Below are positions 1 to 64,000 of a DNA stretch of 64,000 nt, piece by piece. The stretch spans positions 186,001-250,000 of the forward strand of contig NZ_JAMXIB010000001.1 of assembly GCF_024006985.1 (NCBI RefSeq), given 5' to 3'. The DNA comes from Robiginitalea marina. Its GTDB lineage: Bacteria > Bacteroidota > Bacteroidia > Flavobacteriales > Flavobacteriaceae. The first letter of the stretch is position 1; every line of letters begins with the position of its first letter. Under the pieces are notes generated by a model. It was not told where the DNA came from. It saw only the letters and a program-made list of their open reading frames with translations, and did not search any database. Position numbers and translations under genes: made by a program.

Positions 1-926
1 TCCAGGGTTTCAGGGACTTCATAATGCACCACCAGGCGCACATCGGCCTTGTCAATCCCCATCCCAAAGGCATTGGTGGCGACCATGACCCTAAGGGAAC
101 CGCCCTGCCAGTCGCGCAGCAACTTGCTTTTGCGATCGCCATCGAGCCCCCCGTGGAAAGCATCGGCCTTTATGCCCTGCCCGTTGAGGTAGGAGGCCAG
201 AGCCACGGTGGCCCGACGCGTTTGCACGTATACGATGGCGCTACCCGGATGCTCCCCCAGCAATTTCCTGAGGCGGTAGTTTTTGTCCTCGGTTGGCTGG
301 AGGGAATACACAATATTGGGTCGGTGGACCGAATCCCTGAAAGTGCGCGGCGCCTGCATGGCCAGGGATTTCTCGACATCTGTGAGGACTTCGGGGGTAG
401 CCGTGGCCGTAAGGGCCATCATGGGGACTCCCGGATGCAGGTCGCGCAGTATGGCGCATTTCCTGTACGCCGGTCTAAAGTCAAACCCCCATTGCGAAAT
501 ACAGTGGGCCTCGTCGATGGCGATGAGGTTTATCTCGAGGGTTTTCAGGCGCTCCAGTACGAGGTCCTGCCCCAGGCGCTCCGGGGAAAGGTACAGGAAA
601 TCAAAATTCCCGAATTCGGCATTGTCGAGTTTTCGAATCAGGTCCTCCTGCCGAAGCTTTCCGGAAAGGCTCATGGCCCGAATGCCCCGGGCCTTGAGAT
701 CCGCAACCTGGTCTTCCATCAGGGCCAGCAGGGGAGAGACCACCAGGCACAGGCCGGGCATGGCCAGGCCGGGGACCTGGTAGCAAAGGGATTTGCCTCC
801 ACCGGTCGGGAGCAGGGCAATAACATCCCTTCCCTCCATGACGGAGGCGATGATTTCCGCCTGGGAACCCCGGAACCCCGGGTAGCCCCAGTACTGCCTG
901 AGTATTTCATTAGGGGCCTTATCCAT
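1..926 (-). CDS. recQ: ATP-dependent DNA helicase RecQ (3' part beyond window)
   Basis: RecQ unwinds DNA 3'-to-5' with ATP in recombination and fork repair. The 308 visible codons start at ATG 926 and run off the left edge, so the end of RecA-like domain 2 and any zinc/winged-helix and HRDC domains are not visible. In order I see the Q-motif region, Walker A (TGGGKS), the DEAH box (IDEAHCISQWG), the TATAT motif, and the domain-2 motif FGMGIDKADVR near the edge. The aromatic-rich loop reads QWGFDFRP, with Phe where E. coli RecQ has His. The start overlaps the stop of the upstream ATPase gene by 8 bases, so the two are probably co-transcribed. The family call is secure. Which RecQ paralogue it is cannot be decided without the C-terminus. 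Confidence 0.95.
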   Translation of the reverse strand, partial: MDKAPNEILRQYWGYPGFRGSQAEIIASVMEGRDVIALLPTGGGKSLCYQVPGLAMPGLCLVVSPLLALMEDQVADLKARGIRAMSLSGKLRQEDLIRKLDNAEFGNFDFLYLSPERLGQDLVLERLKTLEINLIAIDEAHCISQWGFDFRPAYRKCAILRDLHPGVPMMALTATATPEVLTDVEKSLAMQAPRTFRDSVHRPNIVYSLQPTEDKNYRLRKLLGEHPGSAIVYVQTRRATVALASYLNGQGIKADAFHGGLDGDRKSKLLRDWQGGSLRVMVATNAFGMGIDKADVRLVVHYEVPETL

Positions 927-1485
927 ACCACTGCTGAATCATTCCCAATAGGTTTTCTGCCCGGTCCTTCACAGATCCCGAGGGCAGGGTTTGTACCCGG
1001 TACCCGCACCGGGCGTAGCTCCGGGCAAGGTAATCGTGGATTTCGCAGGCCTGCTGGAAACTTTCCAGGCGGGCTTCGTCGCGGGTATAAATTTCCTCCC
1101 ACGGCGGGAGCAGGATGGCTGCATCATAGCGCAAATCCTGGCAGGGTCCGGTGAATTCTTCGCAATAGCCCTGCCCGAAATAATCCATGTAGGCAATAAC
1201 ATCGGGGATGCCGCGGTCGTAAAATACAAATGGCTCCTGCAATTGGGAGGCATGCTGGTACTGCTGCATCCTCCCGTGGAGGATTTTGCGGTTAAAGGCA
1301 TATGGATCCGATACAAAGGCCAGGGGATTTATCAGGGGTTCCGTCCCGTCCCGTCCTTTTTTGGCCTCCAGGGTCATTTCCCTGATGATTTCGTGGAAAC
1401 AGACGTATCCCCTGCCTTCCAGTTCCCTGACCAGGGCGGTTTTCCCTGTCCCGGGCCCCCCTGTGATTACAATCCGCCTTGCCAT
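919..1485 (-). CDS. P-loop AAA ATPase/kinase-like protein (AAA_28 type)
   Basis: A 188-residue protein with a Walker A loop, GGPGTGKT, at residues 9-16. A DRG motif (FYDRGIPDV) in mid-protein resembles the lid or Walker B region of nucleotide-kinase-like NTPases. This is the layout of the AAA_28 family, which is mostly uncharacterised. No substrate can be assigned. The ATG at 1485 (MARRIVIT) is preferred over a start 24 bases upstream, because a TAnnTTTG promoter box on this strand at 1507-1514 would put transcription initiation downstream of the longer start. The 3' end overlaps recQ by 8 bases, suggesting a two-gene transcript. The gene is divergent from the DUF493 gene. Confidence 0.85.
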   Translation of the reverse strand: MARRIVITGGPGTGKTALVRELEGRGYVCFHEIIREMTLEAKKGRDGTEPLINPLAFVSDPYAFNRKILHGRMQQYQHASQLQEPFVFYDRGIPDVIAYMDYFGQGYCEEFTGPCQDLRYDAAILLPPWEEIYTRDEARLESFQQACEIHDYLARSYARCGYRVQTLPSGSVKDRAENLLGMIQQWYG

Positions 1486-1506
1486 TGCCTTTTGGGTGCT
1501 TGAAGG

Positions 1507-1514
1507 CAAAAGTA
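1507..1514 (-). promoter_or_regulatory. TAnnTTTG promoter box for the ATPase-recQ pair
   Basis: On the minus strand the sequence is TACTTTTG, an exact match to the Bacteroidota -7 consensus, about 20 bases upstream of ATG 1485. No good TTG -33 element stands at the usual distance. The box decides the start codon of the ATPase gene. Confidence 0.6.
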
Positions 1515-1541
1515 CGCAATCCGCCCGGCTCGTTCAACCCG

Positions 1542-1560
1542 TAGCTTTGGCGTATATTTG
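1542..1560 (+). promoter_or_regulatory. Promoter boxes for the DUF493 gene
   Basis: Two exact TAnnTTTG matches occur in a row: TAGCTTTG at 1542-1549 and TATATTTG at 1553-1560. The second lies 13 bases before ATG 1574 and is the more likely one. With the opposing box at 1507-1514 this makes a compact divergent promoter region. Confidence 0.6.
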
Positions 1561-1573
1561 CAAAAAAGATAAA

Positions 1574-1861
1574 ATGGAGCAGCAGGATCCGGAAGCCTTC
1601 TACAGCCGCCTGAGGGAAGAACTCCTCAACGATACCGAGTGGCCGTCAAAATACCTTTTTAAGTTCATCATCCCGACCGATACGGAAAAAATTGCGCAAA
1701 TCCAGGCCATTTTTGATAATACCGGGGCCGTGGTGGAGTCCAAACAATCGAAGACCGGCAAATACACCAGCCTGTCCATTACCGTCTATTATGACCATCC
1801 GGACCAGGTGATTGAGAAATATGTGGCCGTAGGAAAGGTGGAAGGAGTTATCTCCCTCTGA
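1574..1861 (+). CDS. DUF493 family protein (YbeD-like)
   Basis: A 95-residue protein that matches the DUF493 family in size and pattern: an N-terminal helix, then a PSKYLFKFI strand, and a C-terminal beta segment ending in the VEGVISL type of tail common in this family. The fold is ACT-like and is thought to be regulatory. E. coli YbeD sits near lipoate genes, but no lipoate genes are visible here. Start ATG 1574 is chosen because the open frame extends far upstream through the divergent gene, whereas this ATG stands just behind a promoter box. The role in this organism is unknown. Confidence 0.85.
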   Translation: MEQQDPEAFYSRLREELLNDTEWPSKYLFKFIIPTDTEKIAQIQAIFDNTGAVVESKQSKTGKYTSLSITVYYDHPDQVIEKYVAVGKVEGVISL

Positions 1862-1945
1862 CCATGGCCATATCATTTTAATTTGGTACTTTGCAGGCCG
1901 GGGAGAAGCCCCGGAAATTGCCCTAAAACATACATCCTTTATCCG

Positions 1946-2611
1946 TTGAACGCAGTAGAAAACCTTCAGTACAATACCGAACGCCCGCACCTCCACATCC
2001 CTGAATACGGCCGCCATTTCCAGAAAATGGTAGACTTTGCCGTGGAAACCGAGGACAGGGAAGAAAGGAACCGCCTTGCGCGGGCCATCATTAGCCATAT
2101 GGGGAATATGCAGCCCCACCTCCGCGATGTTCCCGATTTCCAGCACAAGCTTTGGGACCAGCTTTTTATCATGTCCGATTTCAAACTGGATGTGGATTCA
2201 CCCTATCCGATCCCCAGCAAGGAATTGCTCCAGGCCAGGCCCGATCCGCTCCCTTATCCGCAGAACTTCCCGAAATACCGGTTTTACGGCAACAACATCA
2301 AGAGGATGATCGATGAGGCCGTGAAGTGGGAGAAAGGCGACAAACGCGCCGGCCTCGAATTGGCTATTGCCAACCACATGAAAAAATGCTACCTGAACTG
2401 GAACAAGGACATGGTAGATGACAAGGTAATTTTCGCACACCTCCACGAACTGAGCAATGGGGAGATCGACCTGGCAGCGGATGGGGAAAACCTAACCGAA
2501 AGCGGCCAGTTCCTCAAGCAGCAACAGCAACAACAACGGCCGGCCAAATCAGGCAGGGCCCTGTCAGGTAAAAAAGTGCAGCGTCCCGCCAGGGGCAAAA
2601 AGCGGTATTAG
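1946..2611 (+). CDS. DUF4290 domain-containing protein
   Basis: A protein of about 221 residues characteristic of Bacteroidota (DUF4290), of unknown function. It begins with an NLQYNTERPHLHIPEYGRH-type motif, contains a YPIPSKELL segment and a KMIDEAVKWEKG-like helix, and ends in a basic, low-complexity tail with a run of seven glutamines after KQ. No signal peptide or membrane segment is seen. There is no ATG near the conserved N-terminus. TTG 1946 gives the expected length, but the start is uncertain. It lies 5 bases before murA and is probably co-transcribed with it, as in many flavobacterial genomes (recollection, not tested). Confidence 0.8.
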   Translation: MNAVENLQYNTERPHLHIPEYGRHFQKMVDFAVETEDREERNRLARAIISHMGNMQPHLRDVPDFQHKLWDQLFIMSDFKLDVDSPYPIPSKELLQARPDPLPYPQNFPKYRFYGNNIKRMIDEAVKWEKGDKRAGLELAIANHMKKCYLNWNKDMVDDKVIFAHLHELSNGEIDLAADGENLTESGQFLKQQQQQQRPAKSGRALSGKKVQRPARGKKRY

Positions 2612-2616
2612 TATCC

Positions 2617-3924
2617 ATGGGAACATTCAGAATTGAGGGAGGGCACCAGCTTCACGGGGAAATTACGCCCCAGGGAGCCAAGAACGAAGCCCTTCAAATC
2701 CTTTGTGCCGTCCTGTTGACCCCCCAGGCCGTGACCATACACAACATCCCCGACATCCTCGATGTCAACAAGCTTATAGGCATCCTGGAAGACCTGGGCG
2801 TAAAAATCCAGAAAAAGGGGAAAGGTTCCTACACCTTCCGCGCCGATGAAGTCAACCTCGGGTACCTGCAGTCGGAGCAATTCAAGACCGATGGCCGCGG
2901 GTTGCGTGGTTCCATCATGCTGGTAGGCCCACTGCTCGCCCGCTTTGGCATGGGGTATATCCCCAAGCCCGGGGGCGACAAAATCGGAAGGCGCCGGCTC
3001 GACACGCATTTTGAAGGGTTCGTGAAACTGGGCGCCCGGTTCCGCTACAACCGGGAGGAGCATTTCTATGGGGTGGAAGCCAAAAAGCTGAAGGGGACCT
3101 ATATGTTGCTGGACGAAGCCTCCGTTACAGGTACGGCCAATATTGTAATGGCCGCCGTACTGGCGGAAGGGACCACGACCATCTACAATGCGGCCTGTGA
3201 GCCCTACCTGCAGCAATTGTGCAGGATGCTCAACCGTATGGGGGCAAAGATCTCCGGGATTGGGTCAAACCTCCTGACCATTGAAGGGGTAACCTCCCTG
3301 GGCGGCACCGAACACCGGATGTTGCCCGACATGATCGAGATCGGGAGCTGGATTGGCCTGGCGGCCATGACGCGGAGCGAACTGACCATTAAGGACGTGA
3401 GCTGGGAAAATCTCGGGCTTATCCCCTCGGTTTTCGCGAAATTGGGGATAACCCTGAAAAAAAGCGGCGACGATATCGTCATCCCCGCCCACAAAAAAGG
3501 ATATGAGATCCAGAACTTTATAGATGGGTCCATCCTCACTATCGCCGATGCCCCCTGGCCGGGCCTTACGCCAGACCTGCTGAGCATCATCCTGGTTGTG
3601 GCCACCCAGGCCAGGGGAGAAGTCCTTATTCACCAGAAAATGTTTGAAAGCCGGTTGTTCTTCGTCGACAAACTCCTCGACATGGGGGCAAAGGTCATCC
3701 TTTGCGACCCCCACAGGGCTACGGTGATCGGGCATGATTTTAAATCCACCCTGAAGGCGACCACCATGGTTTCGCCGGATATCCGTGCGGGCGTGTCCCT
3801 GCTGATTGCCGCCCTGTCGGCCAGAGGAACTTCCACCATCCACAACATCGAGCAGATTGACCGGGGCTACGAGGCCATAGACACGCGGCTCCGCGCCATC
3901 GGGGCAAAGATTACCCGCGTTTAA
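2617..3924 (+). CDS. murA: UDP-N-acetylglucosamine 1-carboxyvinyltransferase
   Basis: MurA transfers enolpyruvate from PEP to UDP-GlcNAc, the first committed cytoplasmic step of peptidoglycan synthesis. At 435 residues it is normal family length. The conserved Lys22-Asn23 pair (GAKNEAL) is present. The catalytic loop reads PGGDKIGRRRLDTH, with Asp121 where the E. coli enzyme has Cys115. That Cys is the residue alkylated by fosfomycin, and enzymes with Asp at this position are known to work but to resist the drug. The C-terminal half contains the repeated EPSP-synthase-like folds and an IRAGVSLLIAAL motif. It follows the DUF4290 gene by 5 bases and is convergent with the pirin gene. Confidence 0.96.
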   Translation: MGTFRIEGGHQLHGEITPQGAKNEALQILCAVLLTPQAVTIHNIPDILDVNKLIGILEDLGVKIQKKGKGSYTFRADEVNLGYLQSEQFKTDGRGLRGSIMLVGPLLARFGMGYIPKPGGDKIGRRRLDTHFEGFVKLGARFRYNREEHFYGVEAKKLKGTYMLLDEASVTGTANIVMAAVLAEGTTTIYNAACEPYLQQLCRMLNRMGAKISGIGSNLLTIEGVTSLGGTEHRMLPDMIEIGSWIGLAAMTRSELTIKDVSWENLGLIPSVFAKLGITLKKSGDDIVIPAHKKGYEIQNFIDGSILTIADAPWPGLTPDLLSIILVVATQARGEVLIHQKMFESRLFFVDKLLDMGAKVILCDPHRATVIGHDFKSTLKATTMVSPDIRAGVSLLIAALSARGTSTIHNIEQIDRGYEAIDTRLRAIGAKITRV

Positions 3925-3969
3925 GGGCTCAGCTTTGGAATATCGCGTGGAAAGGCGTCCCCGACCGCT

Positions 3970-4956
3970 TTACTTTTCGGTTAGGGAGCCATCGGGGTAT
4001 TGGGCAAAGCGCCCTTTTTCCCCGGGGTGGACATGATCGGGATACGGCCAGGGCCAACCCCCGAACTGGGTAAGCCGGTATTCTTCCACAGCCCGGTTTA
4101 GTTCTTCCGGTTCATTCATTACAAAAGGCCCGTATTTGGCAACAGGTTCCCCGATCGGCTTTCCCTGCAACCAAAGAAAGCGGCAGGCCTGCGGCCCGCA
4201 GGTAACCCGCACCTTCTTTTCCGGCAATTCCGCACCCTGTCCGGGTTGCACGGGATGTCCTTCCACGGAAATCCCGCCACCTTCGAAAAGAAAAATCCGC
4301 CGGTGGCTTCCGAGGGCCCCTTCCGGGATATCGAAAACAGCCCCGGGTTCCAGGGATACCAGGGCGACTACTACATCGTTTTCCGGGATTGCGGCCCAGG
4401 AATCCGGGGGCGGGGCGGGGGCGGTAACCCCCTGTACAGTACCGGCGACCAGTCGGAGCTCCCAGCCGGGTCCGGCGACCCGCGGGATGGACTCTTCCCA
4501 GAGCATTTTAAAATGGGGTTCCACCAGTTTGTTCGCCCGGGGAAGGTTGAGCCAGATTTGGAATAACTCGAGGGTATTGGGCCCGTGGGAATCCAGCAGG
4601 GGGAACATTTCCGAATGCTGTACGCCCCTGCCTGCCGTCATCCACTGTACATCGCCCTGCCCGAATCGGGCGGCAGCGCCGAGCGAATCGGAATGGTCGC
4701 AATACCCGCGGGTGACGATGGTAATGGTCTCAAAACCACGGTGGGGGTGGGAGGGGAACCCGGGCACCGTATGCCCATGGTACATCCTCCAGCCTTCTTT
4801 CAGGGTAAAATCATTGCCCAGGGGCCGTCCTTCAAGGGATGCATCCGGGCCAAGGTCGGCATTGCCCCTGGGATAGTGGTCCAGGTGGTGTACACAGAAC
4901 AAAAAGGGGTCCGAGGTGTCCCACGGAAAGCCAAGGGGAAAGGTTTTCAATGCCAT
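3970..4956 (-). CDS. Pirin family protein
   Basis: A bicupin of 328 residues. The N-terminal cupin carries the pirin iron-binding pattern: HPHRGFETIT supplies the two His, and GRGVQHSEMF supplies the later His and Glu. The C-terminal pirin domain ends with GEPVAKYGPFVMN. Pirins bind Fe and have been tied to quercetin 2,3-dioxygenase activity or redox-linked regulation; which applies here cannot be read from sequence. ATG 4956 is preferred over a TTG six bases upstream. The gene follows the exported VOC protein gene on the same strand. Confidence 0.9.
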   Translation of the reverse strand: MALKTFPLGFPWDTSDPFLFCVHHLDHYPRGNADLGPDASLEGRPLGNDFTLKEGWRMYHGHTVPGFPSHPHRGFETITIVTRGYCDHSDSLGAAARFGQGDVQWMTAGRGVQHSEMFPLLDSHGPNTLELFQIWLNLPRANKLVEPHFKMLWEESIPRVAGPGWELRLVAGTVQGVTAPAPPPDSWAAIPENDVVVALVSLEPGAVFDIPEGALGSHRRIFLFEGGGISVEGHPVQPGQGAELPEKKVRVTCGPQACRFLWLQGKPIGEPVAKYGPFVMNEPEELNRAVEEYRLTQFGGWPWPYPDHVHPGEKGRFAQYPDGSLTEK

Positions 4957-4976
4957 AAACAATATCGGTTACGCCC

Positions 4977-5441
4977 TCAGGACCTGCCCGGCCCTTCATA
5001 AGAGGCGGTATTGATTTCAATCCAGTTATTCTCAGGGTCGCGCAGGTAAATCTGCCGGACCCCGTCGGCCCTCAGGGTTATGGCCCCTTCCTGCCCTGGC
5101 CAGTCCCAGAAGGGTACCCCTTTTTCATTGAGGAAGGCTATGAACCCGTCCAGGTCATTAACGGACAGGCAGAGGTGCTCGCTTTTATTGTCTTCTTTGG
5201 ACACGGCTTTCCTGCCAATCAGATGGAGCTGGGAATCGCCCTGGATGCGAAACCACCGAAAGCCGGTAGGTTCCGATGGGTGCGGGATTTCTTCCAGCCC
5301 CAGCACCCCTGCATAGAAGTCGCCTACCTGCTGAAGGTCTTCCACCACCAGGGCAAAATGGTCTACCCTGAACTGGAATTCCTGCCCGGTGGCCTTACAG
5401 GAAAAGGCCAGGCAGATCAGGGCGATTTTGGCCCATGCCAT
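4977..5441 (-). CDS. Exported VOC (glyoxalase/bleomycin-resistance fold) protein
   Basis: A 154-residue protein. Residues 1-20 form a hydrophobic leader (AWAKIALICLAFSCKATGQ), so it is probably exported. The Cys in LAFSC is only a weak lipobox. The rest is one VOC module: VDHFALVVEDL, GVLGLEEIPH, SEHLCLSVNDLDGF and a closing RDPENNWIEI. This supplies candidate metal ligands (His in VDH, His in SEH, Glu near the end). Such proteins isomerise, cleave or bind small molecules; the substrate is unknown. ATG 5441 is chosen because it gives the leader. The gene lies between CDGSH and pirin genes on one strand. Confidence 0.8.
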   Translation of the reverse strand: MAWAKIALICLAFSCKATGQEFQFRVDHFALVVEDLQQVGDFYAGVLGLEEIPHPSEPTGFRWFRIQGDSQLHLIGRKAVSKEDNKSEHLCLSVNDLDGFIAFLNEKGVPFWDWPGQEGAITLRADGVRQIYLRDPENNWIEINTASYEGPGRS

Positions 5442-5469
5442 AAATTTGCTGTGCCCCGGACCAGGCCGC

Positions 5470-5664
5470 CTATTCAAAAGCAACTGCTCGGTGGGTGCCA
5501 TCGCAAAAGGGTTTTTTGGAAGAGGCCCCGCAGCGGCAAAAGGCGGTATTGCCTTCCCGGGTTTCAATACTTCCATCTGCCTGTGTCACGCGGAGGATAC
5601 CTTTTACGAGGATGGGCCCGCCGGGCATGATTTGTACTTCGGTTTGCTCAGAAGAGTGGTCCAT
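5470..5664 (-). CDS. CDGSH iron-sulfur domain protein
   Basis: A 64-residue protein with one complete CDGSH motif: CRCGASSKKPFCDGTH matches C-x-C-x2-S-x3-P-x-C-D-G-T-H, which binds a redox-active [2Fe-2S] cluster through three Cys and one His. It starts directly with MDHSSEQTEV and has no membrane anchor, so a soluble cytoplasmic electron-transfer or cluster-transfer role is likely. It lies 28 bases upstream of the VOC gene on the same strand and may share its transcript. The family is clear; the partner is not. Confidence 0.92.
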   Translation of the reverse strand: MDHSSEQTEVQIMPGGPILVKGILRVTQADGSIETREGNTAFCRCGASSKKPFCDGTHRAVAFE

Positions 5665-5706
5665 GGTTTGGGATGTTATTAAGGTTATTTGAAAAATTAT
5701 TTAAGA

Positions 5707-7146
5707 TTATTGATTTCTGGCCGCCTCGAGGGGAGGAGGGCCATCAGGGATGTTGGGCACGTAGACCTCGTCGCCCTTACGCTCCCGGTACTCAGCTTTC
5801 ACTTTTTCCACCAGGGCCGGGTTCTCAAAAAGGTCCACCATAGTCATCCCCAGGGCTTTTGCAGCCTGCAACATCCCCTTATGGCCGATACTCATTCCAC
5901 CGCAGGCCACCACAGCCCAGGAGTGCCAGGGGGTGTCTTTGGGGGCCACGGTAACCCCGAGGTTTATGTTGGGCACATTCCAGCTTACATCCCCCACGTC
6001 CGTGGAGCCTCCCCCAGGATGTTCCCTGGTTTCTTCAAGGGGGCGTATGGCGCTGTCCATACCCACCATGGGCTTCCCGGTAGCTTCCTGTATTTTCCTC
6101 GCAAAGGCTTCTTCCTCCTCCGTGTAGGGAATGGGGCCCAGCAGTTCCAGGTTCTTCTGCATGATCTCCCCGCCCGCCCGGTTGACCAGGACCTCGTATA
6201 TACCTGAAACCAGGGAAATATTATACTCTACGTTGGCCATGATGGCAGCCCCCTGGGCCATTTTTTTGACCTGCTCATAGACGGGCATCAACCCGCTTCG
6301 CTTCGTATCCCGTACCCGCACCCAGATCCTCGAATAGTCGGGGACCACATTCACGACCTGTCCGCCATCCTGAATGTGGTAGTGGATGCGCACCGTGGGC
6401 TTGATATGTTCCCGGTAATAGTTGATCCCGGTGGTATAGAGCTCCAGGGCGTCGGAAGCACTCCTGCCGTTCCAGGGATCGGCGGAGGCGTGGGCTGCCT
6501 GCCCTTTGAATTCCACGATGAAATCCACCAGGGAGAGCGTGCTTTGCACATCTGCTTCCGTGCTGGCCCCTGGATGCCAGCTCAGGTTGACATCCACATC
6601 ATCCCATAGGCCCTCGCGGACCATCCAGATTTTCCCAAAGAACTTTTCCTCGGCCGGGGTCCCTAAAAATTTAACGGTTCCGGGGATCTTTTTTTCCTCC
6701 ATCCATTCCTTTACTGCGATGGCGGAGGCCAGGCTGGCGGTCCCGAAGAGGTTATGACCGCATCCGTGGCCGGCCGCCCCCTCCTCCAGGGGGGCTTTGG
6801 TTGGCTGCGCTTTCTGGGAGATGCCCGGAAGCGCATCGTATTCCCCCAGTACGCTGATCACCGGTTGCCCACTGCCATAAGTGGCCGTAAAGGCCGTAGG
6901 GATCCCCGCTACGCCCCTGGTCACCGTAAATCCGTTTTGTTCGGCATAGTCTGCCAGCAGGTCGGAAGATCCGGTTTCGAGAAATGCGGTTTCGGCCATG
7001 GCCCAGATGGAATCGCTAATGGCAATCAGGGCGTCGCGGTGCTTTTCCACCGAGGCAAGGATGGTTTTCTTGGCGGGGGTAATCTTCTGTCCCAACAGGC
7101 CGAAGGCAGGGAACAACACAAACAGGGTCAACAGGGTTTTTTTCAT
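5707..7146 (-). CDS. Exported M20-family amidohydrolase (AbgB-like)
   Basis: A 479-residue zinc hydrolase. Residues 1-20 are a signal peptide (LLTLFVLFPAFGLLGQ). The peptidase M20 pattern follows: GEYDALPG, GHGCGHNLFGTAS (metal ligands), GTPAEE, the lid or dimerisation domain in the middle, and a late metal region (GGGSTDVGDVSWNVP). It most resembles aminobenzoyl-glutamate hydrolase subunit B and other M20D amidohydrolases, which remove amide-linked groups. The substrate here is unknown. ATG 7146 is chosen because it begins the signal peptide; the open frame continues upstream without conserved sequence. The CDGSH gene is 42 bases downstream. Confidence 0.9.
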   Translation of the reverse strand: MKKTLLTLFVLFPAFGLLGQKITPAKKTILASVEKHRDALIAISDSIWAMAETAFLETGSSDLLADYAEQNGFTVTRGVAGIPTAFTATYGSGQPVISVLGEYDALPGISQKAQPTKAPLEEGAAGHGCGHNLFGTASLASAIAVKEWMEEKKIPGTVKFLGTPAEEKFFGKIWMVREGLWDDVDVNLSWHPGASTEADVQSTLSLVDFIVEFKGQAAHASADPWNGRSASDALELYTTGINYYREHIKPTVRIHYHIQDGGQVVNVVPDYSRIWVRVRDTKRSGLMPVYEQVKKMAQGAAIMANVEYNISLVSGIYEVLVNRAGGEIMQKNLELLGPIPYTEEEEAFARKIQEATGKPMVGMDSAIRPLEETREHPGGGSTDVGDVSWNVPNINLGVTVAPKDTPWHSWAVVACGGMSIGHKGMLQAAKALGMTMVDLFENPALVEKVKAEYRERKGDEVYVPNIPDGPPPLEAARNQ

Positions 7147-7255
7147 AGGAAGGGTTGGTTTCAGCAGGAGGCCATCTGCGCTGCGATGGCCCCTAAAAGT
7201 ACCAAAAAAAATCCTATGAAATCCAGATTCCCGGGCAATTATTGCCCCCCCGGGA

Positions 7256-8560
7256 TTAACCAAGGGCTGCCTTGTAGGTCTCCAGGCAACGGTTTCGCGC
7301 GCTGGTGTGTTCTACCATCTTCGGCGGGTAGTCGGGGCTGCCGTATTCCGGCACCCATTGGCGGATGTACTGGTGGCGCGGGTCGAATTTTTCGGCCTGG
7401 GTGATGGGGTTGAAGATGCGGAAGTACGGGGCGGCATCCACTCCGCTTCCGGCGGCCCACTGCCAGTTGCCCACGTTGCTGGACATTTCGTAATCGAGGA
7501 GCTTTTCTGCGAAGTACGCTTCCCCCCAACGCCAGTCAATCAGCAGGTGCTTGCACAGGAAACTCGCTGTGAGCATCCGCACCCGGTTGTGCATGTACCC
7601 CGTCTGGTTCAGCTGGCGCATCCCGGCATCGACCAGGGCGTAGCCGGTCTGGCCGTTTTTCCAAAGCTCGAAATCTTCTTCCCGGTTCCTCCAGGCGATG
7701 CGGTCGTAAGGCTTTTTAAAGGCTTCCCGGGCAGTATGGGGAAAGTGCCAGAGGATTTGCATAAAAAATTCCCGCCAGATGAGTTCATTCCAGAAGGTTT
7801 CATTTTTTGCCTCCAGGGCTTTTTTCAGGGCCTTTCGGATGGAAATGGTCCCGAAGCGCAGGTGGGGGCCCAGGCGGGAGGTCCCCTCCACAGCGGGGAT
7901 ATTCCGGGTCCTTTCGTAGTTTTCCACCAGGGTCCCGGAAAGGTTGTAAGCCGGCACCTTTAGGGGCGAAGGGGTAAAGCCGATTTCCTGCAGGGAGGGA
8001 AAGCCCTGTTCCCCGCCCTTAAAAAAGCCCGACAGGCGATCTTCTGACGGGAAGGCTTGTATCGGCCCGGCAGTCCTGAAGACCGCCTTCCATTTTTTCA
8101 TATAGGGGGTATAGACCACATAGGGGTCCCCTTTTTCCTTGGAAATCTCCCCCATTTCAAAAATCACCTGGTCCTTAAACGTGTGGAACGGGATGCCCGA
8201 ATGCCTGAGCAGGGACTCGATTTCTCCGTCGCGCTCGCGGGCATAGGGTTCATAGTCGCGATTGGTGAAGACGGCTTTTACCTCATACTCCGCCAGCATG
8301 TCCCTGAACACCTCCAAAGGGGTGCCCTGCCGCACCTGCATGGCGCAGCCGCTTTGTTTCAGCACCCGATCCATTTCCTGTAATTGCTGGTGGATGAAAC
8401 CCACCCGGGCATCTGTCCGGGGCAGTTCCCCGAGGATCTCCGGGTCGAAAATAAAAAGGGGGATTACCGGGAACCCAGCTGAAAGGGCGCGCAGCAAGCC
8501 GTGGTTGTCTTCAAGCCTGAGGTCGCGGCGAAACCAGAAAATGGAAACGGGTTGCTGCAC
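7256..8560 (-). CDS. phr: Deoxyribodipyrimidine photolyase (cryptochrome/photolyase family)
   Basis: A flavoprotein of 434 residues that uses blue light to split UV-induced pyrimidine dimers. The N-terminal antenna domain begins FWFRRDLRLEDNHGL. The FAD-binding domain carries GYALVDAGMRQL, MHNRVRMLTASFL and GNWQWAAGSGVDAAPYFRIF, the signature of class I CPD photolyases. The start is GTG 8560, directly abutting the TAA of the SDR gene (TAAGTG), which implies translational coupling. It is the last gene of an SRPBCC-SDR-photolyase operon behind a palindromic operator at 9783-9814. A cryptochrome role cannot be excluded, but the residues fit a repair enzyme. Confidence 0.94.
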   Translation of the reverse strand: MQQPVSIFWFRRDLRLEDNHGLLRALSAGFPVIPLFIFDPEILGELPRTDARVGFIHQQLQEMDRVLKQSGCAMQVRQGTPLEVFRDMLAEYEVKAVFTNRDYEPYARERDGEIESLLRHSGIPFHTFKDQVIFEMGEISKEKGDPYVVYTPYMKKWKAVFRTAGPIQAFPSEDRLSGFFKGGEQGFPSLQEIGFTPSPLKVPAYNLSGTLVENYERTRNIPAVEGTSRLGPHLRFGTISIRKALKKALEAKNETFWNELIWREFFMQILWHFPHTAREAFKKPYDRIAWRNREEDFELWKNGQTGYALVDAGMRQLNQTGYMHNRVRMLTASFLCKHLLIDWRWGEAYFAEKLLDYEMSSNVGNWQWAAGSGVDAAPYFRIFNPITQAEKFDPRHQYIRQWVPEYGSPDYPPKMVEHTSARNRCLETYKAALG

Positions 8561-9253
8561 TTAACTGATGTTCAAACTGGATATTCCCCCGTCTACGCCC
8601 AGGACCTGTCCGGTCATCCAGCTGCTGTCATCGGAGAGGAGGAAAGCGGCCATATGGGCGATATCGGCCGGGGTGCCCACCCGTTTCAACGGGTGGCGCT
8701 CCGCCATGTTTTCGCGCTTTTTTTCATTGTTCAGCAGGCGTGCGGCAAGGGGTGTATCCACCAGGGATGGGGCAATTACATTCACCCGAAACTGGGGGGC
8801 ATACTCCGCGGCCAGTGCCCTGGCAAACCCTTCCACGGCCCCTTTTGCTGCGGCTACGCTGGTATGGAAGGGCATTCCGCTCCCCACGGCCACCGTACTG
8901 AAGAATACCAGGCTGGCCCCAGGGGACAGGCGGGGCATGATTTCTCTGAGCACTCGTACCAACCCATGGAAATTAATCTCCAGGTCCTCCCGGTATGCCT
9001 CAGGACTCAACATCCGGAACGGTTTCAGGTTGATACTGCCCGGGCAATAGACGAAGCCATCCAGGGATGCAGGAAGGCCGCTCAGGTCCATGACATCGGC
9101 GGTGACGTCGAGCGGGAGGTGGGAAATGCCCATGTCTTCCAGGGCTCCCGGGGTCCGCGAGGCCACGGTGATCTGGTACTGGTCTTTTAAAAGGTTGACG
9201 AGCTCCAGGCCAATGCCTGAAGACCCACCTATAATCAGGAGGTTCTTTTTCAT
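8561..9253 (-). CDS. Short-chain dehydrogenase/reductase, catalytic Tyr replaced
   Basis: A 230-residue SDR-fold protein. The cofactor loop GGSSGIG is at residues 9-15, and DGFVYCPGS at 65-73 takes the place of NNAG. The conserved Ser (FFST, residue 119) and Lys137 are present. The residue four before the Lys, normally the catalytic Tyr of YxxxK, is Val133 (HTSVAAAKGA). The C-terminus has the usual VNVIAPSLVDTPL and GVDGGISSL motifs. The protein may bind NAD(P) without classical dehydrogenase activity. It sits between SRPBCC (4 bases) and phr (no gap), so a link to the photolyase operon is likely but its job is unknown. Confidence 0.9.
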   Translation of the reverse strand: MKKNLLIIGGSSGIGLELVNLLKDQYQITVASRTPGALEDMGISHLPLDVTADVMDLSGLPASLDGFVYCPGSINLKPFRMLSPEAYREDLEINFHGLVRVLREIMPRLSPGASLVFFSTVAVGSGMPFHTSVAAAKGAVEGFARALAAEYAPQFRVNVIAPSLVDTPLAARLLNNEKKRENMAERHPLKRVGTPADIAHMAAFLLSDDSSWMTGQVLGVDGGISSLNIS

Positions 9254-9257
9254 AGTG

Positions 9258-9755
9258 TTAAATGGTTTCTATAGACAGGGATGAGGGTTTCCCTGCCAGG
9301 GTTCCGAAACGTTCCGCCAAAACACGTTCCCTGAAGCGGAATATTCCGGTGAGTTGTTTTTTTACAAAAAAGGACTGCGCCAGTTGGCCAAGGGGTCCCA
9401 AAGGGAGCTTATAGTCGATAAGGTCCTCCATGACCACCCCATTGTCGACCTCCGCGATAAAATGCTTATGGTGCCATAGCCTGTAAGGCCCGAAACGCTG
9501 CTCATCCACGAAGTAAGCCCCTTCCTTTACATGGGTGATTTCCGTTACCCACCGCATTCGGATCCCTTTGACGGGAGCCACCGAATATTGTATGATTTGT
9601 CCCGGGTACATGGGCTGGTCGGCCCCGGAAAGGATCTTGAACCCCATATGGGAAGGAGTGATCTTTTGCAGATTGGCGGGGTTTGAAAGGAATTCCCAGG
9701 CCACCTCCGGGCGGATGGGAAGGTACTGTCGGGCGGAGAGTCGATAGAGTTTCAT
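9258..9755 (-). CDS. SRPBCC (START/Bet v1-like) family protein
   Basis: A 165-residue ligand-binding-fold protein of the group often labelled cell-division-inhibitor-like. Visible patterns are RPEVAWEFLSNPANLQKITP, VTEITHVKEGAYFVDEQRFGP and HKHFIAEVDNGVVMEDLIDY. No membrane or signal segment is present. It is the first gene of the photolyase operon. ATG 9755 is 11 bases after an exact TAnnTTTG box (9767-9774), fixing a very short leader. SRPBCC proteins are found beside light-induced photolyase genes in other bacteria (family knowledge), but no direct biochemical role is known to me. Confidence 0.88.
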   Translation of the reverse strand: MKLYRLSARQYLPIRPEVAWEFLSNPANLQKITPSHMGFKILSGADQPMYPGQIIQYSVAPVKGIRMRWVTEITHVKEGAYFVDEQRFGPYRLWHHKHFIAEVDNGVVMEDLIDYKLPLGPLGQLAQSFFVKKQLTGIFRFRERVLAERFGTLAGKPSSLSIETI

Positions 9756-9766
9756 GGCTGTTTTTG

Positions 9767-9774
9767 CAAAGATA
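9767..9774 (-). promoter_or_regulatory. TAnnTTTG promoter box of the photolyase operon
   Basis: Minus-strand TATCTTTG is an exact consensus match 11 bases before the SRPBCC start. The inverted repeat at 9783-9814 lies immediately upstream, over the place where the -33 element should be. Confidence 0.7.
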
Positions 9775-9782
9775 CATCCATT

Positions 9783-9814
9783 TTGTTTAAGAATAAATCT
9801 TATGTGTTAAACAA
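9783..9814. promoter_or_regulatory. Inverted-repeat operator upstream of SRPBCC-SDR-phr
   Basis: Perfect 8-base half-sites TTGTTTAA (9783-9790) and TTAAACAA (9807-9814) are separated by 16 bases. The repeat begins 8 bases upstream of the -7 box and would cover the -33 region, so a bound dimer could repress or activate the operon. In other bacteria, B12-dependent MerR regulators of the CarH/LitR type control photolyase operons in response to light. Assigning this site to such a protein is inference; no regulator gene lies in the window. Confidence 0.55.
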
Positions 9815-9912
9815 GTTATAAAACCGCGGTTTTGGTGCACCTTACCGCCTGGATTGGGCTGTTTCTCGTTTCCCTTCCGGATATCGCGCCTTGTTTCGTA
9901 CTTTAGGGCCCA

Positions 9913-11097
9913 ATGAAGGCCAGGGGATATTTTGTCGCTTTTTTACTGGGAGGATTGTTCCACGGGGCCCTTTTCGCCCAGCTTACCGTGCAGTGGAAGG
10001 GGGAGTTTCCCGAAGGCATCCAGGAAAGTTCCGGGCTTTTGCTCGTGGGGGAGCATTGGGTGACCATCAATGATTCCGGGAACACCCCGGACCTTTTTGT
10101 CCTCGACACCACTTCGCTCCGTTTGGTCCGCAGGGTTACCGTGACTAATGCCGGGAATACCGACTGGGAGGACCTTGCCCAGGATGGGGACTATATCTAT
10201 ATCGCCGATATAGGCAATAACCTGGGGGCCCGCCGGGACCTGCGCATCCTCCGCGTTTCCAAATCCGATTTTCTGTCAGCCGATGCTTTAGAAGCCGAAA
10301 TAATCTCCTTCGCCTATGAAGGGCAAACCGATTTTTCCGGTACCGCAAACAGCGATTGGGACGCAGAGGCCCTGCTGGTTGCGGGGGATTTCCTCTGGAT
10401 TTTCACCAAACAATGGCAGGGACAGGGCACGGCGGCTTTTCGGTTGCCCAAGACGCCCGGCAGCCACTTGGCAACCCGCGTGGCGGATTATGCCGCGGGG
10501 GGCCTCGTTACCGGGGCCACCCCGATTCAGGGGGGAAATGGGTTTCTATTATTGGGCTACAGCACCCGGCTGCAACCGTTTTTGATCCACGTGCCGGCCG
10601 CTTCCCCTGCGGGCGGGTTCCCGGGGGCCACCGAACGCCTTCAACCGGATTGGGGTTTCGCCCAGGCAGAAGGTATCGCTGAGGGGGCATTGGGCAAGAT
10701 ATTCGTAAGCACCGAACGTTTTTCGAGCCCCCTGGGTACGCTTCCGGCCGGCCTGTTCCTCATAGACCTGGGCAAAGGCAGCCCCCCTGTGGATTCCCCG
10801 CCGGATCCGCCAAAGGAGGACGGTGGACCCGGGAGCAACCCGGGAGAGACAACTCCGGGAGGGGAACTGGTCATTTACGGCCCGGCCGGCTCGGGCCTGC
10901 TCCGCTATGAACTCGGAGCGGGTTCCCCGGTCATGGCCCAAGCGGTTTTTGACACGGCGGGCAGGCTGGTCCTCCTGGAGCAGGGCAGGGGGGTGGTCCC
11001 GGGCCAGGTAGATGTATCCGCCCTGGGCAGGGCGGTGTATTACCTTACGGTTTTCCTGCCTGACCAGAGGCTGTCAAAACCCTTTGTACGCTACTGA
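9913..11097 (+). CDS. Secreted propeller-like protein with a type IX sorting tail
   Basis: A 394-residue exported protein. Residues 1-22 are a signal peptide (FVAFLLGGLFHGALFAQ). Residues 25-295 contain repeated strand pairs with NDSGNTPDLFVLDT, WEDLAQDGDYIYIADIGNN and SDWDAEALLV, typical of an SdiA-regulated or esterase-like beta-propeller. A Pro/Gly/Asp-rich linker (about 298-322) leads to a C-terminal domain (GELVIYGPAGSG ... VFDTAGRLVL ... YYLTVFLPDQRLSKPFVRY) with the pattern of type A sorting domains recognised by the type IX secretion system. It is probably released or attached at the cell surface. Function unknown. It is divergent from the photolyase operon. Confidence 0.75.
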   Translation: MKARGYFVAFLLGGLFHGALFAQLTVQWKGEFPEGIQESSGLLLVGEHWVTINDSGNTPDLFVLDTTSLRLVRRVTVTNAGNTDWEDLAQDGDYIYIADIGNNLGARRDLRILRVSKSDFLSADALEAEIISFAYEGQTDFSGTANSDWDAEALLVAGDFLWIFTKQWQGQGTAAFRLPKTPGSHLATRVADYAAGGLVTGATPIQGGNGFLLLGYSTRLQPFLIHVPAASPAGGFPGATERLQPDWGFAQAEGIAEGALGKIFVSTERFSSPLGTLPAGLFLIDLGKGSPPVDSPPDPPKEDGGPGSNPGETTPGGELVIYGPAGSGLLRYELGAGSPVMAQAVFDTAGRLVLLEQGRGVVPGQVDVSALGRAVYYLTVFLPDQRLSKPFVRY

Positions 11098-11159
11098 AGC
11101 CTTTGGGCAACAGCCTCTTATTTAAGTTTTTTTTAACAATTCACCCCTGCCTTTCTCTG

Positions 11160-11167
11160 TAGTTTTG
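11160..11167 (+). promoter_or_regulatory. TAnnTTTG promoter box for the DUF2911 gene
   Basis: TAGTTTTG is an exact consensus match 25 bases before ATG 11193. It follows an AT-rich stretch with no clear -33 TTG. Confidence 0.55.
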
Positions 11168-11192
11168 AAGGAATCCTAAAAGACCTTCAACA

Positions 11193-12035
11193 ATGAGAAA
11201 AATCATCCTCTTTTTATTTGCCTTAGCCCTGGCACCCTGGGGGCAGGCCCAAATTCAAACCCCGGCACCCAGCCCTGCATCCACCCTGAATCAAATGGTA
11301 GGGCTCACTGAAGTAACCGTAACCTATTCCCGGCCATCGATGCGCGGGCGTACGGTTTTCGGCGACCTGGTTCCCTATGGCACCCTTTGGCGCACCGGGG
11401 CCAATGCCAATTCAACCGTGTCTTTCAGCGACCCTGTGACCATTGCGGGAAATGAAGTGAAAGCCGATACCTATGCTATTTTTACCAAACCCGGCGCTGA
11501 TGCATGGGAAGTCTATTTTTATTCCGATACCAATAACTGGGGCACCCCGGCCGAATGGGACGAATCCAAGGTTGCCGCAATGGCCAGCGTTCCCGTGAAG
11601 AAAACCCCCTGGCCGGTGGAAACCTTTACCATGACCGTGGATGACCTTACCAACAACGGGGCAACCCTGAGTATCCATTGGGAAAACACCACGGTGCAGG
11701 TGCCCTTCGAAGTCCCCACAAAGGCCAAGGCCATGAAAAGCATCGAAACGGCTATGGGAGGTCCATCAGGCAATGATTATTTCTCCGCTGCCTCTTATTA
11801 CTACCAGGAAGGCCTCGACCTCTCAAAGGCAAAGGAATGGGTCGACAAGGCCGTGGCGATGAACCCCGACGCTTTTTGGATGGCCAGGCAACAATCGCTG
11901 ATTTACGCAAAGATGGGCGATCGGAAAGGGGCCATAGAGGCTGCCAAAAAATCCCTGGCTGCTGCCCAGAAAGCCGGCAACGCCGATTATGTGAAAATGA
12001 ACCAGGATTCCCTGAAAGAGTGGGGGGCTATGTAA
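11193..12035 (+). CDS. DUF2911 domain-containing exported protein
   Basis: A 280-residue protein. Residues 1-20 are a signal peptide (ILFLFALALAPWGQAQ). Residues 25-170 match DUF2911: ASTLNQMVGLTEVTVTYSRPSMRGR, split here as a Ser/Thr-rich strand pair, then GTLWRTGANANS and a KADTYAIFTKPG region. The last 90 residues form TPR-like helices (YYYQEGLDLSKAKEWVDKAV ... GDRKGAIEAAKKSL). This is the usual architecture of periplasmic DUF2911 proteins in Bacteroidota, of unknown function. It is transcribed alone: a promoter box stands at 11160 and a strong terminator at 12061. Confidence 0.9.
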   Translation: MRKIILFLFALALAPWGQAQIQTPAPSPASTLNQMVGLTEVTVTYSRPSMRGRTVFGDLVPYGTLWRTGANANSTVSFSDPVTIAGNEVKADTYAIFTKPGADAWEVYFYSDTNNWGTPAEWDESKVAAMASVPVKKTPWPVETFTMTVDDLTNNGATLSIHWENTTVQVPFEVPTKAKAMKSIETAMGGPSGNDYFSAASYYYQEGLDLSKAKEWVDKAVAMNPDAFWMARQQSLIYAKMGDRKGAIEAAKKSLAAAQKAGNADYVKMNQDSLKEWGAM

Positions 12036-12060
12036 AGCTTGACCACTTGATATAACAGAA

Positions 12061-12087
12061 ACCCGGGCCAGTCGCCCGGGTTTTTTT
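12061..12087 (+). terminator. Rho-independent terminator after the DUF2911 gene
   Basis: Stem ACCCGGGC (12061-12068) pairs with GCCCGGGT (12074-12081), with a 5-base loop and a run of seven T ending at 12087. It ends directly before the stop codon of the convergent symporter gene. Confidence 0.9.
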
Positions 12088-13792
12088 ATTCCCTTAAGGG
12101 AGGGGGGTTCAAGGTGCGGTCAAAAGCTTCCAGGGCAAGGGCCAGGACGATCACCAAAGTACACCCGAAGGCGTTGAGCCAGAGGTAAGACATCCAGTCG
12201 AGTTCGAAGCCGATGATGACCATGATCTGGGTAACGATGGCGGCAATAAATACCGCATTGCCCCGGACGTAACGGAAGAAAAAGGCCAGTAGGAAAATCC
12301 CGAGGACGTTCCCGTAAAAGATGGACCCTATAATATTGACCAGTTGAATCAGGTTGTCGAACAGGCTGGCCACACAGGCAATCAGGATGGCGATCACCCC
12401 CCAGAGTAGGGTAAAGAGCTTGGAGGCCCTAACATAGTGTTTGGGTTCCCGTTCCCCTTTTCTATTTCGCTTGTAGAGGTCCAGGGCCGAAATGGTTCCC
12501 AAAGCATTCAGTTCTGAAGCCGTAGACGACATGGCTGCCGAAAGGATCACGGCCAGCAGCAGGCCGATAAGGCCCCTGGGGAGGTTATTCAGGATAAAGT
12601 GGATAAACACGTAGTCCTTGTCGTTGGTTTCCACCGAAGGATCGGCTTTTAGGATGAGTTCCCGGGCCACTTCCCGGTTTACCCGTTCCATTTTATTGAT
12701 GGCCATGATTTGCTCCCTGGCGTGGACCGTGGTGTTGTATTCCTTTAGGTCCAGGGCTTTGGAAAAAGCATCCTGGGCCATTTTCTTCTCCTTTTCGAGT
12801 TCCCTGTGGGCTTCCTCCAGTCGGCTGTAATTTTCCGCAAATTCAGACTGTTGTACTGCCTGGGTAGCCGCCGGGTTGAAATTCAGGGGCGAGGCGTTGT
12901 ACTGGTAGAAGACAAAAACCATTACCCCTACCAGCAGGATAAAGAACTGCATGGGGATTTTTAACAGGCCGTTGAAAACTAGCCCGAGCTGGCTCTCCCT
13001 GACCGATTTGCCAGAAAGGTACCGCTGCACCTGGCTCTGGTCGGTCCCGAAATAGGCCAGCATGAGGAACATCCCCCCGGTAATGCCGCTCCAGAAGGTA
13101 TACCTGCTATCGGTATCGAAATCGAAATTGAGGATATTCAGTTTTTCACTGGCGCCCGCCACCTTAAGGGCCTTCCCAAAAGTGATGTCGGCAGGCAGGT
13201 AGCCCAGGATAAAGAAGAAAGCCATGAACATCCCCAGCATGATGATGAACATTTGCTGTTTCTGGGTAACGTTCACGGCCCGGGTGCCACCCGACACCGT
13301 GTAGATGATCACCAGGATACCAATGATGATATTCAGGGTCCCCAGGTCCCATCCCAAAACAGCGGAAAGGATAATGGAAGGGGCAAAGATGGTAATCCCT
13401 GCCGCCAGGCCCCGTTGCAACAGGAAGAGGATGGCTGTTAGGGTCCGGGTTTTCAGGTCGAAGCGCTTTTCCAGGAATTCGTAAGCCGTGTAGACCTTTA
13501 AACGGTGGTATATGGGTACGAAAACCAGGCAGATAATGATCATGGCCAGGGGAAGCCCGAAATAAAACTGCACAAAACCCATCCCGTCGTGGAAGGCCTG
13601 CCCGGGGGTGGAAAGAAAAGTGATGGCACTCGCCTGGGTGGCCATCACCGAAAGGCCTACCGTCCACCACTTGGCCTGGTTGCCGCCGCGGACATAATCA
13701 TCCACGTCCTGGCTGCCCCGGGTCTTCCATACCCCATAGGCCACAATGAACAGGAGGGTGGTGGACAGGATGATCCAATCGATTGCAGCCAT
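12086..13792 (-). CDS. Sodium:solute symporter (SSS family)
   Basis: A 568-residue inner-membrane transporter with about 13 predicted helices, starting with AAIDWIILSTTLLFIVAYGV. It shows SSS-family signatures: GLSVMATQASAITFLSTPGQAF near helix 2, a TVSGGTRAVNVTQKQQ loop, and ILSAAMSSTASELNALGTIS in the conserved later helix, which lines the Na+ site in vSGLT-like proteins. A charged, coiled-coil-like loop of about 60 residues (about 315-375) is inserted between helices. The substrate is unknown. It is the last gene after the PIG-L deacetylase and a 33-residue peptide, so import of a deacetylated product is a reasonable guess. Confidence 0.93.
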   Translation of the reverse strand: MAAIDWIILSTTLLFIVAYGVWKTRGSQDVDDYVRGGNQAKWWTVGLSVMATQASAITFLSTPGQAFHDGMGFVQFYFGLPLAMIIICLVFVPIYHRLKVYTAYEFLEKRFDLKTRTLTAILFLLQRGLAAGITIFAPSIILSAVLGWDLGTLNIIIGILVIIYTVSGGTRAVNVTQKQQMFIIMLGMFMAFFFILGYLPADITFGKALKVAGASEKLNILNFDFDTDSRYTFWSGITGGMFLMLAYFGTDQSQVQRYLSGKSVRESQLGLVFNGLLKIPMQFFILLVGVMVFVFYQYNASPLNFNPAATQAVQQSEFAENYSRLEEAHRELEKEKKMAQDAFSKALDLKEYNTTVHAREQIMAINKMERVNREVARELILKADPSVETNDKDYVFIHFILNNLPRGLIGLLLAVILSAAMSSTASELNALGTISALDLYKRNRKGEREPKHYVRASKLFTLLWGVIAILIACVASLFDNLIQLVNIIGSIFYGNVLGIFLLAFFFRYVRGNAVFIAAIVTQIMVIIGFELDWMSYLWLNAFGCTLVIVLALALEAFDRTLNPPPLRE

Positions 13793-13793
13793 A

Positions 13794-13895
13794 TCAAGCG
13801 TTCGCGGTCATAATGAAGTAAAAGATCAGGATATAAAGGGTATTGAGGATAAGGACCAGGGTATACTCCCGTTTCCAAACCATCTTTTCTTTCAT
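13794..13895 (-). CDS. 33-residue single-helix membrane peptide
   Basis: A short frame of 34 codons between the deacetylase and symporter genes. It starts MKEKMVWKREYTL, followed by a hydrophobic helix (VLILNTLYILIFYFIM), and ends TANA. ATG 13895 comes one base after the deacetylase TGA, and its own TGA is one base before the symporter ATG, so the three genes are tightly coupled. The positive N-terminus predicts an N-in orientation. Other SSS transporters have small membrane partners (YhdT with PanF, DUF485 proteins with ActP). This peptide is far shorter and the analogy is inference. Its position and composition argue that it is a real gene. Confidence 0.7.
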   Translation of the reverse strand: MKEKMVWKREYTLVLILNTLYILIFYFIMTANA

Positions 13896-13896
13896 A

Positions 13897-16446
13897 TCAT
13901 CCTTTAGCTCCACTGCGATCCTTTAAAGGTGCCTTCCCGATGGAAAGCATGTTTGAAAAAAGTTTGAAGGCCCCGGGAACCCCTGCCGGGAGTTCTCTGA
14001 AAAAACTCAGCCCGGTGTAAATGTAGTGACCTTTTCCATAACGGGCCACCAGTAATCCGCCTTCTTTGGGCGTTTCCCCCGGGTCGTTCATCGAGAGGAT
14101 CGGAGTATAGGCGCCATCCCACTCGTCCGGGAAGTAAAGGCCCCGTTCCTGCACCCATCCGTCAAAATCGCCCGCATCTATTGTGTTCGGAAAATTCAGC
14201 ACAGGGTGTTCCCTGTTCAGGATACGCACGGTTGCGGATTCATCCGAGACCCGGTCCCTGGAAAGCCTCAGGGGGTAAGGGGCCATATCGCTGAAGTCCA
14301 TAGAGCCACGACCACTGGTGTTGTACTGCACCACAAGTGTGCCTCCTTCCCGGATATAATCCAAAAGGAGCTCCTGTTTAAAGGGAAGTTCATCCAAAAC
14401 GTTGTAGGCACGGATCCCCACCACCACGGCATCCATTTTCTTCAGGGATTCACGGGTGATATCTGCCGGGGCGAGCGGGTGTACGGTGTAGCCGATGGCT
14501 TCCAGGTTTTCGGGGATGGCATCCCCGGCCCCCATGACGTAGCCGACATGTTGTCCCGCTTTTTCCACATCGAGGCGCACGACTTTCAGGCTTGCCGGGA
14601 GCAGGACGGTCTGGGTGGGGATGTGCTCATAGGCGATGGTGACCAGTTCTTTGTCATAAACCCGGGTATCTCCGGGAATGCCGCCGCTTAAGGTTACCCG
14701 GGGGGACACAAAGCCCTGGCTTTCCCCGGAAGGCGGGAGCAGGGTAAAGCGAATGGTTTGCTGGTTTCCTTTTCCGTCAATGGAAAACTCCTGTTTTTTT
14801 GGTTCCATGTTCCACCCTTCCGGGATTTGCAGGGAAGCGGTACCCCGGACCCTTTCGGCCTGCGATTTGATCGTCAATTGCACCTGCCGGGGATGGGCTG
14901 AGGGAAAGAGGGCCACCTGCTCGTCAAAAGCGGTAGTGACCTTTGGGATGATGTCAAAGGCCCGGTAAAGTTCCCCTTTGTCTGGCTGGGAGTACCGGTG
15001 TATCACCGGGGTTTCGAAGGTGACGGGCACCCCTTCGATCGAGAGGGAAGCGGTCAGCGTAAACGCTGCCGGGGTTTCCGGTTTCCCGATCAGGGACGGA
15101 TCCGGGGCCTTATACATGCCCAGTGTTCCCGGTTCCCGCAACCAGTATGGGGACGTCCCCGGGTGGTCTGCAGGCACGGTTACGAAAGCGTCCAGGAGTA
15201 CGCGCTCATTGGAGGGCAATCGGACGGCGCTGTCGTTGGAGCTCCCATGGTCGAGGTGGAACCGGAGCAATTCCATGTCCCACCGCGACCGGTTTACGAC
15301 TTCAAGCTGTACCGGGGCCAGCTCCCCGGGGTTTGCATAGGGGGTGGCCGATGCGGCTTCCACGTAAAGGCCCGCCACCCCTGCGATCAGGGAGGTGAGT
15401 TCTTTTGTTTTAAGCCTTTTCCAGTGGGAATTTTCCAGTCCCTGAAGGAGTTGGTAGGCCCTCAGCAGTTCGGGCAGGTGCACAGAGGGGTCGCTGAAGT
15501 TGAAGGTGGCCGCAACCCCTTCCAGAATGCTTCCAATGGGGGCCCCTCCTTCAAGGCGCCCCCAGGAAGTGTCGATCCCTTCAAAAAGGTCCCGGGTGGC
15601 AGGCATGCTGCCCTGCAGCAATTCCACGTATTCCAGTTCCGAGCCCCTGACATTGGGCCTCCCGAATCCCTGGCAGCGGTGCTGGCTGCTCGCCATTGCG
15701 GCAATCTCGTTGTTGGAAAGCCCGCGCTCCGGGTAATAAACCCCTATATCCAGGCCGATTAGCCTCGATTTATCGGCCTTCTCAAATTTTTCCGGGCTTC
15801 CGTAGAACCACCAGGAGGTATTGAAAAACAACCGGCCGGGCTGCCAGGGATCGAGACTGTCCAACTGCTCCGGGAAGGCCTTTTGGTCCGAAGCCAGGGA
15901 AAAGGCTTCCGTGCTCAAAATCGCTGAAGAGGTGTGGTGGCCGTGCGTACTTCCCGGGGTCCGGTGGTCGAACCGGTTGATGATCACGTCGGGCCTGAAG
16001 GTGCGGATCACCCGTACCACGTCGGAGAGGACCTCATCCCGGTCCCAGATCTGGAGGGTTTCATCGGGGTGCTTGGAGTACCCGAAGTCGTTGGCCCTGG
16101 TAAAAAATTGTTCTCCCCCATCGATATCCCGTGCAGCCAGGAGCTCCTGGGTGCGAAGGACGCCCAACAGTTCCCTCAGCTCCGTCCCGATCAGGTTTTG
16201 CCCCCCGTCCCCCCGCGTCAGGGAAAGGTAGGCTGTGCGGGCATGGACGTGGTTGGAGAGGTAGGAAATCAGCCTTGTATTTTCATCGTCGGGGTGGGCG
16301 GCGATGTAAAGGGCAGAACCCAGAAAATTTAGTTTCTGCAGGTCGTTGTAGAGCTTTACGGATGACGGGGGTTGAGGGGCCTGCCCCAATCCCGCCAGGG
16401 GGAAAAGGGAAATCCCCAGTAGGATCCACCGCAGGAAAACACGCAT
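13897..16446 (-). CDS. Exported PIG-L family deacetylase with C-terminal amidotransferase-like domain
   Basis: An 849-residue protein. Residues 1-22 are a signal peptide (RWILLGISLFPLAGLGQ). Residues 45-290 are a LmbE/PIG-L zinc deacetylase: AHPDDENTRLISYL provides the first zinc ligands and GSTHGHHTSSAI provides the later His. Middle beta-rich segments (about 350-640) resemble NEW3 or Ig-like modules. The last 180 residues look like a class I glutamine-amidotransferase/ThuA-like fold (VVVGIRAYNVLDEL, GGTLVVQYNTSG, ARYGKGHYIYTGLSFFREL). It presumably removes N-acetyl groups from a sugar conjugate in the periplasm. It is the first gene of a unit with the membrane peptide and symporter. The substrate is unknown. 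Confidence 0.88.
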   Translation of the reverse strand: MRVFLRWILLGISLFPLAGLGQAPQPPSSVKLYNDLQKLNFLGSALYIAAHPDDENTRLISYLSNHVHARTAYLSLTRGDGGQNLIGTELRELLGVLRTQELLAARDIDGGEQFFTRANDFGYSKHPDETLQIWDRDEVLSDVVRVIRTFRPDVIINRFDHRTPGSTHGHHTSSAILSTEAFSLASDQKAFPEQLDSLDPWQPGRLFFNTSWWFYGSPEKFEKADKSRLIGLDIGVYYPERGLSNNEIAAMASSQHRCQGFGRPNVRGSELEYVELLQGSMPATRDLFEGIDTSWGRLEGGAPIGSILEGVAATFNFSDPSVHLPELLRAYQLLQGLENSHWKRLKTKELTSLIAGVAGLYVEAASATPYANPGELAPVQLEVVNRSRWDMELLRFHLDHGSSNDSAVRLPSNERVLLDAFVTVPADHPGTSPYWLREPGTLGMYKAPDPSLIGKPETPAAFTLTASLSIEGVPVTFETPVIHRYSQPDKGELYRAFDIIPKVTTAFDEQVALFPSAHPRQVQLTIKSQAERVRGTASLQIPEGWNMEPKKQEFSIDGKGNQQTIRFTLLPPSGESQGFVSPRVTLSGGIPGDTRVYDKELVTIAYEHIPTQTVLLPASLKVVRLDVEKAGQHVGYVMGAGDAIPENLEAIGYTVHPLAPADITRESLKKMDAVVVGIRAYNVLDELPFKQELLLDYIREGGTLVVQYNTSGRGSMDFSDMAPYPLRLSRDRVSDESATVRILNREHPVLNFPNTIDAGDFDGWVQERGLYFPDEWDGAYTPILSMNDPGETPKEGGLLVARYGKGHYIYTGLSFFRELPAGVPGAFKLFSNMLSIGKAPLKDRSGAKG

Positions 16447-16523
16447 ATCGGGATGGGTTTAGTCGGTTCCCAAAGATAGCAAGATATGCCAGCCAGCCCG
16501 GTACTTTAGAACTTCTTTAACAC

Positions 16524-17069
16524 CTAGACGGCCTCGCTTCCCTCCGTGTCTTCGTCAAGGGGCCCCAGCAGGGAAATGGCCTTCTGAAGGAGCAGGTTAT
16601 TCGGGTATGTGACCAGTTCCCCGTCTGGTTTGCGAAGGTGGACGTGAAAGGCTCTGATATCTTCAATAATGAATTCATCGTGGTATTCCAGTTCCTTATC
16701 CCAAACCCTTATGCGGTCGCCAATTTTAAAGGGAAAGGAAAAAAACAGGATCACCCCGGCCGTCACATTGCTCAAAATAGACCAGGACGCAAAAAGGGCC
16801 ACCCCGATCACGGCAAGTACGGAAGAGAGGATCAGGCCGAGATCTTTGATGCTCACGCCCCAGATCAGCAGGAGGGCAGCCAGGAATAACATGGAATGTC
16901 CGACCACTACGTATTTGACGATCAGACGCGTGCGGATTTCATTAATGTCGCTGATCCGCCCTACTTTACGGATGGCTTTGATGGAAATAAAGCGGGTAAT
17001 GCCCAGGATCAGGAAGGTCAGGAGGGTCCTGAAGAGTTCGCTTTGATAGGTTAGCAGGAGGTCTTTCAT
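16524..17069 (-). CDS. Small mechanosensitive ion channel (MscS family)
   Basis: A 181-residue inner-membrane protein with three hydrophobic helices (LLTFLILGITRFISI, YVVVGHSMLFLAALLLIW, LILSSVLAVIGVALFASWSILSN) leading into the MscS core. The pore-helix and beta-domain boundary shows ASWSILSNVTAGVILFFSFPFKIGDRIRV. Such channels open under membrane tension to release solutes during hypo-osmotic shock. It ends soon after the beta domain, so it is a minimal form. ATG 17069 overlaps the upstream lipoprotein stop by four bases, indicating coupling. Confidence 0.9.
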   Translation of the reverse strand: MKDLLLTYQSELFRTLLTFLILGITRFISIKAIRKVGRISDINEIRTRLIVKYVVVGHSMLFLAALLLIWGVSIKDLGLILSSVLAVIGVALFASWSILSNVTAGVILFFSFPFKIGDRIRVWDKELEYHDEFIIEDIRAFHVHLRKPDGELVTYPNNLLLQKAISLLGPLDEDTEGSEAV

Positions 17070-18019
17070 GGCAGGTGCAGTCCTAAGGTATCGCGTAAAG
17101 ATACGTCGGCATTGGAGTTTTTCTGCCAGTAAGGGGTCCTCAGGGTTTCTTTTCGCCGGGCCGTGGTGGTGATCATCGGGCTGTCGGGCCTGAATCCGGA
17201 AGGGGTGGTTTCCGTCCACCCCTCAATCGGGTAGGGGAACTCCCCCCCAAAATGGATCTGGAGAGTGCGGTTCAATTCCGGATAAGTCAGGGTATAGGTC
17301 CTTTGCGGCCCGGATTCCGAGAGGGTAAGGGTTGCTGAATACGCTTTGACGGGCTGGTGTTTCAGGCGCAGGTATTCCATGGAAGGGACCACCTCGTGCG
17401 TCCCCGTGGGCAGGGAATCAGGGCCAAAACGGAGGCGGGCCCAAAGCTCGTCTTCCAGGAGGGATTTTGGCAAAGACAGGCTCTGGTCGGCTTCCCCTTC
17501 AAAATAACTGTGCGATTGCACTTCAAAAGCCTCCCGGTTGTTCAGTTGCATGTAGACATGGCCGCACCATTCCTGGACGGAAGTGGATATTTTAAGGGCG
17601 TGACCGGTGTCTGCCACCGGGTAAAATATACTGCTCATGATAGAGTAGGGGTACACCCCGGTCAGGAATTTACCTGCCCGGTTGAGTTTTAAAACCGAAG
17701 CTGTCCCCTGGCCCGACTGCTCTGCCTTAACCTGTTTTTCCAGGTTAAAAGGCTCGGTAACGTAGATCAGCACCGCTTCCCCGTCCCGCAATTCCCCGTA
17801 ACGCGCCTGTTTCAGGGCATAGCTGCTCACCTCGGCCACGCCGGCATACCAGTATTCCCGGAATTCCGGGCTCAGTGGCCTCGGAGGGGCACCTTCCTCT
17901 TTTACCGTTGCTGCGGGCGGGGCGGGTTCCGCTTGGGGATTCCCATTCCCGCCGCATCCGACCATCACAAGGGTTGCAAGTGAAAAGACTAGCGGGAAGC
18001 GATTTTTTTTGACAGGCAT
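17066..18019 (-). CDS. Conserved lipoprotein of unknown function
   Basis: A 317-residue predicted lipoprotein. Residues 1-22 end in a lipobox (LVMVGC, Cys about 22), followed by a Pro/Ala/Glu-rich linker and a folded region starting PLSPEFREYWYAGVAEVSSY. Notable conserved-looking segments are GEAVLIYVTE, VLKLNRAGKFLTGVYPYSIM and VQEWCGHVYMQLNNR. I recall that flavobacterial homologues are often labelled septum formation inhibitor Maf. The protein has no Maf motifs and that label probably leaked from the neighbouring maf gene. It overlaps mscS by four bases and lies 24 bases after maf. Function unknown. Confidence 0.8.
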   Translation of the reverse strand: MPVKKNRFPLVFSLATLVMVGCGGNGNPQAEPAPPAATVKEEGAPPRPLSPEFREYWYAGVAEVSSYALKQARYGELRDGEAVLIYVTEPFNLEKQVKAEQSGQGTASVLKLNRAGKFLTGVYPYSIMSSIFYPVADTGHALKISTSVQEWCGHVYMQLNNREAFEVQSHSYFEGEADQSLSLPKSLLEDELWARLRFGPDSLPTGTHEVVPSMEYLRLKHQPVKAYSATLTLSESGPQRTYTLTYPELNRTLQIHFGGEFPYPIEGWTETTPSGFRPDSPMITTTARRKETLRTPYWQKNSNADVSLRDTLGLHLP

Positions 18020-18043
18020 AAGGCAATTTTTTTCAAAAGTACC

Positions 18044-18643
18044 CTAAAAGTACCGGCCTGCCATATCCCTTAACGTTTTGTAAACGACCTGGGTGGGCAG
18101 GCCCACCACGTTGGTGTAGGATCCCCGGATTTCTTCCACCCCCACGAGGCCAATCCATTCCTGTATGCCATAGGCCCCCGCCTTGTCGAGGGGATGGCCT
18201 TTGCGAAGGTAGGTTTCGATGTCGGTCTGGTCCAGGTCCATAAATTTCACTTCCGTACGCGCGTGCTTTACCTCCAGAAAGCCCTTGCCGCTAAAACAAA
18301 CGGACGTGATCACCTCGTGCCACATTCCGGAAAGTTCCCTCAGCGTGTCGCGGGCCTCGTTTACCCCGGCGGGTTTTTCCAGGACCTTTCCCTGGTGCCA
18401 GACAATGGTGTCTGCGGTCAGGACCAGGGTCCCCCCCTCATGGAATTCGCTTAGCGCCATGGCTTTCCGGGTGGCCAGATACTCCGGGATTTCCACCCCT
18501 GAAAGCCCGGGGGGATAGGTTTCGTCGATGTGGGCGGCGCGTACTTCGAAATGCAGGCCAAGGGCTTCCAGCAGGGATTTCCTGCGCGGGGACGCGGAAC
18601 CCAGGATGAGCCTGGGCGGCTGTATGGATGCCCCCAACGCCAT
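18044..18643 (-). CDS. maf: Maf family nucleoside triphosphate pyrophosphatase
   Basis: A 199-residue Maf/YhdE-type enzyme that hydrolyses non-canonical or canonical NTPs to NMP and PPi in the cytoplasm. The signature LGSASPRRKSLLEALGL is at the N-terminus. Other family marks are LTADTIVWHQGKVLEKP, with the conserved Asp, and DKAGAYGIQEWIGL near the end. Its ATG shares one base with the TAA of kdsC (TAATG), so translation is coupled. It belongs to the DUF2520-kdsC-maf row. Confidence 0.95.
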   Translation of the reverse strand: MALGASIQPPRLILGSASPRRKSLLEALGLHFEVRAAHIDETYPPGLSGVEIPEYLATRKAMALSEFHEGGTLVLTADTIVWHQGKVLEKPAGVNEARDTLRELSGMWHEVITSVCFSGKGFLEVKHARTEVKFMDLDQTDIETYLRKGHPLDKAGAYGIQEWIGLVGVEEIRGSYTNVVGLPTQVVYKTLRDMAGRYF

Positions 18644-19170
18644 TAGTCGTTGGCAGCGTTGAACTGGGTGTGCCAGTCGCCCCTTACCTTAAGGACCTGT
18701 TCGATGATGTCCCTTACGCACCCCTCGCCGCCTTCGAGGTGCGAGATGTAGTGGGAAATCCGTTTTACCTCGGGTACGGCATTCTGCGGGCAGGCGACCA
18801 TGCCCGACAACTGCATGGCGGGGATGTCAGGGATGTCATCGCCCATATACAGTACTTCCCGCGCCTCAATCTGGTAGTCCATCAGGTAATCCCTCAGGGT
18901 TTCCTCCTTATAGCCGGCCCCCAGGTAAATGTCGGTAACCCCCAGGGCGCGAAGGCGCTCCCGTACCCCTTCATTGGTGCCCCCGCTGATCACGCAGATG
19001 CGGTACCCCCGTTGCAGGGCCACTTTGACCGCGTAGCCGTCGCGAACGCTCATTTTGCGGAGCAACTCCCCGCTTGTGGTAATCAGTATGGAACTGTCGG
19101 TAAAAACCCCGTCTACATCAAAGACGAAGGTGGTGATGTCCTGGAGGAGTTCCTTATAATTTTTGGTCAT
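18643..19170 (-). CDS. kdsC: 3-deoxy-D-manno-octulosonate 8-phosphate phosphatase (KdsC-type HAD)
   Basis: A 175-residue capless HAD phosphatase. It removes phosphate from KDO-8-P to give KDO for lipid A-core assembly. Motif I is FDVDGVFTDS (nucleophile and acid Asp), motif II is VISGGTN, and motif III is YMGDDIPDIPAM. Length and the GVFTDG-like motif fit KdsC rather than other HAD enzymes. It overlaps the DUF2520 gene by 17 bases upstream and maf by one base downstream. Confidence 0.92.
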   Translation of the reverse strand: MTKNYKELLQDITTFVFDVDGVFTDSSILITTSGELLRKMSVRDGYAVKVALQRGYRICVISGGTNEGVRERLRALGVTDIYLGAGYKEETLRDYLMDYQIEAREVLYMGDDIPDIPAMQLSGMVACPQNAVPEVKRISHYISHLEGGEGCVRDIIEQVLKVRGDWHTQFNAAND

Positions 19171-19918
19171 AGGTGCGCTGGATTGATTTTGAGATTAGGC
19201 TGTAAACTTCCCGGGTAAGTGGGTCAGCGAGAAGACTGAGGTGGGCTTCCATGCTTTTCAGGTCCCCGCGCCGGGCAGGGCCGGTTTGGGCATCATAGGC
19301 GGGCATCGCCTCCAGTTTTTCAAAGGTTTCTTTAAGGAGTGGCTTTAAAAGGGCGTTGGGGAGGCCCTCCTTTTGGCACAGGGCTTCAGCCAGGAAGACC
19401 ATGTGGTTGGAAAAGTTGTTCAGGAAGACCGCAGCCAGGTGGAGCCGTCTTCGGCGGTTAGAATCGACTTCCGCCACATGATGGCTGAGCGCCCCGGCGA
19501 GGCGCTTGAGAAACCGGGCGTCGGAGGGATTTTCGGTTTCGATGCAGAGGGGTATCCGCGAGAAATCGATGTCCCGTTCCCGGGAAAAGGTCTGCAACGG
19601 ATAGAGGACCCCTTTTCTGCCAACGCCTGAAAGGGCTTCCACTCCGAGGGCCCCTGAGGTATGGCAGACCATCCCTTTGTAAGGGGCCAGCATACGCGAA
19701 ACCCCGGCTACCGCCTGGTCTGAAACAGCCAGCAGGTAGAAGTCGGCCTCCGGCAGGGGATGGGCGAGGTCTCCCCGCGGGATGTGTGGATCAAAGCCCT
19801 CAAAACCCGATGGCCTCCGTGCCGCGAGGTATTCCAGAGACACGAGAGGGGAATTCAAAAGGGCCTTGTGGAGGTGAAACGCCACATTCCCATTGCCTAT
19901 AAGGACCACGCGGAGCAT
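19154..19918 (-). CDS. Rossmann-like and DUF2520 domain protein
   Basis: A 254-residue protein with an N-terminal Rossmann domain: VVLIGNGNVAFHLHKAL is a GxGNxA dinucleotide-binding loop, and FYLLAVSDQAV and CHTSGALGVEAL follow. The C-terminal all-helical DUF2520 begins near LPLCIETENPSDA and includes HLAAVFLNNFSNHMVFLAEA. The architecture resembles ketopantoate or pyrroline-5-carboxylate reductases, but no activity is established for the family. It heads the kdsC-maf row, and its neighbours do not reveal its substrate. Confidence 0.88.
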   Translation of the reverse strand: MLRVVLIGNGNVAFHLHKALLNSPLVSLEYLAARRPSGFEGFDPHIPRGDLAHPLPEADFYLLAVSDQAVAGVSRMLAPYKGMVCHTSGALGVEALSGVGRKGVLYPLQTFSRERDIDFSRIPLCIETENPSDARFLKRLAGALSHHVAEVDSNRRRRLHLAAVFLNNFSNHMVFLAEALCQKEGLPNALLKPLLKETFEKLEAMPAYDAQTGPARRGDLKSMEAHLSLLADPLTREVYSLISKSIQRTYDQKL

Positions 19919-20123
19919 AGCGCAAAAATAGCCATATAATCCAATGCCCGGAGGAAGCCGGGGAAAAAACCCGGGTACTCCCCATGTGCCTTCTGCAAGG
20001 GACCCGTTGGCAACGGGCTTCTATTAGGACTAAAAGGCCCCTGATCCGGGGGGTTCAACCTCCTTTTTCCGGAGAACCCTCCGGGAACCGATGGCCGGCA
20101 CCTGTTTTTTCCCTTAATTGCCG

Positions 20124-20131
20124 TAATTTTG
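20124..20131 (+). promoter_or_regulatory. TAnnTTTG promoter box for ccsBA
   Basis: TAATTTTG is an exact consensus match 17 bases before ATG 20149. The 230-base gap from 19919 to 20148 otherwise shows only GC-rich sequence with weak local hairpins and no gene. Confidence 0.55.
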
Positions 20132-20148
20132 TTCCTTAAATACCCGAT

Positions 20149-23100
20149 ATGCACATGTGGAATACCCTGAATAAAACCCTTTTCTCGACCCGGCTTATGG
20201 CCGCCCTGTTCCTGATCATGGGGGTGGCGATGGCGATGGGCACCTTTATAGAAAGCTGGTACAGTACCGAAACAGCCCGGATCTGGGTCTATAATGCATG
20301 GTGGTTCGAGGCCATCATGGCCCTTTTTGTAATCAATTTTATCGGCAACATCCGCAGGTACAACCTGCTGCGGAGGGAAAAATGGGCCGTACTGCTGTTG
20401 CACGTCTCCTGGATCCTCATCATTGTTGGGGCTTTTGTGACCCGCTATATCAGTTATGAGGGGATGATGCCCATCCGGGAAGGGGAAACCGAGAAGGTGT
20501 TTTATTCAGACCGTACCTACCTGACCGTTTTCGTGGACGGTGAAATTGACGGGGAACCGAGGCGGAAGGTCCTGGAAGACGACCTGATCGTTACGGAACA
20601 GGCGCTGCAGTCAAACCTGCCCTGGAAGGAGGACTTTAACGGCCTGCCCTTCGGGATTGCCTACGAAGGCTTTATAGAAGGGGCCCGACTCGAGGTGGTC
20701 CCGGATGAAACAGGGCCGCATTTCCTTAAAATCGTGGAAGCCGGTGCGGGTTCGAGGCACGACCACTTCCTGGAAGAAGGCAAGGTGGCAAACATCCACA
20801 ATGTCTTATTTACCTTCAACAACCCCGTGGCCGGGGCCGTCAATATTTCGCAAAACGGGGAAGAACTCACCATCAGTACCCCCTTTGAGGGCAGCTTCCT
20901 TCGGATGGCGGACCAGTTGAGCGGCGCGGTGGTCAAAGACAGCCTGCAACCGCTGTTTTTGCGGTCGCTCTATACCCTGGGAAGTATGCAGTTCGTACTT
21001 CCGCAACCCCCGGTAAGGGGCTCCTTCCAGGCCGTTAAAATCCCGGAGGGGGAACAGTCCGAGGATGACCCGGATGCCCTGATCGTGACCGTTTCCTCCC
21101 AGGGCAAAAGCGTTAAGAAGGCGCTGCTCGGGAGCAAGGGGCGTTCCCAGTTCAGCGACCCGTTTACCCTGGGGGACCTCACTTTCCGTATGAAATACGG
21201 CTCCAAGATTCGGGAACTCCCTTTCAGCATCACCCTCAATGACTTTATCGCCGAAAAATACCCGGGCACAGAGAAGGCCTACTCCTCTTTTATGAGCAAA
21301 ATTACCGTGAATGACGAGAGGACCTTTGATTACGACATTTATATGAACCACGTTTTGGACCACAAGGGGTACCGGTTTTTCCAGGCCAGTTTCCACCCCG
21401 ACGAAAAAGGCACCGTCCTTTCCGTTAACCACGATTTCTGGGGGACCTGGATTACCTATATCGGCTACTTCCTGCTCTATATGGGCCTTCTTGGGATTAT
21501 GTTCTTCGGGAAGACCCGGTTCAAAGACCTGGCCCGGATGCTGGATAAAGTCACCCGGAAAAAGCGGGGTCTTGCTGCGGTCTTTTTGCTCTCGGCCTCC
21601 CTGGCCGGGGCGCAACAGGAAGGCCCCCGGGACGATCACAACCATGCGCCCCTTCCCGCACCCGAGGTGGTGGATTCCCTGATCCTGGCCACGGCGGTAA
21701 GGGCAGACGAGGCCACCCGGTTCGGGCACCTGGTAATCCAGGATGAGGGCGGGAGGATGAAACCCATCAATACCTTTGCCTCGGAGTTGCTGCGGAAACT
21801 GAGCCTGAAGGATAGTTACCTGGGGCTGACCCCCGACCAGGTGCTGCTTTCCATGATGATGCGGCCGAACCTCTGGACGGTGGCCGAATTCATCGCTATC
21901 GATAAAAAAGCCCAGAATGACAGCATCAGGCACCTTATCGGGGTTCCAGAAGACCAGCGGTATGTGAGGCTGATCGATTTCTTTGACGACCAGGGAAAAA
22001 ACAAGCTGGACCCTGTTTTGCAGGAGGCTTTCGCCACCAATACCCCAAATAAGTTCCAACAGGACTTCAAGGATGCCTATATCCGGCTGAGCCTCCTCAA
22101 CCGGGCGCTGAGCGGGGAAATCCTGAGGATTTTCCCATTGCTGAACGACGACAACAACAAATGGATTTCCTCCCTGGAATATCGAAGTGGCCGGTTTGCC
22201 ATCCCGGACACGCTCTACGGGAACTTCATCGAAAATTCGGTTCCCTTTTACCTGATGGCCCTGGAAGAAGCGGCCAAAAGCGGGGACTATTCCGAAGCCA
22301 CAAAAATGCTGGGGGCCTTCAGGAAGAACCAGGAAAACCACGGCAGCGAGGTGCTGCCTTCCGAAGATAAGGTGAAAGCGGAGGTCCTCTACAACCGCCT
22401 CGATATCTATAACCGGCTGTACAAGTATTATATGCTGGCGGGGATTTCCCTGTTTTTCGTTTTGGTATTCCGAATTTTCAGGGAGCGGAAACTATGGGAT
22501 GCAGGGACCTATTTCCTCAAAGGGGTGATCATCCTGTTTTTCATCTGGCATACGGCAGGCCTTGGGGTCCGGTGGTATATTTCCGGGCATGCCCCCTGGA
22601 GCGATGCCTACGAAAGTATCCTGTATGTTTCCTGGGCATGTATGGGGATGGGCCTGTGGCTGGGGCGAAAAAGCGATATGACCATTGCCGCTTCGGCTTT
22701 TGTGACGTCCATGTTGCTTTGGATTGCCCACCAGAGCTGGGTTGACCCTGCTATTGCCAACCTCCAGCCGGTACTCGACAGTTACTGGCTTATGATACAC
22801 GTGGCGGTAATCGTGGCCAGTTATGGTCCGCTCACAGTCGGGATGATCCTTGGGGTAGTCTCTCTGATCCTGATTTTGCTGACCACGCGGGCCAACCTGG
22901 AAAAAATGAAACTCAACCTCAGGGAGCTCACCATTATCAATGAACTCGCCCTGACCATAGGCCTGGTCATGCTCACCATTGGGAATTTCCTGGGGGGGCA
23001 GTGGGCCAATGAAAGCTGGGGGCGTTACTGGGGGTGGGACCCCAAGGAAACCTGGGCCCTGATCTCCATTCTGGTGTATGCCTTCGTGATCCACACCCGG

Positions 23101-23346
23101 CTGGTTCCCGGCCTAAGGGGGCTTTGGACATTTAACTTCCTGAGCATCCTGGCCTTCTCCAGCATTATGATGACGTATTTCGGGGTGAACTTTTACCTGG
23201 TGGGCCTGCATAGTTACGCCAGCGGAGACCAGGTGATTACCCCCGCCTTTGTCTGGTATACCCTGGCAGGCGTTATGGTACTCGGGCTCATCAGCAGGTG
23301 GCGATATCAGGTGCTCTACGGGTCGGACCCTGAACCAAAGGAGTAG
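20149..23346 (+). CDS. ccsBA: Cytochrome c biogenesis protein CcsBA (ResB-ResC fusion)
   Basis: A 1065-residue inner-membrane fusion that exports haem and attaches it to periplasmic c-type cytochromes (system II). Residues 1-110 hold the first ResB helices (LMAALFLIMGVAMAMGTFIES), followed by a large periplasmic domain and another helix near 440 (TYIGYFLLYMGLLGIMFFG). After a linker, residues 760-1060 form the CcsA half with about eight helices. Its WWD haem-handling motif is WANESWGRYWGWDPKETW, and flanking His residues lie in conserved helices. The presence implies the organism uses covalent c-type cytochromes. It is a single-gene unit with its own promoter box. Confidence 0.95.
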   Translation: MHMWNTLNKTLFSTRLMAALFLIMGVAMAMGTFIESWYSTETARIWVYNAWWFEAIMALFVINFIGNIRRYNLLRREKWAVLLLHVSWILIIVGAFVTRYISYEGMMPIREGETEKVFYSDRTYLTVFVDGEIDGEPRRKVLEDDLIVTEQALQSNLPWKEDFNGLPFGIAYEGFIEGARLEVVPDETGPHFLKIVEAGAGSRHDHFLEEGKVANIHNVLFTFNNPVAGAVNISQNGEELTISTPFEGSFLRMADQLSGAVVKDSLQPLFLRSLYTLGSMQFVLPQPPVRGSFQAVKIPEGEQSEDDPDALIVTVSSQGKSVKKALLGSKGRSQFSDPFTLGDLTFRMKYGSKIRELPFSITLNDFIAEKYPGTEKAYSSFMSKITVNDERTFDYDIYMNHVLDHKGYRFFQASFHPDEKGTVLSVNHDFWGTWITYIGYFLLYMGLLGIMFFGKTRFKDLARMLDKVTRKKRGLAAVFLLSASLAGAQQEGPRDDHNHAPLPAPEVVDSLILATAVRADEATRFGHLVIQDEGGRMKPINTFASELLRKLSLKDSYLGLTPDQVLLSMMMRPNLWTVAEFIAIDKKAQNDSIRHLIGVPEDQRYVRLIDFFDDQGKNKLDPVLQEAFATNTPNKFQQDFKDAYIRLSLLNRALSGEILRIFPLLNDDNNKWISSLEYRSGRFAIPDTLYGNFIENSVPFYLMALEEAAKSGDYSEATKMLGAFRKNQENHGSEVLPSEDKVKAEVLYNRLDIYNRLYKYYMLAGISLFFVLVFRIFRERKLWDAGTYFLKGVIILFFIWHTAGLGVRWYISGHAPWSDAYESILYVSWACMGMGLWLGRKSDMTIAASAFVTSMLLWIAHQSWVDPAIANLQPVLDSYWLMIHVAVIVASYGPLTVGMILGVVSLILILLTTRANLEKMKLNLRELTIINELALTIGLVMLTIGNFLGGQWANESWGRYWGWDPKETWALISILVYAFVIHTRLVPGLRGLWTFNFLSILAFSSIMMTYFGVNFYLVGLHSYASGDQVITPAFVWYTLAGVMVLGLISRWRYQVLYGSDPEPKE

Positions 23347-23432
23347 GGGGCCGCATCTTAGTGCTCCGGGTACCCATTGGGGTCCGTGACCGTCGCGGAA
23401 ATCAGTACCTTTAAACCTTAGGCTTGTTTCTT

Positions 23433-24611
23433 ATGGAAAAAACGAAAGGCATCAATACCATTTGCACCCATATTGGGGAGTTGGAAGACCTGCAATTCAA
23501 AGGGGCCGTTTCCCCCCTGTATATGAGCACTTCCTACGCCTATGAAGGGGTGGATGTAAAGCGCTACCCCAGGTACTTCAACACCCCCAACCAGGAGGCC
23601 CTCTGCCGCAAGATCGCAGCCCTGGAGCATTGCGAGGCGGCCCTGATCTTTGGCAGCGGCATGGCGGCTGTGAGCACTTCCCTGCTGGCCTTCCTGCAAA
23701 AGGGGGACCATGTGGTGCTCCCGCAGCAGATCTACGGGGGGACCTATAATTTTGTGGTGGAGGAGTTCCACAAATACGGCATCGAATATACCTTCATAAC
23801 AGATACCCGGGCGGGATCCTTTGAGGAGGCCATCCGACCCAATACGCGGGTGATGTACCTGGAGACCCCTTCCAACCCCCTGCTTACCCTGACTGACCTG
23901 GAAGCGGTGGGCCGGTTGGCGCACTCCCGGGGGATTACCACCATGATCGACAATACCTTTGCGAGCCCGGTGAACCAGAACCCTGCCGATTTCGGGATAG
24001 ACATCATCATCCATAGTGCCACTAAATACATGGGGGGGCACTCCGATATTTGCGCCGGGGCCGTGGCGGCGTCCCGCGAACACATCGACCGGATTTTCCA
24101 CCTGGCCAAGAACCTTGGGGGGAGCCTGAGCGATTTTACCGTTTGGCTGTTGGAGCGCAGCCTGAAGACCATGGGGTTGCGCGTAATGGCGCAGAATGCC
24201 AATGCCCAGGAACTCGCGCGGTTTTTAAGGAGCCACCCCGACATCCACCAGGTTTATTATCCCGGTTTGGAAGACCACCCTGGCCATGACCTGGCCAGTC
24301 GCCAGATGCGCGGCTTTGGGGGAATGCTCTCTTTTGAGCTGGCCCCGGAACTGGATCTGGGTCGGTTTATGGAATCCCTGCGCTGGATCAAGGCCTCGAT
24401 GAGCCTGGCCGGGGTGGAAAGCACTTTACTGGCTCCCGCTCAGACCTCCCATGCCTTGTTGACGCCCCTCCAAAGGGAACAGGCGGGAATCAGGGATGGC
24501 CTGATACGCTTTTCTGTCGGCATTGAAGACCTGGAAGACCTCCGGGCCGACCTGAACCAGGCGCTCCGTCAGGCAAAGTCCGGGGTAGCCCCGACCCCCC
24601 AACAAGTTTGA
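23433..24611 (+). CDS. Trans-sulfuration PLP enzyme (cystathionine gamma-synthase/lyase family)
   Basis: A 392-residue Cys/Met-metabolism PLP enzyme. The PLP lysine lies in SATKYMGGHSD; other marks are GSGMAAVSTSLLAFL, IYGGTYNF, YLETPSNPLL and IDNTFASPVNQNP. These cannot separate cystathionine gamma-synthase, gamma-lyase and methionine gamma-lyase by eye. ATG 23433 (MEKTKGINT) is chosen over an in-frame start nine bases upstream. The gap to bshB1 is 14 bases, so the two are probably co-transcribed. A role in supplying cysteine for bacillithiol is a plausible inference. Confidence 0.92.
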   Translation: MEKTKGINTICTHIGELEDLQFKGAVSPLYMSTSYAYEGVDVKRYPRYFNTPNQEALCRKIAALEHCEAALIFGSGMAAVSTSLLAFLQKGDHVVLPQQIYGGTYNFVVEEFHKYGIEYTFITDTRAGSFEEAIRPNTRVMYLETPSNPLLTLTDLEAVGRLAHSRGITTMIDNTFASPVNQNPADFGIDIIIHSATKYMGGHSDICAGAVAASREHIDRIFHLAKNLGGSLSDFTVWLLERSLKTMGLRVMAQNANAQELARFLRSHPDIHQVYYPGLEDHPGHDLASRQMRGFGGMLSFELAPELDLGRFMESLRWIKASMSLAGVESTLLAPAQTSHALLTPLQREQAGIRDGLIRFSVGIEDLEDLRADLNQALRQAKSGVAPTPQQV

Positions 24612-24625
24612 AAAATCTTTTTTGA

Positions 24626-25348
24626 ATGAAATTAGACATTCTTGTATTTGGCGCACACCCTGACGACGCCGAACTTGGCGCAGGGGCCACTATAGCCAAA
24701 GAAATCGCCCTGGGAAAACGGGTCGGCGTCATTGACCTGACCCGGGGCGAACTGGGAACCCGGGGAACTGCTGAGATCCGCGACCGGGAAGCCCGGAAAG
24801 CCGCGACAATCCTCGGCCTGGCAGTACGCGAGAATATGGAATTCCAGGATGGGTTTTTTCGCAATGACACCGAACACCAACTGGCCCTCATCCGCCAAAT
24901 CCGGCGGTTCCGGCCCGAGGTGGTGCTTTGCAATGCCGTGGAAGACCGGCACATCGACCATGCCAGGGGCAGTTCCCTGGTCAGTGATTCCTGTTTCCTT
25001 TCGGGCCTGGTAAAGATCGATACCTGCCTGGATGGGGATGACCAGTGGCAGGAGCCCTGGAGGCCAAAACAGGTCTACCACTATATACAGTGGAAAAACC
25101 TGGTCCCCGACTTTGCCATCGATGTCAGTGGGTATATGGAAAAGAAACTGGAAGCCATCCGCGCCTACGATTCGCAGTTTTACGACCCCGGGAGCAAGGA
25201 GCCTGAGACGCCGATCAGCAGCCGGAATTTCCTCGACAGCGTTACCTATCGGGCGAGGGACCTGGGAAGGCTCATCGGGGTAGCGTATGCAGAAGGCTTT
25301 ACGGTGGAAAGGACCGTGGCGGTGCGCTCACTGGACGCCCTGATTTAA
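24626..25348 (+). CDS. bshB1: Bacillithiol biosynthesis deacetylase BshB1
   Basis: A 240-residue cytoplasmic zinc deacetylase of the LmbE/PIG-L family that converts GlcNAc-malate to GlcN-malate in bacillithiol synthesis. The zinc motif is FGAHPDDAELG at residues 8-18 and the second ligand motif is RHIDHARGS. The pattern RGELGTRGTAEIRDREA and full-length agreement are typical of BshB1 rather than other PIG-L proteins. BshA and BshC are not in the window. Its stop overlaps the stop of the convergent kinase gene in a TTTAAA sequence (25345-25348). Confidence 0.93.
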   Translation: MKLDILVFGAHPDDAELGAGATIAKEIALGKRVGVIDLTRGELGTRGTAEIRDREARKAATILGLAVRENMEFQDGFFRNDTEHQLALIRQIRRFRPEVVLCNAVEDRHIDHARGSSLVSDSCFLSGLVKIDTCLDGDDQWQEPWRPKQVYHYIQWKNLVPDFAIDVSGYMEKKLEAIRAYDSQFYDPGSKEPETPISSRNFLDSVTYRARDLGRLIGVAYAEGFTVERTVAVRSLDALI

Positions 25349-27441
25349 ACGGCCTGGCTGTATTTCTTTTTGGCCTTGGGCAGGGTGAAAAAGAAGGTGC
25401 TTCCTTTTCTCAGCATGCTGTCTACCCATATTTTACCGTTATTCTTCTCAATCATTTCTTTACATAAAGAAAGTCCGAGGCCCGTCCCTTTTTCGTTGGC
25501 GGTACCATAGGTTGTATGGTTGGTGTGGTCCCCGAACAACTTTTGCAGGGTAACCCGGTCCATGCCCACCCCTGTGTCGCGGATGGAAATGAGCCAGTGG
25601 TCCTTTTCCTCCTCTGCTTCCAGGGTGACCATGCCGTTTTCGGGGGTAAACTTCAAAGCATTGCTGATCAGGTTTCTCACCACGATATCCACCTGATTGG
25701 GGTCGGACCAAACCAGGGTATTGGACGGAACTTTGCTCACCACCCTGATGGATTTGTTGTCGGCGATTTCCGAAAGCAGGTTGATGTTTTCTGCAATGAT
25801 ATGTTCCAGGGGTACTGCCGCAGGTTTGGTTACCGAGCCGTTCATTTGGGTTTGGCCCCAGGAAAGCAGGTTGTTCAGCGTAAAATAAATATGGTCCACA
25901 TCGGAGCGCAATTTGGGTAGGAAGCCCTGGAATTCTTCACTGGAAACCTCCCCGTTCTTGAGCATAAGCAGCAAATCCTTCAGGGCCCCGATGGGACCGC
26001 GCAAGTCATGGCCAATGATGGAAAATAATTTGGTTTTGGTTTCATTATTCGCCTGCAGTTCAGCCCTGCGTTTTTCCAGGATTTCCTGTTTGGCCCGTAG
26101 TTCTTCAGTGAGGCGGTGTTGTAGTTTTTTACCCCGGGCCACCAGGTAGATAATCAACAGGGCGATTAGCAAGAGCACTGCGCCGGCTTTGATATATCGA
26201 TTTTGCTGGGCCAGAGCCTTTTCGTTATCCCTGATGAGGGCTTCTTTTTGTTTTTCGTATTCGGTTTTGGTCTTCAGCAGGCTAAGGCTCTGTTTGTTTT
26301 CATTGCGGCTCAGGGAATCTGAGAGTTCCTGGTAAAGCTCATGGTAGGCCAGGGCAGTGGCATAATCCTGCTTTTTGCGGAATATCCGGTAGAGGGTCCG
26401 GGCGCATTTTTGGCGCCCCTCCACAAAATTAATGTCCTGGCTGATCCGGAACGCCTCTGTGGCGTAGCGGGTAGCCAGGGTATCGTTTTCCTGGCCAAAA
26501 TAGGCTTCTGCCATGCCGTTGTACAGGTCTATCCGGGCCCGGTCATCGTCTAGCTCTTTATGGAGCAATTCGCTCTGGTGGTACCAGTACAGCGCCCAGT
26601 TGTGGTCGAATTTTTTCAGATATACCTTCCCTTTGGTTTCGTAGGCAAAAGCGAGCCAGTCGAGGATCCGGTGCTTTTCGAAGATATCGATGCTCCGGTT
26701 GATATTGAACATGGCGTATTCCAGTTCTTCCATATCGGCATATACCGAAGCCAGGTTGCTCATGGTTTCCGCCTGCGCGATCTCGTTGCCCAGGGAATCA
26801 TTCAGCAGCTTCACCTTTTTATAGTATTCCAGGGATTCCCCGAAGTACTTCTGGGAGGCATACAGGTTGGCAATATTCTCATTGACGATAGACTGCATCA
26901 GCAGGTCCTTTTGCCTGTCGGCCAGTTCAAGCGAGGTGAGGTATCCGTTGAGGGCCCTGGAATAATCGCCCTGGTAGGCATATTCCCCGGAGAGGCTGTT
27001 ATACAGGATCAGGCGGAGCTTCTGATCGCCAAGTTCATCAGCCAGCCGGAGCCCCTTGATATAGTATTCAACAGCCTTGTCCGAAGCCCCCCGGTCGGAA
27101 TGGTAGTCGGCAAGCCGCATGTAGGAAATGCTTTCCCCCCGGGTATACCCGGTTTTCCTGCTGTGCTCCAGGGCCATACGGGCGAGGAGCTGGAGGCTGT
27201 CGGCCTGGAAGTACCGCATTTCTGCGGCCAGGCGGTTGAGCAGATCCACGTAGGTAGTGTCTTTCTCAGAGAACCCGGCGGATCGCTCCAAAAGCTGCAA
27301 TTCCAGCTGTAATTCCTTCCTTTTGTCACCCTGCGCTACCGCCGGGGCCAGGACCCCCAGTAAGAGGCATAGGATCAGCCCCCGGTAAAAAACGGTCCGG
27401 GCTGCACCTGGGCAGGGGAAGGCGGGGTTTATAAACCTCAT
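25345..27441 (-). CDS. TPR-containing sensor histidine kinase
   Basis: A 698-residue membrane kinase. Residues 1-30 include a signal or anchor helix (LILCLLLGVLAPAVAQ). Residues 50-400 are a row of TPR-like helical repeats, probably periplasmic. A membrane helix (AGAVLLLIALLIIYLVARG) follows, then a coiled coil, the HisKA box (FSIIGHDLRGPIGAL), the N box (VVRNLISNALKFTPENG), and G boxes (DTGVGMD, GTGLGLSLCKEMIEKN). No receiver domain is present, and no partner response regulator is adjacent. ATG 27441 is chosen because it starts the leader helix; the frame stays open upstream without conserved sequence. The stimulus is unknown. Confidence 0.92.
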   Translation of the reverse strand: MRFINPAFPCPGAARTVFYRGLILCLLLGVLAPAVAQGDKRKELQLELQLLERSAGFSEKDTTYVDLLNRLAAEMRYFQADSLQLLARMALEHSRKTGYTRGESISYMRLADYHSDRGASDKAVEYYIKGLRLADELGDQKLRLILYNSLSGEYAYQGDYSRALNGYLTSLELADRQKDLLMQSIVNENIANLYASQKYFGESLEYYKKVKLLNDSLGNEIAQAETMSNLASVYADMEELEYAMFNINRSIDIFEKHRILDWLAFAYETKGKVYLKKFDHNWALYWYHQSELLHKELDDDRARIDLYNGMAEAYFGQENDTLATRYATEAFRISQDINFVEGRQKCARTLYRIFRKKQDYATALAYHELYQELSDSLSRNENKQSLSLLKTKTEYEKQKEALIRDNEKALAQQNRYIKAGAVLLLIALLIIYLVARGKKLQHRLTEELRAKQEILEKRRAELQANNETKTKLFSIIGHDLRGPIGALKDLLLMLKNGEVSSEEFQGFLPKLRSDVDHIYFTLNNLLSWGQTQMNGSVTKPAAVPLEHIIAENINLLSEIADNKSIRVVSKVPSNTLVWSDPNQVDIVVRNLISNALKFTPENGMVTLEAEEEKDHWLISIRDTGVGMDRVTLQKLFGDHTNHTTYGTANEKGTGLGLSLCKEMIEKNNGKIWVDSMLRKGSTFFFTLPKAKKKYSQAV

Positions 27442-27588
27442 AGGTTGGGTCAGTATTCCCCATAAAACTATTTCTGATGCCCGACGGGGCCTAAAGAATG
27501 TTGTGAAACCGCAAATTTTGTGTGTTTTGTCGTGCGTTATGTGCCGTTCGTCGATGAAATCAAGGGTTTTGCTCCCCGGCCTGCACGC

Positions 27589-27616
27589 AGAAGAAGCCTG
27601 GTGGCTTCTTCTTTTT
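27589..27616 (+). terminator. Terminator-like hairpin with no gene assigned upstream
   Basis: AGAAGAAGCC (27589-27598) pairs perfectly with GGCTTCTTCT (27603-27612) around a 4-base loop, followed by T to 27616. On the plus strand this has full terminator form, yet the only upstream gene on that strand is far away. It may end a small RNA or mRNA antisense to the kinase leader, or may be a relic. Confidence 0.55.
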
Positions 27617-27642
27617 GGGCCCAAAATTGAGCTTAAATTATT

Positions 27643-27672
27643 TTGATCCATTTCACAAAAAAAGTACCTTTG
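27643..27672 (+). promoter_or_regulatory. Promoter of tRNA-His
   Basis: TTG at 27643-27645, 19 bases, then TACCTTTG at 27665-27672: both elements and the spacing match the Bacteroidota housekeeping promoter. It stands 63 bases before the tRNA. Confidence 0.8.
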
Positions 27673-27734
27673 CAACCGCCTGAAAGTAGAGGTTACCGGT
27701 GCCCTTGGCACTGGAGGACCCCTCAAAAGGAAAT

Positions 27735-27809
27735 GGTGGTTGTAGCTCAGTTGGTTAGAGCGCTGGATTGTGGTTCCAGAGGTCGCCGGTTCGAGCCCGG
27801 TCTTCCACC
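27735..27809 (+). tRNA. tRNA-His (anticodon GTG)
   Basis: The cloverleaf can be folded by eye: D arm GCTC/GAGC, anticodon stem CTGGA/TCCAG with loop TTGTGGT, T arm GCCGG/CCGGT with loop TTCGAGC. An extra G at 27735 opposite C at 27809 fits the G-1:C73 identity pair of histidine tRNAs. CCA is not encoded. The acceptor stem GTGGTTG/CTTCCAC has two apparent T-T mismatches at positions 5:68 and 6:67. A promoter precedes it and a terminator follows. Confidence 0.95.
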
Positions 27810-27815
27810 CATGTA

Positions 27816-27845
27816 AACCTCCGGGACGATCCCGGAGGTTTTTTT
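27816..27845 (+). terminator. Terminator of tRNA-His
   Basis: AACCTCCGGG (27816-27825) pairs with CCCGGAGGTT (27831-27840), followed by T to 27845. Confidence 0.9.
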
Positions 27846-27973
27846 ATGGAAAGGCATTCCAGGCAACTTGCAGGCTCCAGTTGGGGAGGGTAGGCGCAGA
27901 GGAAATTCTGCCAGGGGTGTCAATCCCGGTCGGGTCCCGGGGCCGGTTACACCAGGTACCTCGTGAAAAATAA

Positions 27974-28003
27974 AAATCCCGATTCTGTGCAGAATCGGGA
28001 TTT
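27974..28003 (-). terminator. Terminator of the M28 peptidase gene
   Basis: AAATCCCGATTCT (27974-27986) and AGAATCGGGATTT (27991-28003) form a 13-pair perfect stem with a 4-base loop. Read on the minus strand it is followed by a T-rich tract and lies 26 bases past the M28 stop codon. Confidence 0.85.
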
Positions 28004-28028
28004 CCTGTTTTGCATACGGGCTATCCGC

Positions 28029-29591
28029 CTAACGAGCTACCTGGTCGACCACGAGCCGCCCATCGCGGTTTGCGATTTCCCAGGCTGTATGAAAGACCAG
28101 TTGGGTCCTGTTTTTCAACAGGTCATAATTGATCTTGTCGGGCGTGTCTCCCGGCCGGTGATAGTCGGCATGGGTCCCATTGAAATAGAAGATAATCGGG
28201 ATGTTGTTCTTGGCGAAATTGTAGTGGTCGCTCCGGTAATAGAACCGGTTGGGGTCGTTCTCATCGTTGTAGGTATAGTCCAGTTCAATACCGGTATACC
28301 GGGCATTCACGGTTTCAGACAATTCGTGGAGCTCTGAACTCAGTTTATCGGAACCGATAAGGTATACATAGTTCCGGTTCCCTTCCCGCTTCGGGTCAAT
28401 TCGCCCGATCATATCGATATTCAGGTTAGCCACCGTGTTTTCAAGGGGAAAAACCGGTTCCACATCCGTGTAGTACCTGGAGCCGAGCAATCCTTTTTCC
28501 TCCCCGGTAACGTGCAGGAATACCACGGACCTCCGGGGACCCATCCCCGCATCGGCAGCCTGTTTGAAGGCCTCTGCGATCTCCAGCAGGGCCACGGTAC
28601 CCGACCCGTCATCATCGGCCCCGTTGTTGATTTCCCCATTGGCATTTACCCCAATATGGTCGAGGTGCGAGGAGATCACCACGTATTCCCCGGGCCATTC
28701 CGACCCACGGATAAAGGCGACCACGTTCTCCGATGCCACGTCCTCGTTCCGGCTTTCCACCTCCATGCGAACGGGGAGCGAAATGGTGGCGGGTTTTTCA
28801 GAGCTCCCATACCCGTCATAAATTTTCCCGGCCAGTTCCTCGGAAACGAGCAGCATGTCGGGGGTTTCCTCATCCCCGTCTTTCAGGCTCATCTGGCCGC
28901 TATCGTTCGTTTTCATATAATCGAAATACCGCATATAGCGCGAAAAATTATCCGGGTCCACAAACAGGATACCCCCAGCGCCTTTTTCCAGGGCTACTTC
29001 CATCCTTTTTTCAATCGCCTCGGATATATTGCTCCATTTAGAGGGCTCCTGTGTGCCGGTAAGCAGGAAGGTGCCATCACCGTTGCGAGGTTCCCCTGCT
29101 TTCATCATCAGCAACTTGCCTTTTACGTCCAGGCCCTGATAATCGGAATACTCCTCCGTTTCAATACCATACCCCACGTAAACGATCTCGTCATAGCTCC
29201 GGCTCGAACCGCCAAAGGTCAGGAACCCTTCCCCGTTGGCGTGGGATTGTCCGTCTACAAACAGGTTTCCGGTGGGAAGTTTGGTCAACTCAAGCGGGAC
29301 GTCCTGGAAATAATCACCCCCCTGGAGCCCGCCGGGGATTTCCATGGATTCATAGGCCGCCTTCAGGTAGGCGACTGCCTTTTTCTGGCCTTCTTTGCCC
29401 GTTTCCCGGCCTTCAAACTCATCGGACGCATAGGTGTACAGGTGTTCTTTAAGTTCTTCCTCCGTTATGGAGGCTGCAAAGGCGACGGGGTCCGGCTTTT
29501 TGGGAGCCCCGGCACTATTTTCGTTAACGGCCTTTTGGGAGCCGTTACAGGCCATGAGCAGGCCTGCAAAAAGAAACAAGAGGTTCTTCAT
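28029..29591 (-). CDS. M28-family zinc peptidase lipoprotein with PA domain
   Basis: A 520-residue predicted lipoprotein: residues 1-15 end in a lipobox (LLMACNG). An N-terminal helical region and a protease-associated insert (about 120-270) precede the M28 catalytic domain. Zinc ligands appear in SSHLDHIGV, NNGADDDGSG, TGEEKGLLGS, NLNIDMIGRID and YRSDHYNFA, in the expected order. It should act as an aminopeptidase or carboxypeptidase at the outer membrane or in the periplasm. ATG 29591 (MKNLLFLFAG) starts the lipoprotein signal; an in-frame ATG 27 bases upstream is less likely. A strong terminator follows. Confidence 0.93.
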   Translation of the reverse strand: MKNLLFLFAGLLMACNGSQKAVNENSAGAPKKPDPVAFAASITEEELKEHLYTYASDEFEGRETGKEGQKKAVAYLKAAYESMEIPGGLQGGDYFQDVPLELTKLPTGNLFVDGQSHANGEGFLTFGGSSRSYDEIVYVGYGIETEEYSDYQGLDVKGKLLMMKAGEPRNGDGTFLLTGTQEPSKWSNISEAIEKRMEVALEKGAGGILFVDPDNFSRYMRYFDYMKTNDSGQMSLKDGDEETPDMLLVSEELAGKIYDGYGSSEKPATISLPVRMEVESRNEDVASENVVAFIRGSEWPGEYVVISSHLDHIGVNANGEINNGADDDGSGTVALLEIAEAFKQAADAGMGPRRSVVFLHVTGEEKGLLGSRYYTDVEPVFPLENTVANLNIDMIGRIDPKREGNRNYVYLIGSDKLSSELHELSETVNARYTGIELDYTYNDENDPNRFYYRSDHYNFAKNNIPIIFYFNGTHADYHRPGDTPDKINYDLLKNRTQLVFHTAWEIANRDGRLVVDQVAR

Positions 29592-29700
29592 CACAGCGAT
29601 TTTAATTAAGGTTTCCAAAAATAGTCAAAAGCAGGAGATAGGGGGCTTTCGGAAAAAGAAAACCACCGGATATCCGGTAAAACGGATACGACCAGGGACA

Positions 29701-30684
29701 CTAAAGGGAGCCATAGGTTGCCATGATGATCGCATTGGTCTCTTCCACCGATTTGAATACATCGAAGGTACGCCCCTGCGTCCGCTGGGCCCCGAGGGCA
29801 TTGGCATATTTAGCCGCCCGGATGTAGTTAAATGGATCCTCGAGCAAGCCAAAGCCCAGGCCGCCGGCAAAGGAATCGCCACAGCCGGTGGTGTCCACGA
29901 CTTCCGCAACCGGAATGGACGGGACGATTTCCTTCCGGAGGTGCCCGTCTTCCAGGAAGAAAACGGCGCTGCCCCCCGCATCGAGGGTTACAATAAGTGC
30001 CTTTACCCCATGCTGCAGCACATGGGTGGCAAGGTCATCGAGATGGGCTGTGTCCACTTCATGCAGGGGCTGCAATTCCGGCAGGGTATATTCCTTTTTA
30101 AACCAGGAGCACCTGGACTCTTCCAGGTTCATTTTGAGCACATCGATGTAGGGCAACCAAAGGTCACGGTCGATCCAGAAGCGGATGTGGCGCTCCCCCA
30201 AAACACTTACGGTGTTGGTGGGCCCGTGGGCATCGAAGATCACCTGGGCGCGGCTGTGCTTCTTGATGTACTTCAGGGTTTCGAGGGGAACCTCGTAATC
30301 CGTGATAGGGACACAAACAAAGACATCGGCGTGCAGCAGGTCGGCCACGTCGTCGGGGGTAATGGGGTTCATAAAGCCCGTTTGTTTTTCCAGGCGGTTG
30401 TTCTGGTCCACGAACTTCAGCTGGATGACATCGCCCTGGTCGGCTTTGTCGGAAATATGGCTGGTGTCGATGTTGGGGTAGGGGGCAAAGACGGCTTCCA
30501 CTTCGGCCCGGTCCTGTTTGCGTACATGGGAAACCGGGTATACGGTGCCCCGGTCGCCCATCAGGCGGGCCAGCCCGATCGCCGTATGGGTGGCGCAGCC
30601 GTATTTTTCGATAACTTCCCCTTTATGGGTGGTGATGTGGTCCCTGGGGATGGGCCCCAGGACTGCGACATGGAAATGTTTCAT
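29701..30684 (-). CDS. PfkB-family carbohydrate/nucleoside kinase
   Basis: A 327-residue ribokinase-fold enzyme. It begins [17 protein letters not shown], and the PfkB signature is near the end as [20 protein letters not shown], with Asp as catalytic base and an anion hole of the GxGD type. [14 protein letters not shown] and [13 protein letters not shown] lie in mid-protein. The sugar or nucleoside substrate is unknown. ATG 30684 matches the family N-terminus; the frame runs upstream without conserved content. No neighbour indicates a pathway. Confidence 0.9.
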
Positions 30685-30826
30685 GAGTATTGCGTTATCC
30701 CGTGGGAAGATATAAAAATTGGAACAATTCCCGCAGCCCTCCCTTCTCTTTGGCGGGGCGGGCCGCAGCCGAAGAAGGCCCCCCAAAAACTTGACGGATC
30801 GGCGCCGACTTTAGCAAAAGCTTTAC

Positions 30827-30834
30827 TATATTTG
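30827..30834 (+). promoter_or_regulatory. TAnnTTTG promoter box of tRNA-Ser
   Basis: TATATTTG is an exact consensus match 55 bases before the tRNA. No TTG stands at the usual -33 distance. Confidence 0.6.
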
Positions 30835-30888
30835 CCCCGCCTGACGAAGAACCCGGTGCCCATGCGGCAACACATTTTCAAAAGGCCT

Positions 30889-30973
30889 GGAGGAATGGCA
30901 GAGTGGTCGATTGCGGCAGTCTTGAAAACTGTTGAGGGTAACACCTCCGGGGGTTCGAATCCCTCTTCCTCCG
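30889..30973 (+). tRNA. tRNA-Ser (anticodon TGA)
   Basis: Acceptor GGAGGAA pairs with TTCCTCC (30966-30972) with discriminator G. The anticodon stem GCAGT/ACTGT (one G-T pair) encloses loop CTTGAAA with anticodon TGA. A long variable arm (GAGGGTAACACCTC) confirms a class II tRNA. T loop TTCGAAT. CCA is not encoded. The accessory tract with repeats starts right after it. Confidence 0.96.
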
Positions 30974-30981
30974 CAACCCAA

Positions 30982-31010
30982 AAACCCTGACAGCAATGTC
31001 AGGGTTTTTT
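30982..31010 (+). terminator. Terminator of tRNA-Ser
   Basis: AAACCCTGACA (30982-30992) pairs with TGTCAGGGTTT (30997-31007), followed by T to 31010. Confidence 0.9.
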
Positions 31011-31043
31011 ATTCCCACGAAGAAGCGAAATTTATTTCAGCTT

Positions 31044-31163
31044 CGCAGTGGGGATAAAAAAAAGCGAACACGCGTCAGCGTGTTTGGGGTTTTTGGGTTG
31101 CAGGATCCCTCCCCTGGGATCACGCCCCGAAGCAGAGCGAAGCACGCTTCGGGGCGTAATCCC
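31044..31163. repeat. Hairpin-rich repeat, copy 1
   Basis: About 120 bases, repeated at 31201-31319 with few differences. It holds a short hairpin (ACACGC/GCGTGT) next to an A-rich tract, and a long hairpin with ACGCCCCGAAGC (31122-31133) pairing perfectly with GCTTCGGGGCGT (31146-31157), extended by GGGAT/ATCCC. Bases 31087-31101 are the exact reverse complement of the 15 bases 30973-30987 at the end of tRNA-Ser and start of its terminator. Read on the minus strand the unit resembles a tRNA tail plus terminator. Confidence 0.85.
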
Positions 31164-31200
31164 TAGTCTTCAGCGATGAAAATGAAGTGAAATTCTGTAT

Positions 31201-31319
31201 CGCAGTGGGGATAAAGAAAAGCGAACACGCGTCAGCGTGTTTGGGGTTTTTGGGTTGTAGGATCCCTCCCTGGGATCACGCCCTGAAGCAGAGCGAAGCA
31301 CACTTCGGGGCGTAATCCC
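31201..31319. repeat. Hairpin-rich repeat, copy 2
   Basis: A direct copy of 31044-31163 at an offset of 157 bases. Differences include one fewer C near 31270 and changes that weaken the long hairpin (a C-A mismatch and a T-G pair). The match to the tRNA-Ser tail is 14 of 15 bases. The weaker stem suggests this copy is decaying. Confidence 0.85.
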
Positions 31320-31712
31320 AAATCTGTAGTTGACCGTACCAATTCACCTGGGAAATGAGGACATTTTTAAGCATAGTTTCCAACGCTTGTAGAAAATAAA
31401 TTGACCTTTTGCGTGAACAAAAGGCGTTTCCCTTGCAGGGTCCCTGATGGGCAGTTTGCAGTTGCAGTCGGTAGAAGTGACTATGAATCCGTGGTAATCA
31501 TGGTATAAGTCTTACCTAACTAAATTGAATTAGCCCTAAAGTAATTGTGAATTAGGGATTGCATATATTCCACCTGATTTTATACTTCATTTAAACTAAA
31601 TTACAATGAGGGCATGCCAAAGGAAATTGAAGCCGCTACAGAAGTAATGGATTGAATGGTTAACCGATTCAATAGGGCTTTTCGCTAAAGGGAACCAAAG
31701 ATTTTAAACAAC
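31320..31712. other. AT-rich non-coding stretch
   Basis: No frame of useful length or recognisable protein is seen on either strand. I counted 19 G+C in the 60 bases from 31561, against about 58% in a line of core sequence. It may carry remnants of displaced DNA. Confidence 0.6.
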
Positions 31713-31742
31713 AATCCCTCTGGGATGGGTACCAGAGGGATT
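31713..31742 (-). terminator. Terminator of the NHL-like lipoprotein gene
   Basis: AATCCCTCTGG (31713-31723) pairs with CCAGAGGGATT (31732-31742). On the minus strand a T-rich tract follows. It is 80 bases beyond the gene's stop codon. Confidence 0.75.
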
Positions 31743-31822
31743 AAAGGTCAGAAGGAGTTTACTTTACAAGCCCTGCACGGGTGTCTTAAATTATAAAATC
31801 CATTTTAAAATCGAAACACATA

Positions 31823-33574
31823 CTAGTCTTTGGTGATTCGGTATATAATATTATTTCCCTGGCCAGAAACATATATATCGCCAGATGGAGCAACGGTAAC
31901 TCCTTCAAATCCCCATGTGGGAGGAGCCCCCTCTACACCGGGCCTGCCAAAAAATTCAAGACCTCCTGCGATCTCCGTAACTTCTCCGGTGGCAATGTCA
32001 ATCCTGGAAAGCCGGGCTGCCCCGGTTTCCACTACCAATAGCCCGCCTTCATTGTCATAGGCCAGACCTTCAGGGAATAACAAATCCTGGGCAATAGGTG
32101 CCGGTGTTGTCGGGGTGTTGCCATCAAAACCTATTTGCCAGACGATTCCCGTACCCCAATCGGCTACCCAAAGGGTTTCCCCATCAGTGGCCAAACCGCT
32201 GGGGGCAAAAACAGTGGCATTATCTATCGGAAGTATGACCGATTTATCACTTGCCCTCACCACACCACCAACACCAACGTCAGAAACAATAATTTCCCCA
32301 TTCAACCGAAGCGCATCGATAGGAGCACCCTGGGCCTCTGCGGTAGACATATTGTAACTCTCTGTAACCCCGTCCTGAGGGTTCCATACCTGAACCGTAC
32401 CGGCGAACCAGGAAGCACTAATCAGGTTTTCACCATCTGCAGAGAGGCTCATCACAGTATTTAAGGTTGCCACACCTACATCAGGTACTCCGGGTAAAAT
32501 CAATGCCCTGTAACTATTTTCCACCTCCCCGGAGTTTCGGTTGAGCTGTCGCATTTCGTATTGGTCGGCCACAAACAATTTATCTTCGTTACCTGCACCT
32601 TCCAGAAAAGCGATACCCTGTGGCCCAATCATGCCGCCAGGACTTATGATACGGAGTGCTCCGGTAGGAAGCAATTCGCCGACCCATCCTTGATCATTAC
32701 TGGTCATGAACAATCTTCCATCATCGTCAAAAACCATATTGTCCAATCCCGTATCCAGGGTAGTGAATAAAGTTGAGGCTCCGGTCATTACATCTATTTT
32801 AAAAACCTCGCCCGTTTGATCGATTACGGTAAGCATTCCCTCAGGATCAAATTTTGCCGAAGCGGGATTCACATATCCACCGGATACGACTTGTGCCGAC
32901 CCATCCGCAAAAGGATCTGAGGCCGGATCACCCATTCTATCCACATCGACACTAATCACAAGACCGGCGGCAAATAGTGGTCCGTATAGGCGGCCATTGG
33001 CGTCAAAGTCAAATGCGTTTAAAAAACCCAGAGGAAAAGGATTTGCTTCGGTGGCAACGATAATGGGTCGTGGGGGTTCCACAAGATTGGGATCCAGTTC
33101 GTACAGGCCGTCACCCAAAAAGCAAAGAGCTACAAAGAGTCGTCCATCATCAGTGAACCCGATTGGATTTACCCCGGGCGCAACAAATTGTTTGGTAATG
33201 GTTCCGTCAGGGGCCATACGCCCCACTTCACCGACCAAAATATCTGTCCAGTAAAGCGAGCCATCCGGACCGAAGACTAAATCATCAGGGCCCTTTACTT
33301 GCTTTTCCTGTCCCAATCGGTCAGAGATAGTACCGTTTTCCTTATCCATGACGGTTATGTTAACACCAATAACACTTCCAATGTATAAGTTACCGTCAGG
33401 GCCAATATCCAAACCATTGGCGCCATTTAAGGCAGCCCCTGTGCCAATTTCAGTTACCGTATAGGTATCCGGGTCAGGTTGTGGGTCGGGTTCGGTGTCA
33501 TCCGAGTTATCACAGGCCAGGAAAAAAACAGGAATAGTAAGGATTGCTAAAATCCATAGGTTTTTAAGCTTCAT
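31823..33574 (-). CDS. NHL/SMP-30-like beta-propeller lipoprotein
   Basis: A 583-residue predicted lipoprotein: the leader ends in FFLACDNSDD (Cys about 21), followed by an acidic Asp/Pro/Glu linker. The rest consists of repeated units of about 45-50 residues such as GANGLDIGPDGNLYIGS, DDLVFGPDGSLYWTDI, NMVFDDDGRLFMTS and SGLATDGETLWVADWG, i.e. propeller blades like those of NHL or strictosidine-synthase/SMP-30 proteins. It is probably surface-exposed; ligand or enzyme role unknown. It lies in the AT-rich tract, with repeat copies on both sides, and has its own terminator. Confidence 0.85.
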   Translation of the reverse strand: MKLKNLWILAILTIPVFFLACDNSDDTEPDPQPDPDTYTVTEIGTGAALNGANGLDIGPDGNLYIGSVIGVNITVMDKENGTISDRLGQEKQVKGPDDLVFGPDGSLYWTDILVGEVGRMAPDGTITKQFVAPGVNPIGFTDDGRLFVALCFLGDGLYELDPNLVEPPRPIIVATEANPFPLGFLNAFDFDANGRLYGPLFAAGLVISVDVDRMGDPASDPFADGSAQVVSGGYVNPASAKFDPEGMLTVIDQTGEVFKIDVMTGASTLFTTLDTGLDNMVFDDDGRLFMTSNDQGWVGELLPTGALRIISPGGMIGPQGIAFLEGAGNEDKLFVADQYEMRQLNRNSGEVENSYRALILPGVPDVGVATLNTVMSLSADGENLISASWFAGTVQVWNPQDGVTESYNMSTAEAQGAPIDALRLNGEIIVSDVGVGGVVRASDKSVILPIDNATVFAPSGLATDGETLWVADWGTGIVWQIGFDGNTPTTPAPIAQDLLFPEGLAYDNEGGLLVVETGAARLSRIDIATGEVTEIAGGLEFFGRPGVEGAPPTWGFEGVTVAPSGDIYVSGQGNNIIYRITKD

Positions 33575-34007
33575 AAGAGGTTGGTTAAGGGTTAGAAATG
33601 ATAACAGATTTTGGAATAGCGTTGCCGAAACGATTCGGGGGGAATGGCGAAGGGGATGGTTTGGCTAAACACTTAGAAAGGTAGGCAAAATAATTGATAA
33701 TCAATATTATAAAGTGATTTAATTCATCGCTTGCTGAAAATTATTGAAGTGATGGGAAGCACAGGGTTCAAGTTGGAAATGGCAGTCAGCAGTGGTGCCT
33801 GGAAGTTTCTTACGGTTTTTTGGTTGGTTTCCCTCTCCAGGGATCACGCAGTGCCCGGCTATCGGGGCCAGGCGATTTTTAATTTTGGCGTACTTTCAAA
33901 CTTTAGTGCTAAACCTCACAAATACGGTTGTTTGAGACCGTAAGCTGCTATTTAAAAAGACATTTTGCGTAAATTGACAAAGGCATAACAAAGACTATCC
34001 AGACCAC
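33575..34007. other. Intergenic stretch with a degenerate third repeat copy
   Basis: No credible gene. A 70-codon open frame at 33731-33943 has no homology that I recognise. The segment about 33814-33860 (a GGTTTTTTGGTTG-like tract, then TCCAGGGATCACGC) resembles the core of the repeats at 31044 and 31201 in the same orientation, but is too diverged to align with certainty. Confidence 0.45.
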
Positions 34008-34256
34008 ATGAACCAAAAAGAACTATCTCAATTGACCGACAAAGAACTTCTGGAGGTTGCGAAAAACAACAAACCATCGCCCGTTACAGATGCTTTTTTA
34101 ATTGGTTTTCTAATTGGAATTCTCATATATGGTGCTGCGGCAAACGCCTGGGGCTTTATGTTCCTAATTCCTTTGTTTCTGATTTATATCTTACTGAAAA
34201 AACCAAAGCAATATGCAGCACTGAAGAAGGAATTGGAAAAACGAAACATACAATAA
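34008..34256 (+). CDS. Small two-helix membrane protein
   Basis: An 82-residue protein: a charged N-terminus (LTDKELLEVAKNNKPSP), two adjacent hydrophobic helices (FLIGFLIGILIYGAAANAWG and FMFLIPLFLIYILL), and a Lys-rich C-terminus. This is a common type of small membrane protein in flavobacteria. I recall some being labelled FUSC-like, without evidence of function. It begins a row of small plus-strand genes in the AT-rich tract. Confidence 0.7.
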   Translation: MNQKELSQLTDKELLEVAKNNKPSPVTDAFLIGFLIGILIYGAAANAWGFMFLIPLFLIYILLKKPKQYAALKKELEKRNIQ

Positions 34257-34260
34257 ACCC

Positions 34261-34407
34261 ATGACGGAGACCTTTAATCAATAAAATGCCAGCAGCGCCT
34301 ACATCTTTTATGGAGCTTTAGGGGCATTAGCCCTAAATACAACGGTAGTACCTTTCATTCATTGGCGCGAAACGCATTCACCTATGGCAAAAGGCTTCCA
34401 GGAATAG
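34261..34407 (+). pseudogene. Broken fragment of a small membrane protein
   Basis: An ATG at 34261 opens a frame that meets TAA after seven codons (34282-34284), then continues open for 40 codons to TAG at 34405. The second part reads YIFYGALGALALNTTVVPFI and is strongly membrane-like. The arrangement suggests a decayed gene or the tail of one. The family is not recognised. Confidence 0.35.
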
Positions 34408-34411
34408 TAAA

Positions 34412-34957
34412 ATGGACAAAAAAATAAAGGACGTATTGTGGAACCAGTTCGGGGCTGGAATTGATATGCTTATCAATGTAATCTCAAATTGCCCTGAAAA
34501 CTACCTTTCAACAAACAGACGGTTTTACTACATCGCCTTCCACAGCACAATTTTTCTGGACTACTATTTAACAATTCCCCCGGGGGATTTTTCACCACTA
34601 CTCTCCTTTACCCAAAAAGGGCCGGATGACCGGCCCCTGGAAGCCATTGACGATATAATCCCGGACAAAATCTACAGCAAAGAGGAAATAGTTGACTATC
34701 TCAAACAAAGCCGGGAAAAATGCAGGCAGGTGGTGTATGCGCTTACGGAAGAAAGCTTAAACGAAAGGTTTAAGGAAGGCAATGACCCCAATGATATGGA
34801 TTACCCGGTATTGGAGATCCTCCTTTATAACCTGAGGCACACCCAGCATCACACCGCCCAATTGAACATGATGATAAGACAGGACTTTAATGAACATGTG
34901 CCGTGGTCCTTTCGGGCAGGCGACCTCAAGGGAATAAATGAAAATCAAACCCGTTAG
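34412..34957 (+). CDS. DinB superfamily protein
   Basis: A 181-residue helical protein of the DinB/YfiT type, whose members bind a metal through three His and often act as thiol-dependent transferases (for example with bacillithiol). Candidate ligands are the His in IAFHSTIF and the His cluster in LRHTQHHTAQLNMMI. Other marks are SKEEIVDYLKQSREK and a terminal VPWSFRAGDL. The protein is probably cytoplasmic. No substrate is known. The genome encodes BshB1, so a bacillithiol link is possible but untested. Confidence 0.8.
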   Translation: MDKKIKDVLWNQFGAGIDMLINVISNCPENYLSTNRRFYYIAFHSTIFLDYYLTIPPGDFSPLLSFTQKGPDDRPLEAIDDIIPDKIYSKEEIVDYLKQSREKCRQVVYALTEESLNERFKEGNDPNDMDYPVLEILLYNLRHTQHHTAQLNMMIRQDFNEHVPWSFRAGDLKGINENQTR

Positions 34958-35011
34958 CGGATATGATCTAAAGTTGCCTAAACGGTCTCAATGCGATAAA
35001 TACAAACTGTA

Positions 35012-35641
35012 ATGAAGAAATTAACAGTCATGGTTTGGGTGTTCATGACCAGCACGCTCAAAGCGGATTATACACCGCCTTCGCTGCCCGAACTAGTTCT
35101 TTTCGCAGATAAAATCCTTTACGGTGAAATTCATTGTGTAGATGACGCTGTAATCGAAGTGAATGTGCATGACAGTGTCCATCACGATTCAAAATCAATT
35201 ACAATTGATAAATTCATGGAATGGGATTGCGGCAGGCGGTGGAAGGAGTACGAGGTAGGGGACAGGTCACTTTTTTTTCTCGGGCTCAGTAATGGCCGAT
35301 ACCGGGTTTTGGGTGGTGGCAACGAAGGGGAACTTCCCATCCACGGCAAGAAAATATATGTCCATGCCAGTACCCTTTCCAAAGCGGGGTTTTCAGGTCA
35401 ATTCGAGCGATCAGGGCTTCAAAGGGAATATCATGGATACAACGATCCGTACAATGGCTATGCTATGGACCTGAACGATTTCTGGCAGGCCACGGTGTTA
35501 TTTAAAAAATGTTTCAAATCCGACTTTGATGAAACGGGAAACCTAATCCATGTACAACAGGTATGTGCTGACAAGGACTATGCAGCCACCCTGAAACAGA
35601 ATAGAATCTTTGCCTGGTCGATAACAGAACTAAAGAACTAA
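35012..35641 (+). CDS. Exported protein of unknown function
   Basis: A 209-residue protein with a short leader (LTVMVWVFMTSTLKA) followed by YTPPSLPELVLFADKILYGEI. The middle contains a beta-rich segment (VIEVNVHDSVHHD, YEVGDRSLFFLGLSNGRYRVLGGGNEG) and an acidic, aromatic stretch (YHGYNDPYNGYAMDLNDFW). Two Cys near residues 168 and 186 could pair in the periplasm. I do not recognise the family. It is in the AT-rich row of small genes. Confidence 0.65.
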   Translation: MKKLTVMVWVFMTSTLKADYTPPSLPELVLFADKILYGEIHCVDDAVIEVNVHDSVHHDSKSITIDKFMEWDCGRRWKEYEVGDRSLFFLGLSNGRYRVLGGGNEGELPIHGKKIYVHASTLSKAGFSGQFERSGLQREYHGYNDPYNGYAMDLNDFWQATVLFKKCFKSDFDETGNLIHVQQVCADKDYAATLKQNRIFAWSITELKN

Positions 35642-35838
35642 TCGGTGAGAACTTTACCAATGGCCGCTGGGGCATCACCTGTCCGAAAAAAGAAATCTCT
35701 ATATTTATTTTGAGTCCTGGCTCCCATCAGTGAAGGTCTCCTATATCAGTGTAAATCGATACCCGGGTAAAACCATAGCCCGTACGATGCAAGCCATTTG
35801 AAAGCCGGTTGCGAGCTATTGATTAAACCTTAATACGG

Positions 35839-36207
35839 ATGAAAAAAATCATATATCTTTTGTTGTGCAGCCTACTGCTCACGGGATGTTTCAAAGAAAC
35901 GCAAACCCGGTTTTCCATAGACGAAAACAAGGTGGTTCTCGTGATTACCCAAAATACCACCGAAGCGGAAATGGCACGAATCGCTTCCGAATTAAAGACG
36001 AAAAAAAATATTGACTTGGATTACTCAAATTCCAAATTCCAGGCAAATGGTAAGATTTCGAATGTAAGGTTAGAAGTAGATTGCAATGATGGATTCAAAG
36101 GTTCTACACAATGTAGTGCCAGTGCCCTAAAAGGTGCAAATATTGGCTTTATAAGGGATTACCAGACCGGGAGTGACGTGGTATTCCACATTGGGTTTAT
36201 GAAATGA
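35839..36207 (+). CDS. Small lipoprotein of unknown function
   Basis: A 122-residue predicted lipoprotein: MKKIIYLLLCSLLLTGCF gives a classical lipobox with Cys17. The mature part has one probable domain, with AEMARIASELKTKKNIDLDY and two Cys (VDCNDG, STQCSAS) that could form a disulfide. I recall similar short lipoproteins in Bacteroidota located beside M56-family or BlaR-type proteins, but none is present here. Function unknown. Confidence 0.7.
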   Translation: MKKIIYLLLCSLLLTGCFKETQTRFSIDENKVVLVITQNTTEAEMARIASELKTKKNIDLDYSNSKFQANGKISNVRLEVDCNDGFKGSTQCSASALKGANIGFIRDYQTGSDVVFHIGFMK

Positions 36208-36414
36208 ATCCCTGATTACAAATGCTATGGCGTGTACTGGCTAAGCTCTGAAAGGAGTATTTCCTTAAATTTATTATGACTCAATCTCTAGGGCGATTGA
36301 AAAACCCGCCAACCTGTTTCGCTTTTAAATCGTGTCTTCACGAAAAATTGGCCTGGCCGGTTCAATGCCATACTGCGGGCAGCCACCAGGCCGTAATAAA
36401 ATCAACCTGCAACC

Positions 36415-37167
36415 ATGATAAAATTCCTTCGAAAAATCAGGCAAAGTTTGCTCGCTGAAAATCGGTTCGCGAAATATTTACTCTATGCATTCGGGGAAAT
36501 TGTTCTCGTGGTAATTGGAATATTGATTGCGCTTTCGATCAATAATTGGAATGAGGACCTTAAAAATGAAGAAAAGGAACTGAAATATTTATCCAATCTA
36601 AACTTAGAAATAATCAGTGATTCCCTTTCCCTTGAAAGGAGCTGGTTCCGGAACAGGCAGAGGAAAATTGAATGCCTGGAGATGGCAAAAAACTATGTAA
36701 TGGGAAATTATTTTCTGAAGGACACCGTCCTTTTTATCAATAATGTCGGCTTTGGTGGGGTGAATAGCAGGGCTTCCTTTACAGGGTCTTCAAGAACCTA
36801 CAATGAACTGGTAAGCACTGGAAATTTAAGTTTAATCTCCAATGACGCCCTTCGTGATTTAATAGTTGCCTATTACAGGAATAAAGATTTTGTGGAGGAA
36901 TATTCGAGGAACATAAGAAGTGAATATGCGACCTATGTAAATTCTGTTAGAGTTTACAATTCTCAATATCCCGATAGCATTAATACGGTTGAAATCCCAA
37001 GGATCCTGAAAAAACTAAAAACAGATGAATTCCACAGTTTAATAAACCAGGAATTGACGTATGCGTATTCCATTGAAAGGGTATTAATGCGAACTAAACA
37101 AGGTGCAACATCCCTTCATAAAGAAATAGCCCAATACTTGGAAAATAAATTGGGTAAACCCCATTGA
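36415..37167 (+). CDS. DUF6090 family membrane protein
   Basis: A 250-residue protein with the unmistakable N-terminus of DUF6090, an abundant multi-copy family in Flavobacteriaceae: MIKFLRKIRQSLLAENRFAK, then FGEIVLVVIGILIALSINNW as a single membrane helix. The remainder is a helical, probably periplasmic domain with YNELVSTGNLSLISNDALRD. Function is unknown. It is strongly AT-rich (16 G+C in the 60 bases from 36541). The family often occurs in strings of paralogues; only one is seen here. Confidence 0.85.
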   Translation: MIKFLRKIRQSLLAENRFAKYLLYAFGEIVLVVIGILIALSINNWNEDLKNEEKELKYLSNLNLEIISDSLSLERSWFRNRQRKIECLEMAKNYVMGNYFLKDTVLFINNVGFGGVNSRASFTGSSRTYNELVSTGNLSLISNDALRDLIVAYYRNKDFVEEYSRNIRSEYATYVNSVRVYNSQYPDSINTVEIPRILKKLKTDEFHSLINQELTYAYSIERVLMRTKQGATSLHKEIAQYLENKLGKPH

Positions 37168-37303
37168 GCATTGAGATAACACTTAGACAGACCCATTCTA
37201 ATTTGATGAACCAGGGGTTTTCCTTTCCTATTCAAAAAAGAAGGGTAAAAATATTAACCTCCGCAGAAGGTTTCCGGGCCCGACCTGAAAAATAAATAAC
37301 CAA

Positions 37304-37915
37304 ATGAATCCAAGACATCTCTCCAGGATTGCAGGAATTAGTTACGTGATAATTTTTTTTGCTGCGATTTTCGCCAACTTCTTTGTCCTTGAAAAACTCC
37401 TGGAAACCCCTGTTGAAACCGTACGGCAAGATCAGGTAATGGTCAGGCTGGGGATCCTTGCCTTTTTGCTAACGGTTGTATTTGATGTGATTGTGGCCTG
37501 GGCACTTTATGAGCTCTATAAAAAACATCCCTTATCAGGTTTAAGCACCTCTTTCAGGATGATGCATGCCGCAATTATGGGGGTTGCCATTTTTGCGCTT
37601 CCCATGGCATTGACCTCGACTACGGAATCAGAAATCCTTGCCATAGCAGACACTTTCAATATCATTTGGCTGATCGGCCTCTTCTTTTTTGGGATACACC
37701 TGATCCTTTTGGGAAGGATCGTAAAAACACCCCGTATTATTGCGTTTTTCCTCATGGTTGCCGGAGTTATGTACATGATGGATACCACGGCACATTTCTT
37801 GCTGGCCGATTACAACTCCTACAAAACATTGTTTTTAGCACTTGTTGCCATTCCCAGTATTGTGGGTGAAATGTCATTCGCGGTTTGGCTGCTGCTTAAG
37901 GGAGGCAGGAATTGA
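37304..37915 (+). CDS. DUF4386 family integral membrane protein
   Basis: A 203-residue protein with six or so hydrophobic helices (ISYVIIFFAAIFANFFV, ILAFLLTVVFDVIVAWALY, MMHAAIMGVAIFALPMAL, TFNIIWLIGLFFFGIHLILL, IIAFFLMVAGVMYMMD, LVAIPSIVGEMSFAVWLLL). These match DUF4386, a family of unknown function whose genes often lie near regulators or transporters. It is the last gene of the AT-rich tract and is convergent with the L,D-transpeptidase gene. Confidence 0.85.
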   Translation: MNPRHLSRIAGISYVIIFFAAIFANFFVLEKLLETPVETVRQDQVMVRLGILAFLLTVVFDVIVAWALYELYKKHPLSGLSTSFRMMHAAIMGVAIFALPMALTSTTESEILAIADTFNIIWLIGLFFFGIHLILLGRIVKTPRIIAFFLMVAGVMYMMDTTAHFLLADYNSYKTLFLALVAIPSIVGEMSFAVWLLLKGGRN

Positions 37916-37962
37916 CGCCTGTAACCCCGGAATCCTTCAAAATCCCAACCCCATTATCCGGA

Positions 37963-38880
37963 CTATTCCTGTCTGCCCCACCCGTAAATGTCGCGGAACC
38001 GGCCCGGGCCGTTTTCAGGATTTGGGTTCACAAGGTCGTACCGGATGCGCACAGGGGTCCCCAGGGGGGCATGGTAATAAATGACCCAGGCCGCGGCTTC
38101 TGAAGTCCCGATACAGCCATTGGAAGAAGCTTTGCCCAGGGTCACCGGGTTGGTGGTGGGATGGATCATTTGTCCGTTCCTGCGCCCGTTGATTTCCGTT
38201 TCGATCCAGGGGATCAGTGGCATGAGGGTACGCTTGCCATCATCGCGCAGGGTAGAATAGAAGCGTTTCCCATCGACGGGGTTATAAAAGGCAGGGTTGC
38301 GTTCGTGCCTGATGATACGCCCCGACCCCGGACGGGTGCGCAAATCCGTTTCCCGCCCGCTTTGGGCCAGGAAGCGCGTCCGGTTCTGGCCTACCCGCAC
38401 GGGAAAAGCGAATAGCTCCAGGGAATCTTCAAAAACCCTCAGGCGAAACTCCGGGATGTTCACGTCAACGCCAAAGGCTTTCATTCGCTTATGCAGTCGT
38501 TCCCCGGCACTGCTGTCTGGCAATAGGAGTTGTTTGCCCCCGGGCAACACTACCAGCTCCTTTTGATCGTACACAAAGTTGCCCCGGGCAACCCTCTGGT
38601 AATAATCCGTTGCAACGAGGGTATCGATGATCCATGGGTTCGCATGGACGATCAGGTGTTCGGTGAGCGGGTAGGGCACGGCCAGGCGATAGCGGGCCAC
38701 CACCGAGTCCATGAACCGGAAGTAGGCCCCAATGGGAACGGGCTTCGAAATTTCAATGGCGATCGGAGCCTTTTGCATGCCATCGTTCACATCCGGGACC
38801 TGCGCACAGGCCTGGGAATACCCTGGTCCTGTCAGGGTTCCAAGAACTCCAAAAAGCAGCGTTTTAATTGACAGGCCCAT
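37963..38880 (-). CDS. L,D-transpeptidase family protein
   Basis: A 305-residue exported enzyme. Residues 1-27 are a signal peptide (LLFGVLGTLTGPGYSQACAQ). A LysM-like N-terminal half (DYYQRVARGNFVYDQKELVVLPGG) precedes the YkuD catalytic domain. The active-site region reads HPTTNPVTLGKASSNGCIG, giving the His and the nucleophile Cys. The residue after GCI is Gly instead of the usual Arg, a variant I recall as common in Bacteroidota. It would form 3-3 cross-links or attach proteins to peptidoglycan. ATG 38880 is preferred over TTG 38886. Confidence 0.9.
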   Translation of the reverse strand: MGLSIKTLLFGVLGTLTGPGYSQACAQVPDVNDGMQKAPIAIEISKPVPIGAYFRFMDSVVARYRLAVPYPLTEHLIVHANPWIIDTLVATDYYQRVARGNFVYDQKELVVLPGGKQLLLPDSSAGERLHKRMKAFGVDVNIPEFRLRVFEDSLELFAFPVRVGQNRTRFLAQSGRETDLRTRPGSGRIIRHERNPAFYNPVDGKRFYSTLRDDGKRTLMPLIPWIETEINGRRNGQMIHPTTNPVTLGKASSNGCIGTSEAAAWVIYYHAPLGTPVRIRYDLVNPNPENGPGRFRDIYGWGRQE

Positions 38881-38942
38881 ACACAACTTCCTAAATAAGG
38901 TAAGGGATTTCGGTCTTCGGACCAGACTGACTGAAAACGCAA

Positions 38943-39641
38943 TTATTTTTCCTCTATCTCTCTTTCAAAAGCAGCAATACTGGAATCCAGGGCACGTTTT
39001 AGCTGGTCAATTTCGGATTTTAACTCCTCTTTTTCCTCATTGGCAGCCGCCTTGAATTCGCTGATTTTCTCGTTCAGCTTGGCCTTTTGCGCATCCAGAT
39101 TTTGTTTTTGATCCTTCAATTCCATTTGAAGCTCATCGCTAAGGTTGTTATATTTTTCCTCTGCTTCCCTGGTTTCCGATTCAAAATCTGCCTTTAGGTC
39201 TTCGAATTCCCTGTTCAGATCATCCCATTTATCAGCAACCACTTCTTTTGAGGCGTCTACGACGTCATTCATTTCTTCTTTAACGTCACCCATGGTAGCA
39301 TCTTTTTTCTTGTCAGGCGATCCGCATGAGGCCACAATCAAAGCCAGGACAACAACTGCTATCAGGGATTTTATTTTATCGAAGCCTTCTTTGAAAGAAT
39401 CAGCCGCTGACGAAAACGCATCTGAAACGTTTTCCCATTGCTCCCCGGTGGCTTCTTCCAAATCGGCGTATTTCATTTCCACTTCGGATTTTTTTTCCTT
39501 TAAATCGTCAAGGGCTTCCCTGTACTGCGATTTCACTTCGTCTTTTACCGACTCTTTTTTTGCTTTTAATTCATTGATTTTTGCAGAAACCTCATCAATG
39601 GTTTGATTTGCTTTTGCTTTGAATTCTTCCTTGTTCATCAT
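38943..39641 (-). CDS. Coiled-coil protein with an internal lipoprotein-like segment
   Basis: A 232-residue, highly charged protein. Residues 1-85 form a coiled coil of Lys/Glu-rich heptads, similar to small stress-type coiled-coil proteins. Residues 89-106 are then a hydrophobic stretch ending in a lipobox (SLIAVVVLALIVASC, Cys106), and residues 110-232 form a second long coiled coil. A lipoprotein signal in mid-chain is abnormal and looks like an in-frame fusion of a cytoplasmic coiled-coil gene to a lipoprotein gene. No Met precedes the hydrophobic stretch closely. Topology could be N-in with a central anchor. ATG 39641 is chosen over GTG 39647. Confidence 0.8.
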   Translation of the reverse strand: MMNKEEFKAKANQTIDEVSAKINELKAKKESVKDEVKSQYREALDDLKEKKSEVEMKYADLEEATGEQWENVSDAFSSAADSFKEGFDKIKSLIAVVVLALIVASCGSPDKKKDATMGDVKEEMNDVVDASKEVVADKWDDLNREFEDLKADFESETREAEEKYNNLSDELQMELKDQKQNLDAQKAKLNEKISEFKAAANEEKEELKSEIDQLKRALDSSIAAFEREIEEK

Positions 39642-39755
39642 TTTCACGTTTTAATTAATCTTCATTTCTATTCTTGGACGGATTCAGTCCGCCCGGTTCG
39701 GGCTTTTGGGGTCCACGGGGGTTTTTGGACGAAACCCTCAAAAAAATGCAGGCTC

Positions 39756-40157
39756 CTAAGGGAGGTACTCCCGGTTGCTGCGTCCGCTGTTGCGACGCTG
39801 ATCGCGGTCATAGGGGGCGATATCCTCGCTCCGGTAGCCCGGGATGGTGCGGTAGCGATACCGTTGCAGATTATAGTTACGGTAACGGGGCGGCAATTCG
39901 TTGCGACGCACCCAGGTTCCCCCGTCCAGGTACAGGTAATTCCTGGAATACAGGTCAAAGTAAATCCTCAATTCCGGGAAATACACATACCGGACTACTT
40001 CAACCCGGTTGGGGTAAAACCAGGGGGGCGGGGGAGGGCCGGGCTGGTTGGTGGTATACACCACCGGCCCACAGCTGGCCAGAAGAGATAACAGAACCAG
40101 CAGCAACAACAAAAATAACATCCGCATAAGCCGCCTGAATTCCATTTTAAGTTCCAT
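39756..40157 (-). CDS. Pro/Tyr/Arg-rich lipoprotein
   Basis: A 133-residue predicted lipoprotein. The leader (MLFLLLLLVLLSLLASC) ends in a lipobox, then PVVYTTNQPGPPPPPWFYP and a strand-rich segment (VVRYVYFPELRIYFDLYSRNYLYLDGG). The tail is Arg/Asn-rich. It looks like small outer-membrane-associated proteins of Bacteroidota. ATG 40157 is fixed by the promoter box at 40174-40181; an ATG-free extension further upstream is excluded. Function unknown. Confidence 0.75.
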   Translation of the reverse strand: MELKMEFRRLMRMLFLLLLLVLLSLLASCGPVVYTTNQPGPPPPPWFYPNRVEVVRYVYFPELRIYFDLYSRNYLYLDGGTWVRRNELPPRYRNYNLQRYRYRTIPGYRSEDIAPYDRDQRRNSGRSNREYLP

Positions 40158-40173
40158 GACTCCCGATTTGCCA

Positions 40174-40181
40174 CAAAGGTA
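40174..40181 (-). promoter_or_regulatory. TAnnTTTG promoter box for the Pro/Tyr-rich lipoprotein
   Basis: Minus-strand TACCTTTG is an exact consensus match 16 bases before ATG 40157. Confidence 0.6.
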
Positions 40182-40477
40182 TTTGTTCCCATTCGGGTGT
40201 GAAATGACCTGAATCAGGCCTGACCCCTCCATCGGCAACCGGTATAAGATCATCGATAAACTCTCAAGGGGGAAAGGGCCTGTTTAAGGCGAACTACCAA
40301 AACCCGGCCACTGATCTAAAAAAGCCTGTGGCTGGCCGAAACTGTTAAAAATACATAGGGCCCTGCCTGAATTTTAACAAAAATGTCGGCTTCCTGGTCA
40401 AAAACCTGTGAAAAATTGATAACGATTACTTCACTTCCCTTAAGACATTTGGAGGAGTAAACCCCAAATCTTGTGTT

Positions 40478-41758
40478 ATGAATGCTATGAAACTTATTAA
40501 ACTGACCCTTGTTCTGGGGACCCTGTTGATCAGCTTTAGTGTACGGGCCCAGCAAGACAAGAACATCGCTTCCTATGACGCCCTGCGAGAGGAAGCCGAC
40601 CGGCAGATCAGCGATTACCTCAAACTCGTAAAGATGGGCTACTCAGAGCAGGAGATCTTTGAAGACCTTGGGAATGTCAATTTCCTTACGGGGAATTTCA
40701 GGACAGCCTCTTTCTGGTATCAGAAGCTAATGGACCTTATCGGCGAAGATGCCGTATCCCTCAGTTATCAGGAACGCTATAAGGTAGCCCTGCACAAGGC
40801 GGGAATCAGGCAGTTTCCCGAACTGGAACAGGATAAGGACTGGTTTACCAGGGTCAGGGAAGACTACCAAATTGACCGGGGGCCTACCGGGGACCAACTG
40901 ACCCAGTCCCTTGCAGAAAACTACCACCGACCCGATTTCGGGTCCGACCCGGATACCCCGAGCCGGGAGGCCCTTGAGCGCCTCCAGCGCTATGCCTCCC
41001 CTGAAATCAGTGCTGAAGAGGGCTTCCAGCCAGGCCTTGAACACGCCTATACCCCTCCGGTTGCCCTGGCAGCCAACGGCCGTACCGCCTTTTTTAGCAA
41101 GGCGGAATGGGTAAGGCCGGTAACCGGCTTATTCTCCCGCAAACAGCTAATCCATAGGTTGTATCGCGCCGATTATGTTGAAGGGCAGTGGAAAAACATT
41201 CAGGAGGTTCCCGTGGCGCCGAAATATGCCTCGGCCATGCACCCTGCCATTTCAAAGGATGGCCGCAGGCTGTTTTTCGCTTCGGACATGCCCGGATCCT
41301 TTGGGGAGTACGATATTTATGTGGCCGAGCTCAACTGGGATGGCAGCATTGGGGTGGCAAAGAACCTTGGTGAAAAAGTGAATACCCGCAAGAATGACCT
41401 TTATCCCCAGGTGCTCGGGGACGACCTTCTCTTCTTTGCTTCGGAAGGGCATGAAGGGTTTGGCGGCCTCGACGTCTTTGCCGCCCAGGTAGGAACCAAA
41501 CGGGTGGGCCTTGCCGTGAACGTGGGAAGCCCCTTTAACAGTCGAAAAGACGATTTTGCACTCCACCTGATGAAAGATAAGGGCCGGGCCTATGTAATGT
41601 CGAACCGGGCAACCACCAGGGACATGGTACAGCAACTCGTCTTTGCGTACCAAACCCCTGAAAGCAGCCGATTGGCAGACGCTGGTAACTACCGGTTCCT
41701 GGAACTCCGTCCCCTGGAGGCCAATGCCGGGTTTACCCACACCGTTTTTGAAGAATAG
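40478..41758 (+). CDS. PD40/TolB-like repeat protein without OmpA domain
   Basis: A 426-residue exported protein. Residues 1-24 are a signal peptide. A TPR-like helical segment (about 30-110: YSEQEIFEDLGNVNFLTGNFRTASFWYQKL) precedes PD40 propeller blades such as ASAMHPAISKDGRRLFFASDMPGSFGEYDIYVAEL and NDLYPQVLGDDLLFFASEG, each given here only as a position-rich motif (about 250-370). Related proteins usually end in a peptidoglycan-binding OmpA domain; here the chain stops without one. The next gene encodes a PorP/SprF protein with SPOR, so the two may form an envelope complex linked to type IX secretion or gliding. Confidence 0.82.
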   Translation: MNAMKLIKLTLVLGTLLISFSVRAQQDKNIASYDALREEADRQISDYLKLVKMGYSEQEIFEDLGNVNFLTGNFRTASFWYQKLMDLIGEDAVSLSYQERYKVALHKAGIRQFPELEQDKDWFTRVREDYQIDRGPTGDQLTQSLAENYHRPDFGSDPDTPSREALERLQRYASPEISAEEGFQPGLEHAYTPPVALAANGRTAFFSKAEWVRPVTGLFSRKQLIHRLYRADYVEGQWKNIQEVPVAPKYASAMHPAISKDGRRLFFASDMPGSFGEYDIYVAELNWDGSIGVAKNLGEKVNTRKNDLYPQVLGDDLLFFASEGHEGFGGLDVFAAQVGTKRVGLAVNVGSPFNSRKDDFALHLMKDKGRAYVMSNRATTRDMVQQLVFAYQTPESSRLADAGNYRFLELRPLEANAGFTHTVFEE

Positions 41759-41862
41759 AGCACTCCCCTCAATGAGGCAGTACCCGTGAATTTTCACAGG
41801 GAGGATAACCCAAGAGAATAACCCCAGTCGATGCAGGGCCGGCCATGCCGGTCCCCGCCTCG

Positions 41863-43527
41863 ATGAAAAAGAGCAACCCGATGAACTACTTTAGGCAAAC
41901 CGTTATGACCCTGGGAGGCGTGCTCGGCCTGAGCGCGATCTTCGGCGTGCAGCAGGCGAGGGGACAGGAAGCCCAGCCCGATTTCGGCATCAAGAGCCCA
42001 TTTCACAACCAGCTCTTCTTTAACAGGTTCCTGATCAACCCCACCTTTTCCCTGGTCAGGGAGAACAAATCGTACCTGAACATCCTCCACAGGAACCAGT
42101 ATGCTTCTTTTGAAGACAACATCCAGAATTACTACCTCGGTTTTTCCAACAAGCTCAATGAACGGACGGCCCTTGGCATTGGGATTTACGGACAGTGGGA
42201 AGGGGTGATGCAGGAATTTGGCTTTAATGCCAACTACGCCACCTCCGTCAGGCTTGGGGAAAAAACCCGCCTGGCATTCGGTACCAACGTCACCTACATC
42301 AGCCATGGCCTGGACCGCAACCGGGTAGTCGCCCCTGAGGCAGACCCGACCCTGCTGGAGGCCGGAAAACAATCCCGGATCGCGATCCAGCCCGGGGTAG
42401 CCCTTTCCGTCGGGCGGTTCGACGTGGGGCTGTACGCCACCGATTTCATCCAGTATAACCAAACCTCCAATAGCCTGCTCACCGGCTTCAGCACCGACAA
42501 ACTGAGGGCTTCGCTGCAGTACACGCATTACCTGCAGGCGCGCTCCGGCCTCTTTGAGGGAGGGCGGCTAATGCCCCTGCTTCAGGCCGGCAGGAATGAA
42601 CAGGACCGCATAAGCTATATCGGCTCCCTGTTGCTTGACCTGCCTTCCTACGGATGGTTCCAGACGACCTATGACGACACCTATGGCATGTCGATGGGAA
42701 TCGGGTTCAACCTGAACCAAAGGCTCTCCATCGGATACCTTATGGAAAAGGACCTCTCGGAAGCCGGGGCCAACCTGGGGTGGAACCACGAACTTTCCCT
42801 GGCATATACCTTTAAGGAAGAAAATGGGGCCGAAGACCAGTTCGCAGCGACCAGTACCGATGGCAAAATCGCATCCATCGTGCGCAACTACGAGGAACAG
42901 ATCCTGCAACTGAAACAGGAATTGACCTCCGGAAATACGGATGCCGGCGCAGCCATGGCCTACGAAAACCGGCTGATCCTTGATGAGCTGCTGTGGCGGC
43001 AGGATTCTATCGAAAAGGCCCGGAACGAGATTTTCGAGCGCAAGTTCGAAACCCTGGTCCGGATGATCCGAAGCGAAATCCGCCAACAGGATGATCCTGC
43101 GGATCCCGTAACCCGCCCCCGGATCAACAACAGCAGGGTAGAGACCGCTGTGGCCGCTGCGGCCCCGGCCCTCCCGAAGGAGACACGGCCGGTTTCCAGG
43201 GAAGATTTCAATGATTTGCCCATCAGGGCCAAAAACCGGTCGGATGTGGTCGGGGTTTCCTCCGGATACTATGTTATTGCCAATGTTTACAAGAACAAAA
43301 AGTATTTGAATGCCTTTTTGAAATCCCTTGAGGAGAAAGGCCTCAATGCAAAGCAATTCTATAATTCGGAGAACGGGTTGTACTACGTATATCTGGCCGG
43401 TTTTGATAACAAGGCAGCAGCAAAGAGTGCCTTTGCCACTGACCTGCACGGGAAGTACGGGGACGAAAAATGGATCATGGAGGTATATAATCCTGTAGCC
43501 ACTGCAGAAGTGACCTATCAGGAATAA
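41863..43527 (+). CDS. PorP/SprF family outer-membrane protein with C-terminal SPOR domain
   Basis: A 554-residue protein. After a signal peptide (about residues 1-35), residues 40-330 form the PorP/SprF beta-barrel (FFNRFLINPTFSLVRENKSY, GLGIYGQWEG-like strands, SLAYTF at the end). A coiled segment follows (IVRNYEEQILQLKQEL, about 340-420), then a Pro/Ala linker. Residues 470-545 are a SPOR-like domain (GYYVIANVYKNKKYLNAFL ... GLYYVYLAGFDNKAAAKSAF), a fold that binds denuded peptidoglycan. This ties an outer-membrane barrel to the cell wall. It follows the PD40 gene by about 100 bases. ATG 41863 is the best of several near starts. Confidence 0.85.
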   Translation: MKKSNPMNYFRQTVMTLGGVLGLSAIFGVQQARGQEAQPDFGIKSPFHNQLFFNRFLINPTFSLVRENKSYLNILHRNQYASFEDNIQNYYLGFSNKLNERTALGIGIYGQWEGVMQEFGFNANYATSVRLGEKTRLAFGTNVTYISHGLDRNRVVAPEADPTLLEAGKQSRIAIQPGVALSVGRFDVGLYATDFIQYNQTSNSLLTGFSTDKLRASLQYTHYLQARSGLFEGGRLMPLLQAGRNEQDRISYIGSLLLDLPSYGWFQTTYDDTYGMSMGIGFNLNQRLSIGYLMEKDLSEAGANLGWNHELSLAYTFKEENGAEDQFAATSTDGKIASIVRNYEEQILQLKQELTSGNTDAGAAMAYENRLILDELLWRQDSIEKARNEIFERKFETLVRMIRSEIRQQDDPADPVTRPRINNSRVETAVAAAAPALPKETRPVSREDFNDLPIRAKNRSDVVGVSSGYYVIANVYKNKKYLNAFLKSLEEKGLNAKQFYNSENGLYYVYLAGFDNKAAAKSAFATDLHGKYGDEKWIMEVYNPVATAEVTYQE

Positions 43528-44012
43528 CGCTCCGGAAGTCCGGTCTCCCGCCCCGAAAGAGCCATTGGTCCTGCCCTAACCGATGGCTCTTTCATTTTTA
43601 TCAAGTATCAGGAATACAAGATGTTGTAAGGCCGGGGATCGCCTTCAACAGGGTGGGAAAGGCCTTGCATTTGATCGAAAAATCGGACAATTCTTAGGTG
43701 AGGTAGGGTGAATTCGCTAATTTCATTTTCAGAAACCTACAACCCAAATCGAACCCTATGAAAACGAAGCCTAACCCAAAAGAGCGGAAAAGGGAACGGA
43801 GTTCCTGCCCTCCTGACGAAAACCCGGTTTACGAACCAAACAGGTAACCCGAAACGGTTCCGCAGGCCTGCCGGTTTGCGGGCATGACCACCCCAGGCAT
43901 TACGAAATACTTCGGATTCCCACGGCCCTGAGCCGTGTGGGGCCAGGGGACCTCATGTCGGAAATACCCTTAGGAACGGGGGTAAACCTCCCTGGTAACA
44001 ACCCAAACTTCC
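43528..44012. other. 485-base intergenic stretch
   Basis: It begins with the terminator at 43557-43597. A possible 29-codon frame at 43758-43847 (MKTKPNPKERKRERSS...) is basic and hydrophilic and cannot be supported. The segment 43910-43955 contains a GC-rich imperfect hairpin (CCCACGGC with GCCGTG) within what would be the leader of the response-regulator gene. No other element is recognised. Confidence 0.5.
43557..43597 (+). terminator. Terminator after the PorP/SprF-SPOR gene
   Basis: AAGAGCCATTGGT (43557-43569) pairs with ACCGATGGCTCTT (43579-43591), one T-G pair, 9-base loop, followed by a T-rich tract. It is 30 bases past the stop codon. Confidence 0.8.
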
Positions 44013-44651
44013 ATGACTATGCAAAACACTATTACTCTGAATACCATTATTATAGATCCTGATGCAAGGCTACATGAGGCCTATGCCTACTACTTCAGTA
44101 CCTACCCGGAATATACCCTGAAAGGGATCTACCGGTCGGTGGAGGAAGCCTTGTCGGATTATGCCGCGGTGCGGCCGGAAATCATACTCTGTGAAGCCCG
44201 GTTCCCAAAGACCCCGGGCCTGGAGCAAATCGGGGAATTCCGCAAGCAGAACCCCGAGGTGAAAATTATTATGGTCAGCGGGGAAAATGATTTCGAGGTA
44301 ATCAAGAAAGCGTTTAAAAACGGAGCCTCAGGGTACCTCACCAAACCGATCACAAAGAAACGCCTCAAAGATGCCCTGAATTCCATTCGCTATGAAGGAG
44401 CGGCCCTCAGCAATGATATTGCCAGGAAAATCATCCAGGCCTTCCGCCGCAAATCATACGATTGCTTTTCCGATCGCGAAAACGAGATTATCGAATGCCT
44501 GAGCCAGGGCGACACCTATAAAACGATTGCGGAGAAATTATATGTCTCCCCAAGTACGATCAATTTTCATATTCAGAACATTTACCTGAAGCTGGATGTG
44601 AATTCCAAATCCGAAGCGCTGCAAAAGCTGCGTACCCTGGATTATGCGTAA
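44013..44651 (+). CDS. NarL/FixJ-type response regulator with atypical receiver
   Basis: A 212-residue regulator. The receiver (residues 9-125) has an acidic pocket (Asp15, Asp17), Ser89 (MVSGEN) and Lys111 (YLTKP), but at the phosphorylation position the sequence is ILCEARFPKTPGL, i.e. Glu61 in place of Asp. The C-terminal LuxR-type HTH (FSDRENEIIECLSQGDTYKT, IAEKLYVSPSTINFHIQNIY) is complete. Glu at this position often mimics phosphorylated Asp, so the protein may be constitutively active or phosphorylation-independent. No kinase gene is adjacent. It follows the PorP/SprF-SPOR gene and may regulate envelope genes (inference). Confidence 0.9.
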   Translation: MTMQNTITLNTIIIDPDARLHEAYAYYFSTYPEYTLKGIYRSVEEALSDYAAVRPEIILCEARFPKTPGLEQIGEFRKQNPEVKIIMVSGENDFEVIKKAFKNGASGYLTKPITKKRLKDALNSIRYEGAALSNDIARKIIQAFRRKSYDCFSDRENEIIECLSQGDTYKTIAEKLYVSPSTINFHIQNIYLKLDVNSKSEALQKLRTLDYA

Positions 44652-44735
44652 GGAATGGGAAGGGGAGACCCTTCCCATGGCCACCCGCCTTGCGGGGGGT
44701 CATTAATAGTTGCTTTGTGGGAATTGCTGCTATGG

Positions 44736-44792
44736 ACACCGGATGGCAGGCGAGGGGGTTGAGGCCCGAGCTTGCCGCCGGTGTTTTTTTTT
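44736..44792 (+). terminator. Terminator of the response-regulator gene
   Basis: ACACCGG (44736-44742) pairs with CCGGTGT (44778-44784), with an inner GGCA/TGCC stem, followed by nine T. A second hairpin without a T tract (ATGGGAAGGG/CCCTTCCCAT, 44655-44678) lies directly after the stop codon. Confidence 0.8.
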
Positions 44793-44861
44793 ACTCCTTC
44801 GCGTATAAATCCTATTACATTCTTTTCTAACCTCACAATACCGCCGAAGCAAGGCGGTAGC

Positions 44862-46898
44862 CTACTTCCGGTATTTGTCAAACCACATCAGTACGCTGGC
44901 TACTTTAGCGACCAGGTTGCTCGGCTTGTCGGCAATGCCGTGGGAAGCCCCCGGGATGCGGACCAGGGCCGATTCCATCTTCTGTATTTTAAGCGCTGCA
45001 TAGAACTGCTCCGATTCTGCGATGGGTGTCCGGTAATCTTCCTCCCCGGTCAGGAGCATGGTAGGGGTGGTTATATTGCCCACGTAGCTTAGGGGAGACC
45101 GGCGTAGGTAATTTTCCGGATCCTCCCAGGGCTTTGCCGGGAACCAGTACCGATAGAAAAAGGCGGGGTTATCGGCATACAGGACAAAACTGTACCAGTT
45201 GATGACGGGTTTTGCCACCACGGCAGCCCTGAACCGGTCTGTTTTGCCTACGATCCAGGCCGTGAGGACGCCGCCTCCGCTACCCCCGGTTACAAATAAG
45301 TTATTGGAATCTACATAGCCTTTGGCCAAAAGGGCGTCGACCCCTGACATCAGGTCCTCATAGTCGTGGTTGGGATAATCATGGTGGATCAAATTCCCGA
45401 AATCCTCCCCATAGCCGCTGCTCCCGCGGGGATTGGTGTAGAGGACCACATAGCCGGCAGCAGCATACAATTGTATTTCAGCAGAAAAGACGGCGCCATA
45501 ACTGGCAAAGGGCCCCCCGTGGATCTCAAGGATCATGGGGTATTTTTTATCCGGGTCAAAGTTCGGGGGTTTCACGATCCAACCCTGTATTTCCCGCTGG
45601 TCGTAGGAAGACGGCCACCGGATCTCTTCCACCTGGCCCAGGGCCCGGAAGGAAAAGAGGTCTTCGTTTACCCGGGTAATCCGGCTGAGCTTCCCGCGAT
45701 TTAAAACCCCCAGGTCGGCCGGGTGTTCCGGGGTTCCCAGGGTACAGGCCAGAACCCCATCCCCACTCACCGAAAAATCCGCGGCATTGTAGGGCCTGCC
45801 CAGGGAAAGCCCACCAAGGCCCTCGGCCACGGGGCTCAGTTTTCCCGAGCCGATATCGAGCCTGCTGATTTTCGTGGCCCCGTGGTCGTCGTACTGCAGG
45901 TAAAGGGACTTGCTGTCGCCGGACCATTGTATGCTTTGCACGGAACGGTCGAAATCCCCGGATACCAGTTTTACATTCCTGCCGTCCGGGTCCATGATAT
46001 AGACACGGTCAATCTGGTATCCCAGATAGCGTTCATCGGATCCGAAGTAGGCTACCAGTTTTCCATTGGGCGATATCGTTGGCTGGTTGTCAGGGCCAAG
46101 CCGGTCTGTCAGGGGTACCGGCTCCCCCCCGTTGAGGTCTACCCGGTATACCTCGGTATTCCTGGGGTGGTACTCGGAATCTTCCCGTAAGTTTGCACTG
46201 AAATAAAGGGTCCTGCCATCCTTTCCCCAGTCCGGGGATCCATGGTCGTGGGGGGAGGAGGTCACCTGCCTGGGGGTCCCCCCATCGGTTGAAAGCACAA
46301 AAAGCTGCCGGTACCCGGCTTTTAAATATCCCCTCCCGTCCCTGCGGTAGTTCATCTGGTCTATGTAGGTGGGAGGGTCGTTCCATTTTGCCCCCTCGGG
46401 CTTTTTTGGCAATGGGATGGGGGAAGCAGCGCTCTCAGGCACAAACATCGAAAAGGCCAGGTGCCTGTCATCCGGGGACCAGACTGGCGTTCCCGGGCTC
46501 TGAGGGGTGTTGGTCAGGGCGGCCAGCTGCCCTGTATCGGGCCACATCAGGTACAATATCATGGTGTTGTCGCCCTGGTTCGACAGGAAGGCGACCTTGC
46601 TGCCATCGTGCGACCATCTCGGGCTTGCCACGTTGTGGTTCCCCGTGGTAAGGGGCCTGTTGTTGCTGCCGTCGGAATTGACGATCCAGAGGTTGGAAAG
46701 GTTGCGGTCGGTCATGATGTCCTTGAAGTTGCGGACATACAGCACCCGGGTCCCATCCGGGGAGACCCGGGGCTCAGAGACGAATTCCAGGTTAAAGATG
46801 TCGCTTAGCTCCAGGGGTGATTTCTGCTGTGCGGCAAGGGAAAGGGCTGCCATCAACAGGATGGAAAGCAGCATGCGGGATACAGGTCGGTGTTTCAT
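44862..46898 (-). CDS. S9-family serine peptidase (prolyl oligopeptidase type)
   Basis: A 678-residue exported peptidase. Residues 1-23 are a signal peptide (LLSILLMAALSLAAQ). Residues 40-400 contain TolB-like propeller repeats (VSPDGTRVLYVRNF, WSHDGSKVAFLS, WSPDDRHLAFSM). The C-terminal alpha/beta-hydrolase domain has the nucleophile Ser in FVTGGSGGGVLT, Asp in TGEEDYRTP and His in GASHGIAD. It should cleave short peptides in the periplasm. It is divergent from the TauE gene, with overlapping promoter regions. Confidence 0.94.
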   Translation of the reverse strand: MKHRPVSRMLLSILLMAALSLAAQQKSPLELSDIFNLEFVSEPRVSPDGTRVLYVRNFKDIMTDRNLSNLWIVNSDGSNNRPLTTGNHNVASPRWSHDGSKVAFLSNQGDNTMILYLMWPDTGQLAALTNTPQSPGTPVWSPDDRHLAFSMFVPESAASPIPLPKKPEGAKWNDPPTYIDQMNYRRDGRGYLKAGYRQLFVLSTDGGTPRQVTSSPHDHGSPDWGKDGRTLYFSANLREDSEYHPRNTEVYRVDLNGGEPVPLTDRLGPDNQPTISPNGKLVAYFGSDERYLGYQIDRVYIMDPDGRNVKLVSGDFDRSVQSIQWSGDSKSLYLQYDDHGATKISRLDIGSGKLSPVAEGLGGLSLGRPYNAADFSVSGDGVLACTLGTPEHPADLGVLNRGKLSRITRVNEDLFSFRALGQVEEIRWPSSYDQREIQGWIVKPPNFDPDKKYPMILEIHGGPFASYGAVFSAEIQLYAAAGYVVLYTNPRGSSGYGEDFGNLIHHDYPNHDYEDLMSGVDALLAKGYVDSNNLFVTGGSGGGVLTAWIVGKTDRFRAAVVAKPVINWYSFVLYADNPAFFYRYWFPAKPWEDPENYLRRSPLSYVGNITTPTMLLTGEEDYRTPIAESEQFYAALKIQKMESALVRIPGASHGIADKPSNLVAKVASVLMWFDKYRK

Positions 46899-46939
46899 CG
46901 GAAAGCATTACGGTTTTTCTAAAGATATGAAATAAGCCT

Positions 46940-46947
46940 TACTTTTG
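46940..46947 (+). promoter_or_regulatory. TAnnTTTG promoter box directly before the TauE gene
   Basis: TACTTTTG is an exact consensus match ending five bases before ATG 46953. Transcription should start at or near the A of the ATG, giving a leaderless or nearly leaderless mRNA. On the other strand TATCTTTA (46920-46927) is a one-mismatch box for the S9 gene. Confidence 0.6.
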
Positions 46948-46952
46948 CGCCT

Positions 46953-47708
46953 ATGGATGCCTGGTACCATTACCTGCTGCTGGTCGGGATCGGCTTTATA
47001 GTGGGGTTTATCAACACAGTGGCCGGGGGGGCTTCCCTGATCTCCCTGCCCATACTCATTTTCCTGGGCCTACCCCCTGCCGTGGCAAACGGTACGAACC
47101 GGGTCGCCATCGTGCTGCAGAACGCCATAGCCGTGGCAGGCTTTCGCAGCAAGGGGGTAAGCACCTTTCCCTTCAACATATATCTGGGGGTGTCCGCCCT
47201 GTTGGGCTCAGTGCTGGGGGCATACATTGCCGTCGACATCAAGGGGGAAACCTTTAATCGTATCCTGGCCATCATCATGGTGGTCGTGGTACTTATTATT
47301 GTGTTCAAGCCGAAGGTGAACATTTCAGAGCTGGAGGAACGCCTCAATGGGAAATACCGGTGGTTAGGGATGCTGGCTTTCTTCTTTATCGGGATCTACG
47401 GGGGGTTCATCAATGCGGGGATCGGCTTTGTCATCATCCTGTTCCTGCACTATTTCCACAGGCTTTCCCTGGTGAAGGCCAATGCCACCAAGGTTGCGGT
47501 GGTCTTCCTGTATACCCTGGCCGCCCTGGTGGTTTTTGTCCTCAACGATAAGGTTATCTGGAAGGTCGGGCTTGTCCTGGCAGTGGGCAATGGCCTGGGG
47601 GCCTGGTTTTCAAGCCGGATTTCGGTGAACAAGGGAGACGGGTACATCAAGGTTTTCCTGGTGGGCATGGTCATCGTTATGGGTATTAAACTTTGGTTTT
47701 TCACCTAG
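46953..47708 (+). CDS. TauE/SafE family sulfite exporter-like protein
   Basis: A 251-residue inner-membrane protein with seven to eight helices: LLLVGIGFIVGFINTVAGG, PILIFLGLPPAVANGTNR, YLGVSALLGSVLGAYIAV, ILAIIMVVVVLIIVF, MLAFFFIGIYGGFINAGIGF and later ones. The repeated GFxNxxxGGG-like turns (FINTVAGGAS, GGFINAGIGF) are typical of TauE/SafE transporters, which export sulfite, sulfoacetate or related anions. The exact substrate is unknown. It begins a probable operon with the nitroreductase (11 bases) and DegT genes. Confidence 0.92.
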   Translation: MDAWYHYLLLVGIGFIVGFINTVAGGASLISLPILIFLGLPPAVANGTNRVAIVLQNAIAVAGFRSKGVSTFPFNIYLGVSALLGSVLGAYIAVDIKGETFNRILAIIMVVVVLIIVFKPKVNISELEERLNGKYRWLGMLAFFFIGIYGGFINAGIGFVIILFLHYFHRLSLVKANATKVAVVFLYTLAALVVFVLNDKVIWKVGLVLAVGNGLGAWFSSRISVNKGDGYIKVFLVGMVIVMGIKLWFFT

Positions 47709-47719
47709 ACCTTTTCCTT

Positions 47720-48367
47720 ATGGCAGACCTCATTGAATCGTTGCACTGGCGTTACGCCGTTAAAAAATTCGATCGCAATCGCCGGTTGCCTCAGGCTCAG
47801 GTCGAAAAACTGAAGGAAGCCTTCAACCTGACGGCTACTTCCTACGGGCTCCAGCCCATCCGCATGGCAGTCCTCTGCAACCGGGCCACACAGGAATCCC
47901 TGGTGGCACATTCCTACGGGCAGCGACAGGTGGCCGATGCCTCCCATGTGTTTATTATTTGCACCGAAGACCGCATCGACCGGGAGTATATCGAGGGGTA
48001 TTTTGACCGGGTACGGGATACCCGCGGCACTTCGGAGGAAATCCTGGAACCCTACCGCAAGTCGATGATCGAAAGCTTCCGGCGGAAAACCCCGGAGGAA
48101 ATCCGGGCTTGGGCTACCCAACAGGCCTATCTGGCACTGGGAAATTTACTTACGGCCTGTGCCGTGGAACGCATCGATTCCTGCCCGATGGAAGGCTTTG
48201 TTTCCCGGGCCTATGGGGAGGTCCTCGGGCTTTCCGACAAGGGACTCACCCCGGTACTGGTGCTCCCCGTAGGGTTCCGGGCCGCAGATGATCCGTTTTC
48301 GGGCTTCCGAAAAGTGCGGAGGCCAGCGGCAGAATCGGTAATAACTTTAGGAGACACGACAGAATAA
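47720..48367 (+). CDS. Nitroreductase-family NAD(P)H oxidoreductase
   Basis: A 215-residue FMN enzyme of the NfsB group. The N-terminus ADLIESLHWRYAVKKFD is the usual start, with the Arg-Tyr-Ala phosphate-binding region. ATSYGLQPIRMAVL and AYLALGNLLTACAVERIDSCPMEG are family marks. VLPVGFRAADDPF is near the end. It reduces nitroaromatics or quinones; the physiological substrate is unknown. ATG 47720 is chosen because the family motif starts there; an in-frame start 27 bases upstream overlaps TauE. Confidence 0.92.
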   Translation: MADLIESLHWRYAVKKFDRNRRLPQAQVEKLKEAFNLTATSYGLQPIRMAVLCNRATQESLVAHSYGQRQVADASHVFIICTEDRIDREYIEGYFDRVRDTRGTSEEILEPYRKSMIESFRRKTPEEIRAWATQQAYLALGNLLTACAVERIDSCPMEGFVSRAYGEVLGLSDKGLTPVLVLPVGFRAADDPFSGFRKVRRPAAESVITLGDTTE

Positions 48368-48375
48368 TAAAACGC

Positions 48376-49566
48376 ATGCCTGGATTTGAATTGTTTGGAG
48401 ACAAGGAACGGGAGTCCGTTCAAAAGGCCCTGGAAACCGGGGTATTGATGCGATATGGCTTTGACGCTATGCGCGGGGGTCGATGGATGGCAAGTGACCT
48501 GGAAAGCGCCCTGGCCAAAAGGATGAACACCGAATACGCCCACCTGGTGAGCAGTGGCACTGCTGCACTTACCGTTGCCCTGGCCAGTGCCGGGGTAGGG
48601 GCCGGGGATGAAGTCATCGTGCCCACCTTTACCTTTGTGGCCAGTTTTGAAGCCGTCCTGGCCCTGGGTGCCATCCCGGTCCTTTGCGATATCGACGATA
48701 CGCTAACCCTTGACCCGGAGGCGGTAAGGCGCGCCATTACCGCGCGCACCAAAGTCATTATGCCGGTACACATGTGCGGGTCGATGGCCGACCTTGGCGC
48801 GCTCAAAACCATAGCGGACGAGTATGGACTCCTGCTGCTGGAAGATGCCTGCCAGGCCATTGGGGGCACCTATAACGGCCAGCCCCTTGGAACGATCGGC
48901 GAGGTGGGATGCTTTTCCTTCGACTATGTCAAGACCATTACCTGCGGGGAAGGCGGCGCCCTGGTTACCCGTTCCAGGGACCTCTATGAAAAAGCCCAGG
49001 CCTTCAGCGACCACGGGCACGACCACATTGGCTCAGACCGGGGGGCCGAAGGGCATCCGCATCTGGGGTTTAATTTCCGGATTTCGGAATTGAATGCCGC
49101 GGTTGGGCTTGCGCAATTGGCGCGCCTGGATGAATTCCTGGACAAACAAAAGGCGCATTATGCCCGCCTGCGCCAGGCGATTTCCGGATTGCCCGGAGTG
49201 GAATTCCGACGCGTCCCGGAAGGCGGGGTGGAAAACTATTCGTTCCTGAATTTTTTCCTGTCCGATGAAACCACAGCCAGGAGAGCCAGGCAGGCACTTT
49301 TAGCAGCCGGGGTTGACGGGGTGTTTTACTGGTATGATAACAACTGGCATTACCACAGGCGGTGGGACCACTTCAAAGAACTCCGCTCCCTTTACCGTTT
49401 TCCAGAACTGATTCGGGAGCGACTGGTCAGCATTAATGGCAGGGACTTTGCCGCCTCGGACCACTGGATGGGCCGTAACCTTTCCCTACTGGTCAAGTTG
49501 GGGTGGGACGGGCAGGAGCTGGAGGCCCGTGCCCAGGCGATGGCCCGGGCACTTTCTTCCCTTTAG
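48376..49566 (+). CDS. DegT/DnrJ/EryC1/StrS family aminotransferase
   Basis: A 396-residue PLP-dependent sugar aminotransferase-like protein. PLP lysine in FSFDYVKTITCGEGGAL; other marks are VSSGTAALTVALASAGVGAG, PTFTFVAS, LEDACQAIGG and FNFRISELNAAVGLAQL. The C-terminal part is aromatic and His-rich (YWYDNNWHYHRRWDHF), unlike simple perosamine synthases. No other nucleotide-sugar gene is nearby, so the substrate is unclear. It is eight bases behind the nitroreductase gene and convergent with ribB. Confidence 0.9.
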   Translation: MPGFELFGDKERESVQKALETGVLMRYGFDAMRGGRWMASDLESALAKRMNTEYAHLVSSGTAALTVALASAGVGAGDEVIVPTFTFVASFEAVLALGAIPVLCDIDDTLTLDPEAVRRAITARTKVIMPVHMCGSMADLGALKTIADEYGLLLLEDACQAIGGTYNGQPLGTIGEVGCFSFDYVKTITCGEGGALVTRSRDLYEKAQAFSDHGHDHIGSDRGAEGHPHLGFNFRISELNAAVGLAQLARLDEFLDKQKAHYARLRQAISGLPGVEFRRVPEGGVENYSFLNFFLSDETTARRARQALLAAGVDGVFYWYDNNWHYHRRWDHFKELRSLYRFPELIRERLVSINGRDFAASDHWMGRNLSLLVKLGWDGQELEARAQAMARALSSL

Positions 49567-49578
49567 TCCGGGTAGGGT

Positions 49579-50709
49579 TTAGTAGGGTACATATTCGAGT
49601 ATTTCCAGGCCGTACCCCACAATCCCCACCCTTTTGGCTTGCTGGCTGTTGGTCATCAGCCGCAGCTTACGGATGCGCAGATCATGCAGGATTTGTGCCC
49701 CTATGCCGAAATCCTTGTGGTCCATGGGGATGCCAGGGGCTTTCCACAGGCCTTTCTGCTGGTTTTCCTTCAGCCCCTTAAGGCGCTGTAGCAGGTTGTA
49801 CGACTCGCTTTGCTGGTTGATAAAGAGGATGGCCCCCTGGCCTTCCTCATTCAGTAGCCGGAACATGTCGTCCAGTTTCTTGTCTGCGTCGGTGGTGAGG
49901 GTCCCCAGGATGTCGTTGTTCACCAGGGTGGAATTGATGCGGGTAAGCACCGGGTCTCCCGTTTTCCAGCTTCCTTTGGTCAGGGCCAGGTGTACCTGGT
50001 CGTTGGTGGTTTGCTGGTAGGCGTGCAGGTGGAAGTCCCCGAAACGGGTTTTTACGTCGAAGGATTCCTTTTTCCGTATCAGGCTGTCGTGTTCCATCCG
50101 GTAGGCGACCAGGTCCTCGATGGAAACCAGCTTTAACCCGAATCGCCTTGCCACCTGCACCAATTGCGGCAAACGCGCCATGGTCCCGTCTTCATTGAGG
50201 ATTTCCACCAGGATACCCGCCGGGGCGAATCCGGCAAGCCGGGCAAAATCGACAGCGGCTTCGGTGTGGCCGGTGCGGCGCAACACCCCTCCATTCTTTG
50301 CCCGCAGCGGGAAGATGTGCCCCGGCCTGCCCAGGTCCGAGGGTCGGGTTGCAGGGTCTACCAGGGATTTAATGGTACTGGCCCGGTCGTGGACAGAGAT
50401 CCCCGTGGTGCAGCCGTGCCCGAGCAGGTCCACCGACACGGTGAATTGGGTATGGTGCAGCACGGTATTGTTTTCTACCATCATATTCAGGTCCAGTTCC
50501 TTGCAGCGCGCTTCTGTGAGTGGGGCGCAGATCAGGCCCCTACCATGGGTGGCCATGAAATTGATCATCTCAGGGGTAACCTTTTCCGCAGCGGCAATGA
50601 AATCCCCTTCATTCTCGCGGTTTTCATCATCCACCACAATGATCACCCTGCCTTCCCGGATATCGGCTATGGCCGCTTCAATCGAATCCAGTTGAATCTT
50701 TTCTTTCAT
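49579..50709 (-). CDS. ribB: 3,4-dihydroxy-2-butanone 4-phosphate synthase with degenerate GTP cyclohydrolase II half
   Basis: A 376-residue protein. Residues 1-205 are a complete RibB domain: VVDDENRENEGDFI, MATHGRGLICAPL, HTQFTVSVDLLGHGCTTGIS and RRTGHTEAAVDFA. It makes the four-carbon unit of riboflavin from ribulose 5-phosphate. Residues 220-376 have the fold pattern of RibA, but the zinc Cys of SECLTGD...RCDC are absent (RINSTLVNNDILGTLTTD, about 258-274) and the QEGRGIGL segment is NQQSESYNL. It therefore resembles RibBX proteins, in which the second half has no GCH II activity. It ends the ftsK-lolA-lptF/G row, seven bases downstream. Confidence 0.93.
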   Translation of the reverse strand: MKEKIQLDSIEAAIADIREGRVIIVVDDENRENEGDFIAAAEKVTPEMINFMATHGRGLICAPLTEARCKELDLNMMVENNTVLHHTQFTVSVDLLGHGCTTGISVHDRASTIKSLVDPATRPSDLGRPGHIFPLRAKNGGVLRRTGHTEAAVDFARLAGFAPAGILVEILNEDGTMARLPQLVQVARRFGLKLVSIEDLVAYRMEHDSLIRKKESFDVKTRFGDFHLHAYQQTTNDQVHLALTKGSWKTGDPVLTRINSTLVNNDILGTLTTDADKKLDDMFRLLNEEGQGAILFINQQSESYNLLQRLKGLKENQQKGLWKAPGIPMDHKDFGIGAQILHDLRIRKLRLMTNSQQAKRVGIVGYGLEILEYVPY

Positions 50710-50716
50710 CAGTGCA

Positions 50717-52288
50717 TTAGGCTGTTGCCTTTTTTTTCCGGAAACGGGAAAGCCGCTCCTTCCAGATGTCTATAAAATGCCCGAAGCTCATCAGCCCCCG
50801 GTCGGCAGTGGCCCTCCGCGTCAGCGAGATGCCCATAGGAAGCATGATAAGGGTGGGGAGCCAGGCCCCTAAAATGGGATGGATGTTGCCCTCCTTGGCA
50901 TAGTTGCTGGCAAAGACGCCAAAAAAGTAATACGCCAGGAACAAAACGATGGCGATTACCATGGGCAGTCCCAGGCCTCCTTTTCGGATAATCGCCCCCA
51001 GGGGGGCACCGACAAAGAAGAGGATGATACAGGAAAAAGCCAGGGCGAACTTCTTATGCAGGCTCAGGATATGCATGTTATAGCGCTTGTAACTCATTTC
51101 GAGTTCTTCCCGTTTCCCCCGTACCGAATTGAGGATATTTTTAACCGAATTTGAGGAAGCATCAAGGATCTGCCCGACTTCAAAGGGTTTAAAGCCACTC
51201 AGGAGGTCCCCCCCCGTTATTTCCCGCTTGGGTTTTTGGGGTACGGCCGGCGAGGTACTGTCCCGGGCCGGAATCCGGGTAAAACTGGCTGGCGGCTGGG
51301 TCTCAACGGAAACAGGGGATGAAACCGCAGGGGCTGAAGACGAATCCCTTTCAACGGGTTCCACCCGGGGCAGGGTATCCTGGTCCCTTACCGGGAAAGC
51401 CCCCATCCGCGTGGTGATGTTTTTGGAAAATGCGCTAACCAGTTTTTTGTTGTGGTCCTCAATGGAATCGATATCGATGATCAGGCGGGAAACATTTTTC
51501 ATCTTATCGGTCTCCACGTTTCGGTCCGCTTCCAGGTCTTCCATATTGTCGGGCAGTTCGATGTTCATCACGTAGGTATCGAAATCGGCCCTGGTAAAGG
51601 GGTGCTGTTTGCCTTCAACGCCCGATTTGGCGATGAGTTCCTCGTAGTAGTGACCGTCCTTCAGCACCAGTTGTATGATGTCGGAGCCCTCGCCACTGAC
51701 CAGTTCGCCCTTGCGGGCCTTGATCACGGTTGTATTCCGCTGCAGGTTCGACTTCATGTGGATGATCACATTTTCCAGAAAACGGTCGTTCTCCCCGTAT
51801 TTGCGGTCTACCTTGATGTTGCGCCCTTCAAAATCGCTGAAGACCCCTTCGACAATTACCGCAGCGGGTTTCAGGGTGGCGATATTGCGCCTCAGGTTGT
51901 ATATTTTCTGTTCCGAAATAGGGATGACCGTATTGGCAAAATAAAAGGTCACCCCTCCCAGGAAGACCACAAAAACGATCAGGGAAAGCATGGAACGCTG
52001 CAGGGAAATCCCGCAGGCTTTCATGGCCGCAAATTCATAGTTTTCAGCAAATGCCCCGAAGGTCAGGATAGAGGAGAGCAGCACCGTAAGGGGCAGGACT
52101 TTTTCGGTTAGGTTGGGCATCAGGTAAAAAAGGAACTTGGCGATTATCACCAGGTCCAGGCCCTTTCCCGCAAGGTCGTCAATGAAGAGCCAGATCGTCT
52201 GGAAGATGAAAATGAACATCAGGATCACAAACGAACTGAAAAAATTCAACAGGAACCTCTTCAGGATGTATTGGTCGAGGATTCGCAA
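50717..52288 (-). CDS. LptF/LptG family lipopolysaccharide export permease
   Basis: A 523-residue inner-membrane permease of the LPS transport ABC system, which extracts LPS from the inner membrane with LptB. N-terminal helices (FLLNFFSSFVILMFIFIFQTI and LTVLLSSILTFGAFAENYE, then LIVFVVFLGGVTFYFA) carry the coupling segment AMKACGISLQRSML. A large periplasmic jellyroll follows, with a Ser/Pro-rich insert (about 310-360) unlike E. coli homologues. The last three helices are FALAFSCIILFFVGAPLGAI, VIAIVLFLAYYFFGVF and LPTLIMLPMGISL. It is three bases behind lolA. Confidence 0.93.
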   Translation of the reverse strand: MRILDQYILKRFLLNFFSSFVILMFIFIFQTIWLFIDDLAGKGLDLVIIAKFLFYLMPNLTEKVLPLTVLLSSILTFGAFAENYEFAAMKACGISLQRSMLSLIVFVVFLGGVTFYFANTVIPISEQKIYNLRRNIATLKPAAVIVEGVFSDFEGRNIKVDRKYGENDRFLENVIIHMKSNLQRNTTVIKARKGELVSGEGSDIIQLVLKDGHYYEELIAKSGVEGKQHPFTRADFDTYVMNIELPDNMEDLEADRNVETDKMKNVSRLIIDIDSIEDHNKKLVSAFSKNITTRMGAFPVRDQDTLPRVEPVERDSSSAPAVSSPVSVETQPPASFTRIPARDSTSPAVPQKPKREITGGDLLSGFKPFEVGQILDASSNSVKNILNSVRGKREELEMSYKRYNMHILSLHKKFALAFSCIILFFVGAPLGAIIRKGGLGLPMVIAIVLFLAYYFFGVFASNYAKEGNIHPILGAWLPTLIMLPMGISLTRRATADRGLMSFGHFIDIWKERLSRFRKKKATA

Positions 52289-52291
52289 GCC

Positions 52292-52948
52292 CTAGTTTCT
52301 TATGATATAGTACCCTTCTTCCCTGTACTTCTTCTCATCAAAGGTAAATAAGGTTTTCGACAGGGGCTGGTTGGTTTTAAAAGAATTAACAGTGATGGTG
52401 GTTTTGGTCCCGTTTTTACCGGTCTCGATAAGTTTGTAGATGTGCCGGGTTTCCGCGTCAATGCCCAGAAGGATGCTGGCCACTTCTGAATTGGAATCGA
52501 TGGGGGTCAACCGCACGTACTGGATTTTACGGCCCTGGACGTTCTGCAGGATGTCCCAGGCATAGTTATGGCCCTGCCGGTAGAATGTCAGCATCCGCGA
52601 GGGGCTCACCGAACCGCTGTCTTCGGACTTATCCTCGATGGTGACCTCCTCATTTTCCGGGACGATGGTATACACCTTTTTGCCATCATACAGCTGTTCT
52701 GCCCCCATATAATTCAGGTAATACAAATCTCCTTTGAGGGTTACGTTCCCGCGGGTTTCCTGCCGCACATTGGCCTCGCTGTTATACAGGTCGAATTTAA
52801 AGTCTACCACGATATTATCATATCCCCTGACTTTCTCGTAAACTTCATCCAACAGGGCCCTGGCCTTTGCGGCTTCCTGGGCATTTCCAACATGGAGGGA
52901 AAAACAGAACAATACAGTCAATACGCGCAACAGGTGTTTAGGTTTCAT
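52292..52948 (-). CDS. lolA: Outer-membrane lipoprotein carrier protein LolA
   Basis: A 218-residue periplasmic chaperone that ferries lipoproteins from the Lol ABC transporter to the outer membrane. Residues 1-23 are a signal peptide (LLRVLTVLFCFSLHVGNAQ). The mature part shows KARALLDEVYEKVRGYDNIVVDF, a half-barrel of strands (GDLYYLNYMGAEQLYDGKKV), and a lid-like HNYAWDILQN helix. ATG 52948 lies five bases after the ftsK stop, so translation is probably coupled in the order ftsK-lolA-lptF/G-ribB. Confidence 0.92.
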   Translation of the reverse strand: MKPKHLLRVLTVLFCFSLHVGNAQEAAKARALLDEVYEKVRGYDNIVVDFKFDLYNSEANVRQETRGNVTLKGDLYYLNYMGAEQLYDGKKVYTIVPENEEVTIEDKSEDSGSVSPSRMLTFYRQGHNYAWDILQNVQGRKIQYVRLTPIDSNSEVASILLGIDAETRHIYKLIETGKNGTKTTITVNSFKTNQPLSKTLFTFDEKKYREEGYYIIRN

Positions 52949-52953
52949 GGTCG

Positions 52954-55314
52954 CTATTGGGTTTCATTTTTTAAGAATTCATGGAGTGTGGTAAGGTCCG
53001 GGATCATGACCTGTCGGGCTTTGCTGCCCTCAAAAGGTCCCACGATCCCTGCCGCCTCCAGCTGGTCGATGATACGGCCGGCGCGGTTGTAACCAAGTTT
53101 TAGCTTCCTTTGGATCAGGGAAGCGGACCCCTGTTGGGCCGCAACAATCACTTCGGCAGCCTCGCGGAACATGGCATCGCGCTCCTCAATGCTGTAATCA
53201 ATCCCTGTGCCAGAGTCCTCATCCTCGTATTCCGGAAGCAGGTGGGCATCGGGGTACCCCCTTTGGGAACCGATGTACTCTGTAATTTTGGCCACTTCCG
53301 GGGTGTCAACAAAGGCGCACTGTAGTCGGATCAGTTCATTGCCCTGGGTGAAAAGCATGTCGCCCCGACCAATTAGCTGGTCTGCCCCCTGCGTATCCAG
53401 GATGGTGCGGGAGTCGATCTTGGAGGTAACCCTGAAGGCAATCCGTGCCGGGAAGTTTGCCTTTATCAACCCGGTAATCACATTGACCGAAGGCCGCTGG
53501 GTGGCAATCACAAGGTGGATGCCTATCGCACGGGCCAGCTGGGCAAGCCGGGCGATGGGGGTTTCCACTTCCTTTCCCGCAGACATTATCAGGTCTGCGA
53601 ACTCGTCAATCACCAGCACGATATAGGGCAGGTACCGGTGCCCGTCATTCGGGTTTAGCTTTCGGGCCCTGAATTTAACGTTGTATTCCTTGATGTTCCT
53701 CACCAGTGCCGCCTTGAGCAGTTCATAGCGGTGGTCCATTTCAATGCAGAGCGAATTCAGCGTATGGATAACTTTGGTGTTGTCGGTAATGATCGCGTCC
53801 TCGCTGTTGGGGAGCTTGGCCAGGAAGTGCCGTTCAATTTTGTTGTAAAGGGTGAGTTCCACCTTCTTGGGGTCTACCAATACGAATTTGACCTCAGCCG
53901 GGTGTTTTTTATACAACAGGGAGGTAAGGATGGCGTTCAGGCCCACCGACTTACCCTGGCCTGTGGCTCCCGCCATGAGGAGGTGGGGCATCTTGGCGAG
54001 GTCCACCACAAAGGTCTCGTTACTAATCGTCTTGCCGAAGGCAATGGGAAGCTGCATCTCGGCATTCTGGAATTTTTTGGAGGCGATCACCGTCCTCATG
54101 GAAACCACCGTCGGGTTTTTGTTGGGCACCTCGATGCCGATGGTTCCCTTTCCGGGGATCGGGGCGATGATCCGGATCCCAAGGGCTGCCAGGGAAAGGG
54201 CGATATCGTCTTCCAGGTTTTTGATTTTTGAAATGCGGATGCCCGCGTCCGGGACAATTTCATAAAGGGTCACCGTGGGCCCTATGGTCGCTTTGATCTG
54301 GGCAATGCCGATTTTATAATTCCTCAGCGTATCGACAATCTTGTTCTTGTTCTCTTCCAGTTCTTCCTGGTTGATGGTAATGCCACCCCCGGCCCCGTGT
54401 GAATCGAGCAGGTCGAGGTGCGGAAATTTGTAGTTGGAAAGCTCCAGGGTAGGGTCAAATTCCCCGAAGTCCTCGACCAGCTTCCGGGCCAGGAGCTCGG
54501 TTTCCTCAGATTCCTCCGGGCCACTGGATACCTCGATTTGGAGCTCTTCTTCGGGTGCGGCAACTTCCGCAGGGACGGTTTCCTGTTCCCCTTCAAGGGG
54601 CGGGATATCCTTTTTGTGGGTGTAGGGATCGGGGCTTTCGAACTCCGGGTCTTCATCCGGGTCACTTCCAGAGGGCAAATCCGTGATGGATTCCGGAACG
54701 GCTGCTGTAGCCGGGGTGGGGCCGCCGAGTTTATCCTTCAGGCGCTTCAGGTTGCCCGTAACCCCCTCCGGGGTAAGTTTAAACAAGCGCACCAGGATAA
54801 TGGTCAATCCAAACAACACCAAAAGGAAGACCCCGATCTTTCCGGTATAATCCTGAAGGAAGTCGTTTATCTCATACCCCACAAGGCCTCCAAGCAGGGG
54901 CTGGGCGGCCCCGAAGAACCCCAGGGTTACCGAAGTCCAGATCAGCAGGACAAGGCCCCAGACCCATTTCCCGACAAGGCCGCGCAAGGGCATCCCCAGG
55001 AAAAGGTAAAGCCCGGTCAGGCCGAGCAGGATGGGAAAGGCAAAGGAAGCCAGGCCAAACCCCCTGTACATAAAGAAATGGCTTACCCCCGCCCCAAATT
55101 TGTTAAGCAGGTTCCGGGCCGAACGGTTCCTGTCTGCAAATTCGGTGAGTAGGCTTTGGTCGTCCTGCCAGGTGAAGTAAAAGGATACAAAACTGAAGAA
55201 AAGGGCCAGGCTCAAAAGGATCAGGAGGCTGCCCAGGATTACCTTATTTTGCCTGGACAACCCCTTGTGCGCTCGCTTTTGGGTCGGGGTGGTTTTCCGT
55301 TTCTTCTTGGCCAT
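52954..55314 (-). CDS. ftsK: DNA translocase FtsK
   Basis: A 786-residue protein that pumps chromosomal DNA through the septum and activates dimer resolution. After a Lys-rich start, about four membrane helices lie in residues 25-200 (ILLSLALFFSFVSFYFTW, PILLGLTGLYLFLGM, GLVLLIWTSVTLGFFG, GVFLLVLFGLTIILV). An acidic linker (210-280) leads to the motor: Walker A GATGQGKSVGLNAI, Walker B ILVIDEFADLIM-like (VLVIDEFADLIMSAGK), and RPSVNVITGLIKANFPARIA. The C-terminal gamma domain (RKLKLGYNRAGRIIDQLE) reads the orienting DNA motif. It starts the envelope row. Confidence 0.96.
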   Translation of the reverse strand: MAKKKRKTTPTQKRAHKGLSRQNKVILGSLLILLSLALFFSFVSFYFTWQDDQSLLTEFADRNRSARNLLNKFGAGVSHFFMYRGFGLASFAFPILLGLTGLYLFLGMPLRGLVGKWVWGLVLLIWTSVTLGFFGAAQPLLGGLVGYEINDFLQDYTGKIGVFLLVLFGLTIILVRLFKLTPEGVTGNLKRLKDKLGGPTPATAAVPESITDLPSGSDPDEDPEFESPDPYTHKKDIPPLEGEQETVPAEVAAPEEELQIEVSSGPEESEETELLARKLVEDFGEFDPTLELSNYKFPHLDLLDSHGAGGGITINQEELEENKNKIVDTLRNYKIGIAQIKATIGPTVTLYEIVPDAGIRISKIKNLEDDIALSLAALGIRIIAPIPGKGTIGIEVPNKNPTVVSMRTVIASKKFQNAEMQLPIAFGKTISNETFVVDLAKMPHLLMAGATGQGKSVGLNAILTSLLYKKHPAEVKFVLVDPKKVELTLYNKIERHFLAKLPNSEDAIITDNTKVIHTLNSLCIEMDHRYELLKAALVRNIKEYNVKFRARKLNPNDGHRYLPYIVLVIDEFADLIMSAGKEVETPIARLAQLARAIGIHLVIATQRPSVNVITGLIKANFPARIAFRVTSKIDSRTILDTQGADQLIGRGDMLFTQGNELIRLQCAFVDTPEVAKITEYIGSQRGYPDAHLLPEYEDEDSGTGIDYSIEERDAMFREAAEVIVAAQQGSASLIQRKLKLGYNRAGRIIDQLEAAGIVGPFEGSKARQVMIPDLTTLHEFLKNETQ

Positions 55315-55380
55315 ATCATTTTGTTGGGGAAACAGGGCTAAAATACAAATTTAAGGAGGAAGGGGGATGGTGTCGCTGCC

Positions 55381-55746
55381 CTAAAAAATCCGGGGGAGGT
55401 AAATGATCAGGCCGGCAATACTGGCCATAATAGAGGCCAGAAGGACAGCCCCCGCCGAGATGTCCTTCACTTTCCCGATCCGCTCATCGTGTCCGGGCTG
55501 TATATAATCTGCCAGTTTTTCCACCGCGGTGTTCACCCCCTCGATGCCCATGACCATTCCGATTGCCAAAAGCTGAACCATCCATTCCGTTGGGGAAATC
55601 CGGAAGTACCAGCCGGCAACGGTTACAGCCACTGCGATGCCGGCCTGGACCTGAATGCTTCCTTCTGTGGAAAGCAACAGCCAGGCGCCTTTAAAGGCAT
55701 ACCCCACACTCCTGATGCGGTCCCTGATAAAATGGCGTTCAGGCAT
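55381..55746 (-). CDS. Diacylglycerol kinase family protein (undecaprenol kinase-like)
   Basis: A 121-residue membrane enzyme of the DgkA type. The motif MGIEGVNTAVEKLADYI is the catalytic helix with conserved Glu and Asn. Flanking helices are AGIAVAVTVAGWYFRI, MVQLLAIGMVM and AGAVLLASIMASIAGLII. It phosphorylates diacylglycerol or undecaprenol, recycling lipids for envelope synthesis. It overlaps tpx by eight bases upstream and lies 66 bases before ftsK. Confidence 0.93.
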   Translation of the reverse strand: MPERHFIRDRIRSVGYAFKGAWLLLSTEGSIQVQAGIAVAVTVAGWYFRISPTEWMVQLLAIGMVMGIEGVNTAVEKLADYIQPGHDERIGKVKDISAGAVLLASIMASIAGLIIYLPRIF

Positions 55747-56245
55747 GGGTTACGGCTTCCAGGGCAGCCTGGTAACTGGGCTCGTCCACGATTTCCGGAA
55801 CCTGTTCCGTGTAGACCACCCTGCCCTGGGTATCCAGAACAACTACTGCCCTGGAATGCAGGGGCGCCAGAGGCCCGTCAGCAAAACTAAGCCCATAGGC
55901 CTCCCCAAAATTGCCGTCCCTGAAATCGGAGAGCATTTGAACATTGTCAATCCCTTCGGCCCCGCAAAACCGGGCCTGGGCAAAGGGAAGGTCCTTAGAG
56001 ACACAAAGCACCACGGTATTATCCAGGGCCGCAGCCTCCTTGTTGAAGGCGCGGACCGACTGCGCGCAAGTACCCGTATCCACGCTGGGAAAGATATTGA
56101 AAACCACCTTTTTCCCCTTGAAATCATGCAGGTTTGCCGTGGAAAGGTCCCCGCGGGTTAGTGCAAAATCCGGGGCAAGGCTTCCCACTGCGGGAAGTTG
56201 TCCGACTGTGTGGAGTTCATTCCCCTTTAAAGTAACTGTAGCCAT
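55739..56245 (-). CDS. tpx: Thiol peroxidase Tpx
   Basis: A 168-residue atypical 2-Cys peroxiredoxin that reduces peroxides with thioredoxin. It starts MATVTLKGNELHTVG. The peroxidatic Cys lies in FPSVDTGTCAQSVRAFNKEA and the resolving Cys in AQARFCGAEG. Size and the DFALTRGDLS segment fit Tpx. ATG 56245 is chosen; the frame extends 12 codons upstream into AT-rich promoter DNA. The 3' end overlaps dgk by eight bases. Confidence 0.95.
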   Translation of the reverse strand: MATVTLKGNELHTVGQLPAVGSLAPDFALTRGDLSTANLHDFKGKKVVFNIFPSVDTGTCAQSVRAFNKEAAALDNTVVLCVSKDLPFAQARFCGAEGIDNVQMLSDFRDGNFGEAYGLSFADGPLAPLHSRAVVVLDTQGRVVYTEQVPEIVDEPSYQAALEAVTHA

Positions 56246-56372
56246 ATTATTTTTTTCGCGAAGGTAGTAAAAAAGCATCATTAAGGTGGCTATCCGGAGG
56301 TGGTAAGCGTCCTTTGCCCTTCTGGCCGGAAGAGCAACACAGTAACCCCTTCCGGGTTCCGACAGGTCGGGA

Positions 56373-57860
56373 TTATGCCCCGGCTTTTGCAGCCAGCTTC
56401 TTGATTTTTATCCCCAGGGCGGCGAAGAAAAGGGTCGTCATCGGGCTCAGCCAGTTAAAAATGGCAAAGAAAAAGTATTCCGCCACGGGCACGCCAAGTA
56501 CGCCGCTATGGTAGGCCCCGCAGGTATTCCAGGGGATCAGCACCGAGGTAACCGTTCCGGAATCTTCGAGGGTCCGGCTGAGGTTTTCAGGGGCAAGCCC
56601 GCGGTCTTCATAGGCCTTGGCAAACATTTTTCCAGGGACTACAATGGCCAGGTACTGGTCAGAAGCGGTGATGTTAAGGGCCACACAGCTGCCCACGGTG
56701 CTGGCAAAAAGGCTGAAGGTGGACCTGGCCATGGAGAGTAGCCCCTGGGTAATGCGCGAAAGGGCCCCGATGCCGTCCATAATTCCCCCGAAGACCATGG
56801 CACAGACAATCAGCCAGATGGTCCCCAGCATCCCCTTCATCCCCTTGGCGGTAAACAGTTCATTCAGGGCAGGGTTGTCGGTTTCAATGGAAGTATTCAC
56901 GGTGATGGCATTCAGGATGCCTTTATATCCCGACTGGAAATCGAGCTGGGAAGCCCCCGTAATGCCGGCAACTACCCCGGGCTGGAAGATCAGGGCAAAA
57001 ACCCCGCCGAGCAGGGTGCCCACCAACAGCGCCACCAGGGGTGGCGTTTTTCTGACGATCATGAGGATGACCACCAGGGGCACGATGAACAGCCAGCCGC
57101 TGATGTTGAAGGCGCTTTTGATGGAATCCAGGATACCCTGGGTATCGGCCTCCCCTGAGGTATCGATCGAAAACCCGAGAATAACAAAGACCACAAGGGT
57201 TATTAAAATGGTCGGGGTGGTGGTGAGGGCCATGTACCGGATGTGGCTGAAGAGTTCGCCCCCGGCCATGGCAGGGGCCAGGTTGGTGGTGTCGCTCAGG
57301 GGGGACATCTTATCGCCAAAATAGGCGCCGGAGAGGATTGCCCCTGCCGTCATCCCCAGGGAAATGTCGAGGGCATCCCCAATGCCGACCAGGGCAATGC
57401 CCACAGTGGCTGACGTGGTCCAGCTGCTTCCCGTGGCTATGGAGATAATGGCGCTGATCACCACACAGGCCGCCAGAAAAATAGTTGGGTTCAGGATTTG
57501 CAGCCCGTAATAAATCATCGCCGGGATGATCCCGCTGATCAGCCAGGTCCCGGCCAGGGCACCCACCATGAGAAGGATCAGCAGGGCTCCCGTGGTGGAT
57601 TTTATGTTTTCGGCCACCTCAGCCAGCATCTGCTTGAAACTTACCTTATTGTAGAACCCAACCACCGCGGCCACTGCCCCCCCCATCAGGAGGATGAACT
57701 GGTTGGACCCGCTTATGGCATCGTCTCCGAAGACATACACATTATAGGCGAGCATCCCCACCAGGGCGATCACGGGGATCAGGGCTTCCCAAAGGGAAAG
57801 TTCTTTGTTTTCTACAATATGTTCGTTTTCCCGGTAATGCTGTTTGGTGGATTTTGCCAT
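56373..57860 (-). CDS. NhaC family Na+/H+ antiporter
   Basis: A 495-residue inner-membrane antiporter with about 11-12 helices. Marks of the NhaC family are IATGSSWTTSATVGIALVGIGDAL, GAILSGAYFGDKMSPLSDTTNLAPA, and CVALNITASDQYLAIVVPGKMF near the C-terminus. Polar residues in these helices are expected to bind Na+. It exchanges cytoplasmic Na+ (or malate/lactate pairs in some relatives) for protons. It stands alone, with about 130 bases upstream of tpx downstream of it and about 85 bases to the next gene. Confidence 0.93.
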   Translation of the reverse strand: MAKSTKQHYRENEHIVENKELSLWEALIPVIALVGMLAYNVYVFGDDAISGSNQFILLMGGAVAAVVGFYNKVSFKQMLAEVAENIKSTTGALLILLMVGALAGTWLISGIIPAMIYYGLQILNPTIFLAACVVISAIISIATGSSWTTSATVGIALVGIGDALDISLGMTAGAILSGAYFGDKMSPLSDTTNLAPAMAGGELFSHIRYMALTTTPTILITLVVFVILGFSIDTSGEADTQGILDSIKSAFNISGWLFIVPLVVILMIVRKTPPLVALLVGTLLGGVFALIFQPGVVAGITGASQLDFQSGYKGILNAITVNTSIETDNPALNELFTAKGMKGMLGTIWLIVCAMVFGGIMDGIGALSRITQGLLSMARSTFSLFASTVGSCVALNITASDQYLAIVVPGKMFAKAYEDRGLAPENLSRTLEDSGTVTSVLIPWNTCGAYHSGVLGVPVAEYFFFAIFNWLSPMTTLFFAALGIKIKKLAAKAGA

Positions 57861-57945
57861 AGGTTGGTAGGGTGTCGATTGGTCGCTTTAGCGGGTAATA
57901 ATACAACAATGATCGCTCCCATGCAACCCTTCCGGAAGTGGGGGA

Positions 57946-59166
57946 TCAGGCCCTCATTTCCTTAACCGGCACGATATCAAGGCGCTCCATACACGATTTC
58001 ATGCGCAGGTAGGTGCGTTCAATATCGTGGTCGAGCCCTATGGAAAAACGGATCAACCCGTCGCTCAGGCCCATGGCCTTTTGTTCAGTTTCAGGGATTT
58101 CCGATGACGTAGAGGTCCCGGGAGCACTGAACAGGGTTTTGTAAAACCCTAAACTCACGGCCAGATACCCCAGGTTTTCCTTTTGCATCTGTTCCATCAG
58201 GGAATTGGCCTTCTCCAGGGAATGCGCGTCGAGGGTAAGGATGCCCCCGTAGCCATACTGACTGACCATCTGTCTGGTCATCAATGCATGGCCCGGGTGT
58301 GAGGCCAGCCCGGGGTAGACTACCCGAAGCCCGTCGGCTTCAAACCGCTCGGCCAGGTAGTGCGCATTCTCACTGTGCTTTGACATTCTCAGGTGTAGGG
58401 TCCTCATATTCTTAAGGATGGACGCGGCGCGAAGGCTGTCCAGGGTGCTCCCCAGGAGTATGCCTGCGCCATCGTTCACATCTTTCAGGGCCAGGCAAAA
58501 ATCCCTGCTGCCGCAAATGGCCCCGGCCACAGTATCGCTGGTCCCATTGATGAATTTGGTGAGGCTGTGGATCACGATATGCGCCCCGAGCCGGGCTGGG
58601 GCAATGGAAAGGGGGGTGAAAGTATTGTCGACTGCCAGGGGGATCTGGCGGCTGTTGGCAATCTGCGCGAGGCCCCCGATATCGGCCACTTCCAGCAGCG
58701 GGTTGCTGACGGCCTCGCAGTATATCATTTTGGTATTTGGCCGGAGGGCGGCCCTGACAGCTTCCAGGTTAGTGATGTCCACAAAACTGACCTCAATGCG
58801 GAAGCGCTTCAGGAAGTTTTTAAGGAAGGCATAGGTGCCTCCGTATATGGTCCGGCTGCTGATCAGGTGGTCCCCGCTGGAACAAAGTTGCAGGATCACC
58901 GCCGTGATGGCGCCCATGCCACTTGCGGTAACGTTGGCTGCCTCCGTCCCTTCAAGCGCAGCAAGGGCTTCCCCGAGGTAGAGGTTAGAAGGGGAGGAGT
59001 GCCGGCTGTACAGGTAGCAGCCCTCCGTATTTCCCTCAAAGGTGTCAAACATGGTCTTTGCCGAAAGGAAGGTGTAGGTAGAGGAGTCGGAGATCGAGGG
59101 GTTTACCCCGCCAAATTCCCCGAAGTATTGAAGGTCCTGGATGGCATCGGATGCGTTATAGTCCAT
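57946..59166 (-). CDS. Methionine gamma-lyase-like trans-sulfuration enzyme
   Basis: A 406-residue Cys/Met-metabolism PLP enzyme. PLP lysine in HSLTKFINGTSDTVAGA; other marks are YSRHSSPSNLYLGEALAALEG, TASGMGAITAVILQLC, RTIYGGTYAFL and VDNTFTPLSIAPARLG. The sequence is clearly distinct from the enzyme at 23433. Divergence from an Lrp/AsnC regulator gene is the usual arrangement for methionine gamma-lyase genes, which degrade Met to methanethiol, ammonia and 2-oxobutyrate. ATG 59166 is chosen over an upstream in-frame start because the promoter boxes lie in between. Confidence 0.88.
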   Translation of the reverse strand: MDYNASDAIQDLQYFGEFGGVNPSISDSSTYTFLSAKTMFDTFEGNTEGCYLYSRHSSPSNLYLGEALAALEGTEAANVTASGMGAITAVILQLCSSGDHLISSRTIYGGTYAFLKNFLKRFRIEVSFVDITNLEAVRAALRPNTKMIYCEAVSNPLLEVADIGGLAQIANSRQIPLAVDNTFTPLSIAPARLGAHIVIHSLTKFINGTSDTVAGAICGSRDFCLALKDVNDGAGILLGSTLDSLRAASILKNMRTLHLRMSKHSENAHYLAERFEADGLRVVYPGLASHPGHALMTRQMVSQYGYGGILTLDAHSLEKANSLMEQMQKENLGYLAVSLGFYKTLFSAPGTSTSSEIPETEQKAMGLSDGLIRFSIGLDHDIERTYLRMKSCMERLDIVPVKEMRA

Positions 59167-59186
59167 GATTAAGGTTGTTTTATCTG

Positions 59187-59217
59187 TAAAACTATCAGAA
59201 ACATTACAAAATGTCAA
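59187..59217 (-). promoter_or_regulatory. Promoter of the methionine gamma-lyase-like gene
   Basis: Minus strand: TTG (59215-59217), a 20-base spacer, then TAGTTTTA (59187-59194), one mismatch from TAnnTTTG, 20 bases before ATG 59166. Confidence 0.55.
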
Positions 59218-59261
59218 TCATATAACGATAATATAGAAAAAATATCTATATATACTATATA

Positions 59262-59280
59262 TTTAGATGAAATATCTAAA
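59262..59280. promoter_or_regulatory. Inverted-repeat operator between lyase and Lrp-type genes
   Basis: TTTAGAT (59262-59268) and ATCTAAA (59274-59280) form a perfect 7-base inverted repeat with a 5-base spacer. It lies in a strongly AT-rich stretch (59221-59280) that also contains an imperfect palindrome of ATAT tracts. Lrp/AsnC proteins bind such AT-rich sites, so autoregulation and control of the divergent lyase gene are likely. A one-mismatch box (TAATATTG, 59309-59316) precedes the regulator's ATG. Confidence 0.55.
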
Positions 59281-59323
59281 CAGGTATATCAAATCGGGCT
59301 TAACACGATAATATTGCAATGCT

Positions 59324-59776
59324 ATGGACGCGACAGACAAACAGCTGCTGAACTTCCTCCAGGAAAACGCGAAGCTGACGACCAAGGCCCTTTCCGTTAA
59401 ACTTGGGCTTTCCCCGACCGCCGTATACGAACGCATCAGGAGGCTTGAGCGAACAGGGTTCATTTCCAGGTATGTAGCCTTGCTGGATCCCGGAAAAGTG
59501 CACAGGAATTTCCGGGTTTTCTGCCAGGTAAAACTCAACCAGCATATCAAACCCCATGTGCTGTCCTTTGAAAAGGAAGTACAAAAACTGGACGAGGTGG
59601 TTACCGCCCACCACCTGGGGGGGGAATTTGACTACCTGCTGGAGATTTGTGTGAGGGACATGCAGGAATACCGCGAATTCATGGTGGCGAAGCTAACGGC
59701 GATCCCGTATATCGGGAGTACCCAGAGCTCCTTTGTGATCAATACGGTAAAGCACACCACGCGCCTGCCCCTGTAA
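59324..59776 (+). CDS. Lrp/AsnC family transcriptional regulator
   Basis: A 150-residue regulator. Residues 1-55 are the HTH domain (DATDKQLLNFLQENAKLTTK, LGLSPTAVYERIRRLERTGF). The RAM/ACT-like domain includes the VTAHHLGGEFDYLLEICVRD segment and closes with YIGSTQSSFVINTVKHTTRLPL. These proteins form octamers and sense amino acids. Its position, divergent from the methionine gamma-lyase-like gene, suggests methionine or a related compound as effector (inference). Confidence 0.93.
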   Translation: MDATDKQLLNFLQENAKLTTKALSVKLGLSPTAVYERIRRLERTGFISRYVALLDPGKVHRNFRVFCQVKLNQHIKPHVLSFEKEVQKLDEVVTAHHLGGEFDYLLEICVRDMQEYREFMVAKLTAIPYIGSTQSSFVINTVKHTTRLPL

Positions 59777-59882
59777 GGAGAATACCCGGGGTCGCCCGGG
59801 GCGACCAGTGCGGCCAAAGAAAAAACATTCGTACTTTTACCCGCGGGAATGATGATAATTGCCCAACCCTTAAACCCACCTT

Positions 59883-61283
59883 ATGAAAACATATGATGTA
59901 GCCATCATTGGCTCTGGTCCTGGAGGATATGTAGCTGCCATTCGCTGCGCCCAGTTGGGGATGAAAACTGCATTGATTGAAAAATACAGCTCCCTGGGCG
60001 GGACCTGCCTCAATGTAGGCTGTATCCCCTCCAAAGCCCTGCTGGATTCCAGCCACCATTACCACGATGCCATAACCCATTTTGAAGCCCATGGTATCGA
60101 TATCCCCGGGGAGATAAAGGTGAACCTGAAAAAGATGATTGAGCGCAAGCAGGGGGTAGTGGACCAAACCACCAGGGGAATCGATTTTTTGATGGAAAAA
60201 AACAAGGTAGATGTCTACCACGGCCTTGGAAGTTTCAGGGATGCCACCCACCTTGTGATAAAGGGGGAAACCGAAACCGAAATCGAAGCCAAAAACACCA
60301 TTATTGCCACGGGGTCTAAACCCGCTTCCCTGCCCTTTATCTCCCTCGACAAAGAGCGGGTGATTACTTCCACGGAGGCCCTCAGCCTGGGGAAGGTCCC
60401 GAAGCACATGGTCATCATAGGCGGAGGGGTCATAGGGCTGGAGCTTGGCCAGGTATACCTGCGCCTGGGCGCGGAGGTAAGCGTGGTGGAATACATGGAC
60501 CGCATCATCCCGGGCATGGATGCCGGCCTCTCGCGTGAACTCATGAAGGTTTTGAAAAAGCAGGGCATGAAGTTTTACCTCTCACACAAGGTAACCGCCG
60601 TAACCCGCAAGGGCAGGAAAGTCACCGTGAAAGCCCTGGACAAGAAAGAGGCGGAAGTTTCCCTGGAAGGGGATTATTGCCTGGTTTCCGTGGGAAGGCG
60701 GCCTTATACGGAAGGGCTCAACGCGGAAGCCGCGGGAGTGACCCTTAATGACCGTGGACAGGTAGTGGTCAATGACCACTTGCAGACCAGCATCCCCAAC
60801 ATCTATGCTATCGGCGATGTGGTCCGGGGCCAGATGCTGGCGCATAAGGCCGAAGAGGAAGGCGTGATGGTGGCCGAGATTCTGGCAGGCCAAAAGCCCC
60901 ACCTCGACTACAACCTGATCCCGGGGGTAGTCTATACCTGGCCCGAAGTGGCCTCAGTGGGAAAAACCGAAGAACAGCTCAGGGAAGAAGGGGTCGCCTA
61001 TAAAACAGGCCAATTTCCCATGCGTGCCCTGGGGCGCTCCCGCGCCAGTATGGATACGGATGGTTTTGTAAAGATCCTGGCTGACCAGCAAACCGACGAA
61101 GTACTTGGGGTCCATATGATTGGCGCCCGGGTGGCGGACCTGATCGCCGAAGCCGTAACGGCTATGGAGTTCCGTGCTTCTGCGGAAGATATTGCCCGCA
61201 TGAGCCATGCCCACCCCACCTATGCGGAGGCGGTGAAAGAAGCGGCATTGGCAGCCACCGGTGACCGGCCCCTGCACACCTGA
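59883..61283 (+). CDS. lpd: Dihydrolipoyl dehydrogenase
   Basis: A 466-residue FAD enzyme that reoxidises lipoamide in the pyruvate, 2-oxoglutarate or branched-chain dehydrogenase complexes. FAD loop IIGSGPGGYVAAIR at the N-terminus; redox disulfide in GGTCLNVGCIPSKALL; NAD loop IGGGVIGLELGQVY; FAD motif IYAIGDVV; C-terminal active-site motif SHAHPTYAEAVKEAAL with the His-Glu pair. No complex partner gene is adjacent, so it may serve several complexes. Confidence 0.96.
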   Translation: MKTYDVAIIGSGPGGYVAAIRCAQLGMKTALIEKYSSLGGTCLNVGCIPSKALLDSSHHYHDAITHFEAHGIDIPGEIKVNLKKMIERKQGVVDQTTRGIDFLMEKNKVDVYHGLGSFRDATHLVIKGETETEIEAKNTIIATGSKPASLPFISLDKERVITSTEALSLGKVPKHMVIIGGGVIGLELGQVYLRLGAEVSVVEYMDRIIPGMDAGLSRELMKVLKKQGMKFYLSHKVTAVTRKGRKVTVKALDKKEAEVSLEGDYCLVSVGRRPYTEGLNAEAAGVTLNDRGQVVVNDHLQTSIPNIYAIGDVVRGQMLAHKAEEEGVMVAEILAGQKPHLDYNLIPGVVYTWPEVASVGKTEEQLREEGVAYKTGQFPMRALGRSRASMDTDGFVKILADQQTDEVLGVHMIGARVADLIAEAVTAMEFRASAEDIARMSHAHPTYAEAVKEAALAATGDRPLHT

Positions 61284-61315
61284 ATCGCGTTAAGGAATAG
61301 CTGTTGGCTTCCGGG

Positions 61316-62515
61316 TTAAATCCGTTCCTGGGCCCCTTTCAGGAAACGCAACAGGCGCAACACCTGTACCCTTACCAGGCGGAAGGCCTGTAACAGGGCC
61401 TGTTCTCCCGTAGTTTTCAATAAGAGGGCCACCCCGGTAGCTTTGGCCTTTATCAGGCCTTCGTTCCGATCGTACCAAAGGGCCAGCATAGTGCTTATCG
61501 CCATAAAGGCCAGGGCACCGGGAATGGCACTGGACGGGGAAAGGCTGTGGTGGAGGAACCTGTACAGGCCAATCCCCAAAAGGCTGCCATAGAGCACCAT
61601 AAAATGGATCACGTAAATGGCCAGGGTATTTTGCCCGATCTTAAGGAATACTTCCCGCTGCAACAGCCCCCTGAGCGCCATAAATACGGCAAAGACCACA
61701 AAAACATTCCCCAGGCGGATAAAAAGGTAGTTGTTTGAGGCGACCTGGTCAAACAGGGGTATCCCGGAAAGGGAACCTGCCCAAATGAATACGGGAGAGG
61801 AGGCCCAGACGAGCAGGGCGCCTGCCGCCAGGGAGGCCCCGATGCTTTTGAGGTAGCGATACCGGTCTTCCCTTAACGCGCGGAAGGCCATGGAGAGAAA
61901 CCCGCCTATGAATGCATAACCCACCCACGGAAATATCGTAAACACCGAGCCATTGGCCCGGGTGAAATAGTTGGCCAGGGGGAGGGGCAGCATCGAATAG
62001 TCCCAGGATTTGTAAAGGGGTTCAAACAGGAAAAGGAGTACCCCAAAGCCCAGGAGGAGGCCACCCATACCCCTGTATCCCCTCGCTTTGGTAAGGGCAT
62101 AAACCCCTACGATAAACAGGAGGGAAATTCCTATGCAGTGTAATACATCCACCTGGTAAGAAGTGGGATAGAATTCCCCTTTGAACAGGCCGAAGAGGTT
62201 GGTCCGCAACAGGTATCCGATCAGGATGAGTTGCAACCCCCGTTTGATCCCTTTTCGGATCCGTGGGTTATCGAGCCCCTGGTTCGGGGACCCAAGGAGA
62301 AGGTAGGTAAATATAAACCCGGAAACCGTGAAGAAAACCGGGGCGGTAATCCCGCGGAAATAGCTCCAAAGGGCAAAGGCGCCATTGGCCGGGTCACTGA
62401 AAACGGGGTCGAGCAGGGCGTCAATGAAGTGACCCTGGAGCATCATCAGGATGGCCCATGCCCTCATGGCATCTATAAAAAAAAGGCGTTTTTCCCGGGT
62501 TCCCATATTATGCAT
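61316..62515 (-). CDS. Heparan-alpha-glucosaminide N-acetyltransferase-like membrane protein (DUF1624)
   Basis: A 399-residue integral membrane protein with ten or more helices. The N-terminal catalytic signature is FIDAMRAWAILMMLQGHFIDALL, with the conserved His in the first helix. It continues with RGITAPVFFTVSGFIFTYLL and a DVLHCIGISLLFIVGVYAL segment typical of the HGSNAT-catalytic family. Members transfer acetyl groups from cytoplasmic acetyl-CoA across the membrane to amino sugars. The substrate is unknown. The C-terminal 40 residues are basic and helical. It is convergent with lpd. Confidence 0.85.
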   Translation of the reverse strand: MHNMGTREKRLFFIDAMRAWAILMMLQGHFIDALLDPVFSDPANGAFALWSYFRGITAPVFFTVSGFIFTYLLLGSPNQGLDNPRIRKGIKRGLQLILIGYLLRTNLFGLFKGEFYPTSYQVDVLHCIGISLLFIVGVYALTKARGYRGMGGLLLGFGVLLFLFEPLYKSWDYSMLPLPLANYFTRANGSVFTIFPWVGYAFIGGFLSMAFRALREDRYRYLKSIGASLAAGALLVWASSPVFIWAGSLSGIPLFDQVASNNYLFIRLGNVFVVFAVFMALRGLLQREVFLKIGQNTLAIYVIHFMVLYGSLLGIGLYRFLHHSLSPSSAIPGALAFMAISTMLALWYDRNEGLIKAKATGVALLLKTTGEQALLQAFRLVRVQVLRLLRFLKGAQERI

Positions 62516-62619
62516 GCCCTATATACTTCGAAAACAGGGTGTTTGGATGTTTCAGGGCGCAAAATTAGACAAAAAATGATCAGGAGATACGTAAATCCGG
62601 TATTTTCGCAGGAAACCGA

Positions 62620-63162
62620 ATGCTTATGTCTCCTATTCTCGCAACGGCAGGAAGCAATTCCTCCACGTCCATCAATTACCAACTGGTGAAGTATACAGCC
62701 GGCCTCGCCCCGGAGGGAACTGTAAAACTGATGGAACTCGCCCGCCATTCCTATCCCATGTACAGCGAGGACCTTGAGAAGGAGCAGGGTATTCCCGGGG
62801 CCATAAAGGAACTCCTTGAGGACCTTCGGGAATGCAGGGGCCTGATCCTTTCCGTGAACGAACACAATGGAAACCCCTCGGCCTTCTTCAAGAACATCCT
62901 CGACTGGTTGTCGAGGGCCGATCGCAATTTCATGGCAGATACCCCGGTTTTGCTGATGTCCGCCTCAGGAGGGAAACGGGGTGCCTCAGGTTCCCTGGCG
63001 GTGGTGGAGCAAATGTTGCCGAGATTCGGGGCAACTATTGTTTCGACCTTCTCCCTGCCCTCGTACTATGAAAATTTTGACCCGGAATCCGGGATAACCG
63101 GCCCGGAATTGCGCCAAAAGCACCAAAGTGCCCTAAACGCTTTCCTTTCAGCGCTGGACTAG
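62620..63162 (+). CDS. NADPH-dependent FMN reductase-like protein
   Basis: A 180-residue flavodoxin-like protein. The FMN phosphate loop is ILATAGSNSSTSINYQL (SxSxxSxN type) near the N-terminus. The motif LSVNEHNGNPSAFFKNILDW replaces the usual PEYNGxxPxxLKNxID, and LMSASGGKRGASGSL follows. It probably reduces quinones or azo compounds with NAD(P)H. It is divergent from the acetyltransferase gene and precedes the hydrolase by 42 bases on the same strand. Confidence 0.9.
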   Translation: MLMSPILATAGSNSSTSINYQLVKYTAGLAPEGTVKLMELARHSYPMYSEDLEKEQGIPGAIKELLEDLRECRGLILSVNEHNGNPSAFFKNILDWLSRADRNFMADTPVLLMSASGGKRGASGSLAVVEQMLPRFGATIVSTFSLPSYYENFDPESGITGPELRQKHQSALNAFLSALD

Positions 63163-63204
63163 GGCCTACACCTGCCCGCGAACGGTTTTAAAGCCAGAAT
63201 ACCA

Positions 63205-64000
63205 ATGGATAAGGTTGCCAAAGAAGATTTTACAGGGGTATGGGAGGGGGTTCCCATCCATGGGTTTTGGGCCCTGCCTCCGGCCCCGAATGGAATGATT
63301 GTCCTGGTCCATGGATTCGGGGAACATTCGGGCCGTTACCTGGACGGGGTCGTACCCTTTTTTAATGATCTCAACTGGGGCGTTTTCGCCTTTGACCTGG
63401 TCGGACACGGGAAATCCGGGGGGCGCAGGGGACATTGCCAGGGGTATGAACAGTTGCTGGCGTTGGTCACCCGGGGTTTTCAAACCGTCCGGGCACGGAT
63501 GCCCGGCTTGCCTGTGGTCCTTTTCGGCCACAGCATGGGAGGGAACCTGGTCCTGAATACTGTACTCCGAGAGCTGGTTGACCCCGGGGGGATCATCGCC
63601 AGCAGCCCATACCTCAGGCTGGCTTTCCAGCCGCCGGCCTGGAAATGGCAACTGGGAAAGCTCCTGGAAAAAGTGGCGCCAGGGGTTACGGTGGCTGCGG
63701 GCCTGGATCCGGCAGGCATTTCACGCGACCCGTCTGAAGTAAAGACATATCGGGAAGACCCTTTGGTCCATGACCGCGTTAGCCCCAGGTACTCCTTTCC
63801 GGTGATCGCCGCAGGGGAGTGGGCCCTGGACCATGCGGCAGCCCTTTCGGTGCCTGCCCTGCTGCTTCATGGCACGGCCGACCCCATTATCGACCCGGAG
63901 GGAAGCCGGGCATTTCAGGGACAATCGGCCATGGCCAGTCTGGTGCTTATTGAAGGCGGGTACCATGAACTCCACCACGACCCTGACCGCAAGGTGTATT
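63205..64000 (+). CDS. Alpha/beta hydrolase, monoacylglycerol lipase-like (3' end beyond window)
   Basis: The first 265 residues are visible, nearly the whole protein for this family. It begins MDKVAKEDFTGVWEGVPIHG; oxyanion-hole segment VLVHGFGEHSGRY; nucleophile elbow LFGHSMGGNLV; Asp in LLLHGTADPIIDPEGS; the catalytic His in GGYHELHHD at the edge. These are the marks of the serine aminopeptidase S33/monoacylglycerol lipase group. It probably hydrolyses lysolipids or monoacylglycerols. No signal peptide. Confidence 0.92.
   Translation, partial: MDKVAKEDFTGVWEGVPIHGFWALPPAPNGMIVLVHGFGEHSGRYLDGVVPFFNDLNWGVFAFDLVGHGKSGGRRGHCQGYEQLLALVTRGFQTVRARMPGLPVVLFGHSMGGNLVLNTVLRELVDPGGIIASSPYLRLAFQPPAWKWQLGKLLEKVAPGVTVAAGLDPAGISRDPSEVKTYREDPLVHDRVSPRYSFPVIAAGEWALDHAAALSVPALLLHGTADPIIDPEGSRAFQGQSAMASLVLIEGGYHELHHDPDRKVY

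Follow-up and report, generated by a model that had tools for sequence, protein, structure and literature searches.

A 33-amino acid frame lying between a PIG-L family deacetylase gene and a sodium:solute symporter (SSS) gene of Robiginitalea marina is a real, strongly conserved gene, and it accompanies the orthologous symporter in most of the Bacteroidota examined. We regard it as likely that the encoded peptide is a single-pass membrane accessory subunit of the downstream symporter, translated ahead of it and coupled to it in translation; that the two proteins bind is something we infer rather than directly see. The window analysed here is a stretch of 64,000 nucleotides (contig NZ_JAMXIB010000001.1, positions 186,001 to 250,000).

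Locus organization and neighbouring genes

The three genes run on the minus strand in the order PIG-L, peptide, symporter (Table 1). The original prediction had placed the frame one base past the deacetylase stop and one base short of the symporter start, and the open reading frame coordinates agree with this on the minus strand. Read from 13895 to 13794, the frame comprises 33 codons followed by TGA; the plus strand of the same interval reads differently and gives a charged sequence, not a membrane peptide. A GTG at 13913 is a possible alternative start, from which the peptide would have 39 amino acids. The position of the ATG is conserved in close relatives, and N-termini are longer in some relatives.

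Table 1. Coordinates of the peptide gene, its neighbours and associated features within the window
Feature	Position	Strand	Evidence
33-amino acid single-helix membrane peptide MKEKMVWKREYTLVLILNTLYILIFYFIMTANA plus stop	13794..13895	-	ORF, 80/80 orthologous loci, purifying selection, invariant helix face
SSS sodium:solute symporter, 568 amino acids, presumed partner	12086..13792	-	TIGR00813, PF00474, SSS fold
PIG-L family deacetylase, 849 amino acids, signal-peptide-like N-terminus (read from sequence)	13897..16446	-	PF02585
1-base spacer between PIG-L stop and peptide ATG (TGA-T-ATG)	13896	-	Sequence and ORF coordinates
1-base spacer between peptide stop and symporter ATG (TGA-T-ATG)	13793	-	Sequence and ORF coordinates
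Charged helical-hairpin insert of symporter, approximately residues 319-403, between TM7 and TM8	12584..12838	-	Fused model, split SSS profile hits
Gene convergent with symporter	11193-12035	+	Relatives there in 56/70 loci

Both flanking genes proved to be secure members of the families to which they had originally been assigned. The deacetylase scored 56 bits against PF02585 (cut-off 28.2), falling far below the cut-offs of the NCBIfam equivalogs Mca, BshB1 and MshB, and the symporter scored 239.6 bits against TIGR00813 (cut-off 184) and 141.8 bits against PF00474 (cut-off 22.8). The commonest downstream neighbour of the symporter, which shows conserved synteny among relatives, lies in convergent orientation and is thus not part of the operon; we take this gene to be DUF2911-like. 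The R. marina genome encodes six SSS genes (eight matches, two genes being split in two), and for four of these no small-subunit partner was read upstream. No match was obtained when plasmids were searched with the symporter at E 1e-60.

Conservation of the peptide gene in close relatives

A symporter scan across all phyla gave 560 confirmed loci, the best 80 of which (73-85% identity) were used here. A peptide homologue lies directly upstream of the symporter in 80 of these 80 orthologous loci, its end being 0-8 nt from the symporter start in every case (1 nt in 32 loci, 8 in 15, 3 in 10, 7 in seven, 0 in seven, 6 in four, 2 in four and 4 in one). In one locus (L058) the scripted choice of start did not work; the peptide frame there contains a later ATG. 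When the window and one further locus (L083) were added to the 80, frame 0 carried no stops in 82 of 82 sequences, and each of the other five frames was interrupted in 39-81 of the 82. With 1158 close pairs taken together, pN was 0.193 against a pS of 0.745, indicating purifying selection on codons; the corresponding dN/dS of 0.06 is a rough figure because pS is near saturation. The codon-level conservation that the original prediction had suggested examining is therefore present.

As a control, hydrophobic ORFs of 25-60 amino acids ending between -15 and +60 nt from the start of a large gene were counted in the same loci. Such an ORF precedes 79 of the 79 symporters recognised by the script (of the 80 loci), compared with 11 of 267 other large ORFs. 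A chance ORF is ruled out by this control together with the 80/80 loci, the stop-free frame and the selection on codons.

Peptide sequence and conserved helix face

The peptide has a positive N-terminus (K2, K4, K8 and R9 against E3 and E10) and then a single hydrophobic segment some 20 residues long, which fits the clean single helix with a positive N-terminus first described for it. By the positive-inside rule, its N-terminus probably lies inside and its C-terminus outside. Seven residues (W7, Y11, V14, N18, Y21, F25 and M29) are invariant in 82/82 sequences and are spaced i, i+4, i+7, i+11, i+14, i+18 and i+22, i.e. along one helix face.

In a class-wide alignment of 60 members (27-52 amino acids in length, starts chosen by hand), the seven columns of lowest entropy are 7, 11, 14, 18, 22, 25 and 29, followed by 15 and 28. 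The tryptophan at position 7 is conserved in 57 of 59 sequences and the tyrosine at position 11 in 59 of 60; column 18 is occupied by L in 44/60 and by N in nine, column 29 by T in 39/60 and by M in 10, and column 21 is variable. Three of the seven face residues thus differ outside the Flavobacteriaceae, so that the face is conserved but not every residue of it.

Distribution in the Flavobacteriaceae and across the phylum

Among 199 Flavobacteriaceae genomes, the peptide was matched in 172 (E <= 1; five of these by chance, judging from context); symporter matches at E <= 1e-150 were obtained in 176. Six listed genomes gave a peptide match without a symporter at that threshold. In one of them (G122) the peptide is present and the contig breaks off within the symporter gene; G003, G016, G116, G123 and G170, the remaining five, gave peptide matches at E 0.03-0.6 with neither symporter nor PIG-L nearby, and these are therefore the chance matches. 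Within the 27 peptide-negative genomes, 14 had no symporter match (E <= 1e-40), one had only a paralogue of 36% identity, one had a C-terminal symporter fragment and 11 had a full symporter. Reading of the upstream DNA of these 11 revealed a shortened or diverged peptide in nine (L271-L275, L277 and L280-L282) and no apparent peptide in two (L270 and L276). Eight of the shortened forms (L271-L275 and L280-L282) belong to small genomes of 1.6-2.2 Mb; here the peptide is shortened at the N-terminus and the W...Y pair is partly or wholly lost, most of these peptides retaining the asparagine and tyrosine of the face.

At the level of class and phylum, symporter searches gave matches in 207 of 395 genomes of the class (E <= 1e-100) and in 95 of 247 genomes of the phylum (E <= 1e-90), the two samples overlapping. 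Upstream DNA was analysed for 99 distinct orthologous symporter genes from outside the family, a non-random set drawn from longer hit lists and chosen for family spread, in 700-base fragments with about 500 bases visible upstream (L160 and L234 denote a single gene, which is included once). Because 60 of the 99 loci went into the class-wide alignment (53 rows from loci outside the close relatives), a leave-one-family-out profile was used, with a threshold of 6.8 bits, the highest score that an antisense frame reached at any of the loci. A peptide frame scored above this threshold before 87 of the 99 symporters, in 44 of 47 families, including one (L263) that is doubtful by eye. This frame overlaps the symporter start by 4 nt in 63 of the 87 and ends 37-190 nt before the symporter in six. 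For the 12 loci below threshold, a plausible peptide was seen by eye in three (L248, L266 and L267) and none in the other nine. Homologous peptides upstream of SSS genes in Bacteroidota, for which the original prediction had proposed a search, are hence present in 80/80 close and 87/99 distant loci; these loci revealed neither the missing conservation nor the frameshifted or stop-interrupted frames in close relatives that it had named as refuting evidence.

Peptide searches covered Bacteroidota genomes. With the Flavobacteriaceae profile, a peptide-only search of the class yielded matches in 25 of 395 genomes, 13 of them within the family; the symporter adjoins the match in four of the 12 others and not in eight, and so the wider peptide family is visible mainly via the symporter. 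Four orthologous symporters (L270, L276, L261 and L234) apparently have no peptide, and in two of these loci (L276 and L261) PIG-L extends up to the symporter start. Since symporters of the same clade occur without a recognisable peptide, the latter is not strictly indispensable.

Association with the symporter

The deacetylase is itself a frequent neighbour: its C-terminal part was matched upstream in 80/80 Flavobacteriaceae loci (L003-L082), and PIG-L was matched upstream in 75 of 99 other loci (46/60, 13/20 and 16/19; two loci of the last set are from Flavobacteriaceae, and one of its genes is shared with the first set). This proximity could mean that the peptide serves PIG-L, as a membrane anchor or chaperone, and not the symporter. 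We consider this unlikely, given that, of the 24 loci in which PIG-L was not detected, 17 retain the peptide ahead of the symporter (about 500 bases upstream being visible, and L263 being doubtful), that the overlap involves the symporter start and that PIG-L appears to be secreted on its own. Retention in these 17 loci ties the peptide best to this symporter clade; a partner of PIG-L alone was rejected on the same count, and the miniature partner subunit that the original prediction held plausible emerges as the best-supported reading.

The tight spacing, mostly 4-nt overlaps outside the family, would also suit a translational leader or coupling cistron, in which translation of the short ORF matters and its amino acids do not. 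Such a role by itself is quite improbable, because purifying selection acts strongly on the amino acids and the invariant residues fall on one helix face, a pattern that rejects a leader of irrelevant sequence; moreover, direct coupling is unlikely for the six of 87 frames that end well before the symporter (the doubtful L263 possibly being among them). An additional role of the peptide in coupling is nevertheless conceivable.

Small hydrophobic peptides of such size can be toxins, and four of the 199 family genomes gave four raw peptide matches each at E <= 1. A free-standing regulatory, signalling or toxic peptide that merely happens to lie in the operon is, however, very improbable: R. marina has a single good copy (the second match has an E of 1.0), and the position before the symporter is retained across the phylum and in small genomes.

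Symporter fold and structure models

The symporter model superimposes on SiaT (5nva) with a Z-score of 43.4 and an rmsd of 2.5 over 465 residues, and it also matches NIS, SMCT1, CHT1 and SGLT1/2 by fold; its relatives by sequence are NIS, SiaT, SMVT, SMCT1, vSGLT and SGLT. Reading of the helix list of the model gives 13 predicted membrane helices (TM0-TM12). Alignments of the model to SGLT chains end at chain residues 549-552, and consequently no counterpart of TM13 is aligned in the symporter. The insert (Table 1) comprises helices at residues 353-383, 386-417 and 426-437 of the fused model. This charged hairpin, of some 85-100 residues, would by its position face outwards, at the place of the outer gate loop of LeuT-fold transporters. 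It might serve as a docking site for the PIG-L protein, which appears to be secreted.

AlphaFold models of two fused peptide-symporter readings reached mean pLDDT values of 85.7 and 84.8 overall. In these models the peptide is predicted as a helix, with a block pLDDT of about 53-72 compared with 70-97 for most of the symporter, and on account of the modest peptide values the models neither support nor exclude docking. The peptide helix (model residues 9-31) falls outside the aligned ranges of the 50 listed solved structures, all of which start at residue 31 or later; none of them covers this helix, and its fold is left unjudged by them. For 93 peptide-symporter pairs (effective number 52), the covariation signal is dominated by near-invariant columns and by the split between Flavobacteriaceae and the remainder. 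That the peptide is an N-terminal symporter helix that became separated, whether by frameshift, assembly error or recent gene split, is scarcely credible: an N-in/C-out peptide would suit the presumed N-out start of the symporter, but separate stop and start codons occur in 80/80 loci, no natural fusion was noticed in these or in the 99 non-family loci, and none of the 50 structures extends over the peptide helix.

Proposed role

In the accessory subunit reading, ribosomes would finish the peptide and then re-initiate on the symporter start (TGA-T-ATG) or, in most non-family loci, overlap it by 4 nt, and we propose that peptide and symporter would be made together in this way. The peptide would insert first, its W7-Y11-V14-N18-Y21-F25-M29 face packing against the 13 helices of the symporter within the bilayer, and might thereby stabilise the symporter or tune its activity or folding, by analogy with MAP17 and SGLT2. 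Two parallels speak for this reading: a second SSS gene of R. marina is immediately preceded by the gene of a known small subunit (TIGR03647), and the single-helix MAP17 on SGLT2 provides a structurally solved example. The symporter would probably import a product of the apparently secreted PIG-L deacetylase; the position of the latter as first gene in the operon suggests uptake of a deacetylated amino-sugar product.

SSS transporters are usually regarded as self-sufficient single chains. If our reading is true, annotation has missed a subunit of a common bacterial SSS transporter, and the pair would offer a minimal model of one helix supporting a LeuT-fold transporter.

Relation to known protein families and small subunits

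Searches with the window peptide and with sets of 36 and 60 aligned homologues gave no consistent Pfam or NCBIfam family. The window peptide itself matched only Synaptobrevin in Pfam (E 0.37). Weak Pfam and NCBIfam hits, each to between one and six of the 60 members with best E-values of about 0.001-0.005, are scattered over many unrelated families, for which reason they were dismissed as generic hydrophobic matches. When the PDB was searched with a profile of the class-wide alignment, three matches were obtained (best E 0.086), none meaningful.

Small membrane proteins beside SSS genes are exemplified by YhdT (with PanF) and DUF485 proteins (with ActP), which are larger and have more than one helix. 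The original prediction had cited both as companions of SSS transporters, but kinship of the peptide with either was not supported: no Pfam or NCBIfam match to them was found for the window peptide or the 36 members, and neither occurs among the six Pfam families hit by the 36 members or the 25 of 37 families listed for the 60 members (the 12 remaining Pfam rows concern at most one member each). TIGR03647/DUF4212 (VC_2705-type) resembles the peptide in being a small membrane protein directly upstream of an SSS symporter, but differs in its length of about 80 amino acids, its apparently two helices (read from sequence) and its different SSS gene. It was matched by neither the window peptide nor the 36 homologues, nor does it appear among the families listed for the 60 members (25/37 and 25/26); with an hhalign probability of 0.7% and no profile match, membership of DUF4212 was rejected.

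That transporters can have small accessory membrane proteins is already known. KdpF is a small membrane subunit whose partner is a P-type ATPase. Like the peptide, CydX (37 amino acids, with cytochrome bd) and AcrZ (with AcrB) are described as small membrane proteins beside larger complexes, AcrZ being 49 amino acids in length according to PMC10903887. They differ from it in their partners, an oxidase and an RND pump, and the peptide shows no consistent family match. The Pro-SMP finder paper (PMC10903887) gave no passages on symporter, sodium, Bacteroid or Flavobacter, and none of the papers listed from an open-access library dealt with a small protein accompanying this symporter clade. Small-protein catalogues may hold the peptide unnamed, and annotation may give some copies as hypothetical proteins. 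Judged by sequence, the peptide is a distinct family, with a predicted single helix, tied to one SSS clade.

A functional parallel is MAP17 (PDZK1IP1), a human protein, larger than the peptide and N-out. On human SGLT2, MAP17 places a single helix against an SSS-fold transporter, as we propose for the peptide; no sequence kinship was found between them in the PDB profile search, and the symporter, unlike SGLT2, has no aligned TM13. According to PMC10803289, the single helix of MAP17 contacts TM13 of SGLT2, and MAP17 is described as an essential auxiliary subunit aiding stability. We raise, as a tentative possibility, that this Bacteroidota-wide family of predicted single-helix subunits (27-52 amino acids) of one SSS clade is a bacterial functional counterpart of MAP17, translated before its transporter and coupled to it, and possibly supplying in trans the in-to-out helix that is absent by comparison with SGLTs. 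The peptide alignments from this analysis are ready for a family model.

The ORF preceding another SSS gene of R. marina (L115, G000:C44) scores 117.6 and 117.8 bits against TIGR03647/DUF4212, and two unrelated kinds of small SSS-linked protein therefore occur in one genome.
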